Assembly (NCBI GenBank): GCA_021732845.1
Contig: JAKFUF010000211.1
Span: 1 to 33,999, forward strand
Direction of reading: 5' to 3'
DNA: 33,999 nt
Origin: Planctomycetaceae bacterium
GTDB taxonomy: Bacteria; Planctomycetota; Planctomycetia; Planctomycetales; Planctomycetaceae
The notes under the pieces are model-generated. The model was not told the DNA's origin, did no database searches, and worked only from the letters and a program-made list of their open reading frames with translations. The position numbers were made by a program, and so were the translations under genes. Below, in pieces: positions 1-33,999 of the stretch (the stretch's first letter is position 1; each line of letters begins with the position of its first letter).

Positions 1-422
1 GGTCAATCATCTCCCGCTGCTCCCCACCCCGCCTCACGGCGACGCAGTTGCGGTCGACTACAGGATCAAACTTAAACCTCCTGGCTGGGACTTTCACCCG
101 CCGATTCAACAAACGTGCAAGCGCACGAGGGCTCCAGCTCCTGCTGAGCCGCGGGTAACGGTGCGCGCTGATCCTGGTTATCGGGTCCTGGCAAATGACT
201 CATGTTTCGCCACAAAAAAGCCCGGTCGTCGGTTACTCGCGGCTCGGCAGGAGCCAAGCCCTCCCGCCACGTCGATGACAATGCGGAAAACGAACTTGTG
301 CCCGACTTGTGTAACAACGAGGGGCGACCACCCTTACGAAATCGACCGTGGCTCACGTCATCACTATTCGTGAAGATTCGTGTTATTCGTGGTTCCACCT
401 TTTTCTTGCTCAATAAGGAGCG
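1..422. other. Non-coding stretch with repeat relics
   Basis: No convincing gene is seen. Open frames exist on both strands, but none has a plausible start, a ribosome binding site or family-like sequence. The heptamer ATTCGTG occurs three times at about 10-bp spacing (366-372, 376-382, 385-391). Bases 304-321 resemble one arm of the inverted-repeat element at 15683-15977. The octamer GTGGCTCA lies at 348-355. The stretch follows the 3' end of the DUF3500 gene and looks like degraded repeat DNA. Confidence 0.5.
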
Positions 423-1472
423 CTACTTGGCGATGCCGAAGTCGTGCGTCTCGCTCCGCCAGACGGAGTGGATGTGGTTCGCCTTGTTGCCCTGCGGGTC
501 GGCCTGGACATTGACCAGTTCGAGGACAAAGGTCGGACCCTGCACGCGGTAGTAATGCCCCACGCCGGGCTTGGTGGAACCGGCCCAGGCGAAGTAGACC
601 TTGTCGACGCCAGCCGCTTTCACTTCGGCCAGCCGCACGGCGGTGAGTTCGGGAGCGAGGTTCGCATTGTAGGTTTCCAAGAGCGACCAGAGCGTCTTCT
701 TCTGCGCGTCGGTCATGTCGCTGGCGGCGATCCCCTCGGGCGCATAGGGAGGCGGGGTCGGTGCGCCGGCAGCGCGATAATCTGTGGGAGCCTTCCCGTC
801 GATGATGGCCTTCTTCCGCTGCTCGTCCGTCAGTTGGTTGACGAGATCAAACGCATACTGTTCTTCGTTGGCGAGGGTCCGTGTTCCCTTCTCCGGTCCG
901 CCTGTGACAAACACGCCGACGGTGGCGGGGTTGGCCCCAAAGAAGCTGGGGGTGTCGGCCACAACTTCGCCATCCTTAATGGCAAAGTTCAGCGAAAAAT
1001 GGTGACCCTCAAAGCTCCAGCCCCATTCTCCGGTGTTTTCCGGCTTGCCAAACACGCTGAGGAAGTACCGCTGTGGGTCGCGGATGGGCGAGCCCAGCAG
1101 GGGCTTTTCCCCTTCAAACAGGTTGTTTTCCAGCGACATGATGCGGGCCGCTTTTTCGTAGCCGACCTTGCTCAGGGCGACTTCCAGCAGCTTGTGCACA
1201 AGCTTCTGCTGATCGGCGTTCATTTCCCGCAGTTGCACCCCCTTGCGCGTGGGCTTGGGAATATTGTGCCAGTCGAGCCGCGCCGGGTCGTCGAACTTCA
1301 TCATCACCCGCGACTGGTCCTTCTCGCTCAAGCCCGCCAGCACCGCCTTGGCGGCGGCGGCCATCTCGTGCCCCAGCTTGCGGCCCGTGCCTTCTTCGGC
1401 GCGGACGTGCGTCTGGCCCAGCGCCAGCAGCAGCAGCAGACAAATGACGGAGTAACGTCGGACTTTCAGCAT
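423..1472 (-). CDS. DUF3500 domain-containing exported protein
   Basis: The 349-residue protein starts with a basic stretch and a hydrophobic core (VICLLLLLALGQTHVRAEE), an apparent signal peptide cleaved near residues 20-24. The rest matches what I know of DUF3500: a helical N-terminal half followed by a segment with GEWGWSFEGHHFSLNF and a C-terminal segment ending in HIHSVWRSETHDFG. The biochemical role of DUF3500 proteins is not established; they are frequent exported proteins in planctomycetes. The start at 1472 is preferred over an upstream start at 1583 because GAGG stands six bases before it and the signal peptide then begins at residue 1. It is transcribed away from the ATPase gene at 1845, and the 372-bp spacer between them contains a strong hairpin. 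No operon partner is visible on its strand. Confidence 0.85.
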   Translation of the reverse strand: MLKVRRYSVICLLLLLALGQTHVRAEEGTGRKLGHEMAAAAKAVLAGLSEKDQSRVMMKFDDPARLDWHNIPKPTRKGVQLREMNADQQKLVHKLLEVALSKVGYEKAARIMSLENNLFEGEKPLLGSPIRDPQRYFLSVFGKPENTGEWGWSFEGHHFSLNFAIKDGEVVADTPSFFGANPATVGVFVTGGPEKGTRTLANEEQYAFDLVNQLTDEQRKKAIIDGKAPTDYRAAGAPTPPPYAPEGIAASDMTDAQKKTLWSLLETYNANLAPELTAVRLAEVKAAGVDKVYFAWAGSTKPGVGHYYRVQGPTFVLELVNVQADPQGNKANHIHSVWRSETHDFGIAK

Positions 1473-1595
1473 GGGGATCCTCAACCAGGCAGGTGCATCA
1501 AGTAGCGGTGATGCGTCGGATGTTCGTTCAATTTCCGGCGCGAGGCAAGTGATTGGCCTGAAGCAACGATTTTTAGACCCCACCGAGTTTACCTC

Positions 1596-1662
1596 GGTGG
1601 TGACTGGGCTTTTGCACTACGGCCACCTCGTTTTTTCGTAGTGCAAAGGCCCAGAAACCACC
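1596..1662. repeat. Long imperfect inverted repeat (hairpin) in divergent spacer
   Basis: Arms of 26 nt at 1596-1621 and 1637-1662 pair at about 23 of 26 positions around a 15-nt loop containing a run of T. It is flanked by two further GC-rich palindromic stretches: CCACCGAG pairing with CTCGGTGG around a TTTA loop (about 1580-1600), and a CCCCGGCGAGCGGGGTGGGG segment after 1660. It lies between two divergent genes, where a terminator is not expected. A structured RNA, a mobile palindromic repeat or a regulatory hairpin are all possible. No other gene or element is seen in 1473-1844. Confidence 0.7.
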
Positions 1663-1844
1663 CCGGCGAGCGGGGTGGGGATGTTTTCACAGTTCCCCAC
1701 ACGCGGTCTCCACTGCCAGGATTCACCCGCGCGGACGGGAGTCAAACAGTGTAATATTCCCAACCATCCGGCACCTGCGCCGCCGAATGGCTGCAACTCA
1801 GCGTCCCATCAATCCCGTCATTCTTTTCCCTCATTCACCGCGCC

Positions 1845-4265
1845 ATGCCAGACTACGAAAAGCTCGGAGCATTCTATCTCGGCAAAGTGTTTGACCTGCC
1901 GTCCAAGAAGGCCCAGCAGGAATTTGTCCTGTATGACGCCAAAGATTTGACGACGCATGCCCTGTGCGTGGGGATGACCGGCAGTGGCAAGACGGGGCTG
2001 TGCCTGACGCTGTTGGAAGAGGCGGCGATCGATGGCATTCCGGCGATCGTCATCGATCCCAAGGGCGATCTCGGCAACCTGTTGCTGACCTTCCCCGAAC
2101 TGCGTGGGTCAGACTTCCGGCCGTGGGTCGACAGCGCCGAAGCCACGCGCCGTGGGCAGTCGGCGGATGAGTTTGCGGGAGCCACGGCGAAGTTGTGGAA
2201 AGACGGGCTGGCCGCGTGGGATCAGGATGGCGGGCGGATCGAGCGGTTTCGCAGCTCGGCCGACATCGCGATTTATACGCCCGGCAGTACGGCCGGCCTC
2301 CCGCTTACGATCCTGCGCTCCTTCAACGCTCCCGCTCCGGCCATTCTGCAGAATGCCGAAGCGCTGCGGGAACGGGTGAATGCCGCCACGGCGGGGCTGC
2401 TGGCCCTGTTGGGCATTGATGCCGACCCGATCCGCAGTCGCGAACAAATCCTCGTGGCCAACCTGCTCGACAAGGCCTGGCGCGAGGGGCGCAACTTGTC
2501 GCTGGCCGATTTGATTCGCGACATCCAGAATCCGCCGCTCGCGCGGATCGGCATCATGGATCTGGAGAGTTTTTATCCGTCGAAGGACCGCTTCGATCTG
2601 GCGATGAGCCTGAACAACCTTCTGGCCTCGCCGGGTTTCAGCGTCTGGATGCAGGGCGAGCCGCTGGATATTCAACGGCTGTTGTATACCGCAGAAGGTA
2701 AGCCACGGATTTCGATTCTGTCGATCGCGCATCTCTCGGACGCCGAGCGGATGTTCTTCGTCACGCTGCTGCTGACCGAGGTCATCGGGTGGATGCGGCA
2801 ACAGTCGGGCACCTCGAGCCTGCGGGCATTGCTCTATATGGACGAGGTCTTTGGCTACTTCCCGCCGACCGCCAATCCGCCCAGCAAGACGCCGATGCTG
2901 ACGCTGCTCAAGCAGGCCCGGGCCTTTGGGCTGGGGGTGGTGCTGGCGACACAGAACCCCGTCGACCTGGATTACAAGGGGCTGTCCAACTGCGGCACGT
3001 GGTTCCTCGGCCGGCTGCAGACCGAGCGCGACAAGGCTCGCGTGCTGGATGGGTTGGAAGGAGCCTCGACCGCGGCGGGGCGGTCTTTTGACCGGGCACA
3101 AATTGACAACATTCTGTCCGGTTTGAGCAGCCGCGTGTTTGTGATGAACAACGTCCATGACGATCAACCGGCGATCTTCCAGACGCGCTGGACGCTCTCG
3201 TACCTGCGCGGGCCGCTGTCGCGCGAGCAGATTCAATCGCTGATGGCGAGCCGCAAAGCCACGCTGCCAGCCGACGCGGAACCAGCCGCCATCGCCGCGT
3301 CGGCTTCGACACTCGGTGGCTCCCGGCCGCTGCTGCCGCCCGGCACGGCGGAGTTCTTTGAGCCACGGCGTGGCTCACCGCCCAAGGGTGCCAAGCTCGC
3401 TTACCGACCATCGCTCTTCGGCTCGGCCCGCGTGCATTTCACGCAGACCAGCGCGGCCGTAGATGTCTGGGAGGAACTCCGCTTCGTGGCTCCCCTGGGC
3501 GAACAACTCGCCGCCGAGCCTTGGCCGGAGGCGGAGATTTCCAATGCAGATCCAGAGATGGAGAAGCTCCCCGAAGAAGGAGCGGTGTTCGCCCCGTTGC
3601 CCGGGGACGCCAGCAATGCCAAGCGGCTCGCGTCGCTGACAACACAGCTCAAAGACCAGATCTATCGCATGCACAAGCTGACCTTGTTCAAGAGCACTGC
3701 CCTGCGGCAAACTTCGAAGCCGGGTGAGAGCGAGAGCGAGTTCCGGGCGCGGCTGTCGCAGTCCACGCGCGAGCAGCGCGACCTGCAGGTGGAGAAGCTC
3801 CGGGCGCGGTATGCCCCGAAACTTGCGGCCCTGCAGGAACAGATCCGCAAGGCGGCGCAGCGGAAGGACAAGGAGCAGGACCAGGCGCAGACCTCGACCT
3901 TCAACGCCGCCATCACCATCGGCGCGGGTGTCCTAGGGGCACTGTTTGGCCGGAAGCTGGCGAGTGCCACGAACATCTCCCACGCTGCCAGTTCAGTCCG
4001 GGCCGCCAGCCGAATTGCCAAGGAACGCGGCGATGTGAGCTACGCCAACGAAAACCTCGGAGCCCTGCAGCAGCGCTGCGCCGACCTGGAAGCCGAGTTT
4101 CAGGCCGAGACCGAAAAACTCACCGACAGCGTCAGCCCCGACAGCCTGCCGCTGGAAACAATCTCACTCGCTCCCAAAAAGACCGACATCGCAGTGAAGG
4201 ATGTGGCCATTTACTGGACAGTTTGGGCCGTGGATGAGACCGGGGTGGCGACATCCCTGGCGTAG
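1845..4265 (+). CDS. HerA/VirB4-like P-loop ATPase (DUF853-like)
   Basis: The 806-residue protein has a Walker A motif GMTGSGKT at residues 43-50, the DPKGD motif at 71-75 typical of HerA/FtsK/VirB4-type ATPases, and a Walker B segment LLYMDE at about 329-334. A conserved ATQNPVDLDYKGL segment follows near 368-380, with a Gly-Arg segment (FLGRLQTERDK) after it. The C-terminal third (about 600-690) is Glu/Lys/Gln-rich and probably coiled coil. A short GAGVLGALFGRKLAS stretch and another helical region come next. The family includes DNA-pumping and helicase-type motors, but the substrate of this subgroup is unknown to me. The gene stands alone on the + strand and converges on the membrane protein gene with a 9-bp gap. 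An inverted pair of the octamer TGAGCCAC/GTGGCTCA lies inside the gene at 3359-3377. Confidence 0.88.
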   Translation: MPDYEKLGAFYLGKVFDLPSKKAQQEFVLYDAKDLTTHALCVGMTGSGKTGLCLTLLEEAAIDGIPAIVIDPKGDLGNLLLTFPELRGSDFRPWVDSAEATRRGQSADEFAGATAKLWKDGLAAWDQDGGRIERFRSSADIAIYTPGSTAGLPLTILRSFNAPAPAILQNAEALRERVNAATAGLLALLGIDADPIRSREQILVANLLDKAWREGRNLSLADLIRDIQNPPLARIGIMDLESFYPSKDRFDLAMSLNNLLASPGFSVWMQGEPLDIQRLLYTAEGKPRISILSIAHLSDAERMFFVTLLLTEVIGWMRQQSGTSSLRALLYMDEVFGYFPPTANPPSKTPMLTLLKQARAFGLGVVLATQNPVDLDYKGLSNCGTWFLGRLQTERDKARVLDGLEGASTAAGRSFDRAQIDNILSGLSSRVFVMNNVHDDQPAIFQTRWTLSYLRGPLSREQIQSLMASRKATLPADAEPAAIAASASTLGGSRPLLPPGTAEFFEPRRGSPPKGAKLAYRPSLFGSARVHFTQTSAAVDVWEELRFVAPLGEQLAAEPWPEAEISNADPEMEKLPEEGAVFAPLPGDASNAKRLASLTTQLKDQIYRMHKLTLFKSTALRQTSKPGESESEFRARLSQSTREQRDLQVEKLRARYAPKLAALQEQIRKAAQRKDKEQDQAQTSTFNAAITIGAGVLGALFGRKLASATNISHAASSVRAASRIAKERGDVSYANENLGALQQRCADLEAEFQAETEKLTDSVSPDSLPLETISLAPKKTDIAVKDVAIYWTVWAVDETGVATSLA
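3359..3377. repeat. Inverted pair of over-represented octamer
   Basis: TGAGCCAC and GTGGCTCA face each other across a GGC spacer, forming a perfect 8-bp stem inside the ATPase coding sequence. This is the only place in the window where two copies of the over-represented octamer are paired. Confidence 0.75.
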
Positions 4266-4274
4266 CCTGCCGCT

Positions 4275-6992
4275 TCAGCGCCAGTCCATGATCTTAAAAA
4301 TCCCTTCGCGGCGGGCGATCGTTTCCGGCAGGGCCAGCAGGCGTTCGCGGTAGACGCTCAGTCCCACGGCACCGAGGAACAACAGTCCGCCGCCGATCGC
4401 CAGATAGGCTCCCACGGCCCACTGGGCATAATATCCGGCCGACAGAATCACCAGCAGCAGATACACTCCCAGCGTCGTGCCCCCCAGCAGGGTGGGGGCC
4501 TTGACCTGCCAGCCAAATCCGGTCACCAACATCGCGATCGCCAGGGTGATCAGCGTCAGCTCATCGGGCAGCGAGATTCCCGTTTCATAGCGGTGATAAA
4601 AGACCGCCAGCAGCAACGGCACACTCGCCAGCAACGCACCCATCCAGAGGGCCAGATCGAGGCTGTCGTCGTGGCCGGTGGATTCCCGAAACCGTCCGAT
4701 ATATCCGGCAGTCAGCAGCAGCACCCCCACAATCGTGAGGAACATTTCCAGCTTCTGCCACGGAGCCAGATTGACCTTCAAGACGAGCGTCAGGAAGGCC
4801 ATGGCCGCCACGGCGATCGTGCCGGTCAGGTGTGCCCGTCGCCAGCCACGGTGGGGCACGACAATCGCCCCCACGGCACCCGCCGCCGTGGTCAGCAACA
4901 GCGGCAGGACGGTGTTCCATTCGCTGCGGTCGGCCAGGATGCGTCCGAGGCCCTGAAAGAACGCCGTCAGCAGAGCCACGCCCAGCACGGCATTGGCGCT
5001 CTGAAAGATCGTCAGCCCCTTGCCGCGCAGGACAGTGCTCTGCGTGCCATCGTTGCGGTACAGCGGCGTGGGGGACAGCCCCCAGGAACGGGCGGCAAAC
5101 TGCAGCCCAGTCCCGAGCAGGGCATAGGCCACTGTATAGTACGCCCCAGGAATTTCGGCATAGCTGCAGAACTGCCACACCGCCCCGCAGGCGGCCACGG
5201 TGGCGAAGTAGACGTTGACGCTCCGGCGGCGAATGATCGCCGCCATGCTGTAAAACAGCGTGGCTTCCAAGAAGACCAACCCAAAGATCAGATTTTCGCG
5301 GCGGTCTGCGTAGCGGCTGACCAATTCCACCGCGCCCTCCAGCGTGCCGAGGAGAATGAGCGCGGTGGCGGCATGGGCCACGCGGCCCAGCGGTTCTTCG
5401 GGCGACTTCCCCCGCCACAGCCACGCGGCCGTCAGGTAGGCGATCGGAATCAGCATCAGGAACCCGGCCTGCTCGGCCCACAGGTTGTAACCCTGCATCC
5501 GCAGGATCCCGGCCGCACCAATCACCACGCTGCCCGCGGTCAGGAAGAAATAGGCCGACTCCAACGGCGACTTGCGGTCGCGGAACAGATAAGCCGACTC
5601 CCGCGTCGTCACCGCCACCACCAGCATCGCCGTCACAAAGAACCAGTCCGTCGCGTGACGAATGCTCAACAGGTCGGCGATGTAACTGGTGGCCTGGGCA
5701 TGCAGGCTGACCCCCAGCAGGACGGCCACCAGCGCCAGGGCAAAAGCGATCGGTGACATCGACCGCTGCCACGACTCACCGGTGGCAAAGTCTGCCCGCG
5801 TGGAAAGCAGGTTGATCCCAACGGACAGCCCCGCCAGCAAAATGATGAGCCATTCCAGGGGCAGTCCGTAGCACAGCGAAATGAAGCCCGCCAGCAGACA
5901 AATCGCCGCCAGCACGCTGAACAGCCGGTGCCGCACAACCGCCAGGTCGGAGTAGACGTAGGCATACGCGCCGACGAGCCACAGGATCGCGGGAACGAAC
6001 TGGTTCCGCGTGATCAGGTTGCCCGTCCAGGTGATGTCGAACAGCGTGCGTGACGAATCAAACATCCAGCCGGCAATCTGCGTGACGGCCAGGAACCACA
6101 GGCCGACAACGAGCTGGACGTGGCCTGAATAAAACAACGGCATGCCAAACCGGTCGCGGGTAAAGCCGTTGTCCGTGCCTGAGACCGCAGGAAACGCTGG
6201 TGCCGGCGCGAAGGCCTGGACCAGGTGAATCGAGATCAGTCCCAGCACCAGGGCGGCGATGGTGGCCGGCGGGGGAGACTGATCCAAGGTCGGCAGCAGG
6301 CCCATGCTGTATAGAAACAGGCCGACGGTCAGCGAGACCCCGACCTCGACGGCATACATGAACAGCGGATCGCGGAGCACGTACACCGTGGCGATGTACA
6401 GCAGGCAACAGGCCAGTCCGCCCATCCACAGGTTGCCCCCGACATCCACCAGACCCTGGGCGTGCCAGAACCACAGGTTGAGCGGAGCCACGACGCAGCC
6501 GAGGAACGTGATCGCCCGCCCGGCGACATGGAGTTTGGTTTTGAGGGCGAGATACCAGCCCGTGCCGAGAATCGCCAGTGTGCCCACGACGAACGCCGCC
6601 GCCACGGCCTTCTTTTCCGCGAACAGGCCGATGCTGGTCAGGTAAATCAGCAGGCCCAGGACGCACATCCCGCCGCCAAGGATCAGCATCCAGTGGATCG
6701 ACTGGGGGGACAGCAGCGCCTCGAACATTTGCTGCATGGTCAGCGCCTGCCGCGGTGGCTTGGGCGGCGGCGCGGAGGGTGGATCGAAAAACTCCTCGAT
6801 CTCCATCGCCGATTCATCGGCGGCAGGTGCCGCGGACGCCGATCCACTCACGGCCATCCGGCCGGCCGACACCGCCTCTGGGGCAGAAATGGTCACCTTT
6901 CTGCCACAATAGGGACATTCTGCCCGCGTTCCCGCAAATTCATCGCGGGCCTTGAGAATGCGTCCGCAATCACACCGCACATGGATCGGCAT
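4275..6992 (-). CDS. Large polytopic membrane protein with N-terminal zinc ribbon
   Basis: The 905-residue protein opens with a zinc ribbon: cysteines at 7, 9, 26 and 29 (CDCG and CPYCG). A Pro/Ala/Glu-rich linker follows. From about residue 105 almost the whole length is hydrophobic, with more than 20 membrane-spanning segments by eye. The first (HWMLILGGGMCVLGLLIYLT) and next segments resemble the repeated DUF2157- or SCO7613-like multi-spanning proteins, but that link is by feel only. No catalytic motif or transporter signature was recognised. The start at 6992 is chosen because GGGAG lies six bases upstream and the zinc ribbon then starts at residue 7. An in-frame start at 7253 would add 87 residues of unlikely composition. 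It converges with the ATPase gene; no partner is visible on its own strand. Confidence 0.8.
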   Translation of the reverse strand: MPIHVRCDCGRILKARDEFAGTRAECPYCGRKVTISAPEAVSAGRMAVSGSASAAPAADESAMEIEEFFDPPSAPPPKPPRQALTMQQMFEALLSPQSIHWMLILGGGMCVLGLLIYLTSIGLFAEKKAVAAAFVVGTLAILGTGWYLALKTKLHVAGRAITFLGCVVAPLNLWFWHAQGLVDVGGNLWMGGLACCLLYIATVYVLRDPLFMYAVEVGVSLTVGLFLYSMGLLPTLDQSPPPATIAALVLGLISIHLVQAFAPAPAFPAVSGTDNGFTRDRFGMPLFYSGHVQLVVGLWFLAVTQIAGWMFDSSRTLFDITWTGNLITRNQFVPAILWLVGAYAYVYSDLAVVRHRLFSVLAAICLLAGFISLCYGLPLEWLIILLAGLSVGINLLSTRADFATGESWQRSMSPIAFALALVAVLLGVSLHAQATSYIADLLSIRHATDWFFVTAMLVVAVTTRESAYLFRDRKSPLESAYFFLTAGSVVIGAAGILRMQGYNLWAEQAGFLMLIPIAYLTAAWLWRGKSPEEPLGRVAHAATALILLGTLEGAVELVSRYADRRENLIFGLVFLEATLFYSMAAIIRRRSVNVYFATVAACGAVWQFCSYAEIPGAYYTVAYALLGTGLQFAARSWGLSPTPLYRNDGTQSTVLRGKGLTIFQSANAVLGVALLTAFFQGLGRILADRSEWNTVLPLLLTTAAGAVGAIVVPHRGWRRAHLTGTIAVAAMAFLTLVLKVNLAPWQKLEMFLTIVGVLLLTAGYIGRFRESTGHDDSLDLALWMGALLASVPLLLAVFYHRYETGISLPDELTLITLAIAMLVTGFGWQVKAPTLLGGTTLGVYLLLVILSAGYYAQWAVGAYLAIGGGLLFLGAVGLSVYRERLLALPETIARREGIFKIMDWR

Positions 6993-7430
6993 GTTGTACT
7001 CCCGGCTGACTAAATTCGGTGTGTTCTCGAAAAGGCCGACCCGTGGGCGCGCTGCCACCATCAAATGGTCTGGCAGGCACCCCGTTGACCGGCACGCCCC
7101 CCCGGTCGATCTTGCGCTGATCCGCCCCGAATCAAGACGTGTGTTGTGGCTCGAATATAACGAACAGCGCGGCAGGCATCCGCGAATCGAGTGAAATTTC
7201 GGCGAGTTGGCAGAAAGCGAGATGGGTTGGGAAAACGGCGGGGAGATTTCCATCTGCCTGCGAGGAGTGAATCCACGATTGGCCGCCGTGAAGGCGGAGT
7301 GTCTTCAGCCAGAAGGCTGGAGAAGCTGTTGATGAGTCCGAGTCAGCGGCTCATGCACAGTTGCATCACCCCGAAATGCGAACTGGCCGCTAAAGCGGCC
7401 AGTTGTCTTAACAGCATTCAGAGAAACTAT
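6993..7430. other. Spacer with several short hairpins
   Basis: No gene is seen. On the 7260-7404 side there are small stems: CCGCC/GGCGG near 7281, CAGCC/GGCTG near 7307 and the strong stem at 7381-7404. The remainder is the presumed promoter region of the zinc-ribbon membrane protein gene. No promoter could be assigned with confidence. Confidence 0.4.
7381..7404 (-). terminator. Perfect 10-bp hairpin after the HEPN gene
   Basis: AACTGGCCGC and GCGGCCAGTT form a perfect 10-bp stem with a TAAA loop, starting 26 bases after the HEPN stop codon in its direction of transcription. There is no long T-run after the stem (only CATTTCG). It is therefore a plausible but atypical terminator, or a repeat palindrome. 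Confidence 0.5.
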
Positions 7431-8486
7431 TTACGAGTTGGATCCAGTGGCATGACTCTCACCCTCCAGAATTTGTGGAGATTCAGTTTCTTTGCGGACT
7501 TCAGTCACGAATTCTACGCCAAAAATCGACCGAAAGGCACTTAGAAATTGCTCGTTGGTGCGAAATTCTCGAAAAATTGGCCAACCGATGTATCCATGCA
7601 CGGGCATGTATTTGGAATTCGGCCCAATCTCATGCATCAGCTTTGAAGCATTCTCCCAATCTTCCTTAATACACGCAACTGCAAGGCAAAACTCATGCGA
7701 GCTGCCTGACCACTCCACGACATCCACGATTCGCGAAGCACCTTCTTGATCTCCCGACCATTTTGCAGCCTGTGCATGGTTGATGATGATCATTTTCAAT
7801 GATCGATCACTTCGCTGATGCTGATTTGGAAGTTTGCACAACTCGTGTCCAAATTCTCCCATCCTGCGAGCCAATGTCCAATTTTCGAGTTTTAGAAGGT
7901 CAAACAGCAGCTCCGCCAAGTGCGCATCAGCCGCGGTTATGGCAGGGGTGCCAATTGTCCTCCAGAGTACCTGGCCCAATTTCAACCCGACTTCCGAGAC
8001 CACATCAATCGCATCCAGCAAATACGACTGTGAAACGCCAATCTTCACACCCACCCTGATATTTTGATCCATTTGTACTTTTTCTGACATGCAAAGGTCC
8101 AAATAATGCCGATTTGCGATGCCATCACAATGGGTGATGATGTTCCGCCGTTGCGAGCATTCAACGAACGCCGGCCAGTTGTCGAACTTTCGGAGCGTTG
8201 AAATCTTGAATTTTGTCTCCAATTTTTCAAATATCTTTGTGTAATTTTCACGCAATAACCCATCCAGATCGCTGTTTATTGCTGATTCAATGATCTCATC
8301 CTTTGAATGCTTCAAAAGCTCGGAAAATTGGATTTCCTTCTGCGACAAAGTATGCAGCAATTGGGGAAACCTGCTGTAAAGATCCCGCAGCAGGTGGTTC
8401 AGATATGCGTCGAAGCTGCTAAAAATAGAGACAAAAATCAGCTCCGCGACCATAGCCGCGTGCGAAACTCCCTGAATCGCCCTCAA
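7431..8486 (-). CDS. HEPN-domain protein, putative RNase, with TPR-like C-terminus
   Basis: Read from the TTG at 8486 this is 351 residues. Residues 7-40 (SHAAMVAELIFVSIFSSFDA and onward) form the first HEPN helix. Residues 113-122 are RRNIITHCDG, the RNxxxH motif (R114, H119) that supplies the catalytic Arg and His of HEPN ribonucleases. From about 180 the protein is helical and TPR-like, with LAVACIKEDWENASKLMHEI and a closing GWPIFREFRTNEQFLSAF segment that I recall from uncharacterised HEPN/TPR proteins. HEPN domains act in toxin-antitoxin, abortive infection and RNA-processing systems. The GC is clearly lower than that of dnaN upstream. The frame stays open upstream of the TTG, reading AERLFESQRRLRAIQG, and overlaps the preceding ORF, which suggests that the two may be one frameshifted gene. 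Confidence 0.72.
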   Translation of the reverse strand: MRAIQGVSHAAMVAELIFVSIFSSFDAYLNHLLRDLYSRFPQLLHTLSQKEIQFSELLKHSKDEIIESAINSDLDGLLRENYTKIFEKLETKFKISTLRKFDNWPAFVECSQRRNIITHCDGIANRHYLDLCMSEKVQMDQNIRVGVKIGVSQSYLLDAIDVVSEVGLKLGQVLWRTIGTPAITAADAHLAELLFDLLKLENWTLARRMGEFGHELCKLPNQHQRSDRSLKMIIINHAQAAKWSGDQEGASRIVDVVEWSGSSHEFCLAVACIKEDWENASKLMHEIGPNSKYMPVHGYIGWPIFREFRTNEQFLSAFRSIFGVEFVTEVRKETESPQILEGESHATGSNS

Positions 8487-8761
8487 CCTTCTCTGGGACT
8501 CAAAGAGGCGTTCTGCCCTCGGGCAACGTCCAAGGCATTTTCCGGCGACTTCAGCCTGCCCAGCGCGGCCTGCATCTTTTCGATTTGTTCCTGCACATCT
8601 CGGTCTTGGTTGTCCTGTGCATGCTTCAACTGGGACGCCGCGAGCGCTGACAGCGCCATCATTCGATGATGAAAATTGTCAATAATTGTGGCTGTTTTCT
8701 CATCTGGATTGGCCTTCGGCGGAGTGCCTGTGCTTTCAGTCGGCATCGCATTTGGACTCAA
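8483..8761 (-). CDS. Small helical ORF overlapping the HEPN gene; possible N-terminus of it
   Basis: The 92-residue product starts at a TTG (8761), or at ATG 8746 giving 87 residues. It is Pro-rich at first, then helical and charged (SALAASQLKHAQDNQDRDVQ), likely coiled coil. Its TGA overlaps the TTG of the HEPN gene. Its last ten residues (QNASLSPREG) look unlike the rest. In the -1 frame the DNA instead reads a coherent helix running directly into the HEPN domain. One extra G near 8520 would fuse the two frames into a protein of about 440 residues. It lies 25 bp after dciA in the same direction. No antitoxin family such as MNT nucleotidyltransferase is recognised. No good ribosome binding site precedes either start. 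Confidence 0.5.
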   Translation of the reverse strand: MSPNAMPTESTGTPPKANPDEKTATIIDNFHHRMMALSALAASQLKHAQDNQDRDVQEQIEKMQAALGRLKSPENALDVARGQNASLSPREG

Positions 8762-8786
8762 AATCAGGAGAGGAGAGAAGACAACT

Positions 8787-9119
8787 TCACTCGTCGGTCG
8801 GCTGCGAGGGGTTGACCCCGCTGTCCAGCTTGAATTTCAGATCCTTGATCTTCAAGTGCGGAAACTGAGCCTGGAATTTCGCCAGCAGTTTCTGCCGGTG
8901 AAACGACACCAGTTCCGCATGCAGGGCCGACTGGGCGACGGCCACGTGCAGCACCGCCCGTTTGATCGACAGGGCGCGGGTTCGGGAGGCGAACTGCGTT
9001 CCGGCCACTTCGGTCCAGGCCTGCTGCAGTTGGGCGTCGCCCTGCCGGCGGGCATAGCCCCGCAGGGCGATGAGCTTCGCCAGCACATCCGACAACGACT
9101 GGGGGCCGGGTTCCGCCAT
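8787..9119 (-). CDS. dciA: DciA-like replication protein (DUF721)
   Basis: The 110-residue protein fits the DUF721/DciA family in length and pattern. A helical N-terminus (LSDVLAKLIALRGY) is followed by the conserved WTEVAGTQFASRT, a LHVAVAQSALHAEL strand-helix block and a closing PHLKIKDLKFKL strand. DciA proteins help load the replicative helicase DnaB in bacteria lacking DnaC or DnaI. The gene follows dnaN by five bases and is almost certainly cotranscribed with it, which supports the assignment. The start at 9119 is the first ATG after the dnaN stop, with a weak GGTAAG upstream. The C-terminal tail after the domain (DSGVNPSQPTDE) is short and polar. Confidence 0.85.
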   Translation of the reverse strand: MAEPGPQSLSDVLAKLIALRGYARRQGDAQLQQAWTEVAGTQFASRTRALSIKRAVLHVAVAQSALHAELVSFHRQKLLAKFQAQFPHLKIKDLKFKLDSGVNPSQPTDE

Positions 9120-9124
9120 GTCAC

Positions 9125-10237
9125 TTACCGATCGCGGGAAAGCGGCATCACCACGTAGTTGTAGCCGTCTTCCGTCTTGAACAGGGCCGCGTTGTCGGCG
9201 TTGGTCAGCTCCAGCTTGAGTGGCTGCTCGGCGGTCAGCACCTTCAGGAATTCCGCGATGTACCGCGGGTCGAAGGTGATCGACACTTCCGGTCCATCAT
9301 ACCCGATGGGCAGTTCAACCTTCGATTCCCCCACATCGGCCGCCTGGCTGACGAGCGTCAGGATGCCGGGGGCGAAGCGAAAATCGACGCCGCGGCTTTC
9401 TTCATTCGTGACGATCAGCGACTGCCGCACGGCCATGTGGAACGGGCCGGCCACCAGGTCAACGGTCGAGGTGGCATGCCGTGGGATCACATCTTGATAC
9501 TTGGGGAACCGGCCTTCGACCAGCCGCGTGTAGATGGTCGTGACCGCGGTTTTCAGCAGGAGGTGATTGGTGTCGATGGCGATCCACACCGGCTCGTTCT
9601 CGTCGCCCAGGCTGCGTTCGATCAACGACATCGCGCGGGAGGGCACGACCGGCGTGCCATTTCTCACCTCGACCTTGCCCTGCATCGCACAGGCACACTT
9701 GGTCACCGCCAACCGACGCGTATCGGTCGCGGCAAAGGTCGCCACATCCCCCTTCAGGTCGATCAGCACGCCACCCAGGGCATACCGCGTGCTTTCGGTG
9801 TCGCAGGCGAACAGCGTCCGCCGGATCATCTGCTTGAGGGCACCGGTCTGCAGGATGTAGTACTCGTTGGCCTCGAAGCCACTGACATTGGGGAACTCGA
9901 CCGGGTCTTCGCTGCCCAGCCGGTATTCGGCCCGGTCGCCGCGAATCCACAGCACCTCGTCGGTTTTCTCCAGCGTGATGGTGTCGCCCACCATCTCCCG
10001 CAGAATGTCGTTGGTCTTGTTCTTGGGCAGCAAAAGTTCGCCCGGCGCATCGACCGTGGCTTCGCCGACGCGGTAGCGGATGCCGACTTCGGAGTCGGTG
10101 GCGACCAGTGTGGCCCCTTCCATCGTGGCTTGCAGCTTGATGTTCTGCAGGATCGGCTTCGGGGTGCGGGCGGGAACGATGCCGGCGACGGTCTGAAAGG
10201 CGGTCGCCAGGGCGCTGCGCTGACAAGTGAGCTTCAT
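9125..10237 (-). CDS. dnaN: DNA polymerase III beta subunit (sliding clamp)
   Basis: The 370-residue product has the standard length of a bacterial clamp and its hallmarks: MKLTCQRSALATAFQTVAGIV at the start, an RYALGGVLIDLKG block and TDTRRLAVT in the middle domain, FRFAPGILTL in the third domain and the C-terminal YNYVVMPLSRDR (family usual: YVVMPMR). The ring-shaped dimer tethers DNA polymerase to DNA. The start at 10237 is chosen because the family begins MK(L/F); an upstream in-frame ATG at 10258 would add only MAQGIRD. It heads the set dnaN-dciA-small ORF-HEPN. The upstream region contains palindromes and one DnaA-box-like site. dnaA is not in the window: a kinase gene lies upstream instead. 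Confidence 0.96.
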   Translation of the reverse strand: MKLTCQRSALATAFQTVAGIVPARTPKPILQNIKLQATMEGATLVATDSEVGIRYRVGEATVDAPGELLLPKNKTNDILREMVGDTITLEKTDEVLWIRGDRAEYRLGSEDPVEFPNVSGFEANEYYILQTGALKQMIRRTLFACDTESTRYALGGVLIDLKGDVATFAATDTRRLAVTKCACAMQGKVEVRNGTPVVPSRAMSLIERSLGDENEPVWIAIDTNHLLLKTAVTTIYTRLVEGRFPKYQDVIPRHATSTVDLVAGPFHMAVRQSLIVTNEESRGVDFRFAPGILTLVSQAADVGESKVELPIGYDGPEVSITFDPRYIAEFLKVLTAEQPLKLELTNADNAALFKTEDGYNYVVMPLSRDR

Positions 10238-10315
10238 GTCCCGAATCCCCTGAGCCACTGTTTCAGCACGCTGCGACCACCTGTCGGCAGGGTGTGAAAG
10301 CCCGTTTCTTCTAAG

Positions 10316-10325
10316 ATTTTAAAAT
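10316..10325. promoter_or_regulatory. AT-only palindrome ATTTTAAAAT upstream of dnaN
   Basis: A perfect 10-bp palindrome in an otherwise GC-rich stretch, about 80 bp upstream of the dnaN start. It could be part of the promoter or an operator. The assignment rests on position and composition only. Confidence 0.35.
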
Positions 10326-10355
10326 AGTAGTCGTAGTATCAGGGGGCCTGAAAAT

Positions 10356-10364
10356 TGTGGAAAA
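10356..10364 (-). promoter_or_regulatory. DnaA-box-like nonamer upstream of dnaN
   Basis: The reverse strand reads TTTTCCACA, which fits the DnaA-box consensus TTWTNCACA. It lies about 120 bp upstream of dnaN. Only this one full match was found nearby; TTTTCGACA at about 10565-10573 differs at one position. It may regulate dnaN. It is not enough to call an origin. Confidence 0.35.
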
Positions 10365-10481
10365 GACACGGCACCCCGACGTAAAGCCACGATAACGAAA
10401 CGGTTACCGCCATTCAACGCCGCGTGTGGGCTGTTCAATTCCTGTGAACCGGCTGTTCAGGGATGTTTGTCGGCGGTGGAC

Positions 10482-10511
10482 AGCGGGCGATGCCATGCAC
10501 CGCCCGCTTTT
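10482..10511 (+). terminator. GC-rich hairpin followed by TTTT
   Basis: AGCGGGCG (10482-10489) pairs with CGCCCGCT (10501-10508) around an 11-nt loop, and T residues follow on the + strand. This fits a short intrinsic terminator reading rightwards, but no + strand gene ends here. It may instead act as a structured element or belong to an unrecognised small RNA. Confidence 0.35.
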
Positions 10512-10520
10512 CCGCCCACG

Positions 10521-10548
10521 ACCGCCCGCGCGGAATCGCACGGGCGGT
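10521..10548. repeat. Second GC-rich hairpin upstream of dnaN
   Basis: ACCGCCCG (10521-10528) and CGGGCGGT (10541-10548) form a perfect 8-bp stem with a 12-nt loop, ten bases after the previous hairpin. The stem sequences of the two hairpins are related (CGCCCG/CGGGCG). Confidence 0.45.
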
Positions 10549-10705
10549 GAAGAGTCTGGTGACAGGTTTTCGACAGGTTGCAACCGGTTTCCATGCGGAT
10601 CGGAGGGCTCGGAAATGTCGATCGACCGCCGACAGTGTGCGTGGATTGCGAGAAACTTCGCGTCAGTGCGAACGACCCGAAGCCGTTGACGGGTTGCATG
10701 TCGTG

Positions 10706-11068
10706 TTACGGATACGTCCTGGTTTGAGGAGGATCCGTCAGATCAGCGGCCGTAACCTGCACAGACACAGGCTCGTTCGCAAGATTCTCGACATAGGCGA
10801 GCCAGACAGACGTTGTACCAGGCAAATTGCTGCCTTGGAGTGTGAATTCGAACGGGCTTCCCAACGCATTTTCGTCTTCATCGAAAAGGCGGCCAGTGGG
10901 TTTGCACCCCAGGCAACTGTGAATGATCGAACCGTTGGGTGGTTTTAGTTTTGCTGTAACGGTCGCACTCCACGTTAAGATTGCTCCTGAGGGTTCATGT
11001 GCATCGATAATTGAGGAGTTGAGAATGACAAATTTATTCTCATCTGGATTTGAACTGCTCTTGGCCAT
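10706..11068 (-). CDS. Hypothetical protein downstream of a Ser/Thr kinase
   Basis: The 120-residue product is not recognised. It has no signal peptide or membrane segment. Its composition is rich in Ser, Thr, Asn and Pro with alternating hydrophobic residues (VSVQVTAADLTD), suggesting a beta-sandwich. A CLGC pair sits near residues 52-55. It starts 42 bp after the stop of the kinase gene in the same direction, so cotranscription is likely. No purine-rich ribosome binding site precedes the ATG at 11068. It could be a small partner of the kinase or an unrelated orphan. Confidence 0.5.
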   Translation of the reverse strand: MAKSSSNPDENKFVILNSSIIDAHEPSGAILTWSATVTAKLKPPNGSIIHSCLGCKPTGRLFDEDENALGSPFEFTLQGSNLPGTTSVWLAYVENLANEPVSVQVTAADLTDPPQTRTYP

Positions 11069-11110
11069 AAAGGTTGGGGGAGGACCGACTTAGTTATCTT
11101 TTGGATGAAT

Positions 11111-13000
11111 TCATTCGAGATTGAACGCGTAAACTGAAACAGTTGCCGAAGTCCCGCCAAAGCCAATGCCAACTGGCGTCACCGACGGCTTCGCATCGGG
11201 CAGGGCAACGGAATGTGGGACCACATCCAAACCGTTGATCCAGATGTGATGGACAGTCTGCGAATCGGCATCGACACGCAGGTTCAGACGATTGTTCACA
11301 AGGAGTGGCATTCGGAGAGCTTTGACATTTACGTCGCTTATTACGCCTCGACGTGAGTCACTAGGCCCAATCACATAATTGCAAATCTTAACCAAGCCGC
11401 CGGTTTCGCGGCTTTGTGCCTCGACAGCCCAGCAATGTTCTAGTCCATCGCCGCCAACATGCAGATTCCAGAACAGGATTGCCGCACCATTTGACTGGTG
11501 CAAAGCCACATCCATACTGGCAACAAACCGGCCAAAATTGCGTTTCTCGACTTGAAACAGGGCTGGCGCAAAGGCATCAAACCTGTAGGCTCCGACATCG
11601 GAAAGATAGCCGAATGTGTCATGCGTATCGTAAGGCTGCCAAGCAATCACGGTCGGATGAGCAAAAGCTGGCAGTGCATCAGCCGCCTTTGGTCCGGGAG
11701 GTCCAGGGGGCTTGGCACGTTGCGAATACACAAGCAATGCAGCCAGACAGATCACGGAGCAGATCACTGCTGCCGTCGCGACGGGCGTTCGTCGCCCTCT
11801 TGTGACCGGCGGTACCTTTGCCGGTACCTTCCACCCCTCCAACTCCTCCGCCAACTCCAGCGCCGTCGTTGGCCGATCCGTAATCGCCTTCTTCAAACAC
11901 CGCAGGCAAATCGCTTCCAACTCCGCCGGGATCGAACTGCGAATTGTCCTTAGCGGCCGGGCTTCGCGGGTCGCCACGACGCGGCGGTATTCATCGAACG
12001 AGGAGACCTGAAAGGGAAGGGTACCCGTCAACAGCCGATAGAACACGACACCCAGGCTGTAGACATCCGAGCGCGGGTCAGCCAGGTGGCTCTCGCCACA
12101 CGCCTGTTCCGGCGGCATGTAATGGATCGTGCCCAGCGCCTGGGGTTCTTCGCTGGCCAATTCCTGTTCGGTCGCCGAGAGGCCGAAGTCGGTGAGACAG
12201 GGCTGGCCGCGGGAATCGAACAGGATGTTGGAGGGCTTCACGTCGCGGTGGTAAATCCGCTGCTCGTGCGTGTAATGGAGGGCGCGGGCCAGGGCGATGA
12301 CCCAGTCGACGGCGGTCGCAATGGGCACTTCGCCCTGTTGGATGCGCGTTTCCAGCGTTCCGCCGGGCATCAGTTGCGAGACGATGAATAGTGCGCCGTC
12401 GGCAACGCCCGCATCCAGGACGCGAACAATGTGGTTGTGGTCCAGTTGGGCGATCCGCTGCCCCTCTTTGAGGAGCAACTCCATTTGTTCGGTGGACATG
12501 CCCCGGTCGGCCCGCAGCCGCTTGACCGCGACCATTCGGTCCAACAATCGATCCTTCGCCCGCCACACTTCGCCGCAACCACCCCGACCCAGTGGCTCAA
12601 GCAACTCATAGCGCTCGCCAGTCGCTGGCAAGTCCCGCCCGAAACTCTGTGGCTCACTATTCCTGCCGTGCCTGACAACGACCTTGGTCGAAACGTCCAT
12701 CAACAGGCTGGAGTCGAACAATGTCGACAACCGCGCGTTCAAAACGTCGGCGTGTTGGGGGAACCGGCGCAGATATTCTTCCAGAGACGGCGAATCGCCC
12801 CCTTCGCGGCGATGCCGGACTTCAATCTCGATCAATTCCAGCAGTGCATCCAGACGTACGGACGCGGGCACCGAATCGAGCAGGGTTTCAATGCTCGCCG
12901 TCTTGCCGCTGGAGAGCGCCCCGCGAAAGTCGCGGCAGACGGCCTCCAGAAGCGGACTCTCATCCACTCCCGACATCGAGTCGGCTTTGTCATTGAGCAT
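11111..13000 (-). CDS. Membrane-anchored Ser/Thr protein kinase with C-terminal jelly-roll-like domain
   Basis: Read from ATG 13000 the protein has 629 residues. Residues 15-100 form a helical N-terminal region with PSLEEYLRRFP, common in planctomycete kinases. The kinase domain spans about 131-390: glycine loop GRGGCGEV (138-145), VAVK lysine K160, HRDVKPSN with D253, DFG at 271-273 and PPEQ in place of APEQ near 296-299. A single membrane segment at about 405-425 is followed by a Pro-rich linker. The outer domain of about 190 residues has alternating strands and looks like a concanavalin/LamG-like jelly roll, a possible ligand sensor. Upstream starts (13087) and a later one (12976) are possible; none has a good ribosome binding site. 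It is divergent from the kinase-SUMF1 gene and followed by the 120-residue gene. Confidence 0.9.
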   Translation of the reverse strand: MLNDKADSMSGVDESPLLEAVCRDFRGALSSGKTASIETLLDSVPASVRLDALLELIEIEVRHRREGGDSPSLEEYLRRFPQHADVLNARLSTLFDSSLLMDVSTKVVVRHGRNSEPQSFGRDLPATGERYELLEPLGRGGCGEVWRAKDRLLDRMVAVKRLRADRGMSTEQMELLLKEGQRIAQLDHNHIVRVLDAGVADGALFIVSQLMPGGTLETRIQQGEVPIATAVDWVIALARALHYTHEQRIYHRDVKPSNILFDSRGQPCLTDFGLSATEQELASEEPQALGTIHYMPPEQACGESHLADPRSDVYSLGVVFYRLLTGTLPFQVSSFDEYRRVVATREARPLRTIRSSIPAELEAICLRCLKKAITDRPTTALELAEELEGWKVPAKVPPVTRGRRTPVATAAVICSVICLAALLVYSQRAKPPGPPGPKAADALPAFAHPTVIAWQPYDTHDTFGYLSDVGAYRFDAFAPALFQVEKRNFGRFVASMDVALHQSNGAAILFWNLHVGGDGLEHCWAVEAQSRETGGLVKICNYVIGPSDSRRGVISDVNVKALRMPLLVNNRLNLRVDADSQTVHHIWINGLDVVPHSVALPDAKPSVTPVGIGFGGTSATVSVYAFNLE

Positions 13001-13200
13001 TTGGCGAACGCACGTTGGCCCGATACGAAAATCGCACTGAAATGCAGATGTATAATTCTGCCACAGGTGGGCGAGGAAGTAAAGCAAGCATCACACACAT
13101 CCCGGGAATCAAACGTGGCGTTGACGTTTCTGGCCGTGTAGCATGGATTTCCTGTCGCAGAAGATTGGATTATTTTGGCGAACGACTGGCGGGGGCTTGG
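13001..13200. promoter_or_regulatory. Shared divergent region between two kinase genes
   Basis: Two kinase genes start outwards from these 200 bp. Both coding frames stay open some way into it, so the exact starts are uncertain. No convincing promoter or operator was found. The arrangement would allow joint regulation. Confidence 0.4.
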
Positions 13201-15459
13201 ATGGCGGACACGGGCGAACTGCAGCCGGGGATGCTGCTCGGTGGCTGCCGGATCGTGAAGCTCATTGGCCGGGGCGGCATGGGCGAGGTGTACCTGGCCG
13301 AACACCAGGTGTTGCGAAAGTCCGTGGCGATCAAGACCGCGCGGGCGAATTTGCAGAATCAGGAACTGGCCCGTGAGCGGTTCTTGAAAGAGGCGCGGCT
13401 CGCCGCGCGGGTGGAGCATCCGAACGTCATCACCATTTACGACGCGGGTGAACTGAACGGCCTGCTGTACATTGTGATGCAGTTCGTCAAGGGGCAGGAC
13501 TTGTCGCAGGTGTTGAAGGCGGCCACAGCGCCGCTGGACTGGCGGCAGGTCATGACCTGGATGCGGGATGCGGCGGCGGGGCTGGAAGAAGTTCATGCGC
13601 TGGGGCTGATCCACCGCGACATCAAGCCCCACAACCTGATGCTGACCCACGCCGGGCGAATCCTGGTGATGGATTTCGGCCTGGTCCGCGAGGACGACCC
13701 AAATGCCAGCGTGACCAGCGGGATCATCGGGTCTCCCGCCTACATGTCGCCGGAACAGTGCCGCAGCGAGCGGCTCGACCACCGCAGCGACATCTATTCG
13801 CTGGGCACGACGGCCTACAACCTGCTGTGCGGGAACCCGCCGTTTCTGGAGAAGAGCGTTCACCTGGTGATCATGAAGCTGGCGCAGAACAGCGTGGCGG
13901 AGCGGTTGGACCGTGTCCGGTCGGACATTCCCGCCGCCGTGGCGGAGCTTGTGGCTCGGGCGATGGCTCCTGTTCGCGAAGAGCGAATGCCCGATGCGCG
14001 AACATTTGCGGTGGAGATCGACCGGTTGCTGTTGGGTGTGTCAGTTCCTGCGGGCGCGCAGGTCGGCGCGGGGCTTGCCGGTTCCGGCGGTTCCGGGAGT
14101 TCTCCACAAGGTTCGTCGCTGCCTGAATCGTCACAGTTGGATGTGGCGGCGCGCGCGGCCTCGGCGGTGCCTGGCACCGCGCCTTCGATGGAGACCGCCG
14201 GTTCCAGCGTCCGTGAGACACAGCGCACCAAAGTGTCGCCCGCTGGTTCACCGCGTCCGACCAACCTCGTGGCTCTGCTGGCATCAGTCGCGGTCATGGC
14301 GGGGCTGATGGCTGTGGTGGGCGTGGGATGGATGCTGATTGGAAAGCCCGAAAAGAGCCCAGACCCATTGGTTGTTGGCGTGTCGCCCGCACCCAATCGA
14401 GAGACGAAGCCGCCAGACAAGGCGCCCGTAGCCACCATTGCCGTGAAGGCGGAGGCAACCGAGCCCGCGTCGAACGTACCTCTGCGAGCGTCCAACACCC
14501 CTCTGTCCGCGGGCGAAACTCCGAAAGCAAAACCCGAGCCCGCCCGCGAAAAAACTGAGGAGGAGATGAAATCGGCGGTCGCCACGACCTCCGGCCGAGG
14601 CCATCCGAGTGGCGTGGCTGCTGGCAGTTCGAGCGCAAACCTCAAGCCGGATGCAGCGCCAACCCCCGACGAAATCTTGACTTCCGGAACCACTGCGGGG
14701 CAGGTGTGGAACAAGAACAGTCTGGCGATCCCCTTTCGCTGGTGTCCGCCAGGAACATTCACGATGGGGACGCCGGGCGCGACCGACGATGAATCTCCGG
14801 TCAGCGTGACCTTGACGCTGGGCTTCTGGCTGGCTGAGACGGAGGTCACGCAGGGGCAATGGGAGCGGGTGATGGGGACGACGCCCTGGAAAAACCAGTT
14901 GAATGTGAAAGAAGGTGCGGATTACCCGGCAACCTATGTGTGTCACAGCGGCGAATCGGACAGTGCCGTCGACTTCTGCCAGAAATACACCGAGAGTGAG
15001 CGGGCTGCGGGGCGGCTGCCCGCCAATTGGGAGTACCGTCTGCCAACGGAGGCCCAATGGGAGTATGCCTGCCGGGCTGGAACGGTCACCCATTACAGCT
15101 TTGGAGACAATGACAACGATCTGGGAGACCATGCCTGGTTCGACAAGAACGCCTACGACATTGACGAGAAATTCGCGCATCGCGTGGGAACGAAGAAGGC
15201 GAACGGTTGGGGATTGAGAGACATGCACGGCAATGTTTGGGAATGGTGCGCGGACTGGTACGGGAATCAGTTGCCCGGCGGGACGGACCCGATGGGAGTG
15301 TCATTAGTCTCGAACCGGGTTTACCGTGGCGGCGGCTGGAGCCGCGACGCGGCGAATTGCCGGGCGGCGATCCGCAACTCGTCCGCTCCGTCGCACCGCT
15401 CGTACTTCCGCGGCCTCCGGCTGGCCCTGAGTCCGTCTGGCCGGTCAGCGGAGCGATGA
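13201..15459 (+). CDS. Ser/Thr protein kinase fused to a SUMF1 (FGE-like) domain
   Basis: The 752-residue protein has a kinase domain at about 15-280: GRGGMGEV (23-30), VAIK lysine K45, HRDIKPHN with D140, DFG (158-160) and SPEQ. A Ser/Pro/Gly-rich linker leads to one membrane segment at about 356-380 and a long Pro/Glu/Lys-rich spacer. From about 510 to 745 comes a SUMF1 domain: FTMGTPG, ETEVTQGQWERVMG, RLPTEAQWEYACRAG and GNVWEWCADWY. The tail is GGGWSRDAANCRAAIRNS and then RGLRLALSPSG. The paired catalytic cysteines of true formylglycine-generating enzymes are not present after GGGW. The domain is therefore probably a C-type-lectin-like binding module outside the membrane. The start at 13201 puts the kinase core near residue 15; the frame is open from 13015. 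Kinase-SUMF1 fusions are typical of planctomycetes. Confidence 0.9.
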   Translation: MADTGELQPGMLLGGCRIVKLIGRGGMGEVYLAEHQVLRKSVAIKTARANLQNQELARERFLKEARLAARVEHPNVITIYDAGELNGLLYIVMQFVKGQDLSQVLKAATAPLDWRQVMTWMRDAAAGLEEVHALGLIHRDIKPHNLMLTHAGRILVMDFGLVREDDPNASVTSGIIGSPAYMSPEQCRSERLDHRSDIYSLGTTAYNLLCGNPPFLEKSVHLVIMKLAQNSVAERLDRVRSDIPAAVAELVARAMAPVREERMPDARTFAVEIDRLLLGVSVPAGAQVGAGLAGSGGSGSSPQGSSLPESSQLDVAARAASAVPGTAPSMETAGSSVRETQRTKVSPAGSPRPTNLVALLASVAVMAGLMAVVGVGWMLIGKPEKSPDPLVVGVSPAPNRETKPPDKAPVATIAVKAEATEPASNVPLRASNTPLSAGETPKAKPEPAREKTEEEMKSAVATTSGRGHPSGVAAGSSSANLKPDAAPTPDEILTSGTTAGQVWNKNSLAIPFRWCPPGTFTMGTPGATDDESPVSVTLTLGFWLAETEVTQGQWERVMGTTPWKNQLNVKEGADYPATYVCHSGESDSAVDFCQKYTESERAAGRLPANWEYRLPTEAQWEYACRAGTVTHYSFGDNDNDLGDHAWFDKNAYDIDEKFAHRVGTKKANGWGLRDMHGNVWEWCADWYGNQLPGGTDPMGVSLVSNRVYRGGGWSRDAANCRAAIRNSSAPSHRSYFRGLRLALSPSGRSAER

Positions 15460-16018
15460 ACGAGCCCAGAGCGGAGCCAGGAACGCAGGCCCGGAGGGAG
15501 GCGGCGGTAGCCCCGACTGGAGGAGCCGCAGTGCATGGCGCAGCGACGGGCACGGCAGCGAGCTTAAGATCACGACAAGCGCAGCGCGGCGTTCGCGTCA
15601 AAAATCTGTGGTTCGTGGCGTCGGCTTGAGCCGATGCGCGTTCAGCATCATTTTGAGAGGCATGCTCCTCCGTGACCCGGGTGGGCTCAAGCCCACGTTG
15701 TTACACAGAAGTCGATGCGGACACGGGCGGCGATCTCCACGGCGTAGTGTCGCCTCTCGCTCCGCGAGAGGCCGCGAGTGTGGTGCAACACCTTAGAAAC
15801 GTCGATCAAGGTCTCTCTATTGGCACCGCGGGCACCCGTCCGCAGTCTCTTGCGGAGCAAGAGACGACACTACGCCGGCATCCGCATCTCGACCGGGTGT
15901 TCCGTCGTTTCATCCGGCAACATGTCTGGCGATTGTTGGCATCGCCGACTTCTGTGTAACAACGAGGGCTCAAGCCCACGCTACGGGGCTGTCGGCCTCA
16001 CAGTGGACATGCCCGAAT
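15460..16018. other. Palindrome-rich spacer
   Basis: No gene is supported in these 559 bp. The first 140 bp after the kinase-SUMF1 stop are GC-rich without clear structure. TCGGCTTGAGCCGA at 15621-15634 is a perfect palindromic stem related to the GGGCTCAAGCCC palindromes of the large inverted-repeat element that follows. Confidence 0.5.
15683..15977. repeat. Inverted-repeat element of about 295 bp (MITE-like or structured RNA)
   Basis: Outer arms of 31 nt (15683-15713 and 15947-15977) are reverse complements with three mismatches. They include a perfect 17-nt core GTTGTTACACAGAAGTC at 15697-15713 paired with 15947-15963. Each outer end carries the palindrome GGGCTCAAGCCC. A second, inner pair of 30-nt arms (15741-15770 and 15847-15876) matches at 27 of 30 positions. 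The central 75 bp is unpaired. No transposase or ORF lies inside. An arm-like relic is found at 304-321. The nested arrangement suggests a non-autonomous mobile element or a long foldback transcript. Confidence 0.75.
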
Positions 16019-16399
16019 TCAGGCGTTCGGCATGCTCAACATGACAGGTGGCAGTTTTTTTCGCAGGTACGCCAGGCGATCCTGAAAGCTCGTGTCCACC
16101 GGCAATCCGTCCGCTGCGGTGGATTGGCGGACAAACCGCACCCCCTGCAGGAGCAGCTTCTTTTCGGACTCCGTGACGATGGAGAGTTCAAACGTCACCT
16201 TTTCCCTGGTTCTTTCGACAACCGTTCTTTCAATCGGGAGGATCTCAAACATGCGCTCCGCCGCCGGACCGTGCTTGCGGCGGAAGATTTCGTACTGCTC
16301 GGCCGTCAATTCCCGAAACGCATCCTCCCGGAACTCGATTTCGGTGGTGAAGATGATCTGCAGCGCGGGGATGAGCTTGAAGGCGTTCAACAGGTCCAT
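16019..16399 (-). CDS. Hypothetical protein (126 aa)
   Basis: The product starts MDLLNAFKLIPALQIIFTTE and is a mixed alpha/beta protein with many charged residues (RELTAEQYEIFRRKHG, ERTVVERTREKVTFELSIV). There is no signal peptide, membrane segment or recognised motif. The start at 16399 is preferred because GGAG lies ten bases upstream; the alternative ATG at 16408 leaves no room for a ribosome binding site. In-frame sequence further upstream is repeat DNA. It is a single gene between the inverted-repeat element and the tandem repeat array. Function is unknown. The regular pattern of charged and hydrophobic residues supports real coding. Confidence 0.6.
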   Translation of the reverse strand: MDLLNAFKLIPALQIIFTTEIEFREDAFRELTAEQYEIFRRKHGPAAERMFEILPIERTVVERTREKVTFELSIVTESEKKLLLQGVRFVRQSTAADGLPVDTSFQDRLAYLRKKLPPVMLSMPNA

Positions 16400-16515
16400 G
16401 GTTCTCATTCTCCGTGCCAGGGCCGGCGACCAGTTTGCAGATGGCGAAGTCCGATTATAACCGGGCGGGCCGGTTTTGAACTTTCGCCAGTCGGATCGAG
16501 TCGGGGAGTGACTGA

Positions 16516-16877
16516 AAAGTAGCCGAGTCACTCCGTGACTCGATCGCGACCCCGTTTTTACAGCAACCGATCCCGCAGGTTTCCGGGCGTCCCCGCTCAC
16601 TTCGTGAGAGGGTTCGAGTCACGGAGCGACTGAAAAGTAGCCGAGTCACTCCGTGACTCGATCGCGACCCCGTTTCTACAGCAACCGATCTCGCAGGTTT
16701 CCGGGCGTCCCCGCTCACTTCGTGAGAGGGTTCGAGTCACGGAGTGACTGAAAAGTAGCCGAGTCACTCCGTGACTCGATCGCGACCCCGTTTCTACAGC
16801 AACCGATCCCGCAAGTTTCCGGGCGTCCCCGCTCACTTCGTGAGAGGGTTCGAGTCACGGAGTGACTCGGCTACTTT
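16516..16877. repeat. Tandem array of three 118-bp REP-containing units
   Basis: Three units begin at 16516, 16634 and 16752, an exact 118-bp period with only a few substitutions. Each starts AAAGTAGCCGAG followed by the 17-nt palindrome GAGTCACTCCGTGACTC, contains an internal small hairpin (CTCACTTCGTGAG) and ends with the inverted palindrome GAGTCACGGAGTGACT. Only the last unit ends in the full inverted terminus (CTCGGCTACTTT, to 16877). A degenerate right end precedes the first unit near 16487-16514. The same terminus flanks the unrelated interior of the elements at 33322 and 33577. Confidence 0.85.
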
Positions 16878-17119
16878 GTCGCACGGGTTTAGGATCGCGG
16901 CAATAATAACATGGTGAAGTTGATTGGGATGGACGCCGATTGAGGGCAGATTCATCAGCCGGCACGCGTTAGCGTCCGGTTCGTGGCGTTGGCGTCTTCC
17001 GATGATCCCCCAACCGGGGGCTACTAAGGCCCTCCGGCTCATTGGCTGTACAGTTTGTCAAAAGTCGACAGTTATTCTTGCAGCGGTCCTTACCCGTGAT
17101 GAGCCACGAGCCGGGTCCA
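16878..17119. other. Spacer with a planctomycete-type palindromic motif
   Basis: No gene is seen. CCGGCACGCGTTAGCGTCCGG at 16959-16979 is an imperfect palindrome that I associate with dispersed non-coding repeats in planctomycete genomes. CCCCCAACCGGGGG near 17008 is another small palindrome. The octamer TGAGCCAC lies at 17100-17107. Confidence 0.4.
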
Positions 17120-17830
17120 TCACTCTGTGCGCAGCGCCGCAATGAGATGATTCAATTCATCGCCCACATCGGCCGGGTCGCTGACGGTGTCGGCGATGCG
17201 GCCGCGGACCACCTCGCGGAACCGTTTGCGGAGCCGGTGGATGGCGACCGTGCGCGCCCCGTCGGAAAGTCCCAACGTGGCGAGCTGCGCGGCGTTCACT
17301 TCGGCATTGGGCATGAGCCACTGTTTGAGGATCTCAAACCGTTCGGTCTCTGCCGTCGCGCGGGCCTCCTGGCGCAGGTCCTCGATCGAGCTTTCCACCA
17401 CCGACAAGGCCCATTGCCGGTCGAAGCTGGCGTCGGCCCGGGCCTCTTCTCCATCGGCCGCGGCGCAGGCCATGTCGCTCAGTGACTGCGGAATGTGTCC
17501 CCCTCCGCGCCGCAAAGCCTGTTCATGGTCGCGGCGGTCGGCCAGAAAGTGCTTCACCGCACCCAGCAGGTAGGAGCGGAAGCGGCCGCGCTGTGGGTCG
17601 GGGTTACCCAGGCTGTCGCGTTCCAAGAGGCGGGCGAAGAATTCATGGGTCAGGTCGCGGGCTTCGTCCGGGTTCCCATGGCGGGCGATGAACAGTTCGA
17701 CCGGCGCATAGCAGCGTTCGCACAGGGACCGCAGCGCCTGGCGGGCCTCCTGCGTGCCGCCGTGGGCGGCCAGAACCTGGGTCCAGCGCGTCGTCTGGAA
17801 ACCGCCGGCATTGGGGAGGGCGGCGCTCAT
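17120..17830 (-). CDS. ECF-type RNA polymerase sigma factor
   Basis: The 236-residue protein has a sigma-70 region 2 at about 25-110. Its signatures are RSLCERCYAPVELFIARHG, the DEARDLTHEFFARLLER helix and GRFRSYLLGAVKHFLADRR (promoter -10 recognition). Region 4 at about 175-215 contains LATLGLSDGARTVAIHRLRK, the helix-turn-helix for the -35 element. It lacks an obvious C-terminal extension or an adjacent anti-sigma gene. Its ATG overlaps the TGA of the upstream kinase gene (ATGA), so the two are translationally coupled. ECF factors linked to Ser/Thr kinases are a recognised planctomycete arrangement; control by phosphorylation instead of a classical anti-sigma factor is a reasonable inference. 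The octamer TGAGCCAC lies in the gene at 17314. Confidence 0.92.
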   Translation of the reverse strand: MSAALPNAGGFQTTRWTQVLAAHGGTQEARQALRSLCERCYAPVELFIARHGNPDEARDLTHEFFARLLERDSLGNPDPQRGRFRSYLLGAVKHFLADRRDHEQALRRGGGHIPQSLSDMACAAADGEEARADASFDRQWALSVVESSIEDLRQEARATAETERFEILKQWLMPNAEVNAAQLATLGLSDGARTVAIHRLRKRFREVVRGRIADTVSDPADVGDELNHLIAALRTE

Positions 17831-19926
17831 GGAACGTGGGCTTTCTTCACTTCTTGTGGCACCAATTCTGGCGGCGGCGCCATTTGTGGGGGCGGAGGTT
17901 CACGCGTGCTGTTCCAAATCGTCATCAGGGTGAGGCTGGTGAACAATATCGCGCCCAGAAAAGTGAGGGTGAAGATCAACGCCGCGGGCACCCACCGTCG
18001 ACTGCCAGGCGAGGAACGGTGTTGCGGAACCACCGCTGGCGATCGGCCGTCCCGCGCGGCGCGCAGATACTCACACCAGTCGAACGCATGCCGGTTGGTG
18101 TCGCCGAGCGAGGCCCAATGATTCAATGAAGGGGTGAGAAACATCTGCCGGATGCCGCTTCCCGAGTCATAGGTGACGATCACGCGGTTCAGCCCCATCA
18201 GGTTGACCATGGCCGGGTAACGGTCCACCGAAACGTCGCGGATCGATGACAGAGGGATCTCGGCCAGATGTCCGGGAGGGAGCGGGCGGTGGCGATGAAT
18301 CCTGAGCCACCGGTCGTCGAGGAAAAATTCGCCCTGGCAGTGATGGATGAAGAGTTGACCCCAAAAGGTGTCCAACTGTTCGGCCGGAACGACGAGGCCC
18401 CGGGCGCGGAGCGCGGTGGGTGCGGGTTGGCGGACGGGTTTGTCGTCGAGCGGAGGCTGTGGCGTTTTGAGCTGGCCGCGGTGGATCAACCCCAGCCCCA
18501 GCGGAATCAACTGCACCAGGGATCCGCCCACGAGAATTAGAAACGCATGCTGCCCCAGACTGGAGAGAAAGAATGCTGATTTGAAGAACATTTGCCACAA
18601 GGGGATGCTGAACATGACCCACGCGAAGACGAAAAAGCCGACAACTGGCGACAGCTTCTGGGGCTGTCTGTTGACTGTGGGTTGCCGGCGCGCGTCGAGG
18701 TAGACGGGAATGCCCGGGAAGGCCAGACCGCCAAACACCGCCGCGAGATAAACCAGGGTCAGGTAGTCCCCGTTGCTGGCGGTCACCACTCCTCCGAAGA
18801 AGGGAAAGCCGACAAGAAACAACAGACCGAGTGTGACCTGAATGTAGCCGTTGACCCGGACGTCCGGCTGAGGCCGCCAGTCCGGGGCTTCGACCTCTGC
18901 GGTTGGAATCGGCACGGGCTTTGACACAGACAGCGTTGGGGCTTCGCCGGACGCCAACGCTTCCACCCGCGTCTTGAATTCGCCCGCCGTCTGGTAGCGC
19001 AGTTCGGGCTTCGATTCCAGCGCCCGCAGCACGATTTCATCCAGGCGAACATCGATCTGCACTTTCCTTGAGGGAGCTTCAAACTTCGCGCCAGGCCGCT
19101 CGCCCGTGAGCATCTCGTACAGCACCACACCGAGGGCATAGATGTCCGCGCGGTGGTCCACCTGCGACGGATTGTCGCGCTGTTCCGGAGCCATGTACTG
19201 CGGCGTCCCCACGACCGACTGCTGCGTCAGTTCGCCCTGCCCGTGGCTCAGACCCGACGTGGGAGCAACGGCTTCCGGTTGCTCGACGCGGAGCATGCGG
19301 GCGATGCCAAAGTCGGCAATTTTGAGCCGCCCCTCCTTGTCGAGCAGCAGGTTTTCCGGCTTGATGTCGCGATGGACCACCCCATGTTGATGCGCATACA
19401 GCAGGGCCTCGCAGATGGGCGGAACGATGGCCAGCGCCTGCGCTGGTGTCAGCCGCCCGGTGGACATCGCCTGCCGCAGGTTGACGCCGTCGACAAATTC
19501 CATCGTGATGAAGTACAGCGACCCCGTTTTTCCAAAGTCATGAATTGTGACGATGTTGGGATGGTTGAACTCCGCCAGGGCCCGTGCTTCGCGGATGAAC
19601 CGCTCGGCAAAGTCGGGATTGGAGGCCAGTTCCGGAGCCAGAACCTTGAGCGCCACCAGCCGCCCGAGTGACCGCTGACGCGCCTTATACACCGCCCCCA
19701 TTCCTCCCTGACCGATCGGTTCCAGCAGCTCGTACTGCGGAAAGAGTGGCTCAAGTTCTTCCAATGTAGGAGCGAGCCACGACCGGGCGGCAGGGAGACT
19801 TTCTTCACCTGTGCCAAAGGCCACCTGCCGCAGCAGACACGCCGGACACAACCCGTCCGTCACCCGCGAATCGACCGCTGCCCCACAGCTTCGGCACTTT
19901 GCACCGGCACCCCATGAATCAGCCAT
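17827..19926 (-). CDS. Zinc-ribbon Ser/Thr protein kinase coupled to ECF sigma factor
   Basis: The 699-residue protein begins with a zinc ribbon (C11, C14, C27, C30). The kinase domain spans about 65-325: GQGGMGAVY (72-80), VALK lysine K94, HRDIKPEN with D187, DFG (205-207), GTPQYMAPEQ and HRADIYALG. A linker is followed by a membrane region of about four segments (about 360-485). Next comes a soluble domain with VIVTYDSGSGIRQMFLTP, reminiscent of a bacterial PH-like fold. One more membrane segment at about 645-670 (ALIFTLTFLGAILFTSLTLM) and a Pro-rich tail close it. Its stop overlaps the sigma factor start, so both products are probably made together and the sigma factor is a likely partner or substrate. 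The start at 19926 gives the zinc ribbon at the expected place; the ribosome binding site is weak. Confidence 0.93.
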   Translation of the reverse strand: MADSWGAGAKCRSCGAAVDSRVTDGLCPACLLRQVAFGTGEESLPAARSWLAPTLEELEPLFPQYELLEPIGQGGMGAVYKARQRSLGRLVALKVLAPELASNPDFAERFIREARALAEFNHPNIVTIHDFGKTGSLYFITMEFVDGVNLRQAMSTGRLTPAQALAIVPPICEALLYAHQHGVVHRDIKPENLLLDKEGRLKIADFGIARMLRVEQPEAVAPTSGLSHGQGELTQQSVVGTPQYMAPEQRDNPSQVDHRADIYALGVVLYEMLTGERPGAKFEAPSRKVQIDVRLDEIVLRALESKPELRYQTAGEFKTRVEALASGEAPTLSVSKPVPIPTAEVEAPDWRPQPDVRVNGYIQVTLGLLFLVGFPFFGGVVTASNGDYLTLVYLAAVFGGLAFPGIPVYLDARRQPTVNRQPQKLSPVVGFFVFAWVMFSIPLWQMFFKSAFFLSSLGQHAFLILVGGSLVQLIPLGLGLIHRGQLKTPQPPLDDKPVRQPAPTALRARGLVVPAEQLDTFWGQLFIHHCQGEFFLDDRWLRIHRHRPLPPGHLAEIPLSSIRDVSVDRYPAMVNLMGLNRVIVTYDSGSGIRQMFLTPSLNHWASLGDTNRHAFDWCEYLRAARDGRSPAVVPQHRSSPGSRRWVPAALIFTLTFLGAILFTSLTLMTIWNSTREPPPPQMAPPPELVPQEVKKAHVP

Positions 19927-20061
19927 GACCGCAGTTGACCCTCAAATGACAGGCTTGGTGAATGTCGCCTGAAAGTACTTGAGGAGGTAGGAGGGGCCGA
20001 TTACAGGAAAAACTGCAAGAAATCGATCTACGTCTCCGTGGCGCAGATCAGTTTGCTGAAG

Positions 20062-20742
20062 TCAGCTGCCCGAGGCGGCCGTGCTGGAGGGATTCCGAGG
20101 AAAGTATTCATCTCCCTCCCTGACCGAGTACCGCGCGCCCGGAACTCGAATCTCATCGACCGAGCGTGCCAAGGAATGCAAAACGTATCCTACCAGCGCG
20201 ACGGGCCAGCAATCTCCATCGGCCAACCCGACACTGGCGCGCTTCCTAGGGTCGTCCAATGCCTCGGCAAAATCGGGATAAAACGATTTGAGATCCTGAG
20301 CCGACTTGAGAGGCAGTGCATCATCCAGCAGATGAATATCGATAAAGCGATAGGCTTCCAGAACATAGCCGACGCAACTGAAGCGCCAGAAGGCAAATTT
20401 TTGGCTGGGGGGCTGTGCTGCAGGATGAATGCAGTATTGAAATGCCTTCTGACGAAATGCCGCCGAGGCCTGCTGCCCGAGTCGCAACGCGACGAACTGC
20501 TTGACGCGGAGCTTTTCCGTATCCGTCAGTTCGGCTGTTCCGGCCGCATGGCAGTCCGAAATTCCGGTGCCTAAGGGCGGACCCATGTGGGAGATTCTCA
20601 GCTTTGTCTCCAATCGGATGTCGACCCGATCACCATCCTCATCGCAAAGCATGGCATGGCGCATTAGCCTCTCGTGGCCCTTGGCAAGAACGTCGTAGGG
20701 ACGAATCCTTGTGCCGACATCGGAAACTACAATGGCTGGCAT
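20062..20742 (-). CDS. Hypothetical protein, third gene of an unknown operon
   Basis: The 226-residue product is not assigned. It has no signal peptide or clear membrane segment. A segment RFSCVGYVLEAYRFIDIHLL near residues 121-140 recalls the catalytic cysteine helix of NlpC/P60-like or papain-like hydrolases, and histidines occur later (YVLHSL). No complete triad can be argued from the sequence. The N-terminal part (SDVGTRIRPYDVLAKGHERL) looks like a beta-rich region. The ATG at 20742 is 14 bp after the stop of the 375-residue gene, so cotranscription is likely. The closing Ser/Ala-rich tail may be disordered. GC content is a little below that of the neighbouring kinase genes by eye. Confidence 0.6.
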   Translation of the reverse strand: MPAIVVSDVGTRIRPYDVLAKGHERLMRHAMLCDEDGDRVDIRLETKLRISHMGPPLGTGISDCHAAGTAELTDTEKLRVKQFVALRLGQQASAAFRQKAFQYCIHPAAQPPSQKFAFWRFSCVGYVLEAYRFIDIHLLDDALPLKSAQDLKSFYPDFAEALDDPRKRASVGLADGDCWPVALVGYVLHSLARSVDEIRVPGARYSVREGDEYFPRNPSSTAASGS

Positions 20743-20756
20743 GTCTGCAATTCATC

Positions 20757-21884
20757 TCAAGCCTTGGCAACGATCAATGCGACACGTTCGGCAACAACGG
20801 GGTTGATCCGCCGAACATCCTGAATTGCATCTTTCACGCCATGACTGATCAACTCGGCGAACCATTTGAGATTCATGATCGTTGTCCTCCGCAGCAATTC
20901 CAAGGATGCTTCCTGTTCTCGCGTGATTCCATCCATCAGGACTACGGCCACGATTGCACACAAAGTAGTTGCCGCGTAGTTCTTGTCCAGAATCAGCCGC
21001 GGCTGAAGGTAGTCCAACGCCAGTTGGTGGAGACCGTTTCTAAGGCGGGTGACATCGGGTGTCCCAGAAATCGGAATGTATTGAAGTCTCCAACTCGCGC
21101 CCTGCACCAATTCCAGTTCCACTTGGTGATGCACGCGTTGAGTGTTGGAGGGCTCCAACCATTCCACATAGGCGTTGAATCTCTCCTCTCCCATGTTCAT
21201 TGCATACTTGCGTATGGCTGAGCCGGTGGTGGTGATTAATTCTTCATCGGTCGTGAAGCGATTCTCGGCAATATAGATGGACAACGCATTCAGCAAGCGA
21301 ACGCGATGGCCCTCAGTAAATTCAGCGACCTCGGAAAACAACACCGCTTTGTGTCGGTCTTCCGGTGTTGTCTCACGGCTTTCCAGCTTTTCGAGCAACT
21401 GTGCCGGATCTTCGAGCCAGTCTGGCACTACGGGCGCAGACCAACGTCCAGTCTCCTGCAGATCCTCCACCAAATCAATTGTTTCGATACGCGACCGTGA
21501 ATCTTGGCGGAAATTGGCTTCCCACGCCATCCAATCCGCGTTGCCTTTCGCGGTCGATGCTTTGCGCGTGCCTCTTCGACTGCCCTCTCGCCCATGTCGG
21601 TATGTTGCGGAGCGTTTTGATGCAGGTTGGATTGTACTTCGGCCGTTTCCAAGCAGGGTTCCTAATTCTGCGGTGCCCGAATTGCTGCATCCCGAAAATT
21701 GGTTGGTCGTTAAGGCGCGACGGCTCTGCTCCATGCTTACGATTGGCCCGTGGTCGCTGGCCATTCCATCTTCTGATGTGCGTGTGAAGTAGTAGTGGAG
21801 TATTACTCGTGAGTCGTGACCGTAGCGCTTTTCAGCTTCTTTCCATGGAGTAGCGGTCCTCTTTGAGAGCATGGTCATGTTCAA
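20757..21884 (-). CDS. Hypothetical protein, second gene of an unknown operon
   Basis: Up to 375 residues from a TTG at 21884; ATG codons at 21878 and 21872 are alternatives. The first 110 residues are Ser/Thr/Arg-rich and probably disordered. From about 120 the protein is regular and helical: TPEDRHKAVLFSEVAEFTEG, HRVRLLNALSIYIAE, a central KYAMNMGEERFNAYVEWLE and an ATTLCAIVAVVLMDGI helix near the end. No catalytic motif or family was recognised. The stop of the upstream 221-residue gene (21885-21887) directly abuts the TTG, so translation is probably coupled. The contrast between the N-terminal and C-terminal halves could reflect a wrong start, with the real one at an internal ATG near 21533. 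Confidence 0.6.
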   Translation of the reverse strand: MNMTMLSKRTATPWKEAEKRYGHDSRVILHYYFTRTSEDGMASDHGPIVSMEQSRRALTTNQFSGCSNSGTAELGTLLGNGRSTIQPASKRSATYRHGREGSRRGTRKASTAKGNADWMAWEANFRQDSRSRIETIDLVEDLQETGRWSAPVVPDWLEDPAQLLEKLESRETTPEDRHKAVLFSEVAEFTEGHRVRLLNALSIYIAENRFTTDEELITTTGSAIRKYAMNMGEERFNAYVEWLEPSNTQRVHHQVELELVQGASWRLQYIPISGTPDVTRLRNGLHQLALDYLQPRLILDKNYAATTLCAIVAVVLMDGITREQEASLELLRRTTIMNLKWFAELISHGVKDAIQDVRRINPVVAERVALIVAKA

Positions 21885-22550
21885 CTACTCCTCATCCGCA
21901 ATAAAACCGCCGGGCAGCCATTCCGCCGTCTTTCGCCGGAGCACTTCGACTTTGTCCAATGCCCTCCGTGCCTTGCGAATCAGTTCCTTCAATTGAGGGA
22001 CGGTGAGTTGGAATTCGATCTCCGCATCATCCAGATTTTGGCGCTCGTAGACAAATTTCGCCATCGTGATGGGAATCATGCCGACGATGTCGTCTCTTGC
22101 CTCGTTATAAACCGGCCTTGCATCACAGATGAAGGCGAAGCCACGAAGCTCGTTTCCCAGTGCAACCCGAAGGTTCTCCACCTTCTGCGTGAGTTTGAGG
22201 GCAGGGTAATCAGCAAGTAGAATTGGAAGTTTCTGTTCCAAACTCGCGTAGGCGTCGGCCGAAAAGAAGTTGCTATGCTGCTCGTTCTCCTGTCTCCAGG
22301 ACTGAACCCTTTCCAGAATCTCGTCAAATTCGGGGGATTGAATATTCTTCAACGTGTTGAAGACTGCTGCACCGTGATCCTGTTCAGGCAGGTGTGTGGA
22401 GACAATCTTGATGAGTCCTTCCGTCGATAGAAAGCCCGTGTACGATTCCAATGTCGCCCGAAGGCGGCCCAGACTGTCTGGCGAAATCTTCGACAGCACC
22501 CACAGGTCGGAGATCATTTGGGGAACTGCGATCGGTTCGGGCACAGGCAT
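21885..22550 (-). CDS. Hypothetical protein, first gene of an unknown operon
   Basis: The 221-residue protein is mainly helical. The conserved-looking core runs LRVALGNELRGFAFICDARP (about 127-146), then NEARDDIVGMIPITMAKFVY and FQLTVPQLKELIRKARRALD, ending in VEVLRRKTAEWLPGG. I have a sense of similar uncharacterised proteins with a DARP...I(P)IT pattern but cannot name a family. There is no signal peptide or membrane segment. It leads three genes with spacings of 0 and 14 bp (22550 to 20062), a compact unit with no recognisable housekeeping function. The ATG at 22550 is preceded by only a weak GGA. The gene lies downstream of the PSD1 gene in the same direction across a 222-bp spacer. Confidence 0.65.
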   Translation of the reverse strand: MPVPEPIAVPQMISDLWVLSKISPDSLGRLRATLESYTGFLSTEGLIKIVSTHLPEQDHGAAVFNTLKNIQSPEFDEILERVQSWRQENEQHSNFFSADAYASLEQKLPILLADYPALKLTQKVENLRVALGNELRGFAFICDARPVYNEARDDIVGMIPITMAKFVYERQNLDDAEIEFQLTVPQLKELIRKARRALDKVEVLRRKTAEWLPGGFIADEE

Positions 22551-22721
22551 CTCTATTCCATCTCATATGACAACCTCTGCTGGAACTTCCACGACAGTGG
22601 AGATTTACAGCCATCACACCAGCATCCGCTTTAATGGCTTGGCATTCAAGCGAGGGGATGGTGGTTGTTTCCCTGCTTGCGTTCCCGTGACGCGAGTTCT
22701 ACACCGAAACCGATCCTGTGT

Positions 22722-22738
22722 GGAGAGGTTTACTCTCC
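22722..22738 (-). terminator. Short hairpin after the PSD1 gene
   Basis: GGAGAG and CTCTCC pair in a 6-bp stem around a 5-nt loop, about 35 bases after the PSD1 stop codon. There is no T-run on the transcript strand, so terminator function is weakly supported. The rest of the 22551-22772 spacer shows nothing clear. Confidence 0.3.
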
Positions 22739-22772
22739 CTTCTTGGATCTCACGGGTTGGTGCGGCTCGACA

Positions 22773-25700
22773 TCAATCCACGTACAAAAACTCATTGCTG
22801 TTAAACAGCACCCGGCAGAGGGCCGGCAGCCCATGCTTCTCTGCGAAGTCGCCTGCGCGCTTCAATTCGTCCGCGTGTGGTTCGCGGCTGAACAGCAGGC
22901 GGTACACCTGGGCGATTTGTTCACCAGCCTGTCCGCCTTGCTTGGTGACCCGCGTCGCCAAGCGGTCTGACATCCGCAGGACGAAGGAACTGTTGAGCAG
23001 CGACAGCGCCTGGAGCGGCGTGGTGGTCACCGCCCGCTTGGGGGCGGTGGTCGACGGGTCGGGGCAGTCGAACACATCGAGAAACTCGCTGCGGCCCGAG
23101 CGGACCCAAGTGCGGTAGATCGTCCGCCGCTGGCAGTTGAAGGTGACCGGATCCAGCATCTCGTAGAATTGGGCGTTGAAGTTGAAGGTGCGAAAATCCT
23201 GGAAGCCGGGGCCGCCCATGGTGGGGTTCAGCTCGCCGGAAGCCGCCAGCATCGCATCCCGCAGCTCTTCGGCCTCCAGCCGCTGCGGAGCCTTGCGCCA
23301 CAGCCACCGGTTGCCGGCATCGACCTTGGCCGCGTCCGGACGCAGGTGCGACGCCTGCCGATACGTTTGCGACATCACAATCAGCTTCTGCAGGTGCTTC
23401 AAGCTCCAGGCCCGTGGCTCACCCGCACCCGCCTGCGGATGCATCAGCTCGCTGGCCAGCCAGTCGAGCAGTTGCGGGTGGCTCGGCCGCCCGCCGTTGA
23501 AGCCGAAGTCGTTCGGACTGTCGACCAGCCCCACACCGAAATGGTAGTGCCACAGGCGGTTGACCATGACGCGGGCCGTCAGCGGGTTGGCAGGATTGGA
23601 AACCCACTGCGCGAGCGTCACGCGCCGCGTGGCATCGCTCGCGTCTTCGGGCAGGTCGTAGTTTTCCAGCCCCTGCAACGCCGACAGCGCGCCCGCGGGC
23701 ATCACTTCTTTAGGCAGCCGCGTGTCGCCGCGATCCAATAACTTTGTGACCTCGGGAGCCTTGGAGTTCGCCGCGTACACGCCACCCGCGGAGACCGCCC
23801 GCAATTGCATCGACGCCGCCGAGAGTTCCAGCAGCAGGGCGTTGCGTTGTTCCCGCTCAGATTGGGTCAAGTCCGCCAGAATTTCATCTTCGCTGACAGT
23901 GTTGACCGGCTCGCCGGAGAGGGACGTCACCTCTTCCGCGGTGAGCGCACGGTCGTAAAGTGCCGCGCGGTCAATGGAGCCGGTCAGGTAGTGATTGCCA
24001 CCCGCCGGCTTGTGTCGCAAACCGAACAGCACATGCGCTTGCCCGTTGGCAAACGGTTGCAGGCCGCTGGCCATGTACGGCTGGCCGTATTGTCGGCCAT
24101 TGCGATAGGCGACGATCGAACGGTCTTCGCGGTAGACCAGAACCATTTGCACCAGTTCGGGGGCGGTTTGGGTTTCCGTCGGCCCCTGAAAACTGCTGGT
24201 GCGAACAAAGCCGTTACTGCCCGCCATCCACCGGGCCGGTTCCTGCTCACCAAACACCACGGCATCAAACACGCTGCCGTCCAGAGCCTCGACACTGATC
24301 GCCCCGCCGCCGCGCTGCGTCAGCGAATCCACAGCCACCCACACTTCCAGCGTCTTGGCCTGCAGGTCGAATGGCAGCGGCGCGGTGGCCACGTAACTCG
24401 CTCCATCCAGTACCAGCCTGCCGCCCTCGACCCGGGCATTCCCCGTGGCTTCCCCATGCAGAGTCCCTTGGCTGTCCCGCAGGTCGCCTGCGAACTCCCA
24501 CCGAGCCACTGGCTGTGGCAGTTTGCGCTCCGCCTTTACCGCCGCCCGTAGCGACAGCTTTAGCGCGCGATGGGGTTCGTCCAGTTCATCCACTTTTTGC
24601 TGAAGTTCTGTCACCCGCGCCTGCAGCGTCTCCACTTTGCGCGACATTTGCGCGCGGCCCAGGTCGCTGAGCCGCTCGCGCTCGCCATGTCGCACCCCCG
24701 CCAGCGAAGCGCACAGCTTGTAGTACTCGCTCTGCCGGATCGGGTCGAACTTGTGATCGTGGCAGCGGGCACAGTTGACCGTCAGGCCCAGAAACGTCTG
24801 GCTGGTGACGCCGACAATATCTTCCAGTTCATCCTGCCGGACCACGGCCCGCATCGCCAGACTCTGCTGCGTATGTCCCACCTCATCCCACGCGGCACAG
24901 ACCAAAAAACCGGTCGCCGTCACCGCGCGGGGATCGTTGGGGGCCAGCACATCGCCGGCCAGTTGCAGGCGCACGAACTCGTCGTACGGCAGATCCTCGT
25001 TGAACGCCGAAATCACCCAGTCGCGGTAGGGCCACGCGTTGGGTCGCAGCTTGTCCCGCTCGAACCCCTGGCTCTCGCCAAACCGCACGATGTCCAGCCA
25101 GTGCCGGCCCCAGCGCTCGCCATAATGCGGCGATGCCAGCAGCCGGTCGACCAGCCGCTCGTAAGCGTCCGGAGCGTTATCCCCAATAAAGGCCGCGACT
25201 TCCGCCGGCGTGGGCGGCAGTCCGAGCAGGTCAAACGTCACCCGCCGGATCAGTGCCTCCCGCGTGGCCGGTGCCGACGGGCTCAGCCCGTTCGCCTTGA
25301 GCGTGGCGGCAATGAACCGGTCAATCGCCTGCTGATTCCGCTCGGCCTCCGCCGCCACCGGTGGCTCAGCCCGGCGCACCGGCTGCAGTGCCCACCAGTC
25401 ATACCCCGCGCGGGCATCGGAACTGTATTTGAAGCGGTCGACAGGGTCCGTGCCCCATTTGGCCCCCCCTTCCAGCCACTTCTTTAACACCGCCTTTTCC
25501 GCCGCGGTCAGTGGTTTCTTGGGCGGCATCTCGTCGAGTGAAACTCTTTCCCACAGCAGACTTTCGTCCGGCTTGCCGGCGACCAGAACCTCACCCGTCT
25601 CACCGCCCTTCGTGGCTCCCGCCGCAGTGGTCAAATCCAGCCCGCCCTGCCGATCCTGCGGGTTGTGACAGCCGAGGCAGCGGGCCGCTAGAAGTGGAGC

Positions 25701-25835
25701 CACGCTGCGGTCGAAGTCCTGCGGCCCTTCGGCAGCCACCGCCAGCAGTGGTGTCAGGCACAATGCGACGAACAGGGCCACCACGGTCAGGTGCGGGAAC
25801 TGACGGCTGGGGGAATGGCAGACAGTCACAAGCAT
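22773..25835 (-). CDS. PSD1 / planctomycete cytochrome c protein (DUF1549, LamG, DUF1553)
   Basis: The 1020-residue exported protein has a signal peptide (LTVVALFVALCLTPLLAVAA). A planctomycete cytochrome c domain follows, with heme motif CLGCH (C53-C56-H57) and MPPKKPLT as a candidate region for the axial methionine. DUF1549 comes next (RVTFDLLGLPPTPAEV, YGERWGRHWLDIVRFGESQG), with a second CARCH motif in NCARCHDHKFDPI. The middle third is a LamG/concanavalin-like insert (about 460-640). The C-terminal third is DUF1553 (RVMVNRLWHYHFGVGLVDSP, LNSSFVLRMSDRLATR). These proteins are abundant in Planctomycetes, and a role in polysaccharide or electron-transfer chemistry is discussed but unproven. 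The usual DUF1501 partner is missing here. The start at 25835 has AAGG upstream and gives a proper signal peptide; an in-frame start at 25901 would not. Confidence 0.95.
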   Translation of the reverse strand: MLVTVCHSPSRQFPHLTVVALFVALCLTPLLAVAAEGPQDFDRSVAPLLAARCLGCHNPQDRQGGLDLTTAAGATKGGETGEVLVAGKPDESLLWERVSLDEMPPKKPLTAAEKAVLKKWLEGGAKWGTDPVDRFKYSSDARAGYDWWALQPVRRAEPPVAAEAERNQQAIDRFIAATLKANGLSPSAPATREALIRRVTFDLLGLPPTPAEVAAFIGDNAPDAYERLVDRLLASPHYGERWGRHWLDIVRFGESQGFERDKLRPNAWPYRDWVISAFNEDLPYDEFVRLQLAGDVLAPNDPRAVTATGFLVCAAWDEVGHTQQSLAMRAVVRQDELEDIVGVTSQTFLGLTVNCARCHDHKFDPIRQSEYYKLCASLAGVRHGERERLSDLGRAQMSRKVETLQARVTELQQKVDELDEPHRALKLSLRAAVKAERKLPQPVARWEFAGDLRDSQGTLHGEATGNARVEGGRLVLDGASYVATAPLPFDLQAKTLEVWVAVDSLTQRGGGAISVEALDGSVFDAVVFGEQEPARWMAGSNGFVRTSSFQGPTETQTAPELVQMVLVYREDRSIVAYRNGRQYGQPYMASGLQPFANGQAHVLFGLRHKPAGGNHYLTGSIDRAALYDRALTAEEVTSLSGEPVNTVSEDEILADLTQSEREQRNALLLELSAASMQLRAVSAGGVYAANSKAPEVTKLLDRGDTRLPKEVMPAGALSALQGLENYDLPEDASDATRRVTLAQWVSNPANPLTARVMVNRLWHYHFGVGLVDSPNDFGFNGGRPSHPQLLDWLASELMHPQAGAGEPRAWSLKHLQKLIVMSQTYRQASHLRPDAAKVDAGNRWLWRKAPQRLEAEELRDAMLAASGELNPTMGGPGFQDFRTFNFNAQFYEMLDPVTFNCQRRTIYRTWVRSGRSEFLDVFDCPDPSTTAPKRAVTTTPLQALSLLNSSFVLRMSDRLATRVTKQGGQAGEQIAQVYRLLFSREPHADELKRAGDFAEKHGLPALCRVLFNSNEFLYVD

Positions 25836-26169
25836 CGCCGCGCCTTGTGCGAGTGGGGCGTGAGGGATCCGGTGGCCACCACCGCACACAGCAGGCTTCA
25901 ATCACATCTTTCGCAGCGCCCCGGCCAGTTTTAACAGCCCACGGAGACGGTTTGGGACCGATACAGATCGGACGCTGGTGTGCATCGAGAGTGACCTTTG
26001 ACGCAGATCACTCTATCAGCTTTCCACCGTGACGACAAAGTCTTGAGTATCGATTATCGATTGAAGCGGCACGGTGCTGGTCGTCCGGTGAGGGATTGTC
26101 CGCAACCGGTGACCACCAGAGGGTATGACCTGCCGCTGCTGGCCATCGAAACCACAGGTGTTTTCAGCG
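25836..26169. other. Intergenic spacer, nothing recognised
   Basis: These 334 bp contain the presumed PSD1 promoter and the 3' flank of the small gene at 26170. No gene, strong hairpin or repeat was seen. Confidence 0.4.
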
Positions 26170-26433
26170 CTAGCCCGTTCGCCGTGCCTGTCGCCGGGGA
26201 GGCTGCAGGGACCAGAATGTAAAAAAGTTCTCGGGCATCCATTCATCTGGGAGTTGATCTTCGAGCGTTGGGATTTTCTTCCACTTTTCACTCTTGATCA
26301 GTTGATCCACGGACTTGGCATAGCTAGCCGCGATGGATTTTCTCTCGTCCTCATCCTTTGTGGCGCGAAATTCCCTGGAAAGAAGTTGAAGCCGCTTCTC
26401 CGGTTTGGCGGTTGAATGTCGGTTGGATTCCAT
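26170..26433 (-). CDS. Small hypothetical protein (87 aa)
   Basis: The product begins MESNRHSTAKPEKRLQLLSR and is charged and helical through SYAKSVDQLIKSEKWKKIP. It then runs PDEWMPENFFTFWSLQ and ends in a basic tail. No family, signal peptide or membrane segment is recognised. The ATG at 26433 is preferred because GAGG lies seven bases upstream; an in-frame ATG at 26454 would add seven residues. It is a single gene. The ribosome binding site and the codon pattern favour a real gene, but the short length leaves doubt. Confidence 0.5.
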   Translation of the reverse strand: MESNRHSTAKPEKRLQLLSREFRATKDEDERKSIAASYAKSVDQLIKSEKWKKIPTLEDQLPDEWMPENFFTFWSLQPPRRQARRTG

Positions 26434-26566
26434 GTGCCACCTCACTAGATGCATTCGCCGAATCTGCGTTGAGGATATTTGCTGGCGACAGGGAACGAGT
26501 CAAGATAACGAGCCTGTCAGGGTGAGGTGCCACAGGGTACATCGCCTTCCAAGCATCGCAGATGAA

Positions 26567-26860
26567 TTACTTCTTGCCCGCTGCCGCCTGCCGTTCTTTC
26601 GCCTTGCGGGAAGCGGCCGCCGCTGCCTGTCGCTTTTCGAGGTTGTGCGCCTTGATGGCCGCTTGACGCTGGGCCGCTGCCTTGGCCTGAGCCTCAGCCA
26701 TCGCCGCCTGTTGCTGCTGTGCCTGCTGCATCCCCTTCACATACTGCCGAGCACGGCTCGTGTTGATGCTGGGGCGGGCTTGTGCTGGCACCACCATGAC
26801 GGCGAACGCAAGTGCCGACAAAAGCAGGACACCGACAACGCAGAAGCGAACAGATGACAT
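26567..26860 (-). CDS. Small exported Ala/Gln-rich coiled-coil protein
   Basis: The 97-residue product has a clear signal peptide (FCVVGVLLLSALAFAVMVVP, cleavage near AQA-RP). The mature part of about 70 residues is very rich in Ala, Gln and Lys (MQQAQQQQAAMAEAQAKAAA) and should form one long helix or coiled coil, ending AAGKK. Function is unknown; small exported Ala/Gln-rich proteins are frequent in planctomycetes. The ATG at 26860 begins exactly at the signal peptide, whereas an upstream start at 26929 would place 23 extra residues in front. It is divergent from the CxxCH protein gene at 27116. Confidence 0.65.
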   Translation of the reverse strand: MSSVRFCVVGVLLLSALAFAVMVVPAQARPSINTSRARQYVKGMQQAQQQQAAMAEAQAKAAAQRQAAIKAHNLEKRQAAAAASRKAKERQAAAGKK

Positions 26861-27115
26861 GGTGGCACCAATTCCATGTTTGGAGGGACGGCAAGCTTCA
26901 CCAACACATTCATCGTACGTCTTTCGCACACGGGATCAATTTCAACTCTGGGAGGTTAAGGAGAATTCATCCGGATGGCTGGCTGTCTGCCGCTGGAGGA
27001 GGAATCGGGAGGCGGGTGGCTGCGGTTCTTTCGCCACATTTCCGGCTTTGGTACAGTGCGCCAGCGGGTCGGGTGCGAGGCCCGCACACCTCTCATGCAA
27101 TCTGGAAGACCGGTT

Positions 27116-28156
27116 ATGCCAGTCCCTCGGCTATGCTCCCGGCTCCTGCCGGCGTTGTTCATGCTGCTCGTTTTCGCCGCTCACGTACGTGGCGAGGGCG
27201 GACCTGATCCAGAGGCCGTCAAAGCGGCGGTGATCAAGGCGCTGCCCCTGTTGGAAGCGGGGGCAAAAGGTTCGATGGAGCAGCGAAAACAGTGCTTCAC
27301 CTGTCACAATCAGGGGCTCCCCGTGATGGCACTGGTCACGGCCCGCAAGCGGGGCATTGCCGTTGATGACGGCCACATCCAGACGCAGGTTGAGTTTACC
27401 GCCCGGTTTTTGGGCAAAAACAAGCAGAAGTACCTGGAGGGCAAGGGCCAGGGCGGGCAGGTCGACACGGCGGGTTACGCTTTGTGGACCCTCGACAACG
27501 GCGGGTGGAAGCCCGACGAGACCACGGCCGCGGTCGCTGAATATTTCCTGCAGTTTCAAAATAACAGCGACCACTGGAGCCCCAATTCCCGCCGGCCGCC
27601 CACGGAACAAAGTCTGTTCACCAGCAGCTTCGTCGCCCTGCGTGGCTTAAAAGTCTTTGGCATTGAGGCGCAGAAATCGCGGATCGACGCCCGCTTTGAA
27701 CAGGTCCGCGCGTGGCTCCTCAAGACCGCCCCGCAGGAAACGGAAGACCGGGTCTTCCGCCTTCGCGCCCTGCAGATTGCCGGGGTTTCCGAAGAGAACC
27801 TGCGCCAGGCGTGCGATGACCTGCTGGGCCGCCAGCGGCCCGATGGCGGCTGGTCGCAGCTCGATGACCCCTCCAGCCAGAGCGATGCCTATGCGACGGG
27901 CACGGTCCTCGCCGCTTTGCATCAGGCCGGCGGAGTTCCGACTTCCGCCACGGACTATCAGCGGGGATTGGCCTTCCTGCTGTCCACGCAGTTGGAAGAT
28001 GGCTCGTGGCACGTGGTCTCGCGGAGCAAACCGTTTCAAGAGTATTTCGAATCGGGCTATCCCCATGGCAAGGACCAGTTCATCTCGATCGCCGCCGCCA
28101 GTTGGGCCACGACCGCCCTCGCCCTCAGCCTGCCGGTGCCGGCAGCGGCAGAGTAG
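27116..28156 (+). CDS. Exported CxxCH protein with terpene-cyclase-like alpha-toroid repeats
   Basis: The 346-residue protein has a signal peptide (LLPALFMLLVFAAHVRG). A heme c attachment motif CFTCH (C60-C63-H64) follows soon after. The rest consists of helical repeats with small-residue turns: QVDTAGYALWTLDNGGWKPD, RQRPDGGWSQLDDPSSQSDA and LAFLLSTQLEDGSWHVVSRS. These QxxDGSW/GGW elements are the QW-like motifs of the prenyltransferase/squalene-cyclase toroid fold. No DXDD or DCTAE-type cyclase motif is seen, so cyclase activity is not claimed. The start at 27116 has GGAAG seven bases upstream. It converges with the CoA-transferase gene over a 20-bp gap. A role as a periplasmic heme-containing binding or redox protein is inference. 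Confidence 0.82.
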   Translation: MPVPRLCSRLLPALFMLLVFAAHVRGEGGPDPEAVKAAVIKALPLLEAGAKGSMEQRKQCFTCHNQGLPVMALVTARKRGIAVDDGHIQTQVEFTARFLGKNKQKYLEGKGQGGQVDTAGYALWTLDNGGWKPDETTAAVAEYFLQFQNNSDHWSPNSRRPPTEQSLFTSSFVALRGLKVFGIEAQKSRIDARFEQVRAWLLKTAPQETEDRVFRLRALQIAGVSEENLRQACDDLLGRQRPDGGWSQLDDPSSQSDAYATGTVLAALHQAGGVPTSATDYQRGLAFLLSTQLEDGSWHVVSRSKPFQEYFESGYPHGKDQFISIAAASWATTALALSLPVPAAAE

Positions 28157-28176
28157 CTGCCGCGCCGTCGCGCTGG

Positions 28177-29361
28177 TCAAACCACCTTGTCGGCGGAGAG
28201 TGTCGCAAACTCTGACGCCGTCAGTCCGAGCAGATTCTCCAGGACGTGCGCCGTATGCTCACCCAGCCGCGGTGGCGGCGTGCCTGGCAAGGTCGGCTGA
28301 GACTTGAAGTGCAGCGGCGAACCCACCAGCCGCAACGGGCCGATGGTGGGGTGCTCCACTTCGCGCACCATGCCCCGCGCCTGAGTCTGCGGATGCTCCA
28401 GCGCCCGGTCGACCGTATTGACCGGGCCGGCAGGAATGCCCGCCGTCTCGAAGGCCCTCAGCCAGTGCGCGGCGGGCTCCTGCCTGAGTAGTGCGGCCAG
28501 TTGTGGCAGCAGTTCATCGCGATGCCGCACCCGTTCCGCATTGGTTTGATAGCGGGGATCGGCCGCCCACGGGGTGTTCAAGATTCCGCACAGCTTGGCG
28601 AACTGGGCATCGTTCCCTACCGCCAGGATCAATGACTCATCCGCGGCGGCGAAGGCCTGGTAGGGGACGATGTTCGGATGGGCGGTTCCCATCCGCTGTG
28701 GAACTTTCCCCGAGACCAGGTAGTTGGACCCGACGTTGGCGAGCCACGCGAGCGTGGAATCGAACAGCGCCATGTCGATGAAATCGCCGCGCCCCGTCGT
28801 CTGCCGCGCGAACAGCGCCGCCAGAATGGCATTGGCGGCGAACATCCCGCAGGTCAGATCGGAGATCGCCACCCCCAACTTCATCGGCGAACCCGTGGCT
28901 TCGCCCGTGATGCTCATCACCCCCGACATCGCCTGAATCATGATGTCGTAGCCCGGCTCGTCGCGCAGCGGACCGGTCTGCCCAAACCCCGTCAGGCTGC
29001 AGTAGACCAGCCCCGGATTGCGTTGCGACAGTGCCTCGTAACCCAGCCCCCAGCCGGACAATTGCCCGGGTAAAAAATTCTCCACCAGCACGTCGCTCTT
29101 GTCGGCCAGCTCCGCGACCAGTTGCTGCCCGCGCTCCGTCTTCAGGTTGATGGTGATGCTCTGCTTGTTGCGGTTGCAGCACAAAAAGTACGCGCTCTCC
29201 CCCGCGGCAAACGGCGGCCCCCACGCCCGTGTATCGTCACCCGATCCCGGCCGCTCGACCTTGATCACCTCGGCCCCCAGATCCCCCAGCATCATCGTGC
29301 AATACGGGCCGGCCAGCACCCGAGAGAGATCCAGAACACGAATCGATGACAGTGGCAGCAT
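28177..29361 (-). CDS. CoA-transferase family III (CaiB/BaiF-type)
   Basis: The 394-residue protein has the family length and motifs. The N-terminus is SIRVLDLSRVLAGPYCTMML, followed by DLGAEVIKVERPGSGDDTR and NRNKQSITINLKT. ENFLPGQLSGWGLGYEAL and YCSLTGFGQTGPLRDEPGYD contain the likely catalytic aspartate D139. GDFIDMALFDSTLAWLAN and GIPAGPVNTVDRALEHPQ complete the fold. Members form interlinked dimers and move CoA between organic acids through an aspartyl-CoA anhydride. The acid substrate cannot be told from sequence. The start at 29361 places the conserved LSRVLAGPY at the usual distance; an in-frame ATG at 29418 would add 19 residues. It stands alone, between the CxxCH gene and a small divergent gene, so no pathway is suggested by context. 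Confidence 0.93.
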   Translation of the reverse strand: MLPLSSIRVLDLSRVLAGPYCTMMLGDLGAEVIKVERPGSGDDTRAWGPPFAAGESAYFLCCNRNKQSITINLKTERGQQLVAELADKSDVLVENFLPGQLSGWGLGYEALSQRNPGLVYCSLTGFGQTGPLRDEPGYDIMIQAMSGVMSITGEATGSPMKLGVAISDLTCGMFAANAILAALFARQTTGRGDFIDMALFDSTLAWLANVGSNYLVSGKVPQRMGTAHPNIVPYQAFAAADESLILAVGNDAQFAKLCGILNTPWAADPRYQTNAERVRHRDELLPQLAALLRQEPAAHWLRAFETAGIPAGPVNTVDRALEHPQTQARGMVREVEHPTIGPLRLVGSPLHFKSQPTLPGTPPPRLGEHTAHVLENLLGLTASEFATLSADKVV

Positions 29362-29383
29362 GCGAACCCATCGGAAATGACGC

Positions 29384-29791
29384 TTGTCGGAATGCTGGCA
29401 GGCGGACATCGGGTACAATCAACGTCCACCAATCTTAATCGCAGGCCTTAAAGTTCCGAGCGGAAGGGAGAGATTTCATGTTCGAAGAGGATTTCAGATT
29501 CGTGACCGTTCTCACGACTCTTTCGTCGTTACTGATCCAAAGTGCGCCGATGAATTGGCTGCCGTTCTTGTCACGCTGTTTCAGAATCATTGGTATGTTC
29601 GGACCCCGTCTGGAAGAGTGATTGGCTGCGACGATCTGATTATTCTTGAGTTGATTCACGAACTGTTTCGATCCGGAATGCAGCCTGCCCTCCAAATTAC
29701 AGAGGACATAGTCGCCGGATATTCAGTTCGAGAGTGTTCGGACGATTTCGCCAAGCGGATCGCTGAGTCTGCGAACTGGCCACCTCCTTGA
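29384..29791 (+). CDS. Small hypothetical protein, 5' end probably frameshifted
   Basis: The continuous frame gives 135 residues from ATG 29384, but its first 40 residues look non-coding. From about residue 43 (SHDSFVVTDPKCADELAAVL, then WYVRTPSGRVIGCDD and IILELIHELFRSGMQPALQI) it looks like real protein. A far better start, ATG 29478 with AAGGGAG five to seven bases upstream, lies in another frame and would read MFEEDFRF. One base change near 29500 would give MFEEDF joined to RDRSHDSFVV. So this is either a frameshifted pseudogene, an assembly error, or a gene starting elsewhere. No family is recognised. It converges on the FIST gene with a 5-bp gap. Confidence 0.45.
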   Translation: MSECWQADIGYNQRPPILIAGLKVPSGRERFHVRRGFQIRDRSHDSFVVTDPKCADELAAVLVTLFQNHWYVRTPSGRVIGCDDLIILELIHELFRSGMQPALQITEDIVAGYSVRECSDDFAKRIAESANWPPP

Positions 29792-29796
29792 ACACA

Positions 29797-30960
29797 TCAC
29801 TCAAACAGCGCGATGCTCGCCGTAAACCCGTGGATGTGGTTCTTTCGCCCGACGGGGCCGAATTCGCCGGCGGCGAAGAAGCCGGCGAGGGGGAGCGGGC
29901 CGCAGACTTCCTGGATCATTTCCGTGTCGTGGTTGGGTTCGGGGAAGAGGCGTGAGCCACGGCCGTTGCAACTGAACAGGAGGGCCCCTTGTGGCGGCAG
30001 GGGGTGCGATTCGCGGTCGGCCGCGAGCAGGTGCCGCAGGTCTTCGTCGGCGGTGGCGGCGTCGCGGACGTGGAACTGGACCGTCTGGCCGGTGCGGACG
30101 AAGTTGCCGATGGCCACCGCCCCGGTTTCGCGGTCCGCATCCATCACGTTGGTGATCAGAAAATCTCCGCGCTGAAACTGCGGCTGGTATTCGTTGAGTA
30201 CGATTCCCAGGTGCAGGCCCTTCTGCACCAGCTCGCGGTCGTGCTGGCTCAGGTCGCCAAACACCTGTTGAAACACCGCCAGCGGTGGCTTGCCGCCCAG
30301 CTCAAAGATGACGTTCTTTTGTGCCTTGGTGACGACGAACGGCGTGCCGATCGGCCGGCAGCCCTGCGAGACAATCGAGCGGATGCCCGGTCCGTGCCGC
30401 ACCACCAGGCCCACACCGCCGTTGTCGACCATCTCGGCGTCCAGCAGCAACTGGTTTTGGTTCGGACCCCGGCCCGCACTGGCGTTGCCGCCAAGCAGCG
30501 GAACACCGGGAAACGACTCTTCCAACCGGTCGAGCACCACGTCGATTGCCGTGCTGAACGGATCCGCCAGCATGAACACCGCGCGGGTGTCTTCCGCCGC
30601 AAGATCCTCGGGCATGCCGGTACACAGCAGGCCGTCGGCGGTCTTCTCGAAGGCGACGTGAAACGGGGTGATCTCCGCGCCTGGCAGTGCTCCGGCCCAC
30701 AGGCTGATTCCGGGGCAGTCTTCAATCTCTTCGCTGCCGCCGGCAATGAACTCCGCGGTGCAGGCCAGCAGGTGCTTCGTGCCGGTGGATTGCCGGATGT
30801 GCTGGCCCAGCGGGGCGAGCTTGCCGATCAGATGCCGGGTGACAAACAGGAAGGCGACATCCGGCGTTGTACCGTTCAGTCCGCTGTTGATCCCTTCGCA
30901 CACCTCGCGGGCAGCGTCGAGAAGGTTCACCTGGCACGAATGACGAGCAGCATACGGCAT
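29797..30960 (-). CDS. FIST domain protein (FIST_N and FIST_C)
   Basis: The 387-residue protein begins MPYAARHSCQVNLLDAAREV. The N-terminal FIST half shows AFLFVTRHLIGKLAPLGQHI, LLACTAEFIAGG and VPLLGGNASAGRGPNQN. The C-terminal half contains GVGLVVRHGPGIRSIVSQGC, GDFLITNVMDADRETGAVAI and FSCNGRGSRLFPEPNHDTEM, ending FFAAGEFGPVGRKNHIHGFT. FIST proteins are predicted small-ligand sensors; the domain is proposed to bind amino acids or similar molecules, often next to signalling modules. Here no kinase or cyclase domain is fused, and no signalling gene is adjacent. The start at 30960 has AGGA upstream and matches the family start; 71 extra in-frame residues up to 31173 are not protein-like. Confidence 0.92.
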   Translation of the reverse strand: MPYAARHSCQVNLLDAAREVCEGINSGLNGTTPDVAFLFVTRHLIGKLAPLGQHIRQSTGTKHLLACTAEFIAGGSEEIEDCPGISLWAGALPGAEITPFHVAFEKTADGLLCTGMPEDLAAEDTRAVFMLADPFSTAIDVVLDRLEESFPGVPLLGGNASAGRGPNQNQLLLDAEMVDNGGVGLVVRHGPGIRSIVSQGCRPIGTPFVVTKAQKNVIFELGGKPPLAVFQQVFGDLSQHDRELVQKGLHLGIVLNEYQPQFQRGDFLITNVMDADRETGAVAIGNFVRTGQTVQFHVRDAATADEDLRHLLAADRESHPLPPQGALLFSCNGRGSRLFPEPNHDTEMIQEVCGPLPLAGFFAAGEFGPVGRKNHIHGFTASIALFE

Positions 30961-31156
30961 GGGGCCATCCTGAAAACGTTGACGGCCCAACCCTGGACCC
31001 GCGTGCATTCTATCGCCATGTCCGCCGGGAATTCGAGCGACTGGGCGGAATTGAACAATCCGACATGACCTGCGCAAACCTGCGGTTTGCGCGTATGATT
31101 CTTGCTGCCGTCGCACGCGGGCGGGTGCAGTTCTCTGGGAAATCGTTGTTTGGTTC

Positions 31157-31789
31157 ATGGCGTACAGCGTCAAAGAGATTTTTTACACACTGCAGGGAGA
31201 AGGTGCCCACACGGGGCGACCTTCGGTGTTCTTGCGCTTCACCGGCTGCAACCTCTGGTCTGGACGCGAGGCCGACCGCAGCACTGCCGTCTGCAAGTTT
31301 TGCGACACCGATTTCATTGGCACCGATGGTCCTCGTGGCGGCCAGTTCGAAACGCCCGCGGAGCTTGCCGCTGCCGTTGCCGACCTCTGGCCGGGAAATG
31401 GAGGGCGGCCGTTTGTGGTCTGCACCGGTGGTGAGCCACTGTTGCAGTTGGACGCGGCACTCATTGACGAATTGCATCGGCGGAGTTTTGAAATCGCCAT
31501 CGAAACCAACGGCACACGCGACGTGCCGGCGGGAATCGACTGGATCTGCATGAGCCCCAAGGCCGGGGCCACGCTGGTGCTGCACCGGGGCGACGAGCTG
31601 AAGTTCGTGTTTCCGCAGGCGGACATCGCTCCAACCGAGGTTGAGCAACTGGATTTTCGTCATTTCTATCTGCAGCCGATGGATGGACCACAGCGCGAGG
31701 CCAATACCCAGCTCGCCCTCCAATATTGCCTGAAACACCCGCAGTGGAAGCTCAGCCTCCAGACGCACAAGCTGCTGGGGATCCCCTGA
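31157..31789 (+). CDS. queE: 7-carboxy-7-deazaguanine synthase QueE
   Basis: The 210-residue radical SAM enzyme converts 6-carboxy-tetrahydropterin to 7-carboxy-7-deazaguanine in the queuosine/preQ0 pathway. It begins YSVKEIFYTLQGEGAHTGRP, the family signature. The iron-sulfur cluster cysteines are C31, C46 and C49, a CX14CX2C spacing known for a QueE subgroup and different from the standard radical SAM CX3CX2C. CTGGEPLLQ (89-97) carries the SAM-binding GGE motif. ETNGT, KFVFPQAD and FYLQPMDG follow at the family positions, and the protein ends SLQTHKLLGIP. No other queuosine genes (queC, queD, queF) are in the window. The ATG at 31157 is the natural start; the ribosome binding site is weak. 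The FIST gene lies upstream on the other strand. Confidence 0.96.
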   Translation: MAYSVKEIFYTLQGEGAHTGRPSVFLRFTGCNLWSGREADRSTAVCKFCDTDFIGTDGPRGGQFETPAELAAAVADLWPGNGGRPFVVCTGGEPLLQLDAALIDELHRRSFEIAIETNGTRDVPAGIDWICMSPKAGATLVLHRGDELKFVFPQADIAPTEVEQLDFRHFYLQPMDGPQREANTQLALQYCLKHPQWKLSLQTHKLLGIP

Positions 31790-31891
31790 ATCGGCCACGG
31801 CTGCACCTTAAAATGGGATCGAATTCGGTTTTTGTGGCCAATGACCCAATGTCCAAGTCCCAATGATCAATTGGCACGGCCCGCAGCGTTC

Positions 31892-33325
31892 ATGATTCCG
31901 GACCCAACGACCGCTGCGGTGCCAAGGCGACCGTGGCTCACCCCGTGGCGGTGGACGCTGCTGATCGGGGTCGCGTTGCCTGTGGTGATCGTCAGCGGCC
32001 TGGGACTTGTCCTGTGGCTCGGAGAGTTCCACGGGGAGAATGCGAAAGTCCTGCCGGATGGGTCGGTGCTGGTGCTGGAGCGGGTGACGCGGGGCAATCG
32101 GCATCGCTTCCCCTATCGGACGCTGGTCTGGCCCTATTTGTTCAACGGACCAGAACACACCCTGTGGGGGAGTCAGCATGGAAATGCGGACGAAAGCCTG
32201 ATGCTGTGGTTCACACGGCGGGCTCCCGGCACCAGCGCGCACCTCGATCTCAACGGCATCAAGGAAACGGTTGCCGTCGACAAAGATGGCATCACGTGGC
32301 TCGACGCCTTTCCCTCGACCGACGAATGGACCACGGGGACCAAGACGTTCGGCCGCCACCAGAACGGACGTCCGCGAAAGGATCCAACCTTTCCCTACCA
32401 CGTCGTTCACAGCGAACTGCGGATGTTCGCTCCGCGCGACGACGGCACCTTCGACCTGCACGTCTACAACAAAGCCGATGAACTCGCCGCCACATTCGTG
32501 GTGCGGATGCCCTCTGGACCAGCTCCGCCGGCACTCGTTGCCGAGCGGCTGCCAGCGACAAAGTTCAACGGCGACCTGGCGTTGACCCTCACATCCTGGT
32601 CGGCACATGAGGTGGACCACCCGGACAGTCATTCGCCCGTGCAGCCGTGGCGCAACCCGTTGAGGGTCGAAGTGAACGCCACGCCGACCTGGCAGGGCCG
32701 AGCCACCGCCGATTGGGAGTGGTCGCTGGATACGGTGTCCGACTCCTGGGGCAGCCGCAGCACGCCGGGCGCCTGCGATCTTTCGCCGTTTCACCCTTGG
32801 CGGTTGACGTTGAGTGCCATGCGCCGGGAGACCGCCCCGTTTCCGCCGGGGATGACGGCAACCGCAACCGTAAAGATGCCAGCCATGGACACAATTCAGC
32901 CTGTGGGTGAAGTTCTGCGGATTGGCGGGGTGACGGTTGAACTGCAATGGGTCGGACGGGGGCGCGTGGAAGATTGGGGGCCACGTCGCTTTCCTCTGAA
33001 TGATGCATACATTGGCTTGAGCCCCGAGCCACCGTTTTCAAAATCTGCCATTCTGGAACGCCCGAAGCCGGGTGCCGCCAGAAACGTTGTGGTCGACTGC
33101 GATGCGACTTATCTCGCCCTGCGAACGACCGGCCTGAACCACGGGGAACGGCTGTTGTTGCAGAGCGAAGGCGCGACGGGAGAGACAGTCCACTGGCGAC
33201 TTCACCGGCTTTTCGGCACGGAACTGTGGGTGGGAGACGCCGCTGAGACACAAAGCGCGGTCAAGCTGACAGTTGCCTTGCTGCGCCCCGAAAAGTTTGA
33301 CTTCGTGGTTGGACATCCAAAGTAG
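31892..33325 (+). CDS. Membrane-anchored hypothetical protein, stop codon within a repeat terminus
   Basis: Read from ATG 31892 the protein has 477 residues. One membrane anchor (WTLLIGVALPVVIVSGLGLV) lies near residues 22-42 and a large extracytoplasmic part follows. This part is beta-rich with many Trp and Pro residues (VLPDGSVLVLERVTRGNRHR, RTLVWPYLFNGPEHTLWG). It contains no recognised catalytic motif. It reads like other planctomycete type II anchored proteins of unknown role. The stop TAG (33323-33325) is the fourth to sixth base of the conserved AAAGTAGCC end of a REPIN-like element. The natural C-terminus may therefore have been altered by its insertion. A TTG-initiated longer version from 31832 is possible but unlikely. 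The gene follows queE by about 100 bp on the same strand. Confidence 0.7.
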   Translation: MIPDPTTAAVPRRPWLTPWRWTLLIGVALPVVIVSGLGLVLWLGEFHGENAKVLPDGSVLVLERVTRGNRHRFPYRTLVWPYLFNGPEHTLWGSQHGNADESLMLWFTRRAPGTSAHLDLNGIKETVAVDKDGITWLDAFPSTDEWTTGTKTFGRHQNGRPRKDPTFPYHVVHSELRMFAPRDDGTFDLHVYNKADELAATFVVRMPSGPAPPALVAERLPATKFNGDLALTLTSWSAHEVDHPDSHSPVQPWRNPLRVEVNATPTWQGRATADWEWSLDTVSDSWGSRSTPGACDLSPFHPWRLTLSAMRRETAPFPPGMTATATVKMPAMDTIQPVGEVLRIGGVTVELQWVGRGRVEDWGPRRFPLNDAYIGLSPEPPFSKSAILERPKPGAARNVVVDCDATYLALRTTGLNHGERLLLQSEGATGETVHWRLHRLFGTELWVGDAAETQSAVKLTVALLRPEKFDFVVGHPK

Positions 33326-33511
33326 CCGAGTCACTCCGTGACTCGCTCGCGTTGCCTTCACAGGATGGTGCGAATGCTCAGATACTCAAATCCTCGTTGC
33401 ATCCATCGAGACTTGCGCCAAGCCACGCGGCGACAGGAAGCGATTTGACAACGGCGTGTTCGGTCCCTGTATGAGCAGTCCACGCGGCGAGTCACGGAGT
33501 GACTCGGCTAC
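33322..33511. mobile_element. REPIN-like element, copy A (190 bp)
   Basis: Perfect 24-bp terminal inverted repeats (33322-33345 and 33488-33511) start GTAGCCGAG and contain the palindrome GAGTCACTCCGTGACTC. The interior of about 140 bp has no ORF and is about 95% identical to copy B at 33577-33767. The termini are shared with the tandem units at 16516-16877, whose interior differs. Two inverted REPs around a short spacer is the REPIN arrangement. No clear target-site duplication was found. Confidence 0.82.
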
Positions 33512-33576
33512 AAGTCTGTCTTGAAAGTTGCGGTGGCTTCGAACATGATTTTGATGCGGAACTGAGTGTAGACAAA

Positions 33577-33767
33577 GTAGCCGAGTCACTCCGTGACTCG
33601 CTCGCGTTGCCTTCACAGGATGGTGCGAATGCTCAGATACTCAAATCCTCGTTGCATGCATCAAGACTTGCGCCAAGCCAGGCGGCGACGGGAAGCGATT
33701 TGACAACGGCGTGTTCGGTCCCTGTATGAGCAGTGCACGCGGGCGAGTCACGGAGTGACTCGGCAAC
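33577..33767. mobile_element. REPIN-like element, copy B (191 bp)
   Basis: Direct repeat of copy A, with termini at 33577-33600 and 33744-33767. The right terminus differs at one base (CGGCAAC for CGGCTAC). The interior differs from copy A at only a handful of positions. Sixty-five unrelated bases separate the two copies. A transposase remnant follows 11 bp later. Confidence 0.82.
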
Positions 33768-33778
33768 ATGGGCCACTG

Positions 33779-33880
33779 ATGCAATTCAACCTCTTCGATC
33801 CAGAAGGTGATTTGCGAATCGATTTCGGTGCGCTGCCGCACTGGTATCAACCTGGCGCCACCTATTTCATTAGGGTGTAA
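33779..33880 (+). pseudogene. N-terminal remnant of a REP-associated transposase (RAYT, IS200-like)
   Basis: The 33-residue frame reads MQFNLFDPEGD and then LPHWYQPGATYFI, the characteristic start of planctomycete RAYT proteins (usually LPHW...GATYF(I/V)T(F/W)R). After TYFI it ends at once with RV and a stop. The following 119 bases to the window end do not restore the frame in any way I can see. RAYTs are Y1 tyrosine transposases that move REP sequences, and this remnant sits directly beside two REPIN-like elements. The rest of the gene is either deleted or lies scrambled beyond the window. Assignment rests on the short motif and the context. Confidence 0.6.
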
Positions 33881-33999
33881 CCGGTCATCCGCTGTGGAAA
33901 ACGGCGGGTTTTTCGGTGTTGACGGTGGAAGAAAGTGCCTCCGTTGGGGAAACATAGGGGAGTTGTCGAAACGTCCCGTGTGTTCACACCCAAGGAGGC
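33881..33999. other. End of window, no gene seen
   Basis: The last 119 bases contain a run AACGGCGGGTTTTTCGG but no supported frame. The segment may hold further decayed RAYT sequence or flanking DNA. It is cut by the window edge. Confidence 0.35.

What the first reader, a model, noticed from the sequence alone, without database searches (positions are those of the whole stretch)
33322..33880. Two REPIN-like elements beside a decayed RAYT transposase
Copies A and B are about 190 bp with near-perfect 24-bp inverted ends built around GAGTCACTCCGTGACTC. Eleven bases after copy B a frame encodes LPHWYQPGATYFI, the start of a RAYT, then stops. RAYTs are known to mobilise REP/REPIN sequences. The arrangement suggests a planctomycete REP system whose local transposase is dead while its elements have duplicated recently (about 95% identity).
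Basis: partly seen in the sequence, partly recalled or inferred. Interest (0 to 1): 0.55.

Follow-up and report, generated by a model that had tools for sequence, protein, structure and literature searches.

The report
REPIN pair beside an IS-broken RAYT
Two copies of a small hairpin mobile element sit next to the remains of the transposase gene thought to move them; that gene was split by another insertion sequence, but intact copies elsewhere in the same planctomycete genome, two of them identical, suggest the system is still alive and that the gene itself gets copied.

Summary
REPIN A (33322-33511) and REPIN B (33577-33767) are identical in 184 of 191 columns, with exact ends and unrelated flanks. 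Each has two inverted, GTNG-tagged hairpins CGAGTCAC-TCC-GTGACTCG. The 17-base core occurs 295 times in this 9.25-Mb genome. Eleven bases after B begins a REP-associated tyrosine transposase (RAYT), of which 31 codons remain.

An insertion sequence entered after base 33872; the last 127 bases of the contig are its end. The other half of the gene lies on contig C261 behind the same 9-bp target duplication, and has an internal deletion that removes the catalytic HxH and Tyr. The local RAYT is doubly dead, but three intact RAYTs of its lineage remain elsewhere in the genome.

Most RAYTs of 80 relatives (65) have repeated tagged hairpins beside them, and hairpin and protein diverge together. GTAG REPs with many transposase genes are already published for a planctomycete. 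Less expected are near-identical RAYT copies: two loci here share an identical gene, and genomes of two other genera carry REP-bounded duplicates, whereas papers I read call RAYTs single-copy. Self-movement or ordinary recombination is undecided.

The parts
33322..33511 (.). REPIN copy A: two inverted tagged hairpins, 140 nt between the 25-nt arms; preceded by CAAA (33318-33321)
33577..33767 (.). REPIN copy B, 184 of 191 columns identical to A; preceded by CAAA (33573-33576); right tag reads CAAC instead of CTAC
33322..33325 (+). GTAG tag (guide tetranucleotide) of the left hairpin of A; its TAG is the stop codon of the upstream ORF 31832-33325
   Evidence: role of the tag from PMC8266576
33327..33345 (+). 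hairpin CGAGTCAC-TCC-GTGACTCG, left REP of A (8-bp stem, TCC loop)
33488..33506 (-). right REP hairpin of A (reverse orientation)
33582..33600 (+). left REP hairpin of B
33744..33762 (-). right REP hairpin of B (reverse orientation, tag GTTG)
33779..33872 (+). 5' end of a RAYT gene (31 codons and one base), cut by the IS; the rest lies on contig C261 (L069)
33864..33872 (+). target-site duplication ATTTCATTA, left copy; the right copy is on C261
33873..33999 (+). left end of an insertion sequence (127 bp, to the contig end); terminal inverted repeat GGGTGTAACCGGTCATCCGC at 33873-33892
16498..16880 (.). second REP array in the window: 118-bp units, same core, four perfect cores (16525, 16643, 16761 on +, 16852 on -), each tagged GTAG

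Best explanation
This is a REPtron: a RAYT gene bracketed by its own REPINs. REPINs are non-autonomous elements made of two inverted REP hairpins. Shown here: the REP is CAAA-GTNG-C-hairpin(CGAGTCAC TCC GTGACTCG). It occurs hundreds of times, often as inverted pairs and clusters. RAYTs of this lineage sit between such elements, and the window's copy was killed by an IS insertion and an internal deletion while three intact copies remain. Inferred: intact RAYTs bind single-stranded REPs by tag, loop and hairpin, cut at the CA dinucleotide before the tag using its T2 and G4 as a guide, and copy REPINs to new CA-containing sites. A and B would be two such insertions, and the dead local gene would be complemented in trans.
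For: 295 exact cores, 0 in the reversed control. Tag GTNG in 177 of 189 perfect 19-mers in fetched stretches (87 GTAG, 74 GTTG, 16 GTCG); 150 of these 189 have another within 400 bp, and 62 of 96 plus-strand ones have an inverted partner 60-300 bp downstream. Over 47 independent upstream contexts CAAA is conserved next to the tag and conservation drops beyond it. A and B end at these borders; their flanks match in 8/40 and 15/40 positions. Intact RAYTs at C57, C58 and C63; REPs of this family beside the RAYT at C57, C58, C63 and C261. Of 80 RAYTs of relatives, 65 have at least 2 and 48 at least 3 tagged hairpins with the same apex within 1.2 kb; shuffles with at least 2: 1 of 240; distant stretches with at least 2: 10 of 59. 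RAYT identity and REP apex distance correlate, Mantel r -0.55, 0 of 999 permutations as low. IS: 9 left and 8 right contig edges give 7 one-to-one exact 9-bp duplications, C101|C261 among them. The model of a relative has TnpA_REP 4er8 as its best PDB match.
Against: Nothing here shows transposition directly, and no empty site was found. NF047646 (REP_Tyr_transpos) scores stay under its curated cut-off (63.7 and 56.4 against 80), and the fold match to 4er8 is moderate (TM 0.44/0.57, 19% identity). In genus g56 the same 17-mer is found (G113: 170 copies), but its RAYTs are distant and none of the eight RAYT loci read from G113, G082, G102 and G048 has the 17-mer nearby, so the REP-RAYT pairing is not one to one in every genome. 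15 of 80 relatives' RAYTs, and 7 of 12 RAYT- or IS200-like loci of the own genome, C261 among them, show fewer than 2 tagged hairpins of one apex in the scan. The CA cleavage site is read off conservation only.
Confidence: 0.92

Rival explanations
1. The elements are MITEs of a DDE-type insertion sequence, or simple terminator-like hairpins, and the RAYT fragment is a chance neighbour.
For: A and B have long inverted ends and lie directly behind an ORF, as MITEs and terminators may.
Against: Their ends are GTNG-tagged hairpins with a sharp CAAA border. RAYTs of this lineage have the same element beside them at C57, C58, C63 and C261, and most relatives show such pairing with other stems.
Confidence: 0.03
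2. The end of the contig is a mis-assembly: the RAYT runs on in reality and no IS entered it.
For: The last 127 bases are a repeat shared with eight other contig edges, as assemblers leave at a k-mer overlap.
Against: The two RAYT halves meet at a 9-bp duplication without loss of a residue, and six other edge pairs of the same repeat match one to one by their own 9-bp duplications.
Confidence: 0.04
3. A and B arose by local recombination, not by RAYT-driven copying.
For: They are 65 bp apart. The capped list shows no full-length copy of their interior elsewhere in the genome (partial matches of 68-76 nt at 82-84%). Arrays elsewhere look tandem, such as the 118-bp units at 16498-16880.
Against: The shared block starts and ends at the element borders and neither flank is duplicated, which a tandem duplication would not give.
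Confidence: 0.25
4. The several RAYT loci of this genome come from segmental duplication and gene conversion, not from movement of a REP-bounded RAYT unit.
For: C58 and C63 share a longer block that includes a 440-458-aa ORF. The RAYT is identical over 719 bp while the adjoining part of the block is 92%, as gene conversion would leave it.
Against: In G056 and G082 the homology covers the RAYT and its bordering REPs only and ends there. C57, C101/C261 and the C58/C63 pair lie beside different ORFs, and C58 and C63 differ from each other on one side.
Confidence: 0.5

Closest known systems
GTAG-tagged REPs of Planctomycetes (Di Nocera et al. 2013, PMC3733652; abstract, sections 5 and 16 and passages read)
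   Same: GTAG tag, short perfect stem, small loop, dimers and clusters, RAYT beside them; several REP families and 'a plethora' of tyrosine transposase genes with flanking repeats are reported for R. baltica.
   Different: This stem does not occur in the main text (GAGTCAC and GTGACTC searched anywhere; figures and supplements not seen). Here the third tag base is A, T or C, and the RAYT has near-identical duplicates; the paper says that coding sequences of multiple REPtrons vary.
REPIN/RAYT of Pseudomonas fluorescens SBW25 (Bertels and Rainey 2011, PMC3116915; passages read)
   Same: Inverted REP pairs as the mobile unit, a cluster of REPINs beside each RAYT.
   Different: [quoted passage not shown] here one lineage has four loci, two of them identical.
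Group 3 REPtrons Sm and Mb (Corneloup et al. 2021, PMC8266576; abstract, section 20, first part of section 23 and passages read)
   Same: Perfect palindrome with a short loop whose sequence matters; Q95, D100 and R104 positions; tag as a guide; Mb cuts at CT and CA.
   Different: Sm loses cleavage with GTTG in vitro, whereas here GTTG tags are about as common as GTAG; the loop here is TCC.
E. coli TnpA_REP, PDB 4er8
   Same: Best PDB match by profile and by fold; HxH, Tyr, W-Q and R of the tag-binding region conserved.
   Different: Only 19% identity; an N-terminal stretch with LPHW (P, H, W invariant in 31 aligned relatives); no bulge in the REP stem.

Membership tests
RAYT / TnpA_REP | Y1 HUH transposase fold | tested here: met
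   Model of the L194 relative (68% to C57), pLDDT 88.9; best PDB match 4er8, E 1.6e-6, TM 0.44/0.57. PF01797 over cut-off for C57 (27.3 against 23), under it for C58 (18.8), whose protein C63 shares
RAYT / TnpA_REP | HxH motif and catalytic Tyr | tested here: met
   C57, C58 and three relatives: H136, H138, Y196 invariant; invariant in 31 aligned relatives. The window copy has lost them
RAYT / TnpA_REP | curated model NF047646 | tested here: inconclusive
   E 1.6e-17 and 3e-15, but 63.7 and 56.4 bits against a cut-off of 80; matched by 31 of 31 aligned relatives at E up to 1e-3
RAYT / TnpA_REP | gene flanked by REPs that are repeated in the genome | tested here: met
RAYT / TnpA_REP | single copy per lineage, not self-copying (a reported property, not used here as a definition) | tested here: not met
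   Copy number: four loci of one lineage, C58 and C63 CDS identical over 711 bp. Whether it copies itself is not shown
REPIN | two REPs in inverted orientation bracketing a spacer, able to form a long hairpin | tested here: met
   A and B. Genome: 62 of 96 plus-strand perfect 19-mers in fetched stretches have an inverted partner 60-300 bp downstream
GTAG REP | tetranucleotide GTAG at the hairpin foot | tested here: met
   GTAG at three of the four hairpins of A and B, GTTG at the fourth; in fetched stretches GTAG 87, GTTG 74, GTCG 16, other 12 of 189
REPIN | moved by the cognate RAYT | not testable with these tools
   needs biochemistry or an evolution experiment
IS200/IS605 element | self-mobile unit of tnpA with its ends, many near-identical copies | tested here: inconclusive
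   Four loci of one lineage in G000 and two each in G056 and G082, with REP-bounded homology in the latter two; far fewer copies than REPs

The most novel reading that the evidence does not exclude
In these planctomycetes the RAYT has not been tamed. REP-bounded modules that carry the RAYT itself, and perhaps other genes such as the ~411-aa HTH protein family, are copied to new sites like composite elements, so that REPs act as ends of gene-sized units and not only of REPINs.
Probability: 0.22. Interest if true: 0.78.

Novelty: new variant of a known kind. Interest (0 to 1): 0.45.

Why it matters
RAYTs are treated as single-copy, vertically inherited, domesticated transposases (PMC3116915, PMC8049555, passages read), which is part of the ground for seeing REPINs as long-term residents of genomes. 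A lineage where the RAYT is copied, inactivated by an IS and kept intact elsewhere makes the gain and loss of RAYTs observable within one genome. The natural series of tags GTAG, GTTG and GTCG before one and the same hairpin, with a mostly constant CAAA upstream, is also a ready test of the guide model for where REPs are cut.

Tried and rejected
Tried and led nowhere: Pfam and NCBIfam on the 33-aa fragment alone gave nothing. Empty sites via the upstream gene 31832-33325: no match at E up to 1e-30 in 58 relatives, only a paralogue in the own genome. Naming the IS: its 36-residue right-end frame has no Pfam match, and its interior was not among the matches found in this assembly. C233, the best PF01797 match of the genome, was first suspected to be the missing half; it scores better with the IS200 model than with the RAYT model, and C261 is the half. 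Covariation between third tag base and upstream tetranucleotide: not seen, CAAA is the commonest for GTAG, GTTG and GTCG alike. The KLAP164 pair (79%) was not counted as a duplication within a lineage, because another organism's RAYT falls inside it on the tree.

Considered and rejected: MITE of a DDE element; mis-assembly; plain decay (see rivals).

Rows dropped: of 80 loci, 32 with fewer than 3 same-apex hairpins were left out of the correlation; 4 of 80 RAYTs contain stops, read as X. The structure alignment used 31 of the 80. The tree used 119 rows after removing the two window/C261 fragments and short or X-rich rows. The tag tables cover only fetched stretches of the own genome, not all 295 sites. 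Only some of the genomes with several RAYT matches were compared. Contig lengths that I did not have were interpolated.

Full report
WHAT IS THERE. The window is the whole contig C101 (33,999 bases) of a 9.25-Mb genome in 262 contigs. The genome is planctomycete by its kin: RAYTs of genomes that the tool places in its family (G008, G045, G046, G067, G080) are identical to those of records named Planctomycetia, Planctomicrobium, Fuerstiella and Planctomycetaceae. The right end of the window holds two REPINs and the start of a RAYT. REPIN A is 33322-33511 and REPIN B 33577-33767, 184 of 191 columns identical. The core GAGTCACTCCGTGACTC with up to 3 mismatches has 20 matches in the window against 0.12 expected, and copy B folds far better than its shuffles. 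The shared block begins at CAAAGTAG in both copies and ends at the outer tag of the right hairpin; the flanks agree in 8 of 40 and 15 of 40 positions. The TAG of copy A's left tag is the stop codon of the upstream ORF 31832-33325.

THE GENOME-WIDE FAMILY. The 17-mer occurs 153 + 142 times exactly in the own genome and its reversed control never. In 134 sites of the stretches fetched first, the base on either side of the core is C and G in all 134, which makes an 8-bp stem with a TCC loop. In 189 perfect 19-mers of all fetched stretches the tag is GTAG 87, GTTG 74, GTCG 16, other 12. Of these 189, 150 have another within 400 bp, and of 96 on the plus strand 62 have an inverted partner 60-300 bp downstream. 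After removal of related contexts, 47 sites show a sharp border: CAAA just before the tag is conserved (0.7-1.3 bits per position), and the seven positions before it fall to 0.05-0.28 bits.

WHY THE FRAME STOPS. Window 33873-33999 matches eight other places in the genome, all at contig edges, for 127 bases or a few more. These are left ends of an insertion sequence with the terminal repeat GGGTGTAACCGGTCATCCGC. Its right end is found at eight contig edges. Nine left and eight right edges pair one to one in seven cases by an exact 9-bp duplication, C101 with C261 by ATTTCATTA; two left edges and one right edge stay unpaired. On C261 the RAYT continues without loss of a residue, but after about 60 residues an internal deletion joins it, out of frame, to the last dozen residues, so the HxH and Tyr region is gone. 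A REPIN follows it. The gene is thus broken twice.

INTACT RELATIVES IN THE SAME GENOME. A protein search found ten matches, among them intact RAYTs at C57, C58 and C63 and more distant ones at C53 (43%) and, in two pieces, C202. C57 is 83% identical to C58, and C58 and C63 are the same protein. The window fragment is 90% and 84% identical to C57 and C58 over its 31 residues. Within 1.5 kb of C57, C58, C63 and C261 lie hairpins of the same family, tagged GTAG or GGAG at C57, mostly GTTG at C58 and C63, GTAG at C261; C53 and C202 have other tagged hairpins. Of the 12 own loci scanned, 5 (C57, C58, C63, C53, C202) have at least 2 tagged hairpins of one apex; C261 (one perfect, one variant) and the six others, mostly IS200-like or decayed, have fewer. 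The three intact proteins form one clade with support 100/99 in a tree of 119 rows.

IS IT A RAYT. Of 121 related stretches the best 80 were kept; they come mostly from Planctomycetota, with Verrucomicrobiota, Poribacteria and one Desulfobacteraceae record. In the 31 that I aligned, P, H, W of LPHW, the HxH histidines, W, D, H, R and the Tyr are invariant. The profile's best PDB match is TnpA_REP 4er8 (E 6e-4), and the predicted fold of one relative also matches it best (E 1.6e-6, TM 0.44/0.57). The curated NCBI model recognises C57, C58 and all 31, but the scores seen for C57 (63.7), C58 (56.4) and L194 (67.8) lie below its cut-off of 80. The tag-binding residues W, Q, D, H, R agree with those described for TnpA_REP subclasses that carry D at position 100 (PMC6006769, section 12 read); I did not test subclass membership.

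REP AND RAYT CHANGE TOGETHER. Around 80 RAYTs, 65 have at least 2 and 48 at least 3 tagged hairpins with the same apex within 1.2 kb; of 240 shuffles 1 has 2 and none has 3; of 59 distant stretches of the same contigs 10 have at least 2 and 2 have at least 3. An earlier scan of 29 loci from unnamed family genomes gave at least 2 in 26 of 29, against 1 of their 116 shuffles; several of these loci are the same as among the 80. Among the 48 loci with at least 3, 43 keep TCC in the loop while stems differ; with the two own RAYTs added, protein identity and apex distance correlate (Mantel r -0.55, 0 of 999 permutations as low). The test does not separate joint descent from adaptation. Tag and loop thus look like the constant part and the stem like the part that drifts, which agrees with loop and tag effects measured in group 3 REPtrons (PMC8266576, passages and section 20).

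AGAINST A TIDY PICTURE. Of 120 family genomes, 8 (own included) hold the 17-mer. In genus g56, G113 has 170 copies; in five of the seven G113 stretches that I read they form tight pairs, with AAAGTAG before the hairpin on both sides in three and on one side in two. Its two RAYT matches are 34% and 32% identical to C57, and none of the eight RAYT loci read from G113, G082, G102 and G048 has the 17-mer nearby. That REP population either lost its RAYT or the gene is missing from an 89%-complete assembly. The closest RAYT in the family sample, in G008 (68%), has another stem.

MORE THAN ONE COPY OF THE GENE. C58 and C63 carry the same 711-bp RAYT frame without a difference (719-bp identical run), with different neighbours on one side; the block they share goes on for about 2.5 kb in all and includes a 440-458-aa ORF at lower identity. 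In G056 two loci share 944 bp at 89% (proteins 93%), covering the RAYT and the REP elements that border it; outside, identity falls to chance. In G082 two loci share 785 bp at 83% (proteins 84%), again up to REPs. Of 18 same-genome pairs in other genomes, 3 reach 75% identity (1 of 7, 2 of 11; not every genome with several matches was compared). One of the three, KLAP164, is not a lineage-specific pair on the tree. [quoted passage not shown] PMC3733652 does report several REPtrons per species, with varying coding sequences (section 16 read), and many tyrosine transposase genes in R. baltica (passage). In my searches I saw no report of near-identical RAYT duplicates; I read only the papers named here, in part, and the library is open-access only.

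HOW IT PROBABLY WORKS. Known for relatives: TnpA_REP binds a single-stranded REP hairpin and cuts near it; in the Mb system CT is chosen through A3-G4 of the tag and CA through T2-G4 (PMC8266576, section 20 read). Here T2 and G4 of the tag hardly vary (T2 in 45 of 47 separate contexts; G1 and G4 were required for that set), the third base is free among A, T and C, and CA stands at the same place before the tag in 146 of 189 sites (in the 47 separate contexts C in 33 and A in 39). That is what a CA-cutting enzyme guided by T2 and G4 would leave. This step is inference. So is the statement that intact RAYTs now move A and B in trans.

VERDICT. The locus is an ordinary REPIN-RAYT locus in kind, already known from planctomycetes, with a clear cause of death. 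The unusual side is the copying of the RAYT gene.

Noticed in passing
own genome, e.g. L176 (C77) contig position 25368-26600; L115 9479-10801; L116 9049-10425: A family of ORFs of mostly 300-460 aa (HTH_8 at 8e-5 and 7e-5 for two members) is hugely expanded in this genome: 20 matches of at least 93% identity, some partial (a lower bound, 24 of 86 candidates scored), and one weak match in the other 119 family genomes. On contigs C1-C42, 10 of 14 members lie within 3 kb of a REP core, where 6.1% is expected (binomial 6e-10). 16 of 33 members in fetched stretches have at least 2 REP cores within 2.5 kb upstream.
   Followed up: partly
L119 (C53) and L120 (C202); L070, L071: Further RAYT-like sequences with their own tagged hairpins: GTGGGTTTCAACCCAC at C53, TCTCTTGCTCCGCAAGAGA and CCTCTCGCTCCGCGAGAGG at C202, whose RAYT matches in two pieces. 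Several REP systems coexist in this genome.
   Followed up: partly
L176 (C77) contig position 26590-26736 and the same place in C9, C94, C140, C175, C220: A further repeat, GTAGGATGGCCTTCCGAGGCCGT with an inverted partner, ends the homology downstream of several of the HTH ORFs; it looks like another GTAG REPIN family.
   Followed up: no
L116 and L276 (C63 42028-47587 and 5535-1): The two ends of contig C63 are a 5.5-kb inverted duplication at 96%; the RAYT lies beside one copy, and the protein search found none beside the other.
   Followed up: partly
C101 right end, C255, C137, C232, C114, C190, C28, C183, C57, C261, C242, C223, C163, C118, C40, C36, C3: An unnamed insertion sequence with 20-bp terminal repeats and 9-bp target duplications stands at 17 contig edges.
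   Followed up: partly
G113, G082 (L296-L305): Genus g56 has the same REP core, in many of the places read as miniature pairs 22-28 bp apart start to start, without a recognisable cognate RAYT.
   Followed up: partly
window 17830-19926: A protein-kinase-domain gene lies about 950 bp from the second REP array of the window.
   Followed up: no
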